From the NCBI GenBank assembly GCA_016291495.1, contig JAEEXI010000001.1, forward strand, positions 124,001-188,000: a DNA stretch of 64,000 bases, written 5' to 3'. Positions 1 to 64,000 of the stretch are shown in pieces. The notes beneath the pieces were generated by a model. It was given only the letters and a program-made list of their open reading frames with translations. It was not told the DNA's origin and ran no database searches. Source of the DNA: Prevotella sp. (GTDB lineage: Bacteria > Bacteroidota > Bacteroidia > Bacteroidales > Bacteroidaceae). Position 1 is the first letter of the stretch, and the number at the start of each line of letters is the position of its first letter. Both the position numbers and the translations under genes were made by a program.

Positions 1-1366
1 CCACGACATCGGTGCGGCACATCGCTACGTGATGCTCGAAACCGTTCTTACAGATATACTTCATCAGTTGCTGCAGGTTGTCGACCTTCGTCACGGCAAT
101 ACAACCGTCCATGCCGTATGGGTCGTTGGTAATCTCGCCCTTGCCGAGATAAGCCTTGATGATGCCCTTCGGGTCGTCGGTAGAGATACGGAAGAAGGTG
201 AACGGACCCTCACTGACCTTGGCATAGACAGCACCGAAGGTGTTGATCTTACCTAAGGTTCTGCCTAACACGCCTAACGGTCCTAACTTCAGGTCGCCAT
301 TACCCACAAACGACTTCGGGAAGTTACCACAGTGGGTACAGACACATTTGTTACGGTCCTCGGCGAAGTTGTTGTTCCAGTCGAGCAGTGCAGGAGCCTG
401 ACCGCTGGCAAGTGACAGCGCATACATGGAGACGGCACCGGCGAGGTCAGTCTCACAGGCAGCAGGAATGAGCTTGTCGGAGAGCATCGACATAGTGACG
501 CAGGGTGCGCAACCATAGTTCTGCTCCAAGCTGTCCCAGCACTGGATGGCAACAGCCTGTACGTCGTTCGCCTCTATCCAGTTCTCGACAGCCACACTGA
601 ACTTAGCCTGCAATCCCAGCTTCTCCTTATAAGAATCGGGCACCTTGGCGTAGTTGCAGGTGCGGTTACACATCTCAATGAATTTCGGATCGTCGTCCTT
701 AATCTTCTGGGCTGCATAGAGAATCTCTGAGAGGTCAGCAGGAACAACGGTGATGCCAGAGCGCTGCAACAGCTTCTCGCTGGCACGACAGGTATTGAAG
801 CCCAAGGGACGTGTACCTATCTGTCCGAGACGACAGTGACGCAGTCCGTTGACGACGCGGCAGATGGCTGCAAACTTATCAATATCCTTTGCCAGGAGCT
901 CACTATATATAGAATAGGTGTGCAGGGTAGTGTCCGTAAAGGGGATGCCATACTGGTAAAGGTTGTTGCATACACTGATCTTGCCACAGAAAGCATCACG
1001 GCGACTGTCAAGGTCCACCTTGTCATTCTCGTCGTCACAGGCCTGTACCATCACAGGTACGTTCAGGTCGGCATCGCTGATGGCATTGATGATACCAATC
1101 TCAAAGCCGAAGTTAGGCAGTGAGACAATGATACCGTCAATCTCGTCACGGTGCTCACGGAACTGTTTCGATACCTTCAGTCCGTCCTCACGGGTCTCGA
1201 TACTGCTGCTGCCGGTAGGTGTGGCATCCTCAGGCAGGATGATATACTCGTAGCCGCCGTCCTCAAGTGTCTTGAGCAACTGCTTGCGCACGTCCTTGGC
1301 TAACTCTGAATTGAAATAGGCGCGTGTTCCGATAATCACGCCAAAGCAAGTTTTTCCGTTTTTCAT
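1..1366 (-). CDS. L-fucose isomerase-like sugar isomerase (COG2407-type), C-terminus truncated at window edge
   Basis: Manual reverse translation from ATG at 1366 gives MKNGKTCFGVIIGTRAYFNSELAKDVRKQLLKTLEDGGYEYIILPEDATPTG...NKCVCTHCGNFPKSF..., open to the left edge. FucI-like character; directly downstream of an FGGY kinase. Confidence 0.75.
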   Translation of the reverse strand, partial: MKNGKTCFGVIIGTRAYFNSELAKDVRKQLLKTLEDGGYEYIILPEDATPTGSSSIETREDGLKVSKQFREHRDEIDGIIVSLPNFGFEIGIINAISDADLNVPVMVQACDDENDKVDLDSRRDAFCGKISVCNNLYQYGIPFTDTTLHTYSIYSELLAKDIDKFAAICRVVNGLRHCRLGQIGTRPLGFNTCRASEKLLQRSGITVVPADLSEILYAAQKIKDDDPKFIEMCNRTCNYAKVPDSYKEKLGLQAKFSVAVENWIEANDVQAVAIQCWDSLEQNYGCAPCVTMSMLSDKLIPAACETDLAGAVSMYALSLASGQAPALLDWNNNFAEDRNKCVCTHCGNFPKSFVGNGDLKLGPLGVLGRTLGKINTFGAVYAKVSEGPFTFFRISTDDPKGIIKAYLGKGEITNDPYGMDGCIAVTKVDNLQQLMKYICKNGFEHHVAMCRTDVV

Positions 1367-1384
1367 ATTGATATGTTTTAGTTT

Positions 1385-2890
1385 TTATTTTATTAGTTGG
1401 TTGACTGCATTGCGCCAGCCCTGGTATAATTGACAATTGACAATTGACAATTGAGAATTGGGCTGATATACCTCCGTCACCTTGCGGAAGCCCTTGACTT
1501 CCTCAAAACTCTTCCACAGTCCACGGGCGAAGCCGTTCATGATGACAGCACCGAAGGCAGAGGCATCGTCGACCTCCGTGCAAACCACCGGCGTGTCGAG
1601 CATGTCGGCCTGGAACTGCATGAGGAAACGGTTCTTCGTAGGACCGCCATCAGCGGCAATCTCTTTTAGAGGTGAGTGGTGAGAGGTGAGTGGTGAGAGA
1701 CCTGCGACCATCACGTCAATCAAGTCCTTGATTTGGAAGGCAATGCTTTCCAAGGCAGCACGCAGGAAATGAGCCTTCGTGGTGGCGAAGGTCAGTCCGA
1801 AGACGGCCCCCTTCACATTACTCTGCCACCAGGGAGCACCCAATCCAGAGAAGGCAGGCACGATATACACCCCGCCATTGTCCTCGACAGAGGTTGCCAA
1901 GGCTTCCATCTCAGCAGGATGCCCTACCAGCTGCAACTGGTCGGCAATCCATTTCAGGGTAGCCCCCGTACTGTAGATATTACCCTCAAACCCATAATAG
2001 GTCTTGCCGAAGGCAGAGAAGCCCACACTGGTCACCAGTCCCTCAGGGGCAACCTTCGGCTCCTCGCCGATATTCACCATCACGCTCGACCCTGTACCGT
2101 AGGTTACCTTACCAGACCCGGGCTCGAAGCACATCTGTCCGACAAGGGCCCCATGACTGTCGCCTAGTACACCGGCAATCTGGATGGGGGTAGGGAAGAG
2201 TCCCTCACAGGTCGTCTCGCCATAGATGGCATCGCAGGGGCGTACCTCCGGCATCATCGAACGGGGAATGCCGAACAGTGCCAGCAGGTCGTCGTCCCAC
2301 TGCATGGTATGTATATTAAATAACATGGTACGCGAGGCATTGGTATAGTCCGTCGCATGTACCTTGCCGCCAGTCAATTTCCAGATGAGCCACGTCTCGA
2401 TGGTACCCATCAGCAGTTCACCACGATCGGCAGCCTCACGCGCCCCTTCGATATGATCCAGCAGCCACTTCACACCTGACGCCGAGAAGTTAGGGTCAAT
2501 CAACAGTCCACTCTTATCAAACACCAGTTTGGCATAGCCCTGTGAGCGTAGCTCCCGGCAAATCTCCGCCCCACGGGTGTCCTGCCATACCACCGCATTG
2601 GCAATGGGCTTGCCCGTTGCCTTGTTCCATACCACTGCCGTCTCGCGCTGGTTGGTAAGACAGAGGGAGTATTCTCTCACCTCTAACCTCTCACCACTCA
2701 CCTCTAACAACTGTCGGATGACCTCTATCATATTCTGATAGATTTCCTCTGCGTCATGCTCCACCCAGCCAGTCTGGGGATAGTACTGCTTGTGGTCCAC
2801 ATTGGTACGAGCCAATACCTTGCATTGCTCATCAAAGAGTAATGCCTTTGTCGACGAGGTGCTTTGGTCTATTGCAATGATTCTGTTCAT
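1385..2890 (-). CDS. FGGY-family carbohydrate kinase (glycerol kinase-like; candidate apulose kinase)
   Basis: ORF with MNRIIAIDQSTSSTKALLFDE..., LTNQRETAVVWNK, DGGPTKNRFLMQFQADML. The track ORF starts at 2917, but the conserved start MNRIIAIDQS is at 2890. The extra residues MKSEEFATA come from a heptad repeat unit. Confidence 0.85.
   Translation of the reverse strand: MNRIIAIDQSTSSTKALLFDEQCKVLARTNVDHKQYYPQTGWVEHDAEEIYQNMIEVIRQLLEVSGERLEVREYSLCLTNQRETAVVWNKATGKPIANAVVWQDTRGAEICRELRSQGYAKLVFDKSGLLIDPNFSASGVKWLLDHIEGAREAADRGELLMGTIETWLIWKLTGGKVHATDYTNASRTMLFNIHTMQWDDDLLALFGIPRSMMPEVRPCDAIYGETTCEGLFPTPIQIAGVLGDSHGALVGQMCFEPGSGKVTYGTGSSVMVNIGEEPKVAPEGLVTSVGFSAFGKTYYGFEGNIYSTGATLKWIADQLQLVGHPAEMEALATSVEDNGGVYIVPAFSGLGAPWWQSNVKGAVFGLTFATTKAHFLRAALESIAFQIKDLIDVMVAGLSPLTSHHSPLKEIAADGGPTKNRFLMQFQADMLDTPVVCTEVDDASAFGAVIMNGFARGLWKSFEEVKGFRKVTEVYQPNSQLSIVNCQLYQGWRNAVNQLIK
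1428..1462. repeat. Heptad array (aattgac)4-5 at the kinase C-terminus
   Basis: aattgac x3, aattgag, aattggg; encodes NSQLSIVNCQL. Confidence 0.92.
1669..1703. repeat. Heptad array (gaggtga/gtggtga)4 in the kinase gene
   Basis: gaggtga gtggtga gaggtga gtggtga gagacct; encodes GLSPLTSHHSPLK. Confidence 0.9.
2674..2708. repeat. Heptad array (ctctcac)5 in the kinase gene
   Basis: ctctcac ctctaac ctctcac cactcac ctctaac; encodes LEVSGERLEVRE. Confidence 0.92.
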
Positions 2891-2891
2891 A

Positions 2892-2932
2892 GCGGTAGCA
2901 AATTCTTCACTTTTCACTATTCACTTTTCCTT
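2892..2932. repeat. Conserved core GCGGTAGCAAATT plus heptad array (cttcact)4 at the transketolase/kinase junction
   Basis: gcggtagcaaatt cttcact tttcact attcact tttcctt. Confidence 0.9.
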
Positions 2933-3877
2933 TACAAAGTCGGTCACTGACTTTGTAATGCCTTCGGCATCAAGACCGTAGTGGTGGAAGATTTCTGCGT
3001 TCGTGCCATGAACGGCATTCTCGTCAGGAATACCGAGAATACGTACTGGTACGGGGTTCTCGCTGATGGTCTCGCAGACCATAGCACCCAAACCACCAAA
3101 CTGCGAGTGCTCCTCGACGGTCACGATACGACCAGTCTCCTTGGCAGCCTTACGGATAGCCTCCTCGTCGAAGGGCTTGATCCATGAACAGTCGAGCACA
3201 CGGGCACTGATGCCCTGTTCTTTCAGCTTCAGACCTGCCTGCCAGGCATGGTAGACGGTCTCACCCGTAGCTACGATGGTGACGTCCTTACCGTCGAGAA
3301 TCTGAATGGCCTTACCCACCTCGAAGTGGAAGTCGTCGTTCTCATAGACGTCAGGCACGGCAGCACGTCCCACACGGACGTAACAGGGTTTGGGGCATTG
3401 ATCATTGACCATTGACCATTGATCAACAGCCAAGTACTTTACCAGCTTCTTGGTGACGCGCCAGTCGGAGGGCAGACAGACCGTCATACCGGGGAAGGTA
3501 CGCAGTACGGCGATGTCGTGCAGCGAGTGGTGGGTAGCCCCCAGTGCTCCATACGCCACACCACCAGAAACACCCAGGATGGTGACGGGGTTCTCTGAAT
3601 AAGCCAGGTCTACCTTCACCTGTTCCAGGCTTCGTGCCACATAGAAGCAGGCAGGACCGCAGCAGAACACTTTCTTTCCGCTATGTGCCAGTCCTGCGGA
3701 GATTCCTACGGCATCCTGCTCGGCGATGCCGCACTCCACAAACTGCTCAGGCAGTGCGTTGGCATAGTCGCCTAGCGTCACTGAGCCGCGGGCGTCAGTG
3801 GTTACGGCAATAATATCTTTATCTTCACGTGCCAGTTCCAGCAACGTGTCAGTAAACTGTTTTCTACATGCAATCAT
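2921..3877 (-). CDS. Transketolase C-terminal subunit (split transketolase; candidate apulose-4-phosphate transketolase subunit)
   Basis: MIACRKQFTDTLLELAREDKDIIAVTTDARGSVTLGDYANALPEQFVECGIAEQDAVGISAGLA...; the ORF track extends upstream to 3985, but MIACRK at 3877 is the likely start. Confidence 0.85.
   Translation of the reverse strand: MIACRKQFTDTLLELAREDKDIIAVTTDARGSVTLGDYANALPEQFVECGIAEQDAVGISAGLAHSGKKVFCCGPACFYVARSLEQVKVDLAYSENPVTILGVSGGVAYGALGATHHSLHDIAVLRTFPGMTVCLPSDWRVTKKLVKYLAVDQWSMVNDQCPKPCYVRVGRAAVPDVYENDDFHFEVGKAIQILDGKDVTIVATGETVYHAWQAGLKLKEQGISARVLDCSWIKPFDEEAIRKAAKETGRIVTVEEHSQFGGLGAMVCETISENPVPVRILGIPDENAVHGTNAEIFHHYGLDAEGITKSVTDFVKEK
3396..3423. repeat. Heptad array (cattgac)4 in the transketolase C-terminal subunit gene
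   Basis: cattgat cattgac cattgac cattgat; encodes VDQWSMVNDQC. Confidence 0.92.
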
Positions 3878-3900
3878 AATCTTGATAGGGGTTAATAGGG

Positions 3901-4734
3901 TTAATGGGAAAGATGGGCAATCCTCTCTTCGATCTCCTTGACGGCATCGAGGCACTGCTGTTCGTTCAGCACACCATGGTGCCACTTGGCAATGCCTTCC
4001 ATGAACGAGACGCCCTTGCCCTTCGTGGTGTTCGACACCAGCAGATGCGGTTTTTTGTTCTCGTAGTCAATGGCGTCGAAGGTCTTGATGATGTCCTCCA
4101 TCGAATCGCCGTTCATCTCTATCACGTCCCAGCCGAAGGCGCTCCAGCGTTCCTTGATAGAGTCGATGGGCATCACGTCCTCCGTGTCACCGCTAATCTG
4201 CAGGTGGTTACGGTCCAGGATAGCGACGAGGTTGTCGAGTTGATACTTGTTGCCAGCCATGGCAGCCTCGTAGATAGAGCCTTCGCCCTGCTCACCGTCT
4301 CCCATCAGCACGTAAGTCTTCCATGCCTTCTTGTCCATCTTGGCTGCGATAGCCATACCGACTCCGATGCTGAGGCCGTGGCCTAAGGCTCCACTGTTGA
4401 CCTCAATACCCGGTACCTCGATAGTGGGGTGACCGCTGAGGATGGATCCATACTGACCCAGGGTGTCGAGTACTTCCGGTTTCAGGAATCCTTTTGCCTC
4501 GAGGGTCACATAGAGGGCCTCTACGCAATGTCCCTTGCTCAATACGAAACGGTCACGACCGGGAGCCTTTGGCTCCTGAGGGTCGAGGCCTTGCATGACG
4601 TGGAAATAGAGTGCCGTCATCACGTTCAGGCACGACAGGTCGCCACCAATGTGGCCTGCCTTGGCCCGATAGACGACCTCTACGAGTCGTTTACGGTTTT
4701 TCTCCGCGAGTATTGTCAGTTCTTTGGTATTCAT
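3901..4734 (-). CDS. Transketolase N-terminal (thiamine diphosphate-binding) subunit
   Basis: 277 aa: GHIGGDLSCLNVMTALYFHVM...SKGHCVEALYVTLEAKGFL...GSILSGHPTIEVPGIEVNSGALGHGLSIGVGMA...GDGEQGEGSIYEAAMAG. ATGA overlap with the upstream lyase gene. Confidence 0.9.
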   Translation of the reverse strand: MNTKELTILAEKNRKRLVEVVYRAKAGHIGGDLSCLNVMTALYFHVMQGLDPQEPKAPGRDRFVLSKGHCVEALYVTLEAKGFLKPEVLDTLGQYGSILSGHPTIEVPGIEVNSGALGHGLSIGVGMAIAAKMDKKAWKTYVLMGDGEQGEGSIYEAAMAGNKYQLDNLVAILDRNHLQISGDTEDVMPIDSIKERWSAFGWDVIEMNGDSMEDIIKTFDAIDYENKKPHLLVSNTTKGKGVSFMEGIAKWHHGVLNEQQCLDAVKEIEERIAHLSH

Positions 4735-6467
4735 AGTGCTTTTACAAGTGTGTCGTGGTTATTCTTCATGTCCGTCCAATCCACTTTTTGGTCCGTAGGA
4801 ATGGCGTTAATATACTTCTCTATATTCGTGTAACCGTCTCCGTTACAGTCTTTTATGGCATCGCTTGCGTCATTGGGATTCAGACCGTTCTTCTTCTCCC
4901 ACTCGTCGGGCATACCGTCGCCGTCGCTGTCTTTCCAGGGCTTCCATTTCCTGTACTCAGGATAGCCGCCCATCTGTCGTGGGTCGGTAATGACACCCTG
5001 CTTGTAAGAGTCCTGTGGCAGACGGCGGTACTTAAAGGTGCCCTGCTCGTTCTTCGACTTGTCGTGTAGTCCCCACATGTCGCCATAGGGATTGTCCTTC
5101 ACCTTCTTCTCATAGTCTTTCACATAGTAGGCGACGCCCGTCCTTACCTCCTCGCAGATGCGCTGGTCGACGATGTCGCGGCAGGGAATGGTGGCACCGG
5201 CATTCGACAGCACCCAGTCGAAAGCCTCCTGGGCACTCATGATTGAGATATGCGGCATGACGAACGGCTCGTTGGAGCGCATCAGCGCCTTCTCCGTGGC
5301 GTCCATCTCACCGTCCTTGTCGGCAGTTTGGATACCGCCGTTCCAGTTGTCCTTCGTAATCTCGGGATAGCCCTCCATGATATTGCCCTCGGCATAGACG
5401 CGACCGAACTGCTTGAAGGGGAAGAGTCCCTGTGAGCGGCTCTCGCTCTTGACGATGCGGTGGCCTACGGGTGTGTCTTTCGGCGTCAGGGGACCTGGCT
5501 TGTAGTAGTTGTTGATGAAGTTCGACATGGTCGTGAACTCACCACCGTCAGCCGTGCGGTGTACCCAGTTATAGACGATGTTGTTGATGTAGTTGAACAC
5601 GCCGCCCCAGCCGATGCTCGGGTTACGTCCGGTGTTGTCGGCCCAGAGGTTACGCATGAACGTGGTGTTCTCACCGCCGATGGTCGAACCGAAGGCGTGG
5701 TTCCACGTGTCGAGCGCCTTGGCGGAGATGGTGTTCTGGATGGTCACGTTGACGGTCGGCTCCTTACGGTTGGGCTTGCCGTCGTGCATATCGAACATAT
5801 GACGGTAGAACGAGATATTCTCGTCCAGTCCCCACTCACAAGAGCAGTGGTCGATCATGATGTTGCCCACGGGGTTGCCGCCGAAGGAGTCCTCACGGTT
5901 CATCACATTGGTCTCGCCGCGGCGGAAGCGCATGTGGCGCACGATGACATCGTGGGTATCGACCTGGAACGACTCACCGGCAATGATCACGCCGTCACCA
6001 GGAGCCGTCTGACCGGCTATGGTGATATAGGGAGCACGCACATAGATAGGTGACTTCAGACGGATGATACCGCTGACGTTGAACACCACGATGCGGGCGC
6101 CACCCTGTTCGCATGCCCAGCGGAACGAGCCGGGACCGTCGTCGTTCAGGTTGGTCACGGTCAGCACCTTGCCGCCACGACCACCAAAGGTGAACATACC
6201 GCCCCCTTCAGCGCCGGGGAATGCGGGAATCTTGGCCTGACGCAGGTCGTAGGGACGGGCTGCCCAGGGTACGTAGGGGCGTCCTGCCTTAGCTTCTTCA
6301 ATCACGATGGGGAAGGCCACTGCCCATGCAGAGTCGCTATGTACCTTCCACTGTGCTTTCTGTTCCCCGATCATCTGCTTGGCCTCACTGGTCAGATCGG
6401 GATACTGTGCAAATGCCGTCGTTGCCACACTCAGCAACGACACAACAATAACGATTAGTTTTTTCAT
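4731..6467 (-). CDS. Secreted pectate lyase (PL1-like) with C-terminal calcium-binding DSDGDGMPDEWE / NGDGYTNIEKYIN segment
   Basis: Signal peptide MKKLIVIVVSLLSVATTAFAQ; AFPGAEGGGMFTFGGRGGKVLTVTNLNDDGPGSFRWA..., GRGGxVxxVTNL motif, parallel beta-helix. Confidence 0.88.
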   Translation of the reverse strand: MKKLIVIVVSLLSVATTAFAQYPDLTSEAKQMIGEQKAQWKVHSDSAWAVAFPIVIEEAKAGRPYVPWAARPYDLRQAKIPAFPGAEGGGMFTFGGRGGKVLTVTNLNDDGPGSFRWACEQGGARIVVFNVSGIIRLKSPIYVRAPYITIAGQTAPGDGVIIAGESFQVDTHDVIVRHMRFRRGETNVMNREDSFGGNPVGNIMIDHCSCEWGLDENISFYRHMFDMHDGKPNRKEPTVNVTIQNTISAKALDTWNHAFGSTIGGENTTFMRNLWADNTGRNPSIGWGGVFNYINNIVYNWVHRTADGGEFTTMSNFINNYYKPGPLTPKDTPVGHRIVKSESRSQGLFPFKQFGRVYAEGNIMEGYPEITKDNWNGGIQTADKDGEMDATEKALMRSNEPFVMPHISIMSAQEAFDWVLSNAGATIPCRDIVDQRICEEVRTGVAYYVKDYEKKVKDNPYGDMWGLHDKSKNEQGTFKYRRLPQDSYKQGVITDPRQMGGYPEYRKWKPWKDSDGDGMPDEWEKKNGLNPNDASDAIKDCNGDGYTNIEKYINAIPTDQKVDWTDMKNNHDTLVKAL

Positions 6468-6476
6468 AATTAGTTT

Positions 6477-6490
6477 TTAAACGCGTTTAA
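6477..6490. promoter_or_regulatory. 14-bp perfect palindrome TTAAACGCGTTTAA just upstream of the PL1 lyase start codon
   Basis: Read directly: ttaaacgcgtttaa is its own reverse complement; it ends 10 bp from the ATG at 6467. Confidence 0.5.
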
Positions 6491-6550
6491 TATATATATT
6501 AATATGACACACTGCCCCCTATAATGTACTCATATTCCTCCCCAATTTTT

Positions 6551-6671
6551 CTCATAGCTTGCTCATAGCTTACTCATACCTTACTCATACCTTGCTCATA
6601 GGTTGCTCATAGGCATCTCATAGGCATCTCATAGGATACTCTATCCGAAGTCATAGATTTTTCATACTTCT
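6551..6671. repeat. 11-bp tandem array (11 degenerate units of ctcatagcttg type)
   Basis: Units: ctcatagcttg/ctcatagctta/ctcatacctta/ctcataccttg/ctcataggttg/ctcataggcat/ctcataggcat/ctcataggata/ctctatccgaa/gtcatagattt/ttcatacttct, each exactly 11 nt. Confidence 0.9.
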
Positions 6672-6678
6672 AGGGCAT

Positions 6679-6722
6679 GACAAATCCCTGACAAGCCCCT
6701 GACAAATCACTGAGGATTCCCT
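6679..6722. repeat. 11-bp tandem array, second sequence type (4 units, gacaaatccct)
   Basis: gacaaatccct/gacaagcccct/gacaaatcact/gaggattccct. Confidence 0.8.
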
Positions 6723-6755
6723 CTTACCTCTTACCTCTCTCCATTCACCTCTAAA
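6721..6755. repeat. Heptad array (5 x 7 bp: ctcttac ctcttac ctctctc cattcac ctctaaa)
   Basis: Strict 7-bp periodicity read from sequence. Confidence 0.75.
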
Positions 6756-6851
6756 GACTGAGCGAGTCTTACTTTTCGAAAGTCGAGTATTTTATAGAAA
6801 AATATTCCGTTAAATAATGCAAACGGGTGGGGCGGTTCCATAAAATTTGTT

Positions 6852-6859
6852 TACCTTTG
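6852..6859 (+). promoter_or_regulatory. Candidate Bacteroidetes -7 element TACCTTTG upstream of the 1199-aa gene (no clear -33 TTTG)
   Basis: TAnnTTTG consensus match; start codon at 6958. Confidence 0.4.
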
Positions 6860-6957
6860 CAAAGATTTATGGTCGCCTCTTTGTCGGAGGTGGGCAATTG
6901 CCGTAACTGGACTGTGATTTAAATAACATTATACTATTAACTAAAACAAAAAAGCGT

Positions 6958-9900
6958 ATGAAAAAGAAATTACTTTCTTTCTTGTCGTTGACTGCGATTG
7001 CTATCTTTGCTTTCGCTGCAACGCAAAGTTTACGGAGAGCAGGTGATCCTGTTGTTCTGTGGAGTAGTGAAACTCCTGTGGAAGTTACATGGGGCACCTC
7101 TGTTGCTATGCAGGATGCTTCGGTAGCAGCAGATTGGAATGTTGGTGATATTTTGGCTATTACGGTCAATTCATTCGACACTGCAACAGATCCTTGGCCA
7201 CAGGTTGGATTTAAGCAGAATATTGAAGGATGGCCCAATGTGTGTCCTCTTGATGCTTCAGTGAAAAGTCAAACGATGCCTTATGTCTCTAAGTTTTATA
7301 TTACAGCGGACATGTTGGCTAAACTGAAGGCAAACCAGTTCTTTATAAGCGGAACTGCAGCTACAGTAAGCAAATTGGAATACATTAAGGATGAGTCTGG
7401 TACAGATTTTTCCAATGCTATTTGGATTGGAGAATCCACATATCCCGCATCAGAATGGTGGACTGCAACTGCTGTTACAGTAGACAAGAGCTTATTTGCT
7501 AATGTTAAGGCAGGTGACAAGATTGAGTTCCGTCTTACTGCAAAAGGCGATGCTTTTATCCTGCAGCCATTCTTAGGAGGTTGGAGTGGAACAAAGATTA
7601 ATACTAATGACGATGCCGCCCGCTTCACTATAAATGGAAATGTTGCAACAGTAACCCTTACTGCTGACGATGCTACTGCTCTTAAGACGGGTGGTATGGT
7701 ATTGCAGGCAGGCGACTGTACTGTTAGGGCTATTGCTTTGATACCTATGTATGCTGTCAATGTTGCGACTGATATTGAGAACGGTACTGTCGAAGTTGAC
7801 AAAGCTACTGCTGCTGAGGGCGAGACCGTAACCGTCACTGCTACTCCTGCTGCTGGCTACAAGCTGTGTAATGCCCTTGCTAGAGGTGTAACCACTGAAG
7901 TGGCTGTCGAAGTTAAGAATGGCAAGTTCACTATGCCTGCTGATGCTGTTACTGTAAGCGCTACCTTCGCTCAGCCAGAGGACATCGCAATTTCTCCTGA
8001 GTCAGGTGCTGACATCTATACTGCCCTCAAGGCTGCTACCACTGATGCTGGCAAGGTTGCTAAGAGCGTTACGATTAACTTGGCCAAGAACGGTACTTAT
8101 ACTTTGAGTAATCCTATCGAAGGATGTTCAAACATTGCAATTGCTGGTCCTGCAACTTTGGCTGATGGTGAGAACGCTCCTGTGATTGATGCAGAAGCTA
8201 ATACAGGTGCTTTCGTGAAGATGGGTACACCTGTTGTTGCGGCAAATACTAAGGGTTTCTATGAGGTTGACAACTTCGCAATTAAGAATGTTAACGTCAA
8301 GAATATTAAATCTTATGTATATGATGACAATAAGAATGCTTTCGCATTTGCAGAGTTCGCAGTAGAGAACTGTGTATTTGAATTTGCAAATACGAAGCAG
8401 GATATTGATGCACCGTTCCGCTTCCAGGCAGGTGGTCCTGTCAAGTTCATTCTGAAGAACAATACTATGTATCAGAAGGGAACCAAAAATAACAGGTACT
8501 TTGTGAAGATTAGTAGTGGAAACTTCCCCGATAAGGCATTTGAAGCATTTGCTGGTCCGTATGTCTGGGATATTGAGGGCAACACGTTCTATCAGACAAT
8601 TGCACATGGTGATGGAGCCAAGATGGCATTCATTAATGGTGGTCGCGTAGGTAACAATTTCGCAAAAACATCTATTACCATAAAGAAGAATATCTTCATC
8701 GATTGTGCTGGCAGTGAGAGTTTCTTGAAGGATTTGTTCGGTGGTAAGAGCACTGATTCTGACCGTGCTAAATTTGTAAAGATTGATACTGACCTCAATA
8801 CTTATAGGACAGATGGTACAGCTATTGATGTTAGTAAGTATGATAAAGGTATGATTCTCACTACCGACCCAAGTTTCAAGGATGCAGCTAATGGTGACTT
8901 CACACTTGGTGCAACTACTGCTCAGGCAAGGATGAAGACTGGTGACCCACGCTGGTTGGTTGACTATGTAGCTCCTGCTGAAGCAAAAGTTCAGGACATT
9001 GAATTTACCGCTGAACCAGGTGATATATCTAGGCAGTTGACAGCAAAGAAGAGTGAGATAATCAATGCTCTGAATGATGTTGGTAATATCACTATCAATC
9101 TGGCAGCTGATGGTGCTTATACTATTAGTGCTCCTATCGAGGCTGGTGGTTCTGTTACTATCAATGGTGCCGCTGGTGCTAAGATTGATGCTTCTGCTCT
9201 GACTGATGCATTCATCAAGATGAGCAAGACTCCTGCTGTGGCTAAGGTGACAAGTGGACAATATGTTGTTACGACTCCAGCCAAGATTGAGAATGTCAAG
9301 ATTACAGGTCTGACAAAGTCTATCTATACAGACAATGGCATTGAATATGCATTCGAAACCTTTACAATCAACAATTGTGTATTCGAATATGAGACTCAGG
9401 CTAGTTATGTTCTTGACTTCAGTAAGTCTATGGCTATCAACTTCAATATTATCAACTCTACGTTCTATAGTAAGACTAGCGGAACAGCCAACTTCATAAG
9501 TTTGTCTGGCAAGCGTCCTTGGCAGATTACCGGCTATGAAGTGGAGACAGGTAAGTTGACAGTTGACCACAGTACTTTCTACAACTTGGCAAAGTCCAAG
9601 CAATTCTTGAATACCAATACCCTGAAGGGTCAGAAGTATCTGTATGTCATGAACTCCAATATCTTTGTTGACTGCTCGAACAAGAAGATTTACGGTAACA
9701 TGACAAACAACGCGAAGCAGGTTACTACTGATAGCAAAAATACCTACATGTTTGATGGTGTATTCTTTGCTGAAACAGGCAATAACGGTGATGCTGGTCT
9801 GCAGACAGATCCTGCCTTCAAGGATGCTGCTAATGGTGACTTTACACTTGGTGCAAGTACAGTACAGGCCAAGTATGAGACTGGTGATCCACGCTGGAAG

Positions 9901-10557
9901 GTGGCATTTACTGGCGGTTACACCATCACTATGGGAACCGTAACAAATGGTACAGTTGAAGCAGGAGGTACATCTCCTTATGCAGCAGGTGAGAAGGTTC
10001 GCCTTACTCTCACACCAGCGGAAGGATATGCAATAGATAATAAGCCTACCTTCAAGAACGACGAGGATGTAGATGTAACTGAACTGGTAACTGTCGGACA
10101 GGATGCTGATGGCTTCTATCTCGTAATGCCTGCATTCAACATCACTGCATCTTATGCGTTCAGCAAGCTGTATACGATTACTCTTCCTACTGAGACAACG
10201 CATGGCACTATTACCATCGTGAAGCCTGAGGGAACCAACAAGTCTGTTGCTGGTAAGCTGATAAAGATTAAGGTTACAGGTCTGTCTGATGGTTATAAGG
10301 TAGTTGCAAAGAATGGTGACACTGACATTACACTCAATGAGGGTGATCATGCAACGTACGACTATTACTTCGAAATGCCTGAAGGCGATGTGACAATCTC
10401 TATCGTAGATGCTACAGGCATCAATGCTATCTCAGTTGACGGTGCTGCTGACATCTTCGCTGATGGCAAGCCTGTTTACAACCTCGCAGGACAGCGTGTC
10501 TTCAAGGGTTACAAGGGTCTTGTGATCAAGAACGGCAAAAAGGTCGTGGTTAAGTAA
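6958..10557 (+). CDS. Large secreted protein with two DUF4957/DUF5123-like beta-helix repeats, InlB-like repeats and a Prevotella-type C-terminal tail
   Basis: Signal peptide MKKKLLSFLSLTAIAIFAFA; duplicated module ending TDPSFKDAANGDFTLGATTAQARMKTGDPRW / TDPAFKDAANGDFTLGASTVQAKYETGDPRW; C-terminus VYNLAGQRVFKGYKGLVIKNGKKVVVK. Confidence 0.75.
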   Translation: MKKKLLSFLSLTAIAIFAFAATQSLRRAGDPVVLWSSETPVEVTWGTSVAMQDASVAADWNVGDILAITVNSFDTATDPWPQVGFKQNIEGWPNVCPLDASVKSQTMPYVSKFYITADMLAKLKANQFFISGTAATVSKLEYIKDESGTDFSNAIWIGESTYPASEWWTATAVTVDKSLFANVKAGDKIEFRLTAKGDAFILQPFLGGWSGTKINTNDDAARFTINGNVATVTLTADDATALKTGGMVLQAGDCTVRAIALIPMYAVNVATDIENGTVEVDKATAAEGETVTVTATPAAGYKLCNALARGVTTEVAVEVKNGKFTMPADAVTVSATFAQPEDIAISPESGADIYTALKAATTDAGKVAKSVTINLAKNGTYTLSNPIEGCSNIAIAGPATLADGENAPVIDAEANTGAFVKMGTPVVAANTKGFYEVDNFAIKNVNVKNIKSYVYDDNKNAFAFAEFAVENCVFEFANTKQDIDAPFRFQAGGPVKFILKNNTMYQKGTKNNRYFVKISSGNFPDKAFEAFAGPYVWDIEGNTFYQTIAHGDGAKMAFINGGRVGNNFAKTSITIKKNIFIDCAGSESFLKDLFGGKSTDSDRAKFVKIDTDLNTYRTDGTAIDVSKYDKGMILTTDPSFKDAANGDFTLGATTAQARMKTGDPRWLVDYVAPAEAKVQDIEFTAEPGDISRQLTAKKSEIINALNDVGNITINLAADGAYTISAPIEAGGSVTINGAAGAKIDASALTDAFIKMSKTPAVAKVTSGQYVVTTPAKIENVKITGLTKSIYTDNGIEYAFETFTINNCVFEYETQASYVLDFSKSMAINFNIINSTFYSKTSGTANFISLSGKRPWQITGYEVETGKLTVDHSTFYNLAKSKQFLNTNTLKGQKYLYVMNSNIFVDCSNKKIYGNMTNNAKQVTTDSKNTYMFDGVFFAETGNNGDAGLQTDPAFKDAANGDFTLGASTVQAKYETGDPRWKVAFTGGYTITMGTVTNGTVEAGGTSPYAAGEKVRLTLTPAEGYAIDNKPTFKNDEDVDVTELVTVGQDADGFYLVMPAFNITASYAFSKLYTITLPTETTHGTITIVKPEGTNKSVAGKLIKIKVTGLSDGYKVVAKNGDTDITLNEGDHATYDYYFEMPEGDVTISIVDATGINAISVDGAADIFADGKPVYNLAGQRVFKGYKGLVIKNGKKVVVK
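7981..9905 (+). repeat. Internal coding duplication: module A about 7981-8970, module B about 8995-9905
   Basis: Similar N-ends (DIAISPESGADIYTALKAA...VTINLAKNGTYTLSNPIEG vs DIEFTAEPGDISRQLTAKKS...ITINLAADGAYTISAPIEA) and near-identical C-ends. Confidence 0.85.
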
Positions 10558-10564
10558 GACAGAC

Positions 10565-10585
10565 TTGTGAGACGCGGTCTCACAA
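10565..10585. other. Hairpin TTGTGAGAC-gcg-GTCTCACAA (9-bp arms, 3-nt loop)
   Basis: Perfect inverted repeat 8 bp after the stop codon of the 1199-aa gene. Confidence 0.75.
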
Positions 10586-10598
10586 TACATAACAATCA

Positions 10599-10633
10599 AG
10601 TGGCGATGGCGCAAGGCTGTCGCCACTTTTTTT
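10599..10633 (+). terminator. Rho-independent terminator
   Basis: AGTGGCGA...TCGCCACT stem followed by a T-run. Confidence 0.8.
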
Positions 10634-10660
10634 GTTCTTTCTGCTTTCGTTGCCCCCAAA

Positions 10661-10692
10661 TTTGGCAGTTAGAAATAAAATGTGTACCTTTG
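10661..10692 (+). promoter_or_regulatory. Bacteroidetes housekeeping promoter, TTTG-N20-TACCTTTG
   Basis: TTTG (10661-10664), 20-nt spacer, TACCTTTG (10685-10692), 26 bp before ATG 10719. Confidence 0.75.
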
Positions 10693-10718
10693 CCTTGTAA
10701 AACGAAACTACTTAAGCT

Positions 10719-13700
10719 ATGTACAAACGAAAACTGCTATTTTTTGTATGGGCATGGTGTCTGACGCTTTCTGTGGGGGCGAAGGATATCTATGTGTCGA
10801 CATCTTTCCATGAGCCTGCCACAGAGGGCTTGCGCTTCATATACAGCTACGACGGGGTGAAGTGGGACTCCATACAGGGTGTGTTCCTGCGTCCGTCGGT
10901 AGGCGTACAGAAGGTGATGCGTGACCCGAGTATCGTGAAGGGGCCTGACGGCACGTTCCATCTGGTATGGACCAGTTCGTGGCGGGGCGACCGTGGCTTT
11001 GGCTATGCGTCGTCGAAGGACTTGATCCATTGGACCACGCAGCGGTTTATCTCCACCGGGATGGATACCACGACGGTGAATACCTGGGCACCGGAACTGT
11101 TCTATGATGACGTGAAGAAGCAGTACCTGATTGTCTGGGCATCGTGTGTGCCGGGGAAGTTCCCTGACTATCAGGAAGACCATAAGAACAATCACCGCCT
11201 GTATTATATGACGACGAAGGACTTCAAGACGTTCTCGAAGGCGCAGTTGTTCTACGACCCAGGCTTCTCTGCCATTGATGCCACGCTGATCAAGCGGGGA
11301 ACGGACGACTATGTGATGGTGGTGAAGGACAACTCGCGTCCTATGCGCAATATCAAGGTAGCGTTTGCCAAGTCGCCCTACGGTCCGTGGAGCCAGGCAT
11401 CGGAGCCTTTCACGGAGTCGTTCACGGAAGGACCGTCGACGGCAAAGGTGGGCGACTGGTGGTATATCTACTACGACTCCTATCGCCATAAGATATACGG
11501 TGCCCATCGTACCAAGGACTTCAAGACGTTCCAAAACCAGACTGGGGCAGTCAACTTTCCCGTAGGTCATAAGCACGGAACGGTATTCATGGCAGATGAG
11601 CAACTGGTGGAAGGACTCATCAAGTATAACCGTGATGTGGTACACTACAGCGGCAAGGCCATTGCCCGGCCTGAGCGGCATGACGGTGGACTGAAACCGG
11701 TGGTGGGTGTGCATACCATCCAGACGATGCGTGGCGCAAAGCCCTGGACCTATAACCACCAGCCGATGATGGCCTACTGGAACGGCAAGTTCTATATGCA
11801 CTACCTGACAGACCCTCGCCATGAGCATGAGGCACCGGGCAAGACGATGCTGCAGACCTCGGACGACGGTTATACGTGGAGTGAGCCCGTGGAGCTGTTT
11901 CCGGAATATAACGTGCCGGAGGGATGGACGAAGGCTAGCAGGGACTTTCCGCCTGCCCATAACCTGAAGGCAGTGATGCACCAAAGGGTGGGGTGGTACC
12001 TATATAGAGGTGAGAGGTTAGAGGTAAGAGGTGAGAAGAGGTCAGAGGTAAGAGGTGAGAGACTGCTTGCTACTGGCAACTACGGCATCTGCCTGAGCAT
12101 CAAGGACGACCCGAACGACGGTAACGGTATTGGCAGGGTGGTGCGTGAGATCAGGAAAGACGGCACCTTCGGTCCTATCTACTTCATCTACTATAACCAC
12201 GGTTTCAGTGAGAAGAATACCGACTTCCCTTATTATAAGAAATCGAAGGATAAGGCTTTCGTGGCTGCCGTTGATGCGATGATTGCCGACCCCATGCAGC
12301 GGATGCAGTGGGTGGAGGAGGCTGATCGTAACGACCCTATCATCCCATTGAACAAGCCCTATAAGGCATTCAGTGGCTATACGCTGCCAGACGGCAGGAA
12401 GGTGGCGCTGTGGAAACATGCCGTCACGAGCCTGTCGGCTGACGGTGGTCATACGTGGCGGTTGGAGGGTGCTCCCAATGCCCTCAAGTGTGAGCGTGCC
12501 CCTGGTTTCGTCAATTCGAATGCGAAGATATGGGGACAGCGTCTGTCGGACGGTACCTATGCCACTGTCTATAATCCGTCGGAATATCGTTGGCCTCTTG
12601 CCATCTCCCTCAGTCAGGACGGACTGGACTATACGACGCTCAGTCTTGTCAATGGCGAGGTGACGCCCCTTCGTCATGGCGGTCAGTATAAGAGCTACGG
12701 TCCCCAGTATGTCCGGGGCATCGAGAATAGTGACAACTCTCAACTCTCAACTTTCAACTCTCAACTTCCCAAAGACCTTTGGGTCACTTATTCCAATAAT
12801 AAGGAGGATATGTGGGTGAGTCGTATTCCCGTGCCGGTACGGATGGAGGCAACCACGCATGCGGCACCCTTCCACGAAGGGGCTAAGTTGTCGGAACTGA
12901 CTGACTGGAACATTTACTCCCCACAATGGGCTCCCGTTGCCCTTCAGGGAGCGTGGCTGCAACTGAGCGACTGTGATCCCTACGACTATGCGAAGGTGGA
13001 GCGCCTGATTCCCAATACCAAGGAACTGGAAGTGGAGTTTGACCTGAAGATGGCCCAGAATACCTATGGGGAGTTGGATATCGACTTCGTGGACGATGCA
13101 GGGAATGTGTGTTCCCGTATTGTCGTGGACTCTACGGGTGTTATCCGTGTGAAGGGCGGTGCCAGATACGGAACCTTGCTCAAGCATTATGAACCTGGTA
13201 CGACCTATCATGTCAAGGCGGTACTTTCTGTTTCGCTGCATCGGGCCGTCTATTACCTGAACGGCAAGAAAGCCTGCGAGCGACAGTTTGACACGCCTGT
13301 GGAGAGCATCAGTCGTATCGTATTCCGTACGGGAATGCCTTTCGACAAGCCCGATATCAACACACCTGCCGATCAGGACTTCGATATGCCGCGTGCTGAC
13401 GAGAGTGACCAGGAGGCTTCCTTCGCCATTGCGAATGTTGTTTCCCGTGCTGTAGACGGCAGCGTTACTGCTGTCCTCGACTATGACGACTATGCCCACT
13501 ATGCCGACTATTTCAATACGATGGAAGACGAGAATATCGTCACGACCATCCCTAATGCGCAATCGTCGGAATGGATGCGAGAGAATATCCCGCTGTTCGA
13601 CTGTCCGCAGGAGAACTTCAAGGAGATGTACTACTATCGCTGGTGGACGTTGCGCAAGCATATCAAACGGACTCCTGCAGGCTATGGCATGACGGAGTTC

Positions 13701-14936
13701 CTGGTGCAGCGTTCGTATGCCGACCGCTATAACCTGATTGCCTGTGCCATCGGCCATCATGTGATGGAGAGCCGTTGGCTGAGGGATACCACCTATCTGC
13801 ATCAGATACTGCGGACATGGTATTATGGCAATGACGGACAGGCGATGACGAAGATGAACAAGTTCTCGTCGTGGAACCCTGCCGCCGTGCTGGAGATGTG
13901 GAAGGTGCAGGGTGACAATGATTTCCTACTCGGTCTGAAACCCCGACTGGAAGAGGAGTATGCCCGTTGGGAGCGTACCAACCGTCTGGCGAGCGGACTC
14001 TACTGGCAGGGTGATGTTCAGGACGGTATGGAGGAGAGTATCAGTGGTGGACGCAAGAAGCAATATGCGCGTCCTACCATCAACAGTTATATGTTCGGCA
14101 ATGCCAAGGCCCTTGCCGTTATGAACCATATGACGGGAGAGACAGCCAAGGCGGCGGACTACGAGTTGAAGGCGGATACGTTACGGCAACTGGTGGAGAC
14201 GAAACTATGGAATAAGGATCACCAGTTCTTCGAGACGTTGCGGGGCGATACCTCTGCTGCCGTCCGTGAGGCAATTGGTTATATCCCTTGGTATTTCAAC
14301 CTGCCGTCGTCCTCCCAGTATGATGTGGCCTGGGAGCAGCTGACAGACGAAAAGGGCTTCTCGGCTCCCTACGGTCTGACGACCGCCGAGCGCCGTCATC
14401 CGCAGTTCCGCAGTCATGGAGTGGGGAAGTGTGAGTGGGACGGTGCCATCTGGCCCTTTGCTACCTCGCAGACGCTGACGGCGCTGGGGAATTATTTGAA
14501 TGGGGTTCATGGGTCTAATGGGGTTCATGGGCTTGATGGGGTGTTCTTCAGGCAGATGGAACTTTATGTGGAGTCGCAGCATCACCGTGGACGGCCCTAT
14601 ATCGGGGAGTATCTCGACGAGACGAACGGGGCGTGGCTGATGGGTGACCGTGAGCGTAGCCGTTATTATAACCATTCGACGTTCAACGATCTGATGATTA
14701 CAGGAATCGTGGGACTGCGTCCTCAAGAGGACGGCAGTATTGTGGTGAATCCCCTCGTGCCGCAGAACCAATGGAACTACTTCTGTCTGGACGGTGTAAA
14801 CTATCGTGGTCATATACTGACCATCCTCTGGGACAAGGACGGACAACGCTATCATCAGGGTGTCGGACTGACCTTGATGGTGGATGGGAAAGTGGTGGCT
14901 AATCGTCAAGACATAGGAAAACTGACATACAAATGA
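10719..14936 (+). CDS. Three-module RG-II enzyme: GH43-like + GH143-like beta-propeller + GH142-like (alpha/alpha)6 domain (BT1020-like with an extra N-terminal GH43)
   Basis: 1405 aa. N-term DIYVSTSFHEPATEGLRFIYSYDGVKWDSI...RDPSIVKGPDGTFHLVWTSSW; middle VHYSGKAIARPERHDGGLKPVVGVHTIQ...MMAYWNGKFYMHYLTDPRHEHEAPGKTMLQTSDDGYTWSEP; C-term six-hairpin SWNPAAVLEMWKVQGDND...GKCEWDGAIWPFATSQTL. Confidence 0.65.
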   Translation: MYKRKLLFFVWAWCLTLSVGAKDIYVSTSFHEPATEGLRFIYSYDGVKWDSIQGVFLRPSVGVQKVMRDPSIVKGPDGTFHLVWTSSWRGDRGFGYASSKDLIHWTTQRFISTGMDTTTVNTWAPELFYDDVKKQYLIVWASCVPGKFPDYQEDHKNNHRLYYMTTKDFKTFSKAQLFYDPGFSAIDATLIKRGTDDYVMVVKDNSRPMRNIKVAFAKSPYGPWSQASEPFTESFTEGPSTAKVGDWWYIYYDSYRHKIYGAHRTKDFKTFQNQTGAVNFPVGHKHGTVFMADEQLVEGLIKYNRDVVHYSGKAIARPERHDGGLKPVVGVHTIQTMRGAKPWTYNHQPMMAYWNGKFYMHYLTDPRHEHEAPGKTMLQTSDDGYTWSEPVELFPEYNVPEGWTKASRDFPPAHNLKAVMHQRVGWYLYRGERLEVRGEKRSEVRGERLLATGNYGICLSIKDDPNDGNGIGRVVREIRKDGTFGPIYFIYYNHGFSEKNTDFPYYKKSKDKAFVAAVDAMIADPMQRMQWVEEADRNDPIIPLNKPYKAFSGYTLPDGRKVALWKHAVTSLSADGGHTWRLEGAPNALKCERAPGFVNSNAKIWGQRLSDGTYATVYNPSEYRWPLAISLSQDGLDYTTLSLVNGEVTPLRHGGQYKSYGPQYVRGIENSDNSQLSTFNSQLPKDLWVTYSNNKEDMWVSRIPVPVRMEATTHAAPFHEGAKLSELTDWNIYSPQWAPVALQGAWLQLSDCDPYDYAKVERLIPNTKELEVEFDLKMAQNTYGELDIDFVDDAGNVCSRIVVDSTGVIRVKGGARYGTLLKHYEPGTTYHVKAVLSVSLHRAVYYLNGKKACERQFDTPVESISRIVFRTGMPFDKPDINTPADQDFDMPRADESDQEASFAIANVVSRAVDGSVTAVLDYDDYAHYADYFNTMEDENIVTTIPNAQSSEWMRENIPLFDCPQENFKEMYYYRWWTLRKHIKRTPAGYGMTEFLVQRSYADRYNLIACAIGHHVMESRWLRDTTYLHQILRTWYYGNDGQAMTKMNKFSSWNPAAVLEMWKVQGDNDFLLGLKPRLEEEYARWERTNRLASGLYWQGDVQDGMEESISGGRKKQYARPTINSYMFGNAKALAVMNHMTGETAKAADYELKADTLRQLVETKLWNKDHQFFETLRGDTSAAVREAIGYIPWYFNLPSSSQYDVAWEQLTDEKGFSAPYGLTTAERRHPQFRSHGVGKCEWDGAIWPFATSQTLTALGNYLNGVHGSNGVHGLDGVFFRQMELYVESQHHRGRPYIGEYLDETNGAWLMGDRERSRYYNHSTFNDLMITGIVGLRPQEDGSIVVNPLVPQNQWNYFCLDGVNYRGHILTILWDKDGQRYHQGVGLTLMVDGKVVANRQDIGKLTYK
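12006..12060. repeat. Intragenic heptad array (agaggtg)n with a 3-nt interruption
   Basis: agaggtg agaggtt agaggta agaggtg aga agaggtc agaggta agaggtg; encodes RGERLEVRGEKRSEVRGERL. Confidence 0.9.
12733..12767. repeat. Intragenic heptad array (tcaactc)5
   Basis: acaactc tcaactc tcaactt tcaactc tcaactt; encodes NSQLSTFNSQL. Confidence 0.9.
14500..14544. repeat. Intragenic 9-bp array (atggggttc)5
   Basis: atggggttc atgggtcta atggggttc atgggcttg atggggtgt; encodes NGVHGSNGVHGLDGV. Confidence 0.85.
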
Positions 14937-16261
14937 GAAAGCTATTCATGACAGCCGTGATGCTCCTGGCATTGGGAGCTACGGCGCAGACTTACGAGAC
15001 GCAGTATCGTCGACCGGTGAGTGACGTGATGCAGGATGTGGCAAAGCGTTTCGGCGTGAAATTCAAGTTTGATGCGAATGTCGATACGGCAGGTGTCGTC
15101 TTGCCTTATGCCGACTTCCGTATCCGTCCGTATTCATTGGAGAAAACGCTCGACAATATCTGTAAGTATTTTGACTGGAACTGGTGGAAGCAACACGAGA
15201 CGTTGTATAAGATTAAGCGGTATGAGTATCCCCGTCGTCATGAGGATGAAGGACGGCAAATGCTCGACTATCTTTCCACGCTGTATAGCAATAAGGCGGA
15301 GTGGGAGGCACGGCGAGACAGTCTGCGTCGTGAGGTCCGCCAGCGTCTGGAGCTGGATGCCTTCCTCGATTCCTGTGTGTTGGGAAAACCTTTGCTCTCC
15401 AAGATTCGTAAGCACGATGGTTATACCACCCAGAATATCTGTATCGAACTGACTCCCGGGCAGCATCTGTTTGGCACCATCTATGCGCCTGTCAAGAAGA
15501 AGCGCAAAAGTAATCTCTCACCTCTCACCTCTCACCTCTCACCTCTCATTATCTGTCCGGACGGTCACTGGCCCATGCGTTATCGCAAAGACGAGCAGCA
15601 ACGGTTAGGTACTTTGGCACGGATGGGTGCCGTCTGTGTGGATTTCGATCTATATGGCTGGGGAGAGTCGGAAAAGGAAGTGGGTGCTGAGGCACACCAT
15701 ACCAGTCGTGCGCATGTCTATCAGGCAGCCTGCGGCTATATCCTGCTTGACTGGATGTTGAAAAACCGCAAGGACATTGACCCTGAAAGAGTGGGGGTGA
15801 TGGGTGGCTCTGGTGGTGGAACTCATACCGTTCTGTTGTCGTTGTTGGATGAGCGCGTCACAGCTTCGGCCCCTGTGGTTCATCTAGCCTCGCACTTTGA
15901 TGGTGGTTGTCCTTGTGAGAGTGGTAAACCCATACAACTCTCGGCAGGTGGTACCTGTGAACCGGAATTGGCTGCCGTAATGGCTCCCAAACCGATGTTG
16001 ATAGTCAGCGACGGTGGCGACTGGACCTCATCTGTTCCTACCTTGGAGTTCCCATACCTGCAACGTATCTATGGCTTCTATGGCGCCAAGGAGCAGGTGC
16101 GTAATGTCCATCTGCCCAATGAGCGTCATGACTTTGGGAAGAATAAGCGGAATGCGGTCTATGACTTCTTTATCGATGTCTTCCACCTCGACCGCTCCAT
16201 GCTTGATGAGGATAAAGTGACGATAGAGCCCGATCATGAACTAAAATCATTATACAAGTAA
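14933..16261 (+). CDS. Secreted alpha/beta-hydrolase esterase (CE19-like, BT1017-type pectin methylesterase candidate) with STN-like N-terminal domain
   Basis: Signal peptide; YRRPVSDVMQDVAKRFGVKFKF (STN-like); nucleophile elbow GVMGGSGGGTHT; ERHDFG. Confidence 0.6.
   Translation: MRKLFMTAVMLLALGATAQTYETQYRRPVSDVMQDVAKRFGVKFKFDANVDTAGVVLPYADFRIRPYSLEKTLDNICKYFDWNWWKQHETLYKIKRYEYPRRHEDEGRQMLDYLSTLYSNKAEWEARRDSLRREVRQRLELDAFLDSCVLGKPLLSKIRKHDGYTTQNICIELTPGQHLFGTIYAPVKKKRKSNLSPLTSHLSPLIICPDGHWPMRYRKDEQQRLGTLARMGAVCVDFDLYGWGESEKEVGAEAHHTSRAHVYQAACGYILLDWMLKNRKDIDPERVGVMGGSGGGTHTVLLSLLDERVTASAPVVHLASHFDGGCPCESGKPIQLSAGGTCEPELAAVMAPKPMLIVSDGGDWTSSVPTLEFPYLQRIYGFYGAKEQVRNVHLPNERHDFGKNKRNAVYDFFIDVFHLDRSMLDEDKVTIEPDHELKSLYK
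15514..15548. repeat. Intragenic heptad array (cctctca)5, the most regular in the window
   Basis: tctctca cctctca cctctca cctctca cctctca; encodes NLSPLTSHLSPL. Confidence 0.92.
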
Positions 16262-16272
16262 ACTACTGAACA

Positions 16273-18675
16273 ATGAAAAGACTAATCCTGACAGCGATGT
16301 CATTATGCATTACGCATTATGCTTTATGCGTTGAATACAGACTTTGGTATAATACTCCAGCGCAGACCTGGACGCAGGCATTACCGGTGGGTAATGGTGT
16401 GATAGGCGGTATGGTGTATGGTACACCTGCTGTGGAGCGTATCCAACTGAATGAGGAGACCATCTGGGCAGGACAGCCAAACAATGTCGTCAATCCCCAT
16501 GCGAAAGATGCGTTGCCGGAAGTACGCCGATTGATTTTCGAAGGGAAATACAAGGAGGCGCAGGATTTGGCGAATGCGAAGGTGATGCCCAATGCCGTAG
16601 GGCAGAATATGGGTATGCCCTATCAGCCTTTTGGTGACTTGTATATCGCGATGTCTGGACATGCAGACTATACCAATTATGAGCGTTTCCTCGACTTGGA
16701 CAATGCGAAAACCGTTGTGCGTTATACAGTGGAAGGAGTACGGTATGAACGTGAGGTAATAGCTCCGTTTGGCGGCAATGATGTTATTGCTATCCACTTG
16801 ATAGCCAGTGATAAAGGTAAGATTACTTTTACTACTCATTTAACTACGCCGCATGAGAATCCGCTTTATGGAAGTGAAAAGTTAAGAGTGAAGAGTGAAG
16901 AATTTGCTACCGCCTATTTGCAAGGTGTTTCTGCCAAGCATGAGGGGTTGAAAGGAAAGGTGCGCTTTATGGGTCGTCTAGCCGTTCAGACGAAGGGTGG
17001 ACGGACCAGTGGCTCGAATGGTACGATCAGTGTGGTGGGTGCCGATGAGGCTACCGTCTATGTCGCTATCGGTACCAACGTGAAGAACTATAAGGACATC
17101 ACGGGCGATGAGGTAGCACAATCGAAGGAGCGTCTGCAGAAGGCGATGACTCTGGGCTATGAGGCCCTCAAAGAGCAGCATGGGAAAGTGTATCATCAGT
17201 ATTATGACCGGGTGAAGCTCGACCTTGGCGAGGACCAGTATAAGGGTGTCTCTACAAGCAAGCGCATAGAGTTGTTTGGTACACGTACAGATAACTATCT
17301 GGTTGCCACTTATTTCCAGTTCGGGCGTTATCTGCTCATCAGCAGTTCCCAGCCCGATAATATGAACCCAGCCAACCTGCAGGGTATCTGGAACGACAAG
17401 ATGTACCCCTCCTGGGACTCGAAATACACGACGAATATCAACCTGGAGATGAACTACTGGCCTTCGGAGGTGTGTAACCTGACGGAGATGAACGAGCCGT
17501 TGTTCAAACTCATCCGTGAGATATACGAGCAGGGTAAGGAGACAGCCCGTGAAATGTATGGTGCAGAAGGCTGGGTGTTGCATCACAATACTGACCAGTG
17601 GCGCATTACCGGTCCTGTTGACCGTGCCCAGACGGGTCTGTGGCCCGTTGGTGCCGCCTGGCTCTGTCGTCATTTGTGGGAGCATTATCTCTATACGCAG
17701 GACAAAGCTTTCCTTCGTCAGTATTTCCCCATCATGCTGGATGCCGCCCGTTTCTTTACCCAGACGCTCCAGAAGCATCCCACCAAAGGTTGGCTCGTGG
17801 TCTGCCCTGGGGAGTCGCCAGAACATGGTGGCAAAGGGCGTCCCACACCCCTTGATGCTGGTGTGACGATGGATAACCAGATAGTGACGGAACTCTACAC
17901 CAATGTCTTGGCGGCAGCGAAGATCCTAGACAATATAGATCATCTAGATGTTTTAGACACCATCAAGGCGCAGTTGGCGCAGTTGCCTCCCATGCAGATT
18001 GGACGCTGGGGACAGCTGCAGGAATGGCTCGACGATTTGGATGACCCGAAGGACGACCATCGTCACTTCTCACATCTCTATGGTCTCTATCCTTCCTATC
18101 AGATTTCCCCTACACGGACTCCAGAGTTATGGGAGGCTGCCAAGAAGTCGTTGGATGCTCGTGGCGACGTTTCTACGGGGTGGAGCATGGGTTGGAAGGT
18201 CTGTTCATGGGCTCGTCTGTTAGACGGCGAACACGCCTACAAGCTTATCAAGGACCAGTTGACACTTACCGCTGATACCTTCCTCATCTTTGGAACGGTG
18301 AAGCAGCGCGGCGGTACCTATCCGAATCTGTTTGATGCCCATCCGCCTTTCCAGATTGACGGAAACTTCGGCTGTACGGCGGGCATTGCTGAGATGCTGA
18401 TGCAGAGCTATGACGGCTATGTCTATCTGTTGCCGGCTCTTCCTGCTGTATGGAAGGAGGGGTCGGTGAAGGGCTTAGTGGCTCGTGGCGGTTATGAGAT
18501 AGACATCGACTGGAAAAACGGTCAACTCACGAAGGCTGTCATCCGTTCACGGTGTGGCGGTACCTGTCGTCTGCGTTCAAATACCCCCCTGAAGGGTAAG
18601 GGACTGAGAAAGACAAAGGATGCCGGCATCTATGAGTTAAAGACTATGGCTAATCAGGAATATACCATATATTGA
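16273..18675 (+). CDS. GH95 glycosidase (alpha-L-fucosidase / alpha-L-galactosidase family)
   Basis: [46 protein letters not shown]...[16 protein letters not shown]. Confidence 0.9.
16301..16328. repeat. Heptad array (cattatg)4 inside the GH95 signal peptide
   Basis: cattatg cattacg cattatg ctttatg; codons of [11 protein letters not shown]. Confidence 0.85.
16871..16914. repeat. Heptad array plus conserved core AATTTGCTACCGC (reverse of GCGGTAGCAAATT)
   Basis: gaagtga aaagtta agagtga agagtga ag aatttgctaccgcc; encodes [14 protein letters not shown]. Confidence 0.85.
17926..17961. repeat. Degenerate 9-bp array (ctagacaat)4
   Basis: ctagacaat atagatcat ctagatgtt ttagacacc; encodes [12 protein letters not shown]. 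Confidence 0.55.
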
Positions 18676-18678
18676 ACT

Positions 18679-20136
18679 ATGAAGAAACTAATGATGATAT
18701 GCAGCCTCGTTGTGCTGACGCTGTCGGCACAGGCTGGCAAACCGTGGGAAAACGGGAAGTTGAAAGTTTCAGATAACCAGCGTTATCTGCAGTTTGAGAA
18801 CGGACAGCCTTTCTTCTGGCAGGGCGAGACAGGATGGCTGTTGCCGGAACGACTCGACCGTGCCGAGGCAGAGTGGTATCTGCAGTCGTGTGCCAAGGCA
18901 GGCTATAACGTTGTACAGGTACAAACGATTGACGGCGTGCCAGCCTATAATATCTATGGGCAGATGTCGAACATCGACGGCTGGGACTTCTCGAAGATCA
19001 ACCAGAAGGGTGTCTATGGCTATTGGGACCACATGGACTATATCATCGATATGGCTGCCCAGCATGGTATCTATATCGGGATGGTATGTATCTGGGGCGG
19101 ATTGGTCAAAGACGGCAAGCTGAGTGTCGAGGATGCCAAGAAATACGGTTCCTTCCTGGCTAACCGCTATAAGGACAAGCCCAACATCATCTGGTTTATG
19201 GGCGGTGATATCCAGGGTGACATCAAACCTGAGGTCTGGAATGCCTTGGCGACAACGATTAAGTCGATTGACAAGAACCACTTGATGACCTATCATCCCC
19301 GTGGTCGCTATACTTCTGCCAAATGGTGGAGTAAGGCTTCGTGGCTTGATTTCCATACCTTCCAGAGTGGTCACCGTAAATACGGACAACGGATGGGTAA
19401 TAAGGACTATCCCATTCCTGACAATACCGAGGAGGACAACTGGATGTACGTGGATTCCACATGGGCATACAAGCCCATCAAACCCGTATTGGATGCAGAA
19501 CCCAGTTATGAGGATATCCCCATGGGTTTGCACGACGCTACGGAGGGTCGCTGGCAGGCATGGGACGTGCGCCGTTATGCCTATTGGAGTGTGTTTGCCG
19601 GCAGTTGCGGACATACCTACGGACATAATGCCATCATGCAGATGCTGAAGCCCGGCTATCCTACGAGTTATGGCGATGCCGGCGATGTGAAGACTTGGTA
19701 TCAGGGCTTGCATGACCCTGGTTTCAGGCAGATGCAATACTTGAAGCGCCTTATCCTTACCTTCCCTTATTTCGAGCGAGTACCCGACCAGAGTATCATC
19801 CAGGAGAACGGTACGCAGTATGACCGTCTGATTGCCACCCGTGGCGCAGACTATCTGTTGGTCTATAACTATACGAGTCGGTTGATGAAACTCGACCTGA
19901 CCAAGATTTCAGGCGACAAGAAAAATGTGTGGTGGATGGATGCCAGAACGGGGCATTTGCGCTTCTTGGGAGCATACGACTCCAAGGTGCTGACGTTCCG
20001 TATGCATAAAAAGGGAATGGGTATCGAGGATGGTGTCCTGATTGCCATCGATGCCACGAAGGACTATCTCAAGCCAGACCAGCTTGAGCTTCTTCCTGAC
20101 GGCTATCGTGCCAAGGCGCGTGACCTGAATGAGTAG
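18679..20136 (+). CDS. GH140-like (DUF4038) glycosidase, candidate endo-apiosidase
   Basis: KPWENGKLKVSDNQRYLQFENGQPFFWQGETGWLLPERL...WDHMDYIIDMAAQHGIYIGMVCIWGGLV...YHPRGRYTSAKWW. Confidence 0.8.
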   Translation: MKKLMMICSLVVLTLSAQAGKPWENGKLKVSDNQRYLQFENGQPFFWQGETGWLLPERLDRAEAEWYLQSCAKAGYNVVQVQTIDGVPAYNIYGQMSNIDGWDFSKINQKGVYGYWDHMDYIIDMAAQHGIYIGMVCIWGGLVKDGKLSVEDAKKYGSFLANRYKDKPNIIWFMGGDIQGDIKPEVWNALATTIKSIDKNHLMTYHPRGRYTSAKWWSKASWLDFHTFQSGHRKYGQRMGNKDYPIPDNTEEDNWMYVDSTWAYKPIKPVLDAEPSYEDIPMGLHDATEGRWQAWDVRRYAYWSVFAGSCGHTYGHNAIMQMLKPGYPTSYGDAGDVKTWYQGLHDPGFRQMQYLKRLILTFPYFERVPDQSIIQENGTQYDRLIATRGADYLLVYNYTSRLMKLDLTKISGDKKNVWWMDARTGHLRFLGAYDSKVLTFRMHKKGMGIEDGVLIAIDATKDYLKPDQLELLPDGYRAKARDLNE

Positions 20137-20139
20137 TTC

Positions 20140-20202
20140 AATAACCCAGCCTTATTTGAAAATAACCCTGCCTTATTGTTGAATAACCCAGCCTTATTTA
20201 GA
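20140..20202. repeat. 21-bp tandem repeat x3 between GH140 stop and next start codon
   Basis: aataacccagccttatttgaa / aataaccctgccttattgttg / aataacccagccttatttaga; ends 6 bp before ATG 20209. Confidence 0.92.
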
Positions 20203-20208
20203 AATACA

Positions 20209-23200
20209 ATGAAGAAAATGCTTTTGATATGCCTTGCCTTGGTGCCGCTGATGGCGCTGGCAGGAGTAGAGGTAAAAGACCTGAGGGTGGAGGGCATGGA
20301 CCGTCCGCTGGCTGTCGATACGCATCAACCCCGATTCTCGTGGAAGATAACATCGGACAAGAAGGATGTGCGTCAGACGGCATACCAGATTATCGTCAGC
20401 GACAATCGCGGCGAGGTGTGGAACTCAGGTTGCATAGAGGGCAACCAGCAGCTATGGGTTCGCTATGGTGGCTCTCAGTTAAAGAGCAATACCGCTTGCA
20501 CGTGGAAGGTGAAGGTCTGGACCACTGCTGGTGAGTCAGACTGGAGCAGCGAGGAGTGTTTCAGTATCGGACTGCTGGACGAAGGAAAATGGAGTGGTTA
20601 TTGGATAGGTCTGGAACAGCTGTTGCCAGGTGAGGAAAGAGGTATGCATACACGCATGGCTGCACGCTACCTGCGCAAGGAGTTCCAGCTGAAGGATAAG
20701 GAGATACGTCGCGCTACAGCTTATGTGGCTGGCATCGGACTGCATGAGTTCTATGTTAACGGTCAGCGCATGGGTGACGGCGTGCTGCAGCCCGTGCCCT
20801 CAGACTATCGCAAGACTATCTATTATAATGCCTATGACGTGACGGAAGTCATGGCGAAGAAAACCTGTCTCGGTATCATCCTGGGCAACGGCCGTTTGTT
20901 TCCCATGCAACAGCACAAACCCTATAAGATTCATACCTTCGGCTATCCCAAGTGTCGCATCAATGTCATCGTGGAATATGCTGATGGCAGTACCCAGCGT
21001 TTGCAGACTGACGACAAGGGTTGGAAGGTGACCACTGACGGTCCTATCCGTGCCAACAACGAGTATGACGGTGAGGAATACGACGCCCGCAGGGAGATGA
21101 TGGGGTGGAGCGAGGTAGGCTATGACGATTCGAAATGGCTGAAGGCCGAGCGTACGGATATCCCCCAAGCTTATCTCAGAGCTCAGATGACACCAGGCAT
21201 GAAGGTGCTACAACGAATACAGCCTGCATCCGTAAAAGGAAATATCGTTGATATTGGACAGAATATAGCCGGATGGCTGAAGGTTCGCGTCCGGGGACAG
21301 AAGGGTGACACCATCCGCATTGTCTATGCCGAGAAACTGAACGCTGACGGAACGCTGTATCGCGAAAACTTCCGTAATGCCCGCTCGACAGATATCTACG
21401 TCTGCAATGGTGAAGAAGGCAAGGAAGGCCGTTGGTGGACGCCGACATTCGTCTATCATGGTTTTAAGTATGCGGAGGTCATCGGTCTGAAGCAGGTTGC
21501 CAAGGACGACCTTATCGCTGAAGTAGTGGCTGACGAGATGCGAACGACAGGACATTTCGAGTGTTCTGATACCATCCTGAACAAAGTGATGAAGAATGCC
21601 TGGTGGGGTGTGTTGGACAATTACAAGGGCATGCCAATCGATTGTCCGCAGCGCGATGAGCGCCAGCCTTGGTTGGGCGACAGGACGATGGGATCGTTGG
21701 GAGAGTCGTACCTGTTTGACAACGAACGTCTCTATACCAAATGGATGCGTGACATCTGTGAGGCCCAGCGTACGGACGGATGTATCCCTGACGTGGCGCC
21801 AGCCTTCTGGAATTATTATAGCGACGATGTGGCCTGGGCAGCAGCCTTGCCTTTCGGTTGTGATATGCTGTGGCGGCAGTATGGCAACCGCGAGGCCATC
21901 GACAAGAGCTATCCTGCCATCAAGAAATGGGTGCAGCACATCATCGAGGAACACGGTCGTGATGGTATCATCCATTGCGGGAAGTATGCCGACTGGTGCG
22001 TACCACCTGAAAAGCTGGAACTCATCCATTCGCAAGACGATACACGCAAGACCGACGTGACGCTCATTTCTACCGCATATATTATCCGTACCCTGCAACT
22101 GATGGAGCAGTGGGGCTGTGAGAAGGAACTGTGGCAACCCATCCGTGAGCAGATGACGGCGGCGTTCAACAAGCAGTTCCTGACCGTCAAGCGTGGCACC
22201 AGTCCCCGTCCCGGTCATGTGCTCTATCCCGACTCTGTCTATTATGGGAATAATACGGTGACGGCAAACCTCCTGCCGCTGGCGCTGGGCATTGTGCCTG
22301 ACGACTGCAAGGAGGATGTGGTGAAGCAGATTGTGGAAAACATCTGTGTTCAAAACAAAGGTCACGTGTCGTGTGGTGTCATCGGCATCTCATGGCTGCT
22401 CAGAGGTCTGAGCGATAACGGCTTTGCCGATGTGGCATGGCTTCTGGCTACCCAGCGTAAATACCCCTCGTGGGGCTATATGACGGAGAATGGCGCTACC
22501 ACCATCTGGGAGCTGTGGAACGGCGACAAGGCCAATCCCAAGATGAACTCAGGTAATCACGTGATGCTGCTGGGCGACCTGCTCACGTGGTGTTATGAAT
22601 ACCTGGGCGGCATCAAAAGAGACGCCAATCAGATTGTATTGAAGCCCTTATTTGATATCCAGAACTGCGAATGGGTCAATGTCAGCTACGATTCGCCCTA
22701 TGGTAAAATTGTCAGCAACTGGAAGAAGACGCTGCAACACGTAGAGTGGGACGTTGAAGTGCCCTGTAACACAACGGCCACCATCTGTCTGCCTGACGGT
22801 ACGAAGAAGGAAGTAGGCTCTGGTAAGTATCATTTCGCCTGCGATATACCCACCCATCATGAGGCTATTCTGAAGGATCAGTTCCTTTATGAGCACACTT
22901 ACTTCCCTGAGGCACACGCCTCTACCATCGTCGAACTGAAGAACGGCGACCTTGTGGCAGGATATTTTGGAGGTACCCACGAGAAAGACCCTGACGTCTG
23001 CATCTGGGTGAATATCAAGAAGAAAGGCTCCGACACCTGGAGCGCGCCCATACTCGCAGCCGATGGCGTGCTGGACCTCAATGACCCACGTGCCAAACTT
23101 GCCGGTCTTACTGGTATGAAGGACGACACGACGCCTGCCACGAATGGTCCTATTCGTCGCAAGTTCAGTGGTCTGCCCACTCCAAAGAACCAGACAGACG

Positions 23201-24090
23201 AAACGACATACGACTACATTACCAAGACCACTCGTCTGCAGAACGTCCCCACGACACTCAAGCGCAAGTCGTGCTGGAATCCCGTACTCTTTGAGATGCC
23301 CAATGGTGAGTTGTGGCTCTTCTTCAAGATTGGCAGTAGCGTGGGCGACTGGACAGGCTGGTTGGCTAAGTCGAAGGATGGCGGAAAGACCTGGAGCGAT
23401 AAGGAGCCTATGGGCTACGACTCAGAGGGTCGCGCTTATCTTGGTCCCATCAAGAACAAACCCGAACTGATTGGCAATCGTCTGCTGTGTCCTTCTTCTA
23501 CGGAAGGTAACGGCTGGCGTTTCCATATGGAAATCCTTGACCTGAGTGACGGACTATGGAAGAAAGGTAAGGCCATCAAGGACCTGAACTGGAAGTGGAT
23601 ACCTGTCGAGAGCACAGAAGCCACGAAGACCGACGACATGAAACAGCATCCCATCGACTGTATCCAGCCTTCGATTCTGAAGTTGAAAGACGGACGTCTG
23701 CAGGTGTTGATGCGTACCCACAATGCCCGACTCGCTACAAGCTTTAGCAGCGATAACGGTGACACATGGACGCCTGTCACACTTACCGAGGTGGAGAACA
23801 ACCAAAGCGGTACGGATGCCGTTACGTTGCAAGACGGTCGGCATGCACTCATCTATAATAACTTCGAGACTTTGCCGTTGACGAAGAAGGGTGTGCGCAC
23901 ACCTTGCTCTATCGCCCTGAGTGACGACGGTACCCATTGGCGTCACGTGCTTACCCTCGAAGCATCACCCATCGACCAGTATAGCTATCCGGCTATCATC
24001 CAGGGCCGTGACGGTAAACTCCACTGTGTCTATACCTGGCGCCGCCAGCGTGTCAGCTACAAAGAGATTGATTTAAGTAAACTAAAATAA
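20209..24090 (+). CDS. Fusion: GH78 alpha-L-rhamnosidase + C-terminal sialidase/BNR-like (GH33-like) domain
   Basis: GH78: DLRVEGMDRPLAVDTHQPRFSWKI...DCPQRDERQPWLGD...GATTIWELWNGDK. C-term about 22890-24087: FPEAHASTIVELKNGDLVAGYFGGTHEKDPDVCIW...SKDGGKTWSD...SSDNGDTWTP. Start MKKMLLICLALVPLMALA at 20209. Confidence 0.85.
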   Translation: MKKMLLICLALVPLMALAGVEVKDLRVEGMDRPLAVDTHQPRFSWKITSDKKDVRQTAYQIIVSDNRGEVWNSGCIEGNQQLWVRYGGSQLKSNTACTWKVKVWTTAGESDWSSEECFSIGLLDEGKWSGYWIGLEQLLPGEERGMHTRMAARYLRKEFQLKDKEIRRATAYVAGIGLHEFYVNGQRMGDGVLQPVPSDYRKTIYYNAYDVTEVMAKKTCLGIILGNGRLFPMQQHKPYKIHTFGYPKCRINVIVEYADGSTQRLQTDDKGWKVTTDGPIRANNEYDGEEYDARREMMGWSEVGYDDSKWLKAERTDIPQAYLRAQMTPGMKVLQRIQPASVKGNIVDIGQNIAGWLKVRVRGQKGDTIRIVYAEKLNADGTLYRENFRNARSTDIYVCNGEEGKEGRWWTPTFVYHGFKYAEVIGLKQVAKDDLIAEVVADEMRTTGHFECSDTILNKVMKNAWWGVLDNYKGMPIDCPQRDERQPWLGDRTMGSLGESYLFDNERLYTKWMRDICEAQRTDGCIPDVAPAFWNYYSDDVAWAAALPFGCDMLWRQYGNREAIDKSYPAIKKWVQHIIEEHGRDGIIHCGKYADWCVPPEKLELIHSQDDTRKTDVTLISTAYIIRTLQLMEQWGCEKELWQPIREQMTAAFNKQFLTVKRGTSPRPGHVLYPDSVYYGNNTVTANLLPLALGIVPDDCKEDVVKQIVENICVQNKGHVSCGVIGISWLLRGLSDNGFADVAWLLATQRKYPSWGYMTENGATTIWELWNGDKANPKMNSGNHVMLLGDLLTWCYEYLGGIKRDANQIVLKPLFDIQNCEWVNVSYDSPYGKIVSNWKKTLQHVEWDVEVPCNTTATICLPDGTKKEVGSGKYHFACDIPTHHEAILKDQFLYEHTYFPEAHASTIVELKNGDLVAGYFGGTHEKDPDVCIWVNIKKKGSDTWSAPILAADGVLDLNDPRAKLAGLTGMKDDTTPATNGPIRRKFSGLPTPKNQTDETTYDYITKTTRLQNVPTTLKRKSCWNPVLFEMPNGELWLFFKIGSSVGDWTGWLAKSKDGGKTWSDKEPMGYDSEGRAYLGPIKNKPELIGNRLLCPSSTEGNGWRFHMEILDLSDGLWKKGKAIKDLNWKWIPVESTEATKTDDMKQHPIDCIQPSILKLKDGRLQVLMRTHNARLATSFSSDNGDTWTPVTLTEVENNQSGTDAVTLQDGRHALIYNNFETLPLTKKGVRTPCSIALSDDGTHWRHVLTLEASPIDQYSYPAIIQGRDGKLHCVYTWRRQRVSYKEIDLSKLK

Positions 24091-24091
24091 T

Positions 24092-26677
24092 ATGAGGAAA
24101 CATCGTTCTTTCGTAAGATTCGTTCTGACGATACTTTTCACTTTCTATTTTTCCCTAATCCCTTCCTCCGCCCAATCGGTTGCAGGTTTATTTCCTATTC
24201 CCAATAGCGGACGCATTATCTATAACTTTAACGAAGGCTGGCACTTTCTGTTGGGGGATGCCGAAGGGGCTGAAACTATTAACTTCGACGACACTTCCTG
24301 GGAGGTGGTCTGTGCGCCTCATACGGTACGCCTAGAACCCTCTGAGGTCAGCGGTTGCCGTAACTATCAGGGCATCTGCTGGTACCGTAAGCAGTTCGTG
24401 GTACCTAGTGACCTGCAGGGCAAGGAGATTACCGTACATTTCGAAGCCGTCATGGGAAAACAGGAGGTCTATGTTAACGGACGATTGGTCAAACAGCACC
24501 TTGGCGGTTATCTGCCCATCACCATCGACCTGTCGAAAGAGGGGGTGAAGGCTGGTGACAAATGTCTCATTGCCCTTAAGGCGGATAATAGTGACGACAA
24601 GAACTATCCGCCGGGTAAGAAACAGACACAGCTCGACTTCGCCTATCATGGCGGTATGTATCGGGATGTGTGGCTGATTGGTAAGTCGCCCGTCCACATC
24701 ACAGATCCCATCGAACGTGGACAGGTGGCTGGCGGCGGCATCTTCCTCCATTATGACAATATCTCGGAGAGGTCGGCTGGTATCACGGTGAATGTCGATG
24801 TCGCAGGAAAAGGTACAGCGGAAGTCGTTGTGCGAATCAAAGATGCCGAAGGCAGGTTAGTAAAAACCATTACTCAACGAAAGGCGGTAGCAAATTATGC
24901 ACTCTTCACTCTTCACTCTTCACTTAACACCCCACATCTGTGGTCACCTGAAGATCCTTATCTCTATCAAGTGGAGGTACGACTGATGCAGGGTAAGACG
25001 TGTGTGGACGGCGGTATGGTACGTGCCGGTATCCGCAAAGCGGATTTCCGTGGGAAAGATGGGTTCTGGCTGAACGGCAAGCCCTATCATCAACTGATTG
25101 GCGGTAACCGTCATCAGGACTTTGCCTATGTGGGGAATGCGTTGCCTAACTCCCAACAGTGGCGTGATGCGAAACGGTTGAAGGATGCAGGCATGACGAT
25201 TATCCGCGCCGCCCATTATCCGCAGGATCCTTCCTTTATGGATGCCTGTGATGAATTGGGACTCTTTATCATCGTTCCTACACCCGGCTGGCAGTATTGG
25301 AACAAAGACCCGCAGTGGGGAGAGATGGTGCACCAAAATACGCGTGATATTATCCGTCGAGACCGTAACCATCCGTGTGTGTTGATGTGGGAGCCTATCC
25401 TGAACGAGACACGCTATCCGGAGGACTTCGCCTTGAAAGCGTTGCAGATCACTCGTGAGGAATATCCCTATGAAGGTCGTCCCGTGGCTGCCGCCGACCT
25501 GAACTCAGCGGGTGTGAAGGAGCATTATGACGTGCTGTACGATTGGGCGGACAATATCGGCAAGGGTAGCCTCGATACGAATAAGTGTATCTTCACCCGT
25601 GAGTGGGGTGAGTATGTCGATGACTGGTATGCCCATAATGCCATCAACCGTGCCGCCCGTAGTTGGGGTGAACAGGCTCAGGTGACGGCAGCATTGTCAT
25701 TGGCAGACACTTATGGCATGATGTATCGCGGTCAGCGTCAGTTTATCGGTGGTTGTCAGTGGCATCCCTTCGACCACCAGCGCGGCTATCATCCTGATGC
25801 CTATCTGGGTGGTATCTATGATGCTTTCCGTCAGAAGAAATATGCCTTTGAGATGTTCCGTTCGCAGAGCCAGCAGGAACCGATGGTCTATATCGCCCAT
25901 GAGATGACGCAGTTCTCCGACAGCGATGTGGTGGTCTTCAGCAATTGCGACAGCGTCCGCCTGACAGCTCTTGACGGTTGGAAGTCGGTGACACTCCCTG
26001 TCGTCCATCAACCGGAGGGTACTCCTAATACACCTGTTGTATTCAAGGGTCTCTGGAACTTCTGGAAGGCACGTGAGGAGAGTTATACCAATCGTAAGTG
26101 GCAGAACGTGAAACTGGTGGCTGAGGGTATCAGGAACGGTAAAGTGGTCTGTCAGGAGACGAGGATGCCATCCCGTCGTAGTACCAAGATACGGTTGTAT
26201 GCGGATGAGATGGGTAAACAGCTGGTGGCTGACGGCTCTGACTTCATGGTGGTAGTTGCTGAGATTACCGATGATAACGGCAATGTGCGTCGACTGGCGC
26301 GTGCGCATGTCACGTTCTCCGTAGAGGGCGAGGGCAGTATCATTGGTGATGCCTCCATTGCTGCCAATCCCCGTTTGGTGGAGTGGGGCAGTGCTCCCTG
26401 TCTGGTGCGCAGCACCCATCGTCCCGGCAAGATCCGTATCATTGCCCGTCCGACCTTCGAGGGTGTCCATGCTCCTGCTGCCGACACGTTGGAGATTGAG
26501 AGCATCCCCTACGACATACCTCTTTGTAATGGTATCTATCAGCCCTCCCAACAACAGGTTGGTAAATCGTCTTCAAGTCGTACGGACACTCCTCAAAGCG
26601 GTATGTCCGACGAGCAGCGCCGCAAGGAGTTGGAGGAAGTGGAGAAACAACAGCAGGACTTTGGAATTGAACATTAA
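24092..26677 (+). CDS. GH2-family glycosidase with hydrophilic C-terminal tail
   Basis: GWHFLLGDAEGAETINFDDTSWEVVCAPHTVRLEP...GGNRHQDFAYVGNALP...IIRAAHYPQDPSFMDACDELGLF; tail PSQQQVGKSSSSRTDTPQSGMSDEQRRKELEEVEKQQQDFGIEH. Confidence 0.88.
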   Translation: MRKHRSFVRFVLTILFTFYFSLIPSSAQSVAGLFPIPNSGRIIYNFNEGWHFLLGDAEGAETINFDDTSWEVVCAPHTVRLEPSEVSGCRNYQGICWYRKQFVVPSDLQGKEITVHFEAVMGKQEVYVNGRLVKQHLGGYLPITIDLSKEGVKAGDKCLIALKADNSDDKNYPPGKKQTQLDFAYHGGMYRDVWLIGKSPVHITDPIERGQVAGGGIFLHYDNISERSAGITVNVDVAGKGTAEVVVRIKDAEGRLVKTITQRKAVANYALFTLHSSLNTPHLWSPEDPYLYQVEVRLMQGKTCVDGGMVRAGIRKADFRGKDGFWLNGKPYHQLIGGNRHQDFAYVGNALPNSQQWRDAKRLKDAGMTIIRAAHYPQDPSFMDACDELGLFIIVPTPGWQYWNKDPQWGEMVHQNTRDIIRRDRNHPCVLMWEPILNETRYPEDFALKALQITREEYPYEGRPVAAADLNSAGVKEHYDVLYDWADNIGKGSLDTNKCIFTREWGEYVDDWYAHNAINRAARSWGEQAQVTAALSLADTYGMMYRGQRQFIGGCQWHPFDHQRGYHPDAYLGGIYDAFRQKKYAFEMFRSQSQQEPMVYIAHEMTQFSDSDVVVFSNCDSVRLTALDGWKSVTLPVVHQPEGTPNTPVVFKGLWNFWKAREESYTNRKWQNVKLVAEGIRNGKVVCQETRMPSRRSTKIRLYADEMGKQLVADGSDFMVVVAEITDDNGNVRRLARAHVTFSVEGEGSIIGDASIAANPRLVEWGSAPCLVRSTHRPGKIRIIARPTFEGVHAPAADTLEIESIPYDIPLCNGIYQPSQQQVGKSSSSRTDTPQSGMSDEQRRKELEEVEKQQQDFGIEH
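24883..24928. repeat. Conserved core GGCGGTAGCAAATT plus heptad array (actcttc)3-4
   Basis: ggcggtagcaaatt atgc actcttc actcttc actcttc acttaac; encodes KAVANYALFTLHSSLNT. Confidence 0.88.
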
Positions 26678-26732
26678 AAGCATCCCTTTCTCCCGTAGAT
26701 AGCTCTCAAACAAAGAAACATCTCTCAATATT

Positions 26733-26763
26733 TTGTTATATTAAAGATATCATGTAATTTTGC
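26733..26763 (+). promoter_or_regulatory. Bacteroidetes housekeeping promoter, TTTG-N19-TAATTTTG
   Basis: TTTG 26733-26736, 19-nt spacer, TAATTTTG 26756-26763; about 40 bp before the lipoprotein ATG. Confidence 0.7.
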
Positions 26764-26802
26764 ACCGTCTAAAATATATTTATTGAACAAAAGAATAGAT
26801 TT

Positions 26803-27204
26803 ATGAAAACTTTTAAACAATTGTCTATGATGCTGATGCTGGCGATAGCAGTTTTTGGCATGGTTTCTTGTGGTGATGACGATTCAAAGGACTCTGGTAG
26901 TTTGAATGGATTTTGGTATACGGAAGTAGAAAGTAATTCTTATCTGATTTATAACTTTTCAAATTCAACACTAACCGGTGCTGAATTATGGAAGGAAAAT
27001 GATAAATGGTACAAAAAATATCTTGGCTCAGTCAATTATACTGTTAATGGGAATCAGATTACTATTGCAGGTGAAACTGGTACATACTCTATTAAAGGTA
27101 ATACACTTACACTCTCTTCTGAGGGTGAAACACTTTCATTTTATCGTATGACTACTGAAATGCAGAAGAATTTCGATCAAGCGACTCAGGTATTAGAAAA
27201 ATAA
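26803..27204 (+). CDS. Small lipocalin-like lipoprotein, unknown function
   Basis: Lipobox MVSC-GDDD; 133 aa; beta-rich lipocalin-like pattern (NGNQITIAGETGTYSIKGNTLTLSSEGE). Confidence 0.75.
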   Translation: MKTFKQLSMMLMLAIAVFGMVSCGDDDSKDSGSLNGFWYTEVESNSYLIYNFSNSTLTGAELWKENDKWYKKYLGSVNYTVNGNQITIAGETGTYSIKGNTLTLSSEGETLSFYRMTTEMQKNFDQATQVLEK

Positions 27205-27227
27205 AGCATTCCATCTCAATACTAGAT

Positions 27228-27263
27228 TCCGCACCGTCTTCACTGATGGTGCGGATTTTTTTT
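27228..27263 (+). terminator. Rho-independent terminator after the lipoprotein gene
   Basis: TCCGCACC...GGTGCGGA stem followed by eight T. Confidence 0.85.
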
Positions 27264-27312
27264 ATATACATGGTAACCCTGGAAGGCATCTGAATAGCCC
27301 TATGGGCTTTAA

Positions 27313-28872
27313 TCAGTTGAAGTAGACGTACAGGCTAATCATCACGACAGCCAAAGCCGTCCATAGTGCAATGGCAAGTTTCGACTTGTTCTCATGAATG
27401 GGAGCGGGAATCTCATAGCGTGTCTTGTTCTTGTCGGCCAGTGAGATCATCATCATGGAGACGACAAGGATGACGAATAACTCAAAGGAGAGGAGCATGA
27501 AATGTGGCCAGGGGAACTGGAGCCATTGGGGCGGCCATAGGTAGAGGACGCCGACGGTGAGACAGAAGGCAGTACCGATGGTCAAGGCAAAGTTGGCGGC
27601 ACGCGTGGTGGTACGCTTCCAGAAGATGCCGAGGAGGAAGACGGCAGCCATCGGAGGAGCAATGAAGCCAAGAACACTCTGGAACACGTTGAAGAGGTTG
27701 AGTCCCTTGATGGCATCAATGGCGACGGTGAGGATGATGGCGAGGACGGAGCCTACTACGGTTACTGAACGACCTACGATGTTGATACGCCGCTGAGAGG
27801 CATGGGGATTGAACTTCTTCACATAGATATCCATGGTGAAGACGGTACTCAGGGCATTGAGGGCAGAGCCGATGGTAGATACCAGACAGGCTGTCAACAC
27901 AGCGAATACCAAACCTACCATACCTACGGGGAAGAGGTTCTCGACCATCGTCAGGTACGCCTCGTCAGGATTCTCCAGGGTAGGGAAGAGGGCGAAGCAG
28001 AGAATACCCGGCAAGATATACAGTGCCACATCAAGGATCTTCAACCAGCCCGTGAAGTTCGTACCGAGTTGTCCCTCGCGCAGGTCCTTGGCGGCAAGGA
28101 CGGGCTGTACCATGCTCTGGTCCGTACACCAGAACCACACACCCATCACTGGATAGCCGAGAATGATAGGCAACCAAGGGAATGCCTCATCCGTGTTGGG
28201 CTTGAACATCACCCAGTAGTCGGCAGGAACCTTATCTACCAAGGCAGAGACACCCCCGACACGGTCAAGACCCACAATTACCAATACTAGTGAAACAACA
28301 ATCAACAGGATCATCTGATAGACATTGGTATAGGCGACGGCTTTCAAGCCGCCCAACATGGTGAAGAAGGCGGAGATGATGAGGAGTACCAGTGCCGACA
28401 TCCACATGGGGATATCGAAGACCTGACGAATCAGGATGCCGCCGGCAAAGAGGGTCAGGGCAAGCCACGAGATGATGATGGTGACGATGGTATACCACGC
28501 TAGGATATTCCTGGTCGACTGTCCGAAACGCAGTCCCATGAACTCTGGCAATGTACTGATATTGGCACCCAGATAACGGGGCGCGAAGACGAAGGCCAGC
28601 AAGGCGATGAATACAAAGGCATACCATGCATAGTTACCCGAGACAATACCTGTCGTGAAACCTGCTGAGGCAGAGGCTATCAGCATGGACGGTCCGACAT
28701 TCGTTCCCCACATGGAGAAACCGATATGATGCCAGCGTAGGGAGTGCTCGGCAAGGAAGAGGGAACTCTCCTTCTTACGTTTCGTACTTGCCCAGATGCC
28801 GATGGCAATGAGCACGGCAAAATAGACGGCTAATATCAGCCAGTCGAGACCTTGCATGTAATGACTTTCCAT
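27313..28872 (-). CDS. Sodium:solute symporter (SSS family)
   Basis: 519 aa, many TM segments: LDWLILAVYFAVLIAIGIWASTKRKKESSLFLAEHSLRWHHIGFSMWGTNVGPSMLIA. Confidence 0.9.
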   Translation of the reverse strand: MESHYMQGLDWLILAVYFAVLIAIGIWASTKRKKESSLFLAEHSLRWHHIGFSMWGTNVGPSMLIASASAGFTTGIVSGNYAWYAFVFIALLAFVFAPRYLGANISTLPEFMGLRFGQSTRNILAWYTIVTIIISWLALTLFAGGILIRQVFDIPMWMSALVLLIISAFFTMLGGLKAVAYTNVYQMILLIVVSLVLVIVGLDRVGGVSALVDKVPADYWVMFKPNTDEAFPWLPIILGYPVMGVWFWCTDQSMVQPVLAAKDLREGQLGTNFTGWLKILDVALYILPGILCFALFPTLENPDEAYLTMVENLFPVGMVGLVFAVLTACLVSTIGSALNALSTVFTMDIYVKKFNPHASQRRINIVGRSVTVVGSVLAIILTVAIDAIKGLNLFNVFQSVLGFIAPPMAAVFLLGIFWKRTTTRAANFALTIGTAFCLTVGVLYLWPPQWLQFPWPHFMLLSFELFVILVVSMMMISLADKNKTRYEIPAPIHENKSKLAIALWTALAVVMISLYVYFN

Positions 28873-28881
28873 AGTTATTGT

Positions 28882-28929
28882 TTCGTTATGTCGTTATTCC
28901 GGGATGCCGGTATACCGTTATTCCGGGAT
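28882..28929. repeat. 8-bp tandem array (6 units) between symporter and GH31 genes
   Basis: ttcgttat gtcgttat tccgggat gccggtat accgttat tccgggat. Confidence 0.75.
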
Positions 28930-31194
28930 GATTCCTTTAAAATCCTTGGTTATTTCAATCGTAGTTGCTTTTGAGAGATTCATGTCGTCGGTAGAGTCGA
29001 CATCATCAGGATATACCTTGATGGATGCGCCCGGACGTACAAAGACGGGCATCTGGTCGAGGGGAACCTCCATCTGGTAATGCCAGCGACCACCCTCCAA
29101 CCGTTCTCCTGTTAGGAAGTTGACCCATAGCCCTTCGGGCAGGTATATGTCGCGCTTGTTCTGGCTGTTCATCACGGGACAGACCAGGAACTCATTGCCG
29201 AAATAATACTCGTCGTCAATGTTCCATACCTGTCGGTCGTCAGGATGATGGATGAGCAGTGCCTGCACGAGGGGAAGACCGCTCCGGCAAGCCTGTTCAG
29301 ACTGCTCGACGATATAGGGAATCAGACGGTAGCGGAGTTTCCACCAACGCTTGACGATGGGGGCGATATTCGGATAGTGCCATGGCTCCCGTTTACAGGT
29401 ACCGTGGTAGCGCATGTGGGAGGTGAATACACCGAACTGGGTCCAGCGCACATAAACCTGTTCGTCGAGTGGGGAGTTCATGAAGTCGGGTGTGGAATGG
29501 AAGCCAGGTACGTCATGACTCCAGAAGGCAAAACCGGAGAGTCCTAAGTGGAGTCCGCCCTTCAGGGAACCGGCAAGACCTGCCCACGAACTCTCACTGT
29601 CACCACCCCAATGGAGGGGATAACGCTGACAGCCCGCCCATCCGGCACGTGCCCAGATGATACCGTCGCCAGCTACCTCACGGGTCACCTCATAGGCGGC
29701 TTTCTGATAGAGCAGGGCATAGAGGTTGTTCAACCGCTCCGGGGTGGAGGCATGATACTGGTGGTCCATGTGGATATTCTCACCGAAGTCGGTCTTGATG
29801 CACTTCACACCCATCTCCAGCAGGGGTTTCAGCAGGGAATACTTATACCAGTCGGTAGCTTTAGGGGAGGTGAAGTCGATGGTACCGGCATAGTCGAGGG
29901 CGGAGAAGTTAGAACTGCCGCCTGTGGATGTTTCCTCTTCTTTCGTAGGCTGGCTGATATAATGGTTCTTTTTCGCCTCTTCCAGTTGTTCAGCACCTTG
30001 GGCGATATAAGGCAATTGCCAGAGCGACACTTTGAAACCGTTCTGTTTCAGGCGTTGTATGAACCCCTTGGGGTCAGGGAAACGCTCGGGATTGAACTTC
30101 CACTCGCAGAGCCAGTCGGTACGGAACCATCCTGTATCTAGGTGAATGACATCACAGGGATAATGCTCGCGCCTCAGATGGTCACAGATATCTTCTACCT
30201 CGTCAGCGGAGAAGTAGGTCATACGACTCATCCAGATACCGAAACTCCAGAGGGGAGGCATGGCAGGGAATCCCGTTAGCAAGCGGTAGCCTTTCAGGAT
30301 TTCTTCAGGTGTTTTGCCTCCGATAAGGAACACATCCAAGGTGGCACGATCGTTTAAGAACTGTACGGAGCGTGTGCTATGGTCTGCCAATGATAACTTA
30401 CAATAGTCGGAGGTATGGAAGAAGGCTCCATACATACGACTAGAGAGGTAGAAGGGGATGTTCTTATAGCAACGGCGGTTATTGACACCCTGTCCGTCTT
30501 GGTTCTTCAGTTGGAAGGTCTGTCCGCTGAGGTCCATCTTACGGAAGCGCTCACCCGTCCCTACGAAGTGCTCGTCGGAGGTGCATTGGAAACTGATGGT
30601 GGCACGTTCGTTGGTTGTTGTTGCGACTTGGTCGCAACATACTGAACAGAAACCAAGGGGGAGGGCATCGTAGCGAGGGGGTGAGAAATGGTCGTCGCTG
30701 AGGGCGACAGGTTTTGACTCGTCACCATCGGGATAGAAGGTGATAAAGGGGGCAGACTGTGGAGCCGGAAGGAGGTCGCTCCAAGAGTCGAGGAGAGGCT
30801 TGCTGAGGTTGATGGTTCCCACCTTTTTGCCGTTGGCTGCGACAAGGTCGCAGCATAGAGGACCGTTGAGGCTGAGGGGGAGGCGCTTGACTTCCGGGGC
30901 AAATTGCAGCATCTCGTCCTCGTCCGTCATCTCGTCGTTGGTCATGGTTGTAAATACACGGATGATATTCGGTTCATAGGCACGGATGACGAGGTCGTAG
31001 GCCTGTTGGGGACTATCGGTATTGGGAGCCATATCCTCCTGATGTTTCTGTTTCTGATAGGGGATAGTGATGACGATATCCCCGTCCCGCTCTTCTATCT
31101 TCGAGGGGGCGTATGCTTTCCACAGGGCTTCGTCACGCTGTAGCATAGGGTCGAAGTCCATGAAGTCGAAAAGGTGGTAGTTGGTTTGTTTCAT
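28918..31194 (-). CDS. GH31 glycosidase (alpha-xylosidase-like), no obvious signal peptide
   Basis: 758 aa: FGIWMSRMTYFSADEVEDICDHLRREHYPCDVIHLDTGWF...KCIKTDFGENI...WGGDSESSW; starts MKQTNYHLFDFMDFD. Confidence 0.88.
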   Translation of the reverse strand: MKQTNYHLFDFMDFDPMLQRDEALWKAYAPSKIEERDGDIVITIPYQKQKHQEDMAPNTDSPQQAYDLVIRAYEPNIIRVFTTMTNDEMTDEDEMLQFAPEVKRLPLSLNGPLCCDLVAANGKKVGTINLSKPLLDSWSDLLPAPQSAPFITFYPDGDESKPVALSDDHFSPPRYDALPLGFCSVCCDQVATTTNERATISFQCTSDEHFVGTGERFRKMDLSGQTFQLKNQDGQGVNNRRCYKNIPFYLSSRMYGAFFHTSDYCKLSLADHSTRSVQFLNDRATLDVFLIGGKTPEEILKGYRLLTGFPAMPPLWSFGIWMSRMTYFSADEVEDICDHLRREHYPCDVIHLDTGWFRTDWLCEWKFNPERFPDPKGFIQRLKQNGFKVSLWQLPYIAQGAEQLEEAKKNHYISQPTKEEETSTGGSSNFSALDYAGTIDFTSPKATDWYKYSLLKPLLEMGVKCIKTDFGENIHMDHQYHASTPERLNNLYALLYQKAAYEVTREVAGDGIIWARAGWAGCQRYPLHWGGDSESSWAGLAGSLKGGLHLGLSGFAFWSHDVPGFHSTPDFMNSPLDEQVYVRWTQFGVFTSHMRYHGTCKREPWHYPNIAPIVKRWWKLRYRLIPYIVEQSEQACRSGLPLVQALLIHHPDDRQVWNIDDEYYFGNEFLVCPVMNSQNKRDIYLPEGLWVNFLTGERLEGGRWHYQMEVPLDQMPVFVRPGASIKVYPDDVDSTDDMNLSKATTIEITKDFKGIIPE
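30620..30638. other. Intragenic hairpin GTTGCGAC-ttg-GTCGCAAC (GH31 gene)
   Basis: Perfect 8-bp arms, 3-nt loop. Confidence 0.85.
30836..30854. other. Intragenic hairpin GCTGCGAC-aag-GTCGCAGC (GH31 gene)
   Basis: Perfect 8-bp arms, 3-nt loop. Confidence 0.85.
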
Positions 31195-32720
31195 TGCTTG
31201 AATATCAGGTTAGGACCAGGGTGGTTGTCGCCTATCTCATCACGGCGGATCAATCGCCCTTCGGTCTTGTTGTTCTCAATCGTAAAGCCGTCGGTACGTG
31301 CATCGAGGTAGATGCAGAACCCACGGTCGTTGGTGGCATAGGGGGCAGGGTAGGGTTGACTGATGTCATTATCCTTGATGCTGGAACCAGGTTGGTTCGA
31401 TAGCGTGTAGATGCCGCCAGCATCATAGAGCTGGCAGGCATAGTCACTCACCTTATTATTGATGATATGGTTGTTCCGCATGCCAGTATCATGTGGTGTC
31501 CAACCCCATCCGATGCAGATGCCCGAGTAGTTGACATCTGACACGGTATTGTCAGCGATGACGCAGTCACGGACATAGCCCAGACTGATGGCGACAGCTC
31601 CCCAGTCCTCGTTGGTGGCGTTGTGGACAGTATTGCTCTTGATGAGTAGTCGCTGGCATTGCTCTGCCAAATCGGTATAGGGACGGTGCACCTCTCGTGG
31701 ACTCTCTGCAAACGAGCCTGCCATGATGGCAGTACCTCCGATGTCCTCGAAGGTACAGTGCTCGATGGTGCCGCCGTCAATACGCTCATAGTCGAGAGCG
31801 GTGGCAGCGAGGTTTCGGAACAGGCAACCGCTGAAATTTACCTGACTGGCATTCCTGACGGTGACGGCACTGACGGGACGCTCTATCCATGCCTGGTTTT
31901 CGAGTCCTGCATCCCACGGCAGTCCCTCTTTCTCTTTCAGTTTATAGGCATCGATGAGAGGAAATCCGCCTTGCAGGGTGATATGCCCTTTATGCAGGGG
32001 ACGGTTCCAACAGGTATTCTCGAAAGTGATGCCTTGGAACGTTACGTAGTTGGCTCCGTCAACGATGACCAATTGTTCGATGCCATCACGCTGTTCGGTT
32101 GTCCGTAACAGGAAAGAGCTGTTTCCTTTCTCTCCTCCGATAACAGGTTGGGGCCATGGGTGCTCGAACTCCAGACGGCTCTCTGGTTCCATAAAGGAAA
32201 CGATGGTATGATAGCCTTCCACTTTCATCTCCTTGACACGCAGGATAGCTATTGCCCAGCGTTGGTGGACGACCATCTCAAGAGGTGAGTGGTGAGAAAG
32301 GCTACGGGTAGGTGAGCTCTGCTCGGGAATGGTGAGTTGTGAGAGAATACTCTCAGGAGGAGTAGGGATTGTGATAGTACGTTTTTCCGTGTCAAAGGCT
32401 ATCATGCGTTCCATGCCTTTTTGGGGCCATATCTGTGTATGCTGCTGGCGCTGATCTCCATACAGGGTTCCTCCTTTGATGGTGGTTGGTGATGAAGAAG
32501 TTCCACTATCCTCCGGACGTAGGAACAAGGGTTCCTGCATGTAATGTCGGCCCTCAATGCGGATGGTAATGCCACCCTCGCATCGTGGGTCATTGGTACG
32601 TCGCCATTCACGAGCTTGGCGCAAGGCTTCATGAATGTTGCCTTGCTCATTGACAATTATCTCACCTGCGCTTGAATGAAGACATACAAACAACAGAAAT
32701 ATGGTTAGTATTTGTTTCAT
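31191..32720 (-). CDS. GH141-like right-handed beta-helix glycosidase (paralog of 58099..59838)
   Basis: Signal peptide; HEALRQAREWRRTNDPRCEGGITIRIEGRHYMQEPLFLRPEDSGT...NATNEDWGAVAISLGYVRDCVIADNTVSDVNYSGICIGWGW. Confidence 0.7.
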   Translation of the reverse strand: MKQILTIFLLFVCLHSSAGEIIVNEQGNIHEALRQAREWRRTNDPRCEGGITIRIEGRHYMQEPLFLRPEDSGTSSSPTTIKGGTLYGDQRQQHTQIWPQKGMERMIAFDTEKRTITIPTPPESILSQLTIPEQSSPTRSLSHHSPLEMVVHQRWAIAILRVKEMKVEGYHTIVSFMEPESRLEFEHPWPQPVIGGEKGNSSFLLRTTEQRDGIEQLVIVDGANYVTFQGITFENTCWNRPLHKGHITLQGGFPLIDAYKLKEKEGLPWDAGLENQAWIERPVSAVTVRNASQVNFSGCLFRNLAATALDYERIDGGTIEHCTFEDIGGTAIMAGSFAESPREVHRPYTDLAEQCQRLLIKSNTVHNATNEDWGAVAISLGYVRDCVIADNTVSDVNYSGICIGWGWTPHDTGMRNNHIINNKVSDYACQLYDAGGIYTLSNQPGSSIKDNDISQPYPAPYATNDRGFCIYLDARTDGFTIENNKTEGRLIRRDEIGDNHPGPNLIFKQ

Positions 32721-32737
32721 GCGTCTTAGTGTATTTG

Positions 32738-35700
32738 TTATTTGATTTGTTCTTTGAGTGTATGCTTTCCCTCACCAACGACTCTCGTCTCTCCACTGTA
32801 AGGGAGTCGGATGCTTGCTGACCGATGAGCAGGAATATCTATGTTCAGTACAAAGATGTTTCCTTCAAGATGCCAGTCGACCTTCATGTTATCCATCTGT
32901 CCTCGGCACCATGTAAGGTCACCGACGGGATGAGGTGCTATCGTGATTTGTTCGCCCTCGCACCAGATACCTAGGAAATAGGGAATGAGGAGGTTGTTCA
33001 GATGTCCCATCATGAAATGGTTCATGGAAGCGCCAAACTCTGGGTTCCATTGTTCCGTCAATGTGGTATATCCCAGTTTGATCTGATAACCGTAACCAGG
33101 AACTTTATAGTGGTTCAGCATCTTGTATAGCAATTCCTGCTGTCCGTTATGGATAAGGGCGTTGAACAAATAGCGATTGCCGACGTCCCCTGTTGTCAGA
33201 CGGTCTCCATGGGCATGAATGTTGTTAATTAATTGTTGTAACACAGCCTCTCGATCTCCTTCTGGTACGAGATCCATCTCAAGAGCAATCGCCTGAGCAC
33301 ACTGACTACCTGTTGCATATTGGTGAGTAGCGGGATGGTAGAACTCCTTGATGAATGCGGCCTTGATGCTGTCAGCCCGCGCTTCACCCATCAGACGGTT
33401 CCACCAATAATAATGAGCTGTTGAGACCAGTGCCATAGGCGTGTTTTGTGCAAACCCTGCACGTCCGGGGCCGTAGTCGTACCAGTCGCCCAGCCCTTGA
33501 CGGAGGATATAACAGGAGTCTTGTGTGGCAAGGTAATCCACATAACGTTTCATCTGTGGACGATAGCGGGTGACGAGTTTATCATCACCATAGCATGCTT
33601 GATAGAGGAAGGGCAGAGCGATGAAGGCTCCTCCCCATTCTGGTGACTCTAAGAACGGAGGTGCCCAAGAACCCTCGAAAATCACATAGTTAGGTGCTAT
33701 CTCTGGCAAGGCACCATTGGGGTATTGGGCATCAGCGATATTCTGCATGGTCTGTTCTATCATCGCCCGGCAGTCGTAATTCGCAATGAGTCCTTCTCCG
33801 TTCAACCAGTCTTGTTCCAGCCAACCCAGTTTCTCACGATGAGGACAGTCTGTCCATACAGACTGCCAGTTGGAGCGAATGGCACGATCTATCAAGCGGT
33901 AAGCACCATTAAAGAGTGGATTAGAACATTCAAAATCACCCGTCTTCTCTGCTGAATTATATACGAAGCATGATTCAATGTTTTTCAATACTTCAATATC
34001 ACCCTCTATTTGCAAGAAGCGATAACCATAGTATGAGAAGCGAGGATGCCATATTTCTAATTGTTTATTTTCCCCTTTTAGTGTATATGTATAATAATGT
34101 GGGCGACCTGTTTGTTTCTGATTGACCAGTCCTTCTTTGGTCAATGTCTCTCCAGGAGTAAGTTTCAGTTGTTGCCCTCGTTTCCCTTGGACAGTTATCT
34201 CAGGGAATCCCGCAAGGTTCTGTCCCATGTCGAGCAATAATACAGAGTCATTCCTGATGGTATCCTTCACAGCATAGCGCTCCATGATTTTTACGGGTTT
34301 GGCTATCTGCTGACGAAGTACACCCTTGGGCGCTTCCTGAATAACGACAGGGAACCATTCTTTAGGATGCTCTAAACGGGCATCATAGTCCTCACCACCA
34401 TAGATGCTGTTGAACGTGATAGGTGATAGTGCCCATTGCCATTGGTCGTCACTGACAATATCCTCGGTCTTCCCATTGAGATATTCTATATGCATACGGA
34501 ACAATAAGGTAGGAGGACCAAACGATATCTTCATTTTGGCATAGCGAAGTCCGTGTTCGTTGTAGAAACCGTTACCCAGCAATACTTGAATGGTCTGTGA
34601 AGGGAGGTCTGGGGGCTGAGACTTGAGAAAGGAGGTGACATCGTAGGTGTTGTAAAAGATACTCTTGTCATAATCGCTCCATAATGGTGCGAAGGAAGCG
34701 TCTCCCACTTTCCTGCCGTTGATGGTCAGCTCATAGAAACCTAGTCCAACAATAGAGACGGTAGCTTTCAATACTTTCTCCTCGAGGTGGAAATCTTTCC
34801 GCAGCAGGATACTTCGTTGGCTCAATGTATCTACTTTCTTCCATGCTTCTTTCACCAGCGGCTCTTTCAATTTAGCACCTGTGTAGTTGCGTCCTTGTGG
34901 CAAATGGGCGTCTTGACGGGTAATGGCACCAATCCACTGAGGCTTTATCTCGTCATCCATCTCATCAGAGTGATCAACACCATCTATGGAATAGGTAATC
35001 TTACCGTCTTTGATTTCTCCATCAACACAACGTTGCCCGGAGATATAAAGACGGAAGCGACAGTTCCAATCATGGGGCCATGCAGGAAAGAGAATAGGGT
35101 TGTGACCGAGGTCTTCTTGTAACAGCATCTCTTGTAGTCCAATCATACCAGCACCTCCTCTGTTGTGGTCAGGAGCCCAGTCGAAACCAGGATCCCAGAA
35201 GGCAGGGAAACGATAGGTACCATTGCTCAATTTCTCTGTATTCAGACGTATTGCCTCATCAGTCAGTCCTAAGCATGCTGCCCAGATGTTGTCTTGTTTC
35301 CAACCTTTCGTGCTGCGCATCTCCAAAGCATGCAAATCTTTAAAATAGGTATTGCGGGCAATATCAAGATGGGGTCTTCCCATACCGTATATGCGCCACG
35401 GGAAGACGGGATAGAGTTGAGGTGTCTCTGTGTTCTGTATGCGCTCCCAACTTTCAGCAGGGGCGATACAGGTGTCGCCGTCGATGACCTGCAGGGGAAT
35501 ATCGGGGATGATGCTCGTGTCGACGCCGATGTTGCCGAGACTATGCTTCAGTGCTTGTAGTGCAGCAATAGTGCTGGCTGGGTTACGTGCCATCTTATAG
35601 GTCTCGCAGCCAGAACCAGGATAGATCACGAGGTTAGGATAATGTTCTTTGAAGAAACGAAGGGGTTCCTCTACCAACTTACGGTATTTGTCCAGTGTGG

Positions 35701-37096
35701 AGTCTGGATGCCATGGCAACATGTCAAGATACATCTTCCCAAATTCCAAGGCTGTGTCCCATTCATATTCCAACCATTTATTCTTCTCAACTCCCCAATC
35801 GTCACCGTCCTTATGCTTGCCATATTCGGCAGGATTGGGTAGTCCGAAGTTCTCTATCTGCTCACTGAAGCAGGCACCTTCATGCCCCCAATGGTGTCGC
35901 GACCATTGGGTGGCGTTGGGTAACATTCGTAGATAGGTGTTGAGTTGAGGCTTTAATACCTCATAATCACCGCTTTTGAGCATTGGCCAATAAACGAGAC
36001 GTTGGTTTTGTGCCGTCATTGTACCACCTCCCCATTTGCGATAATCAGGGGTGAAGGTCATAGTAGAGTCCACATAGACAGGGTCAAAGGTGAAGAGTCC
36101 GCCATTGAATTTTGTGGGCCATTCTCCATAAGCATTACATCCGAGCATATAACGCATCAACTCATAGTTGCGGACCATCTGTGTAACCTCTGGAAGATTA
36201 CAGTCTGTTTCTATAAAGCTTCGTTGCCAGTACTCATGCCACCATTTCCGGCTTCTTTCCTTTGACTCGGCTGCATTGACAGACGTAGTAGGTCCTTTGC
36301 CTGTATACAACGAGATGGATACCAGGCTCTTTCTCATCTTTTTTTGGCGGAAATTCCAACTGCGATAGTCTGTAGAAGCATATTTCCCTTCAGTGATTCC
36401 TGTGTATGAGAAACCTTTTGCCTGCATGACTCCACCCATCTTCAAGTTGCCGATGGGGTTATAAAGCTTGTCCTTGATAGCATCCAGACGTTCACGACTA
36501 ACAGTGAAGTCGAACACTGTCTCTTTCCTGTTCTGGTGATAGAAAGAGAGCTGGTCTTTGGAGACATGGATACTGTCAGCAAACGTCATGCAATCCTTAG
36601 GTATTATCCACTTATAAGAACACTGCTGGCATTCTGCCTTTGTCACTGGACGATCCTGATATCGCCAACTTTCGTAACTCAAGGTAGCCTGTCTGGTGTG
36701 CTGCGATACGATCGCAGCATAGACAACAGGGGAATAGACATCCGCCCATATCCTTACCTTGATACCACCTCCTTTGACATAGACGGCTCCCTCATCAAGA
36801 CATAGCCGTTGTTCGAAGTCCTTGCCGTTGAAGGGATTATCGTCGAAATGAAGTCTCCAGCGTCCTGCCTTCAACAGCGTATTGTTCTCATCAAACCAAC
36901 CGCTCTGTGAGATATAGAAGAGCAAATCACCATTCTCCACCCAGACATTCATGCCAATGTCATGACCTCCACACGGCATCGACTCGCTAGAATTCTTACT
37001 AGGGGTCGTCCAGACATAGTCCTTGGGGATATAGTCGGCACCCTGGATGAGTGTCGACAGCGACAGGAGTAATGCAAGGATAAGACTTCTTGACAT
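32738..37096 (-). CDS. Fusion: N-terminal DUF5703-like (alpha/alpha)6 domain + C-terminal GH78 alpha-L-rhamnosidase
   Basis: 1452 aa. N-term YVWTTPSKNSSESMPCGGHDIGMNVWVENGDLLFYISQSGWFDENNTLLKAGRWRLHF...; C-term GFYELTINGRKVGDASFAPLWSDYDKSIFYNTYDVT...WTDCPHREKLGWLEQDWLNGEG. Confidence 0.8.
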   Translation of the reverse strand: MSRSLILALLLSLSTLIQGADYIPKDYVWTTPSKNSSESMPCGGHDIGMNVWVENGDLLFYISQSGWFDENNTLLKAGRWRLHFDDNPFNGKDFEQRLCLDEGAVYVKGGGIKVRIWADVYSPVVYAAIVSQHTRQATLSYESWRYQDRPVTKAECQQCSYKWIIPKDCMTFADSIHVSKDQLSFYHQNRKETVFDFTVSRERLDAIKDKLYNPIGNLKMGGVMQAKGFSYTGITEGKYASTDYRSWNFRQKKMRKSLVSISLYTGKGPTTSVNAAESKERSRKWWHEYWQRSFIETDCNLPEVTQMVRNYELMRYMLGCNAYGEWPTKFNGGLFTFDPVYVDSTMTFTPDYRKWGGGTMTAQNQRLVYWPMLKSGDYEVLKPQLNTYLRMLPNATQWSRHHWGHEGACFSEQIENFGLPNPAEYGKHKDGDDWGVEKNKWLEYEWDTALEFGKMYLDMLPWHPDSTLDKYRKLVEEPLRFFKEHYPNLVIYPGSGCETYKMARNPASTIAALQALKHSLGNIGVDTSIIPDIPLQVIDGDTCIAPAESWERIQNTETPQLYPVFPWRIYGMGRPHLDIARNTYFKDLHALEMRSTKGWKQDNIWAACLGLTDEAIRLNTEKLSNGTYRFPAFWDPGFDWAPDHNRGGAGMIGLQEMLLQEDLGHNPILFPAWPHDWNCRFRLYISGQRCVDGEIKDGKITYSIDGVDHSDEMDDEIKPQWIGAITRQDAHLPQGRNYTGAKLKEPLVKEAWKKVDTLSQRSILLRKDFHLEEKVLKATVSIVGLGFYELTINGRKVGDASFAPLWSDYDKSIFYNTYDVTSFLKSQPPDLPSQTIQVLLGNGFYNEHGLRYAKMKISFGPPTLLFRMHIEYLNGKTEDIVSDDQWQWALSPITFNSIYGGEDYDARLEHPKEWFPVVIQEAPKGVLRQQIAKPVKIMERYAVKDTIRNDSVLLLDMGQNLAGFPEITVQGKRGQQLKLTPGETLTKEGLVNQKQTGRPHYYTYTLKGENKQLEIWHPRFSYYGYRFLQIEGDIEVLKNIESCFVYNSAEKTGDFECSNPLFNGAYRLIDRAIRSNWQSVWTDCPHREKLGWLEQDWLNGEGLIANYDCRAMIEQTMQNIADAQYPNGALPEIAPNYVIFEGSWAPPFLESPEWGGAFIALPFLYQACYGDDKLVTRYRPQMKRYVDYLATQDSCYILRQGLGDWYDYGPGRAGFAQNTPMALVSTAHYYWWNRLMGEARADSIKAAFIKEFYHPATHQYATGSQCAQAIALEMDLVPEGDREAVLQQLINNIHAHGDRLTTGDVGNRYLFNALIHNGQQELLYKMLNHYKVPGYGYQIKLGYTTLTEQWNPEFGASMNHFMMGHLNNLLIPYFLGIWCEGEQITIAPHPVGDLTWCRGQMDNMKVDWHLEGNIFVLNIDIPAHRSASIRLPYSGETRVVGEGKHTLKEQIK
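36699..36719. other. Intragenic hairpin TGCTGCGAT-acg-ATCGCAGCA (DUF5703-GH78 gene)
   Basis: Perfect 9-bp arms, 3-nt loop. Confidence 0.85.
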
Positions 37097-37101
37097 AGTG
37101 A

Positions 37102-38505
37102 TTACCAGTTGTCAGTTCTGAATGAAGATACAGGAAGCCCGTCGTGCATCAGGTCGCCTTCTACCCAATCCTTGAAAGCATAGCGTACGGCAACGGGTTT
37201 TTTCACCTCGTCGCAAACCACATAGACGCGATTACGAGAAACCCAAACCTTCGTGGCAGGATAAAACTTCTTATCTGCGCCAGCCACCTCGAAATTCTTA
37301 GACGTAGTACCATGTTCGAAGTAAACCCATTCTTTGCTTCTGTCGAAAGAAACAACCGCTGTATCGTTCTTGAACTCAACCTCTTTGTAAGTGGCGAACT
37401 CTGGCAGGCCTTTTATGTCGTAAGTATTCGAAAGTGCGAGGATGGCGAGTCGCTCTCCTGCCTGACGCTTCTTTCTGGGGTGAATGCCATATTCCAAACC
37501 GGCATCCATGAGTACTGCCATACGGGCATTCGAAATCATCGACTCTGCTTTCAATTGCTGTTCACGCAGATACTGACTGTCTTTCCACTCGATGAGGGAG
37601 TAGTCATATGGGGCTATCTGACAGTAATAGAAGGGAAAGTCACCTTGTTTCCAATCATTGCGCCAGCCTTCTACCATTGTCTTCAACAGCTCAGCATAGA
37701 AATCATAGCGAGGCACATTATCTTCACCCTGATACCAGATAGCACCCTTGATAGCATAGCCGATAAGGGGCTTCAGCTGTCCAAAATATAAAGCGGTAGG
37801 GCAACGTTGCTGCAATTTTTTCATATCCTCTTCCGTCACATGCTGATTGACCTTGGGAAAAGCCTTCAGCCATTCTGGTGCCATCCACGCCTCACAAGCA
37901 GAACCGCCCCAGGAAGTGCAAATTAAACCTACAGGCACATCGAGCGTCTGACGTAGCGCACGACCAAAATAGTAAGCCGTAGCCGAGAAGTCACGAACGC
38001 TGGCACTATTGGCCTCGTTCCACAGACCTATTACATCCCATTCTGGTGTTAGCGATACATGACGCTTGACGGTAAATAGTCGCAAGTTGGCATCCTTGCA
38101 ACGTAACAGTTCTTCCGTCGTTCCCTCTACTGGCTGTTGCTTGAAACCTTTCATCTGCATCTCCATGTTCGACTGGCCGGAACATATCCAGACCTCTCCA
38201 ATGAGGATGTTGTTCAATTCAAGCATTTCACTACCGTCACTAAAAGCGATATAGTAAGGCCCCCCGGCTTTAGGGGTCTTTACCTTTACCTTGAAGTCAC
38301 CTTTGCTATCTGCCTTTGCAACATACTCCTCATTGTCCCATGAAGTAATAATGATGACATCTTTGTTGGCATCTGCCTTACCCCAGATATTACACTCTGA
38401 CTGTTGTTGCAGCACCATGTTGTCACTGAAGAACTGAGGCAATGTGACTTTGGCTTGAACGGTTATTCCTATCAGCGCAACGAGGGCGCAAATCAATTTT
38501 TTCAT
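37102..38505 (-). CDS. SGNH sialate O-acetylesterase-like enzyme
   Basis: LPQFFSDNMVLQQQSECNIWGKAD...IGEVWICSGQSNMEMQMKGF...GAIWYQGEDN. Confidence 0.9.
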   Translation of the reverse strand: MKKLICALVALIGITVQAKVTLPQFFSDNMVLQQQSECNIWGKADANKDVIIITSWDNEEYVAKADSKGDFKVKVKTPKAGGPYYIAFSDGSEMLELNNILIGEVWICSGQSNMEMQMKGFKQQPVEGTTEELLRCKDANLRLFTVKRHVSLTPEWDVIGLWNEANSASVRDFSATAYYFGRALRQTLDVPVGLICTSWGGSACEAWMAPEWLKAFPKVNQHVTEEDMKKLQQRCPTALYFGQLKPLIGYAIKGAIWYQGEDNVPRYDFYAELLKTMVEGWRNDWKQGDFPFYYCQIAPYDYSLIEWKDSQYLREQQLKAESMISNARMAVLMDAGLEYGIHPRKKRQAGERLAILALSNTYDIKGLPEFATYKEVEFKNDTAVVSFDRSKEWVYFEHGTTSKNFEVAGADKKFYPATKVWVSRNRVYVVCDEVKKPVAVRYAFKDWVEGDLMHDGLPVSSFRTDNW

Positions 38506-38506
38506 A

Positions 38507-41500
38507 TCATTGTTCTATTTTAAGTTCTGGTTGTTCGAGTAGTCCAGCAGGCAATAAACTATCGCCCTTGGTGCGATACTTGGCATTAGTCCATATTCCC
38601 TCGTAGGGAGCCTTGCCTTGGTCTGCGCCTCTTAAGGCATTATGCCACGTGTTCACCACCTCGATTTCTATCGTATTTTTACCTTTTTGTAAGGCACCTG
38701 TTATCTCCACCTCATAGGGAGCCGTCCAGGCAATACCGCAATCTTTTCCGTTAATCCAGACGTGGGCGATATCTTTCACGTTGGGGAATGATAGCCAAGC
38801 ACGTCTCTGAGGCACCTGGTCCTTCTTCAGCTTCCACGTCGTCGTATAGCGGACGTGACCGCTGAAGTATCGAATTTGGTCATCTTTATGCTGGCTCCAG
38901 TCGAAGAGCTGCTGGGTCTTGATGGTCAAGCCTGCCTCTCGGAAGAAGAGAGTCCAAGGCTCGCTATTTATTCCCAGCGTGGGAATGTTTTTTTCCCAGC
39001 GTGGGAATATTTTATTCCCAGCGTGGGAATATTCGCTCTGTCGGTAGCTCACAAACAGCGAGCCGTAAGCAGGCAATGTGATGGTCCCTTGATAGTCGTA
39101 CGATTCGTCCGTTAGGGGATTATAAACCACCGCTTTCCCGTTGTTCTGTCGGAAGACAGGTTTGAAGGTTTGTTCCTTGTCCGTCTGATTAGAGAGGAAG
39201 TAGATATCTTGTTCTTCACCAGTACGATGAGTATAGGCAATACCCTCAGGCAGTACAACATCAGGAACAATCTTGTCGAAAGAACTTTCCTTGTAGGGTT
39301 TATCGATGACGAACACTCCTTGTTGGCGCAGTTCCTCAATACGAGCTCTTGTTTCTGGGGAAACGCTGACCCATGTAGGGATGACAAGCACCTTATAGTT
39401 GAAGGGCTGATGGAGTAGGGCATCCTTATTCATCGAATCGTACTGATAGCCGTGCAGTGGATTGATCCAGTCTTTTAGGTCGAGGATTCCAGCTGAATGA
39501 CGCACGCCGACAGGCGATTCTTCCATAGGCTGTCCGATATTGGCCAGGCGTGCTTGTTCAGATGCGACACGCTCCGCACCAAACAAACCTGGTAACATGG
39601 GAACGAGACGGTCTGGTGTCAAAGCACGACAGGGTATCTCTTCACCCGTATATACGGCAATGTCCGCTACAGGCTTACCCTTCTGCAGGAGCGTCTGACA
39701 ACGGGTGATATATTCGACGAATGGTTTTGCTTCAGCAAACCACGTCTGGTCACGTTGGAAGAAGAGTCCAATACCGTCGAGTGTCATGCCCGGTTTTTTG
39801 TCGAGCCAAGGATTGTGGGTGTTCACGTGGAAGAAGAGACGGTTCATGCCCAAGGCGAAGTTACGGTCGAGGAGGGGCTTGATCATGGCAGGTGTCTCGT
39901 CCCACACGCCACGCACCTCTGTGAACCCCTCAGCCTGAACAATTTGTTTGCCATAGATATGGGCACCATGAATGGCATCCAACATGTCGGTAGGCTTGTC
40001 GTGGGTAGGAGAATTCAACCAGTATTCACCCATCGGCACGTCCACATATTTATAATGTTCCATGCCATCGCTGACCATCGTGGGGGCAACACTCTCCGAT
40101 GATAACTGTACACCATATTCCTTGGCTTTCTGTGCCACTGTCGTGAAGAACACTTCGTTCACCAGTTCATTGATAGTTGTGCGGATATCTCGTAGAATCT
40201 TCTCGCCATCCTTCATAGGCATTCCGGCATAGACAGGTAAGTAGGGGATAATGTCATAACCGCGACGACTCTCAAACTCCTTAGCAAAATTCTTGCTCCA
40301 GTTCTGGGATCCACACTCCCACGAGTCGACGTGCAGGTATTGGATGGCCTTGTGGTTGGGACGGTTCATAAAGAGACCGAACCAGTTGTTCACTTGTTTC
40401 TCTACTGCTTTTTGCGAAAACTTGTCGCACTCCAACCCCTTGGCACCACCAGCTGTGGCGTTGGTATGTCCGGTAGAGGTGTGTCCCATTCGCAGGATGC
40501 GCCACATACCTTTGGGCAAGTCTATTTCAACGAGGTCGCCAACCAATTCTCCACGAATCAAATCAGAAGGACGTAGGAAGTCATTGACAGACAAATCTTC
40601 TTTAGGAGTATTAGGAGTGATGCGCCACACATAACCAGCCTTACCCTCCCAATTGTCGATGAGGGGCCAACTGCCTAACTTGATGTTCTTCAGTCTGAGG
40701 ACGGGTTTCCACTTGGCAGCATCCAAATCCTCGGCACCAGGCTCTGTACCCTTTGGTGTCCACTCGAAACGGAAATACTTGGCGCGGGTAGGAGGAATAC
40801 TAAATGTTGTTTTGAAACCTGTGTTCTGCCAACCCTGACGGGGAGGGGTGAGTTGTTTGACATCATAGAAGACAATGCCGTCATCAGAGGCTCTCACCTT
40901 CAATCGCTGACACTGGATATTCGTGCCAGACGGCTCTATCTCAATGTTTCGTACCAATGTGGGCGAATCGAATTCGTATTGTATCCAACAAGGGGCATCA
41001 GCACAATAGACACCCTTTGCATTCACGGTTACTTCAGGGGAATAGGTGAGTCTCTCACCTCTCACCTCTAACCTCTCACCTCTGATAGGAATGGCATAAA
41101 CAGCAATGTCTTCGTAATAATTTTCGTAGTGTTGAGGCTTGGACATACGGAAATGGCGGAAGCCTTCACTCATGATGGTATCGCAGAAGACAATCTTCTG
41201 CATGGATTCCTCGGGTTTGATCCAAGGACCGCCAGCCAAGGCAAAACCGTCACAGATGTGTATACCCATTCCTAAACCAAGAGAATCAGCTTGTGCGAGA
41301 GCCAAGTCTACCATTTTCCAGAAGTTATCACTCAGTGCATCTGCCGTACCTTGGTATTCAGGACGTTCTACCGCCCCACGAATAGGCATCAGGTAACAAC
41401 CTCCCAGACCTACATCCTTCATAGCCTGCAGGTCGGCTTTGATGCCTTGCTCGGATACTGCACCATACATCCAGTACCAGAACGTCCAAGGCTTCGTAGT

Positions 41501-41572
41501 ATCTTCACCTCGAGATATAATCGCGAGACACAGGCCGAGGGTGAGGAGGATAGTTCGTTTTATTCGAAGCAT
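38507..41572 (-). CDS. GH106 alpha-L-rhamnosidase
   Basis: 1021 aa: TKPWTFWYWMYGAVSEQGIKADLQAMKDVGLGGCYLMPIRG...HVDSWECGSQNWSKNFAKEFESRRGYDIIPYLPVYAG. Confidence 0.9.
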   Translation of the reverse strand: MLRIKRTILLTLGLCLAIISRGEDTTKPWTFWYWMYGAVSEQGIKADLQAMKDVGLGGCYLMPIRGAVERPEYQGTADALSDNFWKMVDLALAQADSLGLGMGIHICDGFALAGGPWIKPEESMQKIVFCDTIMSEGFRHFRMSKPQHYENYYEDIAVYAIPIRGERLEVRGERLTYSPEVTVNAKGVYCADAPCWIQYEFDSPTLVRNIEIEPSGTNIQCQRLKVRASDDGIVFYDVKQLTPPRQGWQNTGFKTTFSIPPTRAKYFRFEWTPKGTEPGAEDLDAAKWKPVLRLKNIKLGSWPLIDNWEGKAGYVWRITPNTPKEDLSVNDFLRPSDLIRGELVGDLVEIDLPKGMWRILRMGHTSTGHTNATAGGAKGLECDKFSQKAVEKQVNNWFGLFMNRPNHKAIQYLHVDSWECGSQNWSKNFAKEFESRRGYDIIPYLPVYAGMPMKDGEKILRDIRTTINELVNEVFFTTVAQKAKEYGVQLSSESVAPTMVSDGMEHYKYVDVPMGEYWLNSPTHDKPTDMLDAIHGAHIYGKQIVQAEGFTEVRGVWDETPAMIKPLLDRNFALGMNRLFFHVNTHNPWLDKKPGMTLDGIGLFFQRDQTWFAEAKPFVEYITRCQTLLQKGKPVADIAVYTGEEIPCRALTPDRLVPMLPGLFGAERVASEQARLANIGQPMEESPVGVRHSAGILDLKDWINPLHGYQYDSMNKDALLHQPFNYKVLVIPTWVSVSPETRARIEELRQQGVFVIDKPYKESSFDKIVPDVVLPEGIAYTHRTGEEQDIYFLSNQTDKEQTFKPVFRQNNGKAVVYNPLTDESYDYQGTITLPAYGSLFVSYRQSEYSHAGNKIFPRWEKNIPTLGINSEPWTLFFREAGLTIKTQQLFDWSQHKDDQIRYFSGHVRYTTTWKLKKDQVPQRRAWLSFPNVKDIAHVWINGKDCGIAWTAPYEVEITGALQKGKNTIEIEVVNTWHNALRGADQGKAPYEGIWTNAKYRTKGDSLLPAGLLEQPELKIEQ
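38970..39036. repeat. 22-bp tandem repeat x3, each unit a hairpin TTCCCA-gcg-TGGGAA, within the GH106 gene
   Basis: Unit starts 38971, 38993, 39015 (spacing exactly 22): ttcccagcgtgggaatgttttt / ttcccagcgtgggaatatttta / ttcccagcgtgggaatattcgc. Confidence 0.95.
41052..41086. repeat. Heptad array (ctctcac)4-5 within the GH106 gene
   Basis: ctctcac ctctcac ctctaac ctctcac ctctgat; encodes IRGERLEVRGERLT on the minus strand. Confidence 0.92.
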
Positions 41573-44403
41573 AGTGTGACGTTAATAGTGTTTTTACCTT
41601 TGCTCCAGTAAGGCTGTGCCGAAGGACCGTTGAGGTCGGTCGTGTTCACTTTGTTACGGACGGCAGGGATGACCTTGAGCAAGGCAATACCTGTCTCGGG
41701 GAGGGTGTAGAGCAGATGGTCACGACCGTCACGTGGGGTGTATACTCCTACGTAGCAGTCGCTTGGGTCGATGAACCCAAACTTACCCTCCGTGGTCTCT
41801 ATTTGCATCCAATCGATATTAGCAAAGTAGCCTTTGAACTCAGGATACTCGAATGACTCACCTGGTATGGGGTCGTTGTATTTCGTCTGCCAGAAACCAT
41901 ATTGTGGTCCCTGCAAGCGATTCTGCCAGACACGGTATGGACCTTTTCCTACCCATTGCTTACTCTTAACTTTCGTCTCTGGATAGTCGAAGCAGATACC
42001 TAACAAATCGACGACACCGTTGAAGTAGTAGTCTACCGACATACCAACGCTGCCATCATGGTGGAATATCCAATTCACTTGTTCCAGTGATCCGTGGTTG
42101 TAGTGGGCGTGTAGTACGTTATTGACAAAAGTAAAACCGGCGAAGGTTCCCTGATCGGCATATTCCGTATAGTCGGTCTTCTTCTGGAAAGCCTCTTTGT
42201 CGTCGTGGTTATAGAAACCGTCTTGTGAGCGGTCACTACGTTTGGCGGCAATGAAACGCGGTCCATTTCCAAAGGAAAGGGTACGCCCACTCGTTACAAC
42301 ATGCTGCAGGTATCCGTTTTTTTTCGAGAAAACATATTGTTTGTTTGCAATAGTGATGATCATCTCATTGGCAGTCTCCTCCATTCTGGCTTTTTGTCTG
42401 TCTTGTGGCTCGCCTTTCATAAGAGAACCCAGTTGGAAGAAATTCCACGTAAAGATTTCTTTGCCGTATGGATCGATCGCAGTAATTTGTAATACTTCTC
42501 CAATATCATCTATCGTTTGACCAATGGGTTGGGGCTTATTTACCTGAACAGTCTTTCCAGGCTCTGCATCTGGTACATCTAAAGTTCCCTGTGAAGCAAC
42601 TTTTGTCTGGCTGTTACCATAGGTCGGCATCAACAGATACTTGTAGGTGAAACGGCACTCGCTAAGTCGAGTGAAGTTATAGTGATTTGTTATCGCTAGT
42701 TTGGTGGATGGTAGTATTTCTATCTGTATCGGACTCCACACCTCGCGGATGGTATAGAACGAACCTTCCTTTTCCATATGCGGCCCTACGATACCATCAG
42801 AGCCGAAATTACCCATGCAGTCTACGATATTATTCATATCTGTGCGGACGACGCCCTGGTCCATCAAGTCCCAGAGGAAGCCACCGGCACAACGAGGATT
42901 CGACATCATCAGTTCCCAGTAGTCCTTTAGTCCTGCGCCATGTCCGCCGTCATAAAGACCATGCAGGAATTCGGTAGGCATGAAGATTTCCTTCTGCCGC
43001 ATATAGTCTGCCGTCTCGCCCCACGAGCGATAGTGTTTGGTCTCAAAACCATTGCGGTTTGCCCAGGGGTAGAGTACTACACGCTGTTGAGGGTCGAACT
43101 TCGCAAACACGGGTTCCAGTTCATAATTAAAACCGCCCTCATTGCCATTGCTCCAGAAGATGATGCTGGGGTGGTTGACGTCGCGCGTCACCATCTCCTC
43201 TACAATCTGTGAACCAGTGATGGTCTCATGCGCCCAGTGCCAGCCAGGCTGTTCACATTCCACATAGAGACCCAGCGAGTCACAGGCATCCAGAAACTCT
43301 GGGTCAGCAGGATAGTGGCTTAGGCGGACTGCATTCATGTTCATGCTCTTGATGAGTAGCACGTCCTCAATATTCTTTGCCTTGGAGAGTGTGCGTCCCG
43401 TCTCAGGTCGGAAAGAATGGCGGTTGGCACCCTTGATGATGACCTTCTGACCATTAATAAACACGCCATCCTTCTTGTTACCATTATAAGTGTGGCGATA
43501 CTCAATCGTGCGGAAACCAAACTTCTGTCGTTCCACATGGATGGTCTTGCCTTGTGCATCCTTGAGAGAGAATACTGCTGTATACAGGTTAGGCTGCTCG
43601 GCATTCCATAACTTGGGATTCTTGACACTGAAGTCAACCTTGGCAACATCGCTGACAGTGGTAAAGGACGGGCTGGTAGCAACCGTAGTCCCCTTTGCGT
43701 CGACAATATCGACGTTTACAGAACAGCCGGGAAGGGCACGATTGAGGAATACATCCGCCATGAAGCGACCATCTGCCTTGGCGTTGATGGCTACACGCTG
43801 AATGTTCTGAGCAGGCTTCGAAATGACGAAGACAGGACGCCAGATACCACCGAAGTTCCAGTAGTCGGCTCTGCGCTCAGCGAGGTTCACCTGCGGATTA
43901 GTGCTCTCTTTCAGTACCTCTACTTCCAAACGATTATTCTTAGATCCAAAGAATACACGGTCTGAGACATCTATCGTATGACGGGTAAAGCCACCTTGAT
44001 AGGTACCGTTACCAGCCTTACGACCGTTGATTTGTACACGGATTTCTGTGAAAGCAGCTTCGAACACCAGTTGTATCTGTCGTCCAGCCCATTCCTGAGG
44101 CAGGGAGAACTCTGTCTTGTAGTATCCTTTCTCGTCGGCAATACCCTCGGGTGTTGCCTTTCCGTAGAAGCGCATCCCATATTGATAGGTACCGAAACCT
44201 TGTAATTCCCAACAGGAGGGGACGGCAATCTTCGTCCATTCTCCAGCCTTCCGTCCGTCAGAGCATTTGAAGTCCCATTGTACGGTGTCGTCACATCCTG
44301 TTCCACTTAAATACTGCAGTCGTGTGTTTACATCAACCGACTGTGCCATAATACCCATCTGGCAGGCAGTCAGCATGAGTATGGATAATATATGTCTTTT
44401 CAT
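41560..44403 (-). CDS. GH2 beta-galactosidase-like glycosidase with DUF4981/Bgal_small-like C-terminal region
   Basis: VNTRLQYLSGTGCDDTVQWDFKCSDGRKAGEWTKIAVPSCWELQGFGTYQYG...ANRHSFRPETGRTLSKAKNIEDVLLIKSMNMNAVRLSHYPADPEFLDACDSLGLYV. Likely start MKRHILS at 44403 (ORF track starts 44412). Confidence 0.85.
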   Translation of the reverse strand: MKRHILSILMLTACQMGIMAQSVDVNTRLQYLSGTGCDDTVQWDFKCSDGRKAGEWTKIAVPSCWELQGFGTYQYGMRFYGKATPEGIADEKGYYKTEFSLPQEWAGRQIQLVFEAAFTEIRVQINGRKAGNGTYQGGFTRHTIDVSDRVFFGSKNNRLEVEVLKESTNPQVNLAERRADYWNFGGIWRPVFVISKPAQNIQRVAINAKADGRFMADVFLNRALPGCSVNVDIVDAKGTTVATSPSFTTVSDVAKVDFSVKNPKLWNAEQPNLYTAVFSLKDAQGKTIHVERQKFGFRTIEYRHTYNGNKKDGVFINGQKVIIKGANRHSFRPETGRTLSKAKNIEDVLLIKSMNMNAVRLSHYPADPEFLDACDSLGLYVECEQPGWHWAHETITGSQIVEEMVTRDVNHPSIIFWSNGNEGGFNYELEPVFAKFDPQQRVVLYPWANRNGFETKHYRSWGETADYMRQKEIFMPTEFLHGLYDGGHGAGLKDYWELMMSNPRCAGGFLWDLMDQGVVRTDMNNIVDCMGNFGSDGIVGPHMEKEGSFYTIREVWSPIQIEILPSTKLAITNHYNFTRLSECRFTYKYLLMPTYGNSQTKVASQGTLDVPDAEPGKTVQVNKPQPIGQTIDDIGEVLQITAIDPYGKEIFTWNFFQLGSLMKGEPQDRQKARMEETANEMIITIANKQYVFSKKNGYLQHVVTSGRTLSFGNGPRFIAAKRSDRSQDGFYNHDDKEAFQKKTDYTEYADQGTFAGFTFVNNVLHAHYNHGSLEQVNWIFHHDGSVGMSVDYYFNGVVDLLGICFDYPETKVKSKQWVGKGPYRVWQNRLQGPQYGFWQTKYNDPIPGESFEYPEFKGYFANIDWMQIETTEGKFGFIDPSDCYVGVYTPRDGRDHLLYTLPETGIALLKVIPAVRNKVNTTDLNGPSAQPYWSKGKNTINVTLCFE

Positions 44404-44408
44404 AAGAA

Positions 44409-44428
44409 TCATTATTTATAAATAATGA
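44409..44428. promoter_or_regulatory. 20-bp perfect palindrome TCATTATTTATAAATAATGA in the divergent promoter region
   Basis: Sequence equals its own reverse complement; lies 5 bp upstream of the 44403 start. Confidence 0.55.
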
Positions 44429-44441
44429 CTCTCTAAGATGG

Positions 44442-44469
44442 CTTTTGTACCCGATAATCATTACAAAAG
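44442..44469. promoter_or_regulatory. Inverted repeat CTTTTGTA-N12-TACAAAAG, candidate operator in the same divergent region
   Basis: 8-bp perfect arms, 12-nt spacer. Confidence 0.5.
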
Positions 44470-44510
44470 ACCAGATTCTTCGTCTTAATAGAAAGTTAAC
44501 ACCAAAGAAT

Positions 44511-45443
44511 ATGATAAAAAGTAAACCTTTATGCGGTATTATTCCGCCCTTAGTAACTCCACTGAAGGACAATGAGACACTGGATGTGGAAAGTCTTGAG
44601 AAACTGATAGAGCACCTGATTACTGGTGGTGTTCATGGACTATTTATCCTCGGTACGACAGGTGAGGAGCAGAGTCTCAGTTACGGTGTCCGCCAACAGA
44701 TGATTCGTGAGTCGGCACGTATCAACAACGGTCGTTTGCCCTTGTTGGTATGTGTGACAGATACCAGTATCGTGGAAAGTATCCGTCTTGCACGTGTTGC
44801 TGCTGATTGTGGAGCTGATGGTGTGGTTTCCGCCCCCCCGTATTATTTCGCTACAGGGCAACCGGAACTTGCCCAGTTCTATGAGGAGTTGGTTCCTCAG
44901 TTGCCATTACCTGTTTTCCTGTATAACATGCCGAGTCATGTAAAGGTCAGTTTTGCCCCCGATACCGTTCGTCGTATCGCCCAGAATCCACAGGTCATCG
45001 GTTTCAAGGACTCTTCTGCCAATGCAGTCTATTTCCAGTCTGTGATGTATAAGATGAAGGAACGTCCTGACTTTGCTATGTTGGTAGGTCCTGAGGAGAT
45101 TACAGGAGAGTGTGTGTTGTTGGGAGGTCATGGTGGTATCAATGGTGGTGCCAATATGTTCCCGGAACTCTATGTGGCTATGTATGATGCCGCCGTCCGT
45201 CGTGACATCAAGAGAGTTTTGGAGCTGCAGCAGTTTATCATGCAGATTTCCACCTCAATCTATACCGTGGGCAAACACGGCTCCAGTTACCTGAAGGGAC
45301 TGAAATGTGCACTCTCCCTGTTGGGCATCATCAAGGATGATTTTGTCGCTTCACCATTCTATAAGTTTGAGGAGCCTGAGCGTGAGAAGATCCGTCAGGC
45401 ACTTGCCGCCTTACCAATCAAAGACGGAAAACTATGCATCTGA
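44511..45443 (+). CDS. DapA/N-acetylneuraminate-lyase-family aldolase (candidate 2-keto-3-deoxy sugar acid aldolase)
   Basis: MIKSKPLCGIIPPLVTPLKDNETLDVESLEKLIEHLITGGVHGLFILGTTGEEQSL...YNMPSH...IGFKDSS (Schiff-base Lys motif). Confidence 0.85.
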   Translation: MIKSKPLCGIIPPLVTPLKDNETLDVESLEKLIEHLITGGVHGLFILGTTGEEQSLSYGVRQQMIRESARINNGRLPLLVCVTDTSIVESIRLARVAADCGADGVVSAPPYYFATGQPELAQFYEELVPQLPLPVFLYNMPSHVKVSFAPDTVRRIAQNPQVIGFKDSSANAVYFQSVMYKMKERPDFAMLVGPEEITGECVLLGGHGGINGGANMFPELYVAMYDAAVRRDIKRVLELQQFIMQISTSIYTVGKHGSSYLKGLKCALSLLGIIKDDFVASPFYKFEEPEREKIRQALAALPIKDGKLCI

Positions 45444-46954
45444 TAGATTTTATCATCTTTATTGTCTTCACACTGGGTGTGGTGGTCTTCGGCTGTTCTT
45501 TCTTTAAGAAGGGAAGCTCCGCTGATGAGTTTACCTCCGCAGGACATTCCATCCCGGGGTGGGTTGTGGGTATGTCTATCTTTGCCACCTATGTGTCGAG
45601 TATCAGTTATATAGGTTATCCGGGTAAGGCATTCGCCTCCAACTGGAATGCCTTTGTCTTCTCCTTGTCCATCCCAATAGCCAGTTATTTTGCTGCCAAG
45701 TACTTTGTTCCTTTCTATCGCCATAGTGGCTCGGTATCTGCCTATACCTTCTTGGAAGAAAAGTTTGGAGCTTGGGCACGTCTCTATGCTTCGGCATGCT
45801 ACCTGCTTACCCAGATTGCCCGTATGGGTAGTATTCTCTACCTGTTGGCCGTCCCTATGTATATCCTGATGGGGTGGAACCTGCATGTGGTGATTATCAC
45901 CACCTCCATCGGTATCATCATCTACTCGATGTTAGGAGGACTGAAGGCGGTTATCTGGGCGGATGCCATTCAGGGTCTTATCCTGATAGGTGGTGCTGTC
46001 TTATGTCTTGGCATCCTGATGTTCTCCATGCCAGAGGGACCGATGCAGACTTTCGAACTCGCCGTCAACTCACCGGAAGGTAATAAGTTCTCGTTGGGAG
46101 CCTTTACGTCTGACCTGACGACCTCCACGTTCTGGGTATGTCTGATCTATGGTGTCTTCATCAATCTGCAGAACTATGGTATCGACCAGAACTACGTACA
46201 ACGCTATCATGCGGCAAAGACCGATAAGGATGCGAAGTTCTCGGCACTCTTTGGAGGTTACCTTTTCATTCCCGTGTCAGCCTTGTTCTTCTTGATAGGC
46301 TCTGCATTGTATTCCTATTATACGGCAGGTGTCGCTGCCTTGCCGGAAGAGATAGCCAATAAACCCGACTATGTGTTTCCTTATTTTATTGTCAATGGTT
46401 TGCCCGTCGGCTTGCGGGGCTTGTTGATTGCCTCTATTTTTGCAGCAGGAATGAGCACGGTGTCTACCAGTGTTACCTCTGCTGCTACCATCATTCTAAC
46501 AGACTACGTCCGTCCTTTCTTCCTAAAAGCCCGCCATGTGGCTGACCGTCTTCGTCACCATGACCCGAATGACCATCACAAGCACCAGAAACTGGAATTG
46601 GCAATCGTCAGACTGAGTAGTTTTGGGGTAGGAATGTTAGGTGCCTTTGTCGCTATTGCGATGCTCTCTGTCGAGAGTATCATTGATGCGTGGTGGACGT
46701 TGTCCAGTATCTTCTCAGGCGGTATGTTGGGACTGTTCCTATTAGGATGCATCCCACAGAAAATCAACCGCTTCGGTGCTTTCCTCGGCTGTGTGGCAGG
46801 TATCCTGGTCATTGCCTGGATATCCCTTGCCTCGATGTGGTCACTGCCTGGTCCACGCCTGCACCCCTATCTAGCCATCGTATTAGGTACTACGGTTATT
46901 TTCTTGGTGGGTTTCCTTGCTACGTGGCTTTATCAAAAAGGCAGGAAGCAATAA
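45434..46954 (+). CDS. Sodium:solute symporter (SSS family), overlaps the aldolase gene by 10 bp
   Basis: 506 aa multi-TM: MHLIDFIIFIVFTLGVVVFGCSFFKKGSSADEFTSAGHSIPGWVVGMSIFATYVSSISYIGYPGKAF. Confidence 0.9.
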   Translation: MHLIDFIIFIVFTLGVVVFGCSFFKKGSSADEFTSAGHSIPGWVVGMSIFATYVSSISYIGYPGKAFASNWNAFVFSLSIPIASYFAAKYFVPFYRHSGSVSAYTFLEEKFGAWARLYASACYLLTQIARMGSILYLLAVPMYILMGWNLHVVIITTSIGIIIYSMLGGLKAVIWADAIQGLILIGGAVLCLGILMFSMPEGPMQTFELAVNSPEGNKFSLGAFTSDLTTSTFWVCLIYGVFINLQNYGIDQNYVQRYHAAKTDKDAKFSALFGGYLFIPVSALFFLIGSALYSYYTAGVAALPEEIANKPDYVFPYFIVNGLPVGLRGLLIASIFAAGMSTVSTSVTSAATIILTDYVRPFFLKARHVADRLRHHDPNDHHKHQKLELAIVRLSSFGVGMLGAFVAIAMLSVESIIDAWWTLSSIFSGGMLGLFLLGCIPQKINRFGAFLGCVAGILVIAWISLASMWSLPGPRLHPYLAIVLGTTVIFLVGFLATWLYQKGRKQ

Positions 46955-46957
46955 GAT

Positions 46958-53469
<6,512 letters not shown>

Positions 53470-53475
53470 ACGTGT

Positions 53476-56082
53476 TTACTTTTGGAATAGCCAATCGACT
53501 TCGCTCGAGGGTCCGTTAAGGCCACAGTCGCGGGGATTGATATCGCTCTGGGTGAAACCTGCCACCATGAGGATACCCTTGGGCAGATGGAGTGTCTGAT
53601 GCCCAGCAGATAGCGTATATTGGTGGATATTTACCTTCGGCATCTGTACGATGCTGATGGCGTTGGTGAGCAGAGGCTCTGCTTGACCGTACTCATTGCC
53701 TGTGGCATCGATTTCCAGTTTCGGAGCCTTAGCCCATTTGGGGTCGTCGTCTTTGAAGAGACCTACGAGTAACTTCACGGGTTTGTCGCTCTCAAATTCG
53801 ATGGTGGTACCTACAATGCGTGTCGTGTCACGATTCAGTACGAGTGCCCGCATGCCGACTAGTTCCGGAGCAACGGAGTCAACAGGAGTGTCAGGACGGT
53901 TCTCGAAGACGATAGCTCCCTTCTTTAATGTTATGAGTTGGGCGTTGGGATTGTAGAGCTTTACTCGTGCGGGAGTGGCAGGCTGTATATTGGCATCTGT
54001 CTGTGCCACTGGGTGCTTCAGTTTCTCAATATTTGTTTTTAAGGCATCCAGTTCATCCTGATAGACGACAGCCAGTTCGCTCCACGTCTTCATCTTACCA
54101 TCATCGCCTCCGACAGGAATGCGACGCTGGGCAGTCTGCATGGAATTGGCATAGAGGTAGGTCAAGTCTGTGATTTGAGCCAATTGTTGCCATGCTGCCA
54201 CGCTCATTTCTAATAGCGGAACAGCACGGTCGAGCCAGTTGATGTCCTTTGACCATTTGTAGTTCAACACCTGCTGTGCAGCCAATACTTTATAATAAAA
54301 GGATTGGGCAAATAATCGGTAACATTGCAAATCTATACCCAGACGCTGGAATTCTTCTTGGTGACGAGTAGGAAGGGAAGCAACTTTTGAGATTGCTGAA
54401 CATGCCAGTTCAGCATGGGTGACACATTGCATGGCAATGTCCAAGGGCAGTTCGCCTACATGCTGTTCGTGTTTCCATTCTTTTTCAACATACTCGATGA
54501 GTTTCTCACCTTGAGGTCCGCAGCTCTCGTAGAAGCCTGGATAGATGGTATACTTATAAGGATTCACCAGTTCACCCATTGTCATACCCAAGAGCAACGT
54601 CTGACGATTACCTTCCGTAATACCGAAGCGACGGAGTAGTTTGGGGGCAATCTCGCCCGACTCATCGTAGGCATTCAACAGATGCTCTGCGGCCTCCTTG
54701 CTGATGCCATAATAATCAGCCAACAGCCGTTTCCAGTATGCTTTGTCATCGCCACGCTGGTCACTCCACGCATAGCGGCCCCATGCCTTATACCACATCC
54801 AGTCGCGGTCAATCTGTAACAAGCGTTCTCCGTTGGGTAACTTATCTGCTGTATAGGGCCAGTCCCAATAGGAGGCCTGTGGATAGAGATGCAGTCCCTT
54901 CGAATGATGCACACGATGCATCGCCTGGACGGCTTTCTGGGTAAAGGCTGGTGATGACCACCGCCACGGCTCCAGGTTGGCGAGGATATGTACATTATCG
55001 ATATGGATAGGAGCCGCAGCAGCCAGTTGGCGATGTGTCTCCCCCCAAGGACCGCCCGGCTCATAGGTCGTCAGTGACTCCCCCGTGTATTTGTTCATCG
55101 TGTAGATATTCGGATAGAGTGGGAGAGAGGCTTTCAGTACAGCAGGACCATCGGTGTCGTGGTTGCGAAGGATGATAGGAGGCATGTCCGAACGCCCAGA
55201 TGCTTTCAGACCGTCTTTGATACCGGGAATCACCGTTCCCGTCATCCACTTGATGTCGTTGTCGATACCAGACATCGCCTCACCGAGACATACTAGAAAT
55301 CCCACCTTGGGGTATTTCTCGATGAAGGCGGCTATAGACTTACGGGTGTAGTCGGCAATCAATGGGGTGATAGGACGGTTACGATCCTGTGTCTTCAATC
55401 CGTAGTGGTCTGCAAAGGGCTTGCTGAGGATGATGTTATAGAACATCTGGATGACACGAATACCGCGACGATCTGCCTCGTCAACGAGAAATCCGAATAT
55501 CTCCTGGTTCTTCTGCATCGTCTCGTCATCCACCTCTGGCGCAAAGGGATAGTCTTTGAGTTTTACCAAGGAGGCGAAGGGATGACCATTCCAGAGATAG
55601 ACAGTATTCATATTGTTCTCCGCGAGTAGATCCAGATATTTAATCCACAAAGCCTTGTCATAGAACCAAGGGAAGTTCTCAGGGGTATAGGGATATTCGT
55701 AGACACGATGACCAGGCAGATAAACAGTCTTCTGCAGTCCTACACAGGCACCTCGTAGTTTCATCTGAGGCACCTCACTCTGTGTGGTCAGGTCGCTAAG
55801 TGTGGGGTCTTCTCGTAATAGTTCCAATAATTTGTTGACTCCATAAATCGTACCAGCACCATCGTTACCGATAACACGGACATGCTTGTCTTTCTTGAGA
55901 AGTGTGAATCCTTCTGCCTCACCGTTGTTAGCTACTTCAACAGATACATTGAACTGACCTTCCTTGCCTGTCAACAGACTGGCAGCATAGTTGGTCTGCG
56001 GACTCACGTTCTTGACTTTTACCTTTGCATGGATAAATGGTGTATTCAACAAACACAGTGCGAATATCAGTTTCTTGATCAT
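53476..56082 (-). CDS. GH138-like glycosidase (candidate alpha-galacturonidase, BT0997-like)
   Basis: 868 aa, GH67-like N-terminal domain (VIGNDGAGTIYGVNKLLELL), TIM-barrel (WIKYLDLLAENNMNTVYLWNGHPF); adjacent to the GH137-GH2 gene, as in B. thetaiotaomicron. Confidence 0.55.
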   Translation of the reverse strand: MIKKLIFALCLLNTPFIHAKVKVKNVSPQTNYAASLLTGKEGQFNVSVEVANNGEAEGFTLLKKDKHVRVIGNDGAGTIYGVNKLLELLREDPTLSDLTTQSEVPQMKLRGACVGLQKTVYLPGHRVYEYPYTPENFPWFYDKALWIKYLDLLAENNMNTVYLWNGHPFASLVKLKDYPFAPEVDDETMQKNQEIFGFLVDEADRRGIRVIQMFYNIILSKPFADHYGLKTQDRNRPITPLIADYTRKSIAAFIEKYPKVGFLVCLGEAMSGIDNDIKWMTGTVIPGIKDGLKASGRSDMPPIILRNHDTDGPAVLKASLPLYPNIYTMNKYTGESLTTYEPGGPWGETHRQLAAAAPIHIDNVHILANLEPWRWSSPAFTQKAVQAMHRVHHSKGLHLYPQASYWDWPYTADKLPNGERLLQIDRDWMWYKAWGRYAWSDQRGDDKAYWKRLLADYYGISKEAAEHLLNAYDESGEIAPKLLRRFGITEGNRQTLLLGMTMGELVNPYKYTIYPGFYESCGPQGEKLIEYVEKEWKHEQHVGELPLDIAMQCVTHAELACSAISKVASLPTRHQEEFQRLGIDLQCYRLFAQSFYYKVLAAQQVLNYKWSKDINWLDRAVPLLEMSVAAWQQLAQITDLTYLYANSMQTAQRRIPVGGDDGKMKTWSELAVVYQDELDALKTNIEKLKHPVAQTDANIQPATPARVKLYNPNAQLITLKKGAIVFENRPDTPVDSVAPELVGMRALVLNRDTTRIVGTTIEFESDKPVKLLVGLFKDDDPKWAKAPKLEIDATGNEYGQAEPLLTNAISIVQMPKVNIHQYTLSAGHQTLHLPKGILMVAGFTQSDINPRDCGLNGPSSEVDWLFQK

Positions 56083-58115
56083 AGACCTATTTTTATTTCT
56101 TGTTTTACAGGAATCTCTATTGCTTTCTCTCCAATGATCAGGGTTCCGCGTCCGCCGTCACTATAGACGGAGACTTCCTGTTGGCTCATCGTCACGTGTA
56201 TTTTGCCGAAAGGAGATGGGACGTCGCCTTCCATCCATTCTAAGTCGCCCAGAATGGGTTTGACGGTATACTCCTCGTAACCGGGTTTGGTAGGCTGAAC
56301 CCCCAGGTAATACTTGCCGATCAGGTAAATCGGGCTGGCTCCCCAAGCATGACAGAGACTTTTTCCGTAAGGCCGGCCATACATGGCGAGATGTTGCGTC
56401 CCCGTCTCTTCGGGGTTGTATTTCTCCCAAAACGAGGTCGCCCCCTCACGAAGCATACCCCCCCAGTAGTCGCGTATCTCCTGTAGGACCTGTGTCTGTA
56501 AATCGTCTATGCAGAGTGTTTCCAGTTCATAGAAACGCATATAGGGGGTCGTGATGGGGTCGATGGTAGGATTGAGCATCACGCTTTGCATGATTTCGCG
56601 ACGTTCTTCTTCATAGGCTAAGCCATAAAGGATGGCAAACATATTGGGGAACTTGGTAATCTGCTTGTTCATCTTTCCGTCCTCAATGGCATGATAGTAT
56701 GCCTTCTTCTCGTAGTTCCAGAAGGTCTGCTTAATCTTGTTGCGCAATTGTTCGGCTTTCACGCGGTAGTCGCTCTTGTTGATGCCCAATAGCTTGGCAC
56801 ATAGTGCCATCGTCTCCATAGCCTTCATGAGCAGGATCTGTTCGAAGCATAGCGTCCCACGCTTGTGCATGGGGAAATCTACCCAGTCCACGAAAATCCA
56901 GTCATCGGGTTGTCCCTCTGCCATACCGTCCTTGTTCAAGCGGCCTTCTACATAGTCCATGAGTGTCACCATACGGGACCACATCTCACGGACGAAGTCT
57001 ATGTCGGCAGTATACAGGTAGTAGTCGTGAATGGACTTAAACCAATAGAATGTATAGTCCATGATGGTATTGACATGAGCTGTTACAGGATCCTTGCCAC
57101 GCAACTGGCGGATGGTGCGCTTGACGCATTCGGTGTCGAAGCGGAGGTAGTAGTTCATCAGATACGACTGGATGGCATCACCACTCCATGTCCAGCGGTC
57201 ACGTTTGATGCCGTCCATGAAAAACTCGCGTGTGGTGAGGTCCATGGTGTAGGCGGCCACCTCCCAGATGCGGTTTATTTCTTCGTCAGAACAGCGGAAC
57301 GTGCCGCTTATATCCTTGTTGAAGGGAGCGTATTCGTAGTCCATCAGAACTTCGTCGAAAGTGGTACCTTCTTCTGCCTCGATGTAGACGAAACGGAAGG
57401 CTTTGGAGGACGCAGCAACGTCGTGACATAGTGGACTGGAGAGCACGTCGAGCGTCTCGCAGTGGTCCTTGTCGAGGGCTTCCTCGCGGCTTTCACCGTA
57501 ATAGATGTGGAGTGTGCCTTGGAGGTTCTTGATCTTTAGGTAACCGAAAGTCTCTCGTCCGAAGTCATAGAGGGTTCCGTTAGTTGCTATGGTATATTGA
57601 GATACTGGGTACTGTTCACTACGTTCTAGATGGTATTGCGAGGGGGACGTTTCAACGCTGTCGAAATTCCAAGAGGCGGCAGGTACGTAGATGCCGGAAC
57701 CGTGGGCAATACCGTTCTCGTCAATCCATATTTTGTCCTCATAGGTGGCAAGCCAAGTGGAATCCGTATGGATGGTTTCACCTTCGATGAAGAGGGCTGG
57801 GGGAGTTACTTGATTCCATACCTTGAGATTCAATTTATGCTTGCCTGGAGGTACTACAAACGTCTTGGGTTGTCCAAACTGCAGTTTGCCGTCGAGGGCA
57901 AGGTTGAACTGTCCCTCACAGGTAATGGTGATCGTCTCCTCTCTGTCGAGGTCGAACTCGTGAGAGAACTCCACCGTCACATAGTGTGAGTCCTGTTTCC
58001 AGAACGGAGGAAACATCGCTCCACGTTCCGTACGACGGTTGTTGAAGATATTACCCAGCCATATCTCAAAATCGCCAGGGTACCATATCCATGTAGCTTT
58101 ATTTCTTTCCTGCAT
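56079..58115 (-). CDS. GH78-like alpha-L-rhamnosidase without signal peptide
   Basis: 678 aa: ISGTFRCSDEEINRIWEVAAYTMDLTTREFFMDGIKRDRWTWSGDA; N-terminus MQERNKATWIWYPGDFEIWL. Confidence 0.8.
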   Translation of the reverse strand: MQERNKATWIWYPGDFEIWLGNIFNNRRTERGAMFPPFWKQDSHYVTVEFSHEFDLDREETITITCEGQFNLALDGKLQFGQPKTFVVPPGKHKLNLKVWNQVTPPALFIEGETIHTDSTWLATYEDKIWIDENGIAHGSGIYVPAASWNFDSVETSPSQYHLERSEQYPVSQYTIATNGTLYDFGRETFGYLKIKNLQGTLHIYYGESREEALDKDHCETLDVLSSPLCHDVAASSKAFRFVYIEAEEGTTFDEVLMDYEYAPFNKDISGTFRCSDEEINRIWEVAAYTMDLTTREFFMDGIKRDRWTWSGDAIQSYLMNYYLRFDTECVKRTIRQLRGKDPVTAHVNTIMDYTFYWFKSIHDYYLYTADIDFVREMWSRMVTLMDYVEGRLNKDGMAEGQPDDWIFVDWVDFPMHKRGTLCFEQILLMKAMETMALCAKLLGINKSDYRVKAEQLRNKIKQTFWNYEKKAYYHAIEDGKMNKQITKFPNMFAILYGLAYEEERREIMQSVMLNPTIDPITTPYMRFYELETLCIDDLQTQVLQEIRDYWGGMLREGATSFWEKYNPEETGTQHLAMYGRPYGKSLCHAWGASPIYLIGKYYLGVQPTKPGYEEYTVKPILGDLEWMEGDVPSPFGKIHVTMSQQEVSVYSDGGRGTLIIGEKAIEIPVKQEIKIGL

Positions 58116-59838
58116 TGTTCTTGATCTGTTCGCTTACCTGTGGTCCATTATTCTCCCAAATATTGCCGGGACCGTTGGCATTTTGGAGGTATTTCTCCTC
58201 AGGGGTCCAGTTATCACGGATAGTAATATTAGAAGACCCTTCGTCTGTATAGAGGTAGAACCAATGATTCGGGTCGTGTACATAACTCGGTTTTGCAATG
58301 TCACGCACCACATTCTCTGAGATGACAGTACCAGGCTGATTACCGAGGGTATAGATGCCGGCACAGTCATACATGTGTCGGGCATAGTCATAGATTAGGT
58401 TCGCATGAACCTTGTTGTCTTTCATGCAGACAAGGTCACGGTTCCATCCCCAACCTAATGATATTCCCGTATAACTGATATGATGGATGGTGTTATGCTC
58501 AATAGTGATGCCACTGACATAACCGGCTGCGATTGCCACACAGCCCCAGTCCTCGTTGGTGACATTGTAGAACTCCGACTGCTCGACGGCCTGACCAGTA
58601 CAAACTTCCCGGAAGTCTACTGGCTGGTAGGGGAGATGAGTCTCCAGTCCCTCCGGTGAGAACGACCCGCAAACATAGCCGTTCATGGCGATGTCAGTAA
58701 AAACGCAGTTTGTCGTTGTGCCACGACGACAGGCAATGACATAGTCCAGACCGGAACCTCCGAGGTGTTCGAAGCTACAGCCGTCGAAATTAATATCCTC
58801 CGTATATCGCATCTCTACGGCGGCATCAGCACGTCCGAGCCAACCCTGGTTATCGAGCTTGTGGTTGTTGGGACGGTCAATCTGTGGACGCAGTTTATAA
58901 GCTTCCGTCAGATACATACCAGCCTGCAAAGGAACATGCCCTTTCATAGATGGTCGCATCCAGGTGGTATGACTGAAGGTGACTCCCTTGATGTTAATAT
59001 TGCGTACAGGATGCTCTGCAGAGCCGATAAACTCCACCAAGGTTTCCTGTACGGGTACGACGGCCTCGCGGATTGTCTCACCGTCGCGAGGTTTATAGTA
59101 GAGCTTGTGCTCACGGATGTCATGATACCATTCTCCTGGTTCGTCAAGCAGTTCCTTGGCATTTGTCAGATAGAATGGGGACGGATGACCTGTATTGGGC
59201 GTCATGGGGGAGGGCCAGGGGTGCTTGAACTGTATGTTGGCTTCTGGATTGTGAAAACGGATGGCAGCTGAGTCGCCTTGTACGGTGATACTCTTGATGC
59301 GTAAGTTGGAGGTACACCACATCTCATGGAGGACCATTTCGGCATATGGGGCCTTCAAAATATTGTCAACCGCCTTCTTGGGCACCCACAACACTTGTTT
59401 TTGCTTGTCGTAGGTCATGATGCGGTGCATCTGTTCGAAGTCACTCACATCACGGGCTCTTATTGCTTTCTTTCCATTGACCCATAACTGACGGAAGTCG
59501 ATGGGATGACCGTTGAAGTCGGGTACATCTGCCACCAAGAGCTTACCTTCTTTTCTCCAGTTTCTAATCTCCATACCACCACTGATGACGGCATTTTCTC
59601 CCTGTATTGTCAGTCCACTGTCCTCTGGGCGTAGCCGTAGCGGTTCATAGAGACGGTAAGTGCCGGCACTCAGGTGAATCGTTACAGCCGTTGCCTGTCC
59701 TAATCTCTTCGCCTCACGAGCCTTCTGTATGGCCTTTGCCAGAGAGGAGTCGGGTGTTATATAAAAGTCCGATAGGGACGCATATGCTGATGCGCCCCTA
59801 ACTAATAGTCCAAATAGGATGATGGTGATTTTTCTCAT
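58099..59838 (-). CDS. GH141-like beta-helix glycosidase (BT1002-like)
   Basis: SLSDFYITPDSSLAKAIQKAREAKRLGQATAVTIHLSAGTYRLYEPLRLRPEDSGLTIQG...NVTNEDWGCVAIAAGYVSGITIEHNTIHHISYTGISLGWGWN. Confidence 0.75.
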   Translation of the reverse strand: MRKITIILFGLLVRGASAYASLSDFYITPDSSLAKAIQKAREAKRLGQATAVTIHLSAGTYRLYEPLRLRPEDSGLTIQGENAVISGGMEIRNWRKEGKLLVADVPDFNGHPIDFRQLWVNGKKAIRARDVSDFEQMHRIMTYDKQKQVLWVPKKAVDNILKAPYAEMVLHEMWCTSNLRIKSITVQGDSAAIRFHNPEANIQFKHPWPSPMTPNTGHPSPFYLTNAKELLDEPGEWYHDIREHKLYYKPRDGETIREAVVPVQETLVEFIGSAEHPVRNINIKGVTFSHTTWMRPSMKGHVPLQAGMYLTEAYKLRPQIDRPNNHKLDNQGWLGRADAAVEMRYTEDINFDGCSFEHLGGSGLDYVIACRRGTTTNCVFTDIAMNGYVCGSFSPEGLETHLPYQPVDFREVCTGQAVEQSEFYNVTNEDWGCVAIAAGYVSGITIEHNTIHHISYTGISLGWGWNRDLVCMKDNKVHANLIYDYARHMYDCAGIYTLGNQPGTVISENVVRDIAKPSYVHDPNHWFYLYTDEGSSNITIRDNWTPEEKYLQNANGPGNIWENNGPQVSEQIKNNAGKK

Positions 59839-59842
59839 AATG

Positions 59843-61897
59843 TTATCGTGCTAATGGCAACCAAAGAGACATGTCCTGAATGCCCCGGTTGTCCCAGGCA
59901 TAGTAGGGAATGAGTCGTATCTTTACTTTCTTCTTGGTAGTGGGATGCACTTCCCGATAGAGCGTCTGGTTGTCCCAGTTCTCCTGATTCACGAGGACTG
60001 CCTCACCTTCCAGTACCGTCATCTCATGACCACAGAGAGTCATCTTCTGTTCTGTAAACTGTATGTCGGCAGGAATGGCAATATCGTTGATGCGGTAGCC
60101 GCCCTCGATATCCTCGCCTTCAAGACAGTAGACGATAGGGCCGCGCTGTACGGCAATCTGGTTTTTCGCCTCTTCGACCAATGGGTTCGCCTCTATCAGT
60201 CGGGGACGCATGTCAAAGTTCATCTCGATGACATCCCCTTTCTTCCATTTGCGGGAGATGTCTAGGTCAGCTGTTTCACCGTTCACCTTTACCGTATATT
60301 GTCCTGCCCATTCGGGCTTGTGTAACTTAACGGTTGATAGGTTCTTGGCATTCTTGATGGTCAGTGTGACCTTGCCGTCCCACGGGTAGTTGGTCGTCTG
60401 TTCCAATTCCAGGTCTTTGGTCTTCAACACGTTTTGTCCGTAGAGGTTGACATATAGTGTGTTTCCGTTAACAGCATAAGCATATTCCTGTGCCTCGCAG
60501 AGTGTGCGCAACGTATTTGGCGGACAGCAGAAGCAGGTAATGTAATGCTGACGATGCTTCGGCCATCGCATCACATAGGGAAACTCCTTCGTGCGACGCA
60601 GCGCTTCCGTATAGAAGAAGTCCTTGCCATCGAGGGAGATTCCTGAGAGGATGCCGTTATATAGTTCATTTTCGATGTTGTCGATATACTTGCTGTCACC
60701 TGTCGTTTGGAACATACGCCAGGAGAAAAGCATCATACCAATTTGGGCACATATCTCGTTATGGGCAGCCTCCTGTGGCAACTGGAACTGTCGTCCATAA
60801 GCCTGATGAATCTGTTGGATGGAAGGCTGGTTGTAGGTGGTACCGTCAGGTGACACTCCGTCGTAGAGGGCACCACACCCACCCATAATGTATATCTTAT
60901 GCTGGATGATATCATCCCAGATGGCAGAGAGGTTCTTCATCAACTGTTCCTCACCTGTCTCCGCATAGAGGTCGGCAACACCGGCATAGAGGTAGTTGGC
61001 GCGGACGGCATGTCCCATCGCCTCATACTGGTCGCGGAACTTATGGCGGTCCTGGTTATGGTCCTCACCGTTCGTCACGCTGTCGCGAATGGCAATCAAG
61101 CCCTTGGCCAGCGTGAGGTATTTCTCATCACCCGTCTCCCGGTACATCTCTGCAGCCCCCATATAGTGGGAAGGACAGATGGCATTACGGGACAGTTCCG
61201 CAGCATCATTGGTCAGGAAGTTATAGAGGAAGTCAGCGGCCTTCTTACCACAGTTAAATAAGCTCGTCTTCCCTGTAGCACGCTTGTGGATGATACCTGC
61301 CGTCATCAGATGTCCGAGGTTATAGGTTTCGAAGTTCAGACGGGAGGCAAAGGCGTGCTTTTGGTCTTTTCCAATCTCGATGCCTGCTGCATTCTCCGTG
61401 TTAGCATGGGAGTCGATGCCTGCATTACGTTCCGAGATGACGACGGGGGTATGAATGTAACCGTCGTTGCGCTGAGCCAGTGCTACCTGTTCAATGAATT
61501 TATCCATCAAGGCATCAATCTTCGGATCCTTAGTGATAGCATAAACGGCAGCACATGCCTCCAGCCATTTATACATGTCACCATCATGGAAGGGAGGACC
61601 ATGGTGCTTGCCTTTTACCGTTCCTGCAGCCACCTCAAAGTTGCGGAAACCGTTGCTGCCGTGCAGTCCCATGTCATTGATGATCTCCCAGGGAGTGTTC
61701 CAAGTGTTCCACATGTCCCAGATGCCTGTGGTGGATAGCATACTGAAACGGTCACCCCAAAAGCCTCCAGTCCATTTAACGGCTCCTAAAGGCGTATTCT
61801 TCATACGAGCCTGACGACTGTTACTCATGTCTGTCAGTCCCTGTGCCGTTGCTACGGTAGCGCAGCACAGCATGATGGCAACAATCAGTTTTCTCAT
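59843..61897 (-). CDS. GH127-family glycosidase (beta-L-arabinofuranosidase / aceric acid hydrolase family)
   Basis: ARMKNTPLGAVKWTGGFWGDRFSMLSTTGIWDMWN...HGPPFHDGDMYKWLEACAAVYA...CFCCPPNTLRTLCE. Confidence 0.88.
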   Translation of the reverse strand: MRKLIVAIMLCCATVATAQGLTDMSNSRQARMKNTPLGAVKWTGGFWGDRFSMLSTTGIWDMWNTWNTPWEIINDMGLHGSNGFRNFEVAAGTVKGKHHGPPFHDGDMYKWLEACAAVYAITKDPKIDALMDKFIEQVALAQRNDGYIHTPVVISERNAGIDSHANTENAAGIEIGKDQKHAFASRLNFETYNLGHLMTAGIIHKRATGKTSLFNCGKKAADFLYNFLTNDAAELSRNAICPSHYMGAAEMYRETGDEKYLTLAKGLIAIRDSVTNGEDHNQDRHKFRDQYEAMGHAVRANYLYAGVADLYAETGEEQLMKNLSAIWDDIIQHKIYIMGGCGALYDGVSPDGTTYNQPSIQQIHQAYGRQFQLPQEAAHNEICAQIGMMLFSWRMFQTTGDSKYIDNIENELYNGILSGISLDGKDFFYTEALRRTKEFPYVMRWPKHRQHYITCFCCPPNTLRTLCEAQEYAYAVNGNTLYVNLYGQNVLKTKDLELEQTTNYPWDGKVTLTIKNAKNLSTVKLHKPEWAGQYTVKVNGETADLDISRKWKKGDVIEMNFDMRPRLIEANPLVEEAKNQIAVQRGPIVYCLEGEDIEGGYRINDIAIPADIQFTEQKMTLCGHEMTVLEGEAVLVNQENWDNQTLYREVHPTTKKKVKIRLIPYYAWDNRGIQDMSLWLPLAR

Positions 61898-63351
61898 ATC
61901 TTTCCTCCTCTTGCTTTTATTCGTTCATACCATGCCTCACGTTCCTTGACTAAATCATAGCCTCGTTTCGTCAGGTAGTTGTTGATACGTCCCTTGTATT
62001 TCCCGAATACCTCATGTTTTTTCTTTGAACTCTCTGCGTCGATGGCAAGTTCACGCGCTTCTATCAGCCAGGCAAGAATCTGTGCCTTCTCCTCTTCCTT
62101 CAAGGTGGGGATCATGTCACAATGTGCCTCATAGGTCACCTTCACCACGTTGAAGGTCATCACGTCCTTAACTCGCTCTATCTCCTGTGGTTTCAGGTAC
62201 ATCGACAGGTCGGCATCGAAACCGAAGTGGGAACGATATAGTTTCGAGTCACATTGTGCCTCAGCGAGTTTCTTGTCCGTCTTCTTCACAGAGTCACGTT
62301 CGGCATAGATGTCATTGAGTTTGAAATAGCGGTTGGCAACAATGACCAATACGTTCTGTCCCAATGGAGTCCATGTGATCCCCAACTCATCGGTGGCTTT
62401 CCTTGCCCGTCCGATGATGGTCTCCACATATTTGCTGTCACGTCCGGCAATGTCTATCCGTACATCAGGGACAGGGTAGGAGTTAAACGTCTCTTTCAGG
62501 TACATGACGTTATTGCCGTAGTTCATCTTGACATTATGTACCATTTTCACGTCACGGCTTCGCTCTACGAACAGCCATCCGCTCCAGTCCATCTCATCGA
62601 GGGTCTGTTTGATGAGTGGCAGATTGATGGCAGGGTCATTACGCAGGCATACACTGTCAGTATTCGAGGCATGGATGGCACAGATATTCCTGGCACCCAA
62701 CTTTTTCATGTCTTTGACGATGTCCCATCCGTTCTCTATGATGGTTTGCCACTTATAGAAGATGGCAATGCCGTCACTTTTGATTTCTTTCAGCAGTTTC
62801 AGGTTGCCTGCAGCATCTAGCGGGGTGTCGATGCCGACTACGACGCCATGTGTCTTAGCAGCCTCACCGATGGCATGCAGGCGGTTGACAATCTCCTTCC
62901 GCTTCGTCTTGTCGGTGGTCCAGTCGTTGCCACATCCGCCTAATGGCAGGAAGGCAACTTTGACATCTCCCATACGCTTCATGGTTTCGAAACAGTCTTC
63001 CATCAAGGCGAGGTAGTTGTCGCGTTGGGTCAGGTCCTGTCCGTAGAATCCGCTCATGGCAATGGCTCCGATACGTATATTCAGACTGTCGGCTGTGTGT
63101 TTGAAGAAAGCTGCGGTCTTTGCATCACGCATCTTGTTGTCGAACATCTCACGCTTGCCAAGTCCGCCCATGTCCATCTCTACACCGTCACATGCCAAAT
63201 CCTTAGCGAGTTGGAACTCACCCAGTTTCTGACGTTTCAGAACCATCCAATCGCAGACTCCCACCTGATAACGTTCTTGTGCCATGAGGGTGTCAAGGCA
63301 TGAGAAACCGCATGCTATAAAGGAAAAAAGGAAAATACGTAGTTTGTTCAT
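61894..63351 (-). CDS. Secreted xylose-isomerase-like TIM-barrel protein fused to DUF3826-like domain
   Basis: Signal peptide MNKLRIFLFSFIACGFSCLDTLMAQ; TIM barrel RYQVGVCDWMVLKRQKLGEFQLAKDLACDGVEMDMGGLGK...; C-term about 300-485 ETIIGRARKATDELGITW...YFKLNDIYAERDSVKK. Confidence 0.8.
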   Translation of the reverse strand: MNKLRIFLFSFIACGFSCLDTLMAQERYQVGVCDWMVLKRQKLGEFQLAKDLACDGVEMDMGGLGKREMFDNKMRDAKTAAFFKHTADSLNIRIGAIAMSGFYGQDLTQRDNYLALMEDCFETMKRMGDVKVAFLPLGGCGNDWTTDKTKRKEIVNRLHAIGEAAKTHGVVVGIDTPLDAAGNLKLLKEIKSDGIAIFYKWQTIIENGWDIVKDMKKLGARNICAIHASNTDSVCLRNDPAINLPLIKQTLDEMDWSGWLFVERSRDVKMVHNVKMNYGNNVMYLKETFNSYPVPDVRIDIAGRDSKYVETIIGRARKATDELGITWTPLGQNVLVIVANRYFKLNDIYAERDSVKKTDKKLAEAQCDSKLYRSHFGFDADLSMYLKPQEIERVKDVMTFNVVKVTYEAHCDMIPTLKEEEKAQILAWLIEARELAIDAESSKKKHEVFGKYKGRINNYLTKRGYDLVKEREAWYERIKARGGKI

Positions 63352-63369
63352 ATGTGGTTTGGATTATCT

Positions 63370-63510
63370 CTAATTTAATGCTACCGACTGGTGAATAGCA
63401 ACAATTATCCGCATCTTCAGCTCTTCCTTTTCTTCTTTAGAAAGAGGCTGGAGAGACGGGATAAAAGAATAGAGGCGTTTTTTCTTCTTGCTATCTCCTT
63501 TTGTTGCCAT
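63370..63510 (-). CDS. 46-aa small ORF between the ECF sigma gene and the PUL block (not in the ORF track)
   Basis: Manual translation: MATKGDSKKKKRLYSFIPSLQPLSKEEKEELKMRIIVAIHQSVALN, stop TAG at 63370-63372. Confidence 0.5.
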   Translation of the reverse strand: MATKGDSKKKKRLYSFIPSLQPLSKEEKEELKMRIIVAIHQSVALN

Positions 63511-63568
63511 TATCACCTGTTTATTTAAGGACGGAATAATGGCATTGGTGTAACCAAAGGAAAGGCTT

Positions 63569-64000
63569 TTATACGTTCTGTGTCATCTGTCCTGTATATT
63601 CACGGAGCCGACTGATACTTCGGTGCATCAGGTTACGCACGCTCTGATAGTTGATGCCCATGATACGGCAGATGTCTTCGTATTTCCGTTGCTCGATATA
63701 GTACAGGTTGATGATCTGACGCTGACGGGGCGACAACTTCTCGAAGAATTTCTCCACATTGTTTGTGAGTTCCTGTTGCTGTTCCATCCGTTCCTGGTTA
63801 TATTCCTCGTATTCGGCAACAGCCTGCATATTGGCATCATTGACCTCGTCACCAGTAATCTTGCCGTTGCGGCGGAATTCGTCATGGATACGGTTGCGCA
63901 GGGAGATAAAGAGATAACTATCCACGTTGTCTATCGGTCCCAGATTCTCCCGTCGGGTAAAAAGTTTCACAAAGACGTCCTGTATGCAGTCCTTGAGCAT
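63569..64000 (-). CDS. ECF-type RNA polymerase sigma-70 family factor, N-terminus beyond window
   Basis: DCIQDVFVKLFTRRENLGPIDNVDSYLFISLRNRIHDEFRR...LSPRQRQIINLYYIEQRKYEDICRIMGINYQSVRNLMHRSISRLRE (sigma region 2 and 4). Confidence 0.9.
   Translation of the reverse strand: MLKDCIQDVFVKLFTRRENLGPIDNVDSYLFISLRNRIHDEFRRNGKITGDEVNDANMQAVAEYEEYNQERMEQQQELTNNVEKFFEKLSPRQRQIINLYYIEQRKYEDICRIMGINYQSVRNLMHRSISRLREYTGQMTQNV

Follow-up and report, generated by a model that had tools for sequence, protein, structure and literature searches.

Tandem arrays in a divergent intergenic spacer of Prevotella sp.: a probable mosaic of two dispersed repeats

Three short tandem arrays stand one behind the other between two divergently oriented genes in a 64,000-nucleotide stretch of a Prevotella sp. 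genome (GenBank assembly GCA_016291495.1, contig JAEEXI010000001.1, positions 124,001 to 188,000; hereafter the window). Their position raises the question of whether they act as a control switch for the adjoining sugar-digesting operon or belong to something of wider distribution in the genome. An earlier note on this DNA had offered three readings: a cooperative protein-binding platform, a segment of bent DNA, or a product of the same repeat-generating process. In our view the region 6551-6787 is likely to combine two dispersed intergenic repeats into a mosaic, placed between divergent promoters that existed before it, and its 11-mer part is likely to be lineage-specific and of a BOX- or BrickBuilt-like kind. 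The arrays probably represent spacer repeats and not a switch that controls the operon.

The arrays and their flanks

The three adjoining arrays were confirmed to the base by direct reading of their units (Table 1), and both 11-nt arrays were detected by TRF (min_score 40). The pattern CTCATA-N5-CTCATA occurs seven times in the window against 0.02 expected, and none of 100 shuffles reached seven. The lag-11 segment score is 53.6, and in resampled sequence no segment exceeded 18 at any period from 4 to 30 (shuffling and resampling were first-order throughout). The first array had been described as exact, which is nearly so for the CTCATA box and the 11-nt spacing and does not hold for the 5-nt linkers, which vary. 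The second 11-nt array, thought to be unrelated to the first, is an arm of inverted sense: the reverse complement of AAATCCCTGAC is GTCAGGGATTT, which agrees at 9 of 11 positions with the unit GTCATAGATTT. B-DNA has about 10.5 bp per turn, and the idea that an 11-nt period places all units on the same side of the helix is only roughly right, with a phase drift of about half a turn across the 11 units. Bending through phased A-tracts found no support, as there is a single A/T run of at least four (6658-6662) within 6551-6721.

Table 1. Features of the divergent spacer (window coordinates)
Feature	Position	Strand	Sequence	Basis or remark
Palindrome	6479..6489	(.)	AAACGCGTTTA	Flank, outside the element; just upstream of left gene start
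Left conserved block	6523..6533	(.)	AATGTACTCAT	Flank, outside the element; last conserved block on left
Left 11-mer array, 11 x 11 nt in phase	6551-6671	(+)	Units 1-4: CTCATAGCTTG, CTCATAGCTTA, CTCATACCTTA, CTCATACCTTG; units 5-8: CTCATAGGTTG, CTCATAGGCAT, CTCATAGGCAT, CTCATAGGATA; units 9-11: CTCTATCCGAA, GTCATAGATTT, TTCATACTTCT	8 good units and 3 degenerate, in-phase units (9-11)
Eight-unit part of left array	6551..6638	(+)	CTCATAnnnnn	TRF, pattern count, unit reading; matches in about 16 other genome places
Core	6634..6646	(+)	GGATACTCTATCC	Small inverted repeat; best conserved part across copies
Inner left arm, 3 degenerate 11-mers	6639..6671	(+)	CTCTATCCGAA, GTCATAGATTT, TTCATACTTCT	Unit reading
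Central imperfect palindrome	6650..6692	(+)	GTCATAGATTTTTCATACTTCTAGGGCATGACAAATCCCTGAC	Read from the sequence; inverted-arm test marginal in window copy
Segment between left array and right arm	6672-6677		AGGGCA	
Right arm, 4 x 11 nt	6678..6721	(+)	TGACAAATCCC, TGACAAGCCCC, TGACAAATCAC, TGAGGATTCCC	Inverted in sense to left arm; type 2 right part; TRF, arm test, unit reading
Heptads, 5 x 7 nt	6721..6755	(+)	CTCTTAC, CTCTTAC, CTCTCTC, CATTCAC, CTCTAAA	Begins second dispersed repeat family
Hairpin-bearing module	6749..6787	(+)	CTCTAAAGACTGAGCGAGTCTTACTTTTCGAAAGTCGAG	After heptads also in 5 other genome places and several congeneric species
Right conserved block	6805..6819	(+)	TTCCGTTAAATAATG	Flank, outside the element; similarity to relative G220 resumes here on right
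-7-like motif of rightward promoter	6852..6859	(+)	TACCTTTG	Outside the element

To the left of the arrays, the gene at 4731-6467 matched no Pfam family (E up to 0.0001). The gene to the right (6958-10557) carries DUF5123, DUF4957 and Flg_new_2 (Pfam), and the next one rightward (10719-14936) has BT_1020-like domains. The earlier note had given the operon the label PL1/apiose. Elsewhere in the window we observed tandem 22-nt palindromic TTTATTCCCAGCGTGGGAATAT and 21-nt AATAACCCAGCCTTATTTAGA units (38967-39033 and 20140-20206); TTCCCA...TGGGAA units also occur in the related genomes G035 and G167.

Copies of the 11-mer element and their inverted arms

Positions 6470-6960 were compared by BLAST with their own genome, an assembly of 2.88 Mb in 28 contigs. 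Among the 40 matches, about 16 further places match the 11-mer stretch, at up to 97% identity, and others fall on the heptad stretch. Genome-wide, CTCATA-N5-CTCATA has 90 matches, spread over many contigs and nearly all in multi-unit arrays, against three for a reversed control pattern. The element thus counted has about 17 copies of roughly 100-240 bp, as found by DNA or pattern searches, which diverged copies would escape; 16, including that of the window, are well preserved, and the weak match L028 was left out of the full copies as too degenerate.

All well-preserved copies have four parts in common: a left array, the core CTCATAGGATA-CTCTATCC, then a palindrome at the centre and finally a right part. 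Within the element, the number of tandem units in the left array varies from 4 to 10 among the 16 copies. The right part is of three types: 11-nt units ending TATGAG or TGTGAG in type 1 (L010, L011, L012, L013, L015, L020, L023, L025), TATGAC/TGAC-type units in type 2 (window, L014, L018, L019), and a repeat-free tail in type 3 (L009, L016, L017, L021). In five type 1 copies (L011, at 2901-2921 and neighbouring bases, L012, L015, L020 and L025) the right part is trailed immediately by four consecutive 21-nt palindromic units of the GTTTACGCACCGTAAACTTAT type; in several copies these are followed by a shared CTTTTCTAGTTACAA, and such units also occur alone at L159 12704-12785. Outward from the core, the linkers read GGATA (15 of the 16 copies), GGCAT (14 of 16), GGCAT or GGTTG, then CCTTG and others. 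This polar order is common to nearly all copies, and the copying of a pre-built element from a common ancestor explains it best.

All 16 copies are intergenic according to a simple ORF caller, which over-calls (at L015 a doubtful 215-codon ORF overlaps the array). The neighbouring genes are divergent, tandem or convergent, the orientation of the element is not fixed, and the genes beside the copies, as far as annotated, are unrelated, among them rpoC, cmk, radA, and those for methylenetetrahydrofolate reductase (MTHFR), a sensor kinase, a rhamnogalacturonidase and a ROK kinase. Inside 15 of the 16 elements there is no match to TAnnTTTG, the Bacteroidetes -7 consensus; such motifs occur outside them, mostly pointing away. 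Next to several copies, in the flanks of L010, L011 and L014, the same promoter-like module (about GATTTGCAATTATCAGAAATAATCTTTATCTTTGC) recurs. The copies share no left terminus: similarity between most of them stops at the last array unit, at a varying distance from the core. Neither terminal inverted repeats nor a mobilising enzyme was found for the element copies, and the breakpoints at two empty orthologous sites are too diverged for a target-site duplication to be called. An exact search for the core among viral contigs gave no match that would point to carriage by phage.

The last of the three original readings, in which the arrays come from the same repeat-generating process, agrees best with the data, both kinds of array being dispersed families in this genome. 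We infer that an element with a fixed order of units would have been duplicated to give the dispersed copies, and that whole units would have been gained or lost afterwards by slippage or recombination. The copies may persist since spacers between transcription units tolerate them, with no dedicated role at this operon.

This neutral account is challenged in part by the units themselves. Over 113 units the CTCATA box is nearly invariant (1.7-2.0 bits per site) and the linker variable (0.4-1.1 bits), and the spacing between boxes in the 16 copies is exactly 11 nt in 91 of 92 cases. Common descent explains the conserved box and the exact spacing only in part, since plain drift after slippage would not obviously yield them. 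The contrast between box and linker, the constant spacing and the placement of copies in spacers outside promoters would also suit a genome-wide platform for a sequence-specific DNA-binding protein, with one box per turn, as for ParR on centromere iterons, and with a role in nucleoid organisation or in boundary formation and insulation. We regard such a platform as unlikely, because the element is absent from the closest sampled relatives, common descent accounts for the near-core identity and also preserves spacing, and an 11-nt period drifts out of B-DNA phase over many units.

The inverted arm was found to be a frequent part of the element. In 12 of the 16 copies the complementarity of the right arm to the left array has a score reached by at most 1 of 100 shuffles, with the arm always downstream; in the window copy the relation is degenerate, and 7 of 100 shuffles reach its score. 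In the sample of this genome, an inverted partner accompanies 5 of 12 arrays of the 11/22-nt kind but 1 of 55 made of heptads (Fisher p = 0.0004), a count that is not fully independent, the five being the arms of three loci (L148, L150, L158). The window element may have a distant relative in L148 (CTCAAGGAATC, with CTCATAGGATG-like units). L150 (TGTCCAGTAGA type) and L158 (ATTGGAGATGT type) show no sequence relationship to it, and so three unrelated 11-nt sequences share one inverted design in this genome.

A wider collection gave four in-phase boxes in 55 stretches, 27 of which come from records labelled Bacteroidetes, many of these being rumen Prevotella-type MAGs; their linkers differ. A downstream inverted arm (at most 1 of 100 shuffles) accompanies 6 of the 27, two of the three from one unlabelled MAG (L040, L081) and 1 of the 25 others. 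Two records of Helicobacter suis hold 4 and 8 units of CTCATAGATTA (L042 1994-2032, L063 5476-5558), upstream of a similar start codon, possibly a variable-number array in an unrelated phylum.

If the element acted in single-stranded form, as RNA or ssDNA, its two arms could fold into a long, imperfect hairpin, and they would then be accounted for by a role in the element's own copying or in transcription termination within spacers. Besides the frequency of the arm in this genome and in the wider collection, and its preference for 11/22-nt over heptad arrays, this agrees with exchanges that appear by eye in both arms at once, CTCATA/TATGAG in type 1 standing against GTCATA/TATGAC in type 2 (C-to-G and G-to-C); moreover, 11 bp is one turn of an A-form helix. 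We nevertheless find it decidedly unlikely. Folding energies are mostly ordinary against first-order resampling (z from +0.1 to -3.7; -0.3 and -0.1 for the window), window positions 6300-7000 match no model of Rfam 15 (E up to 1), and many copies sit upstream of promoters that face outward, a position in which transcription would not be expected.

Relatives, orthologous spacers and the heptad family

In a sample of 150 genomes from the genus, taken out of a larger group, CTCATA three times in phase was found in the genome of the window only, and the same is true of matches to the element consensus. Orthologues of the left gene occur in 11 of 14 close relatives (one assembly per species), with 86-96% identity. 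In G220, the closest sampled relative, with a flanking protein 96% identical, the promoter-side sequences are kept and there is no array: the distance from AATGTACTCAT to TTCCGTTAAATAATG is 32 nt, against 271 nt in the window, about 240 bp shorter. The orthologous spacer of G234 is also short and array-free. Other 22-nt arrays occupy the same spacer in G167 (GGTGCCGCCTTCCTACCCGTTA type) and G035 (palindromic TTCCCACGGTGGGAAT type). Absence from close relatives, one part of what the earlier note had named as refuting its proposal, was found in two of these genomes, and the other two carry arrays of a different kind. Behind rpoC, 10 relatives have no such array; G167 is one of them, and there both flanks are recognisable. 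The orthologous comparison covers these two sites, the window spacer and rpoC; cmk, where synteny is poor, was left out. A gain of the element in its own lineage would be a simpler explanation than repeated loss, because its sequence and its position are both lineage-specific.

The flanks behave differently from the arrays. Within the palindrome at 6479-6489, AAACGCGTTT is retained in all six aligned species (the last base is G in G149), as is TGTACTCAT within the block at 6523-6533. Judged from this alignment, an operator or promoter is better sought in AAACGCGTTTA and AATGTACTCAT than in the array, since each keeps all bases but one while the spacer from there to the rightward promoter has been exchanged. 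It is highly improbable that the array serves the divergent operon as a dedicated platform for cis-regulation. Its place between divergent genes, with a promoter-like motif to the right and conserved blocks to the left, would suit such a role, but the orthologous spacers of G220 and G234 have no array and those of G167 and G035 have different ones, AAACGCGTTT and TGTACTCAT being kept in all six species, and about 16 other copies lie at unrelated genes. The cooperative binding platform for the operon proposed earlier is unsupported on the same grounds. An operon-specific operator array was likewise rejected as a candidate, since the array is not conserved at the orthologous operon.

Relatives also differ in the kinds of array that they hold, as judged from samples of about 400 kb per genome (464 kb for the genome of the window). 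Strong periodic segments (score of at least 18) have mostly periods of 7, 14 and 21 and of 11 and 22 in the genome of the window, where some period-21 segments are ordinary coding repeats; the strong periods are 7, 9, 14 and 22 in G167 and 7 and 9 in G220, and G016 has hardly any. A division of periodic segments into coding and intergenic ones is unreliable here, as the simple ORF caller calls too many frames. Instead of 11-nt arrays, G167 (L215, L228) and G220 (L246, L247) have arrays of 9-nt units whose box, CTCNGAG or CTCTAGA, is palindromic.

The heptads and the module behind them (6721-6787) are a separate repeat family, wider in the genus than the 11-mer element. CTCTTACCTCTTACCTCTCTCCATTCACCTCTAAAGACTGAGCGAGTCTTACTTTTCGAAAGTCGAG was found in similar form at five other places in the genome. 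A search of the genus with a 60-nt consensus matched 66 of 300 genomes (E up to 0.001), most of them across the heptads only; nearly full-length matches to heptads and hairpin module were found in G257, G205 and G035, among others. In one G035 copy both hairpin arms differ by eye (GTATG...CATGC versus GCAAG...CTTGC), which suggests that they pair. The heptad sequences of the genome are diverse, including CTCTTAC, AATTGAN, TCTTCAC, GATGGCT and others. Heptad arrays (AGAGGTG, CTCTCAC) were also seen inside long ORFs by simple calling, at window positions 12006-12061, 15515-15548, 41052-41083 and others.

Together, the conserved box and spacing and the three unrelated families with inverted arms are signs that box, spacing or structure may be constrained. 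A broader idea, which we put forward tentatively and think rather unlikely, is that Bacteroidales intergenic repeat families of unrelated sequence converge on a box, an 11/22-nt pitch, an inverted arm and fast turnover between species. If this were true, pitch and inverted geometry would be selected and not sequence, and the selecting agent would be the copying machinery or a structure-sensing nucleoid or RNA factor yet undescribed. Read as a dispersed repeat, the apparently operon-specific array becomes one member of a family whose sites, about 17 in number, lend themselves to counting, dating and experiment. It is risky to call a phased array in front of polysaccharide-utilisation genes an operator without checking relatives.

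Comparison with known repeat systems

In the open-licence literature on such arrays in Prevotella or Bacteroidetes we found no paper on the window element, and comparison was made with systems described elsewhere. The ParR/parC centromere of plasmid R1 consists of 11-bp direct iterons in tandem at a single locus next to parMR; the window element shares the 11-bp tandem direct repeats and differs in having about 17 scattered copies instead of one plasmid locus. The REP/RAYT system was considered and set aside: the genome has one PF01797 (Y1_Tnp) match (C22, L297), and neither repeat family was seen beside it. This only Y1_Tnp match, at L297 820-1614, is RAYT-like in sequence and has one short flank, at the contig start.

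For the heptads, the STRR of cyanobacteria are heptamer tandem repeats. Repeats of TAACTGA are known from Beggiatoaceae and some Bacteroidetes, and the Bacteroidetes cases are missing at matching sites in relatives (PMC4679880). The array at 6721-6755 resembles both as a short, intergenic, lineage-specific 7-nt array; it differs in that the heptads of this genome have many sequences, not TAACTGA, and that in the window copy they lead into a conserved hairpin module. For the 11-mer element, BOX of Streptococcus pneumoniae is a dispersed intergenic repeat of modular A-B(n)-C design with variable internal units and hairpin potential. By this description the modular design is alike, and the phylum, unit length and sequence are different.

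BrickBuilt is a MITE-like element with 19 intergenic copies in one genome of Porphyromonas gingivalis (PMC4596501). It comprises a tandem array of variable unit number with non-array flanks, is confined to P. gingivalis and P. gulae, and has varying neighbours (PMC4596501). Its unit is of 23 nt, its leader and tail have IS5-like terminal inverted repeats, some copies show target duplications, and bidirectional promoter activity has been described (PMC4596501). Compared by description, the window element differs in its 11-nt unit and in lacking a shared left terminus and an internal promoter motif. We do not file it as a MITE, because IS5-like ends were not found. BrickBuilt is nevertheless the nearest described case: both belong to the Bacteroidales, are dispersed in many intergenic copies (19 versus about 17), combine an array with flanks, and have a narrow host range.
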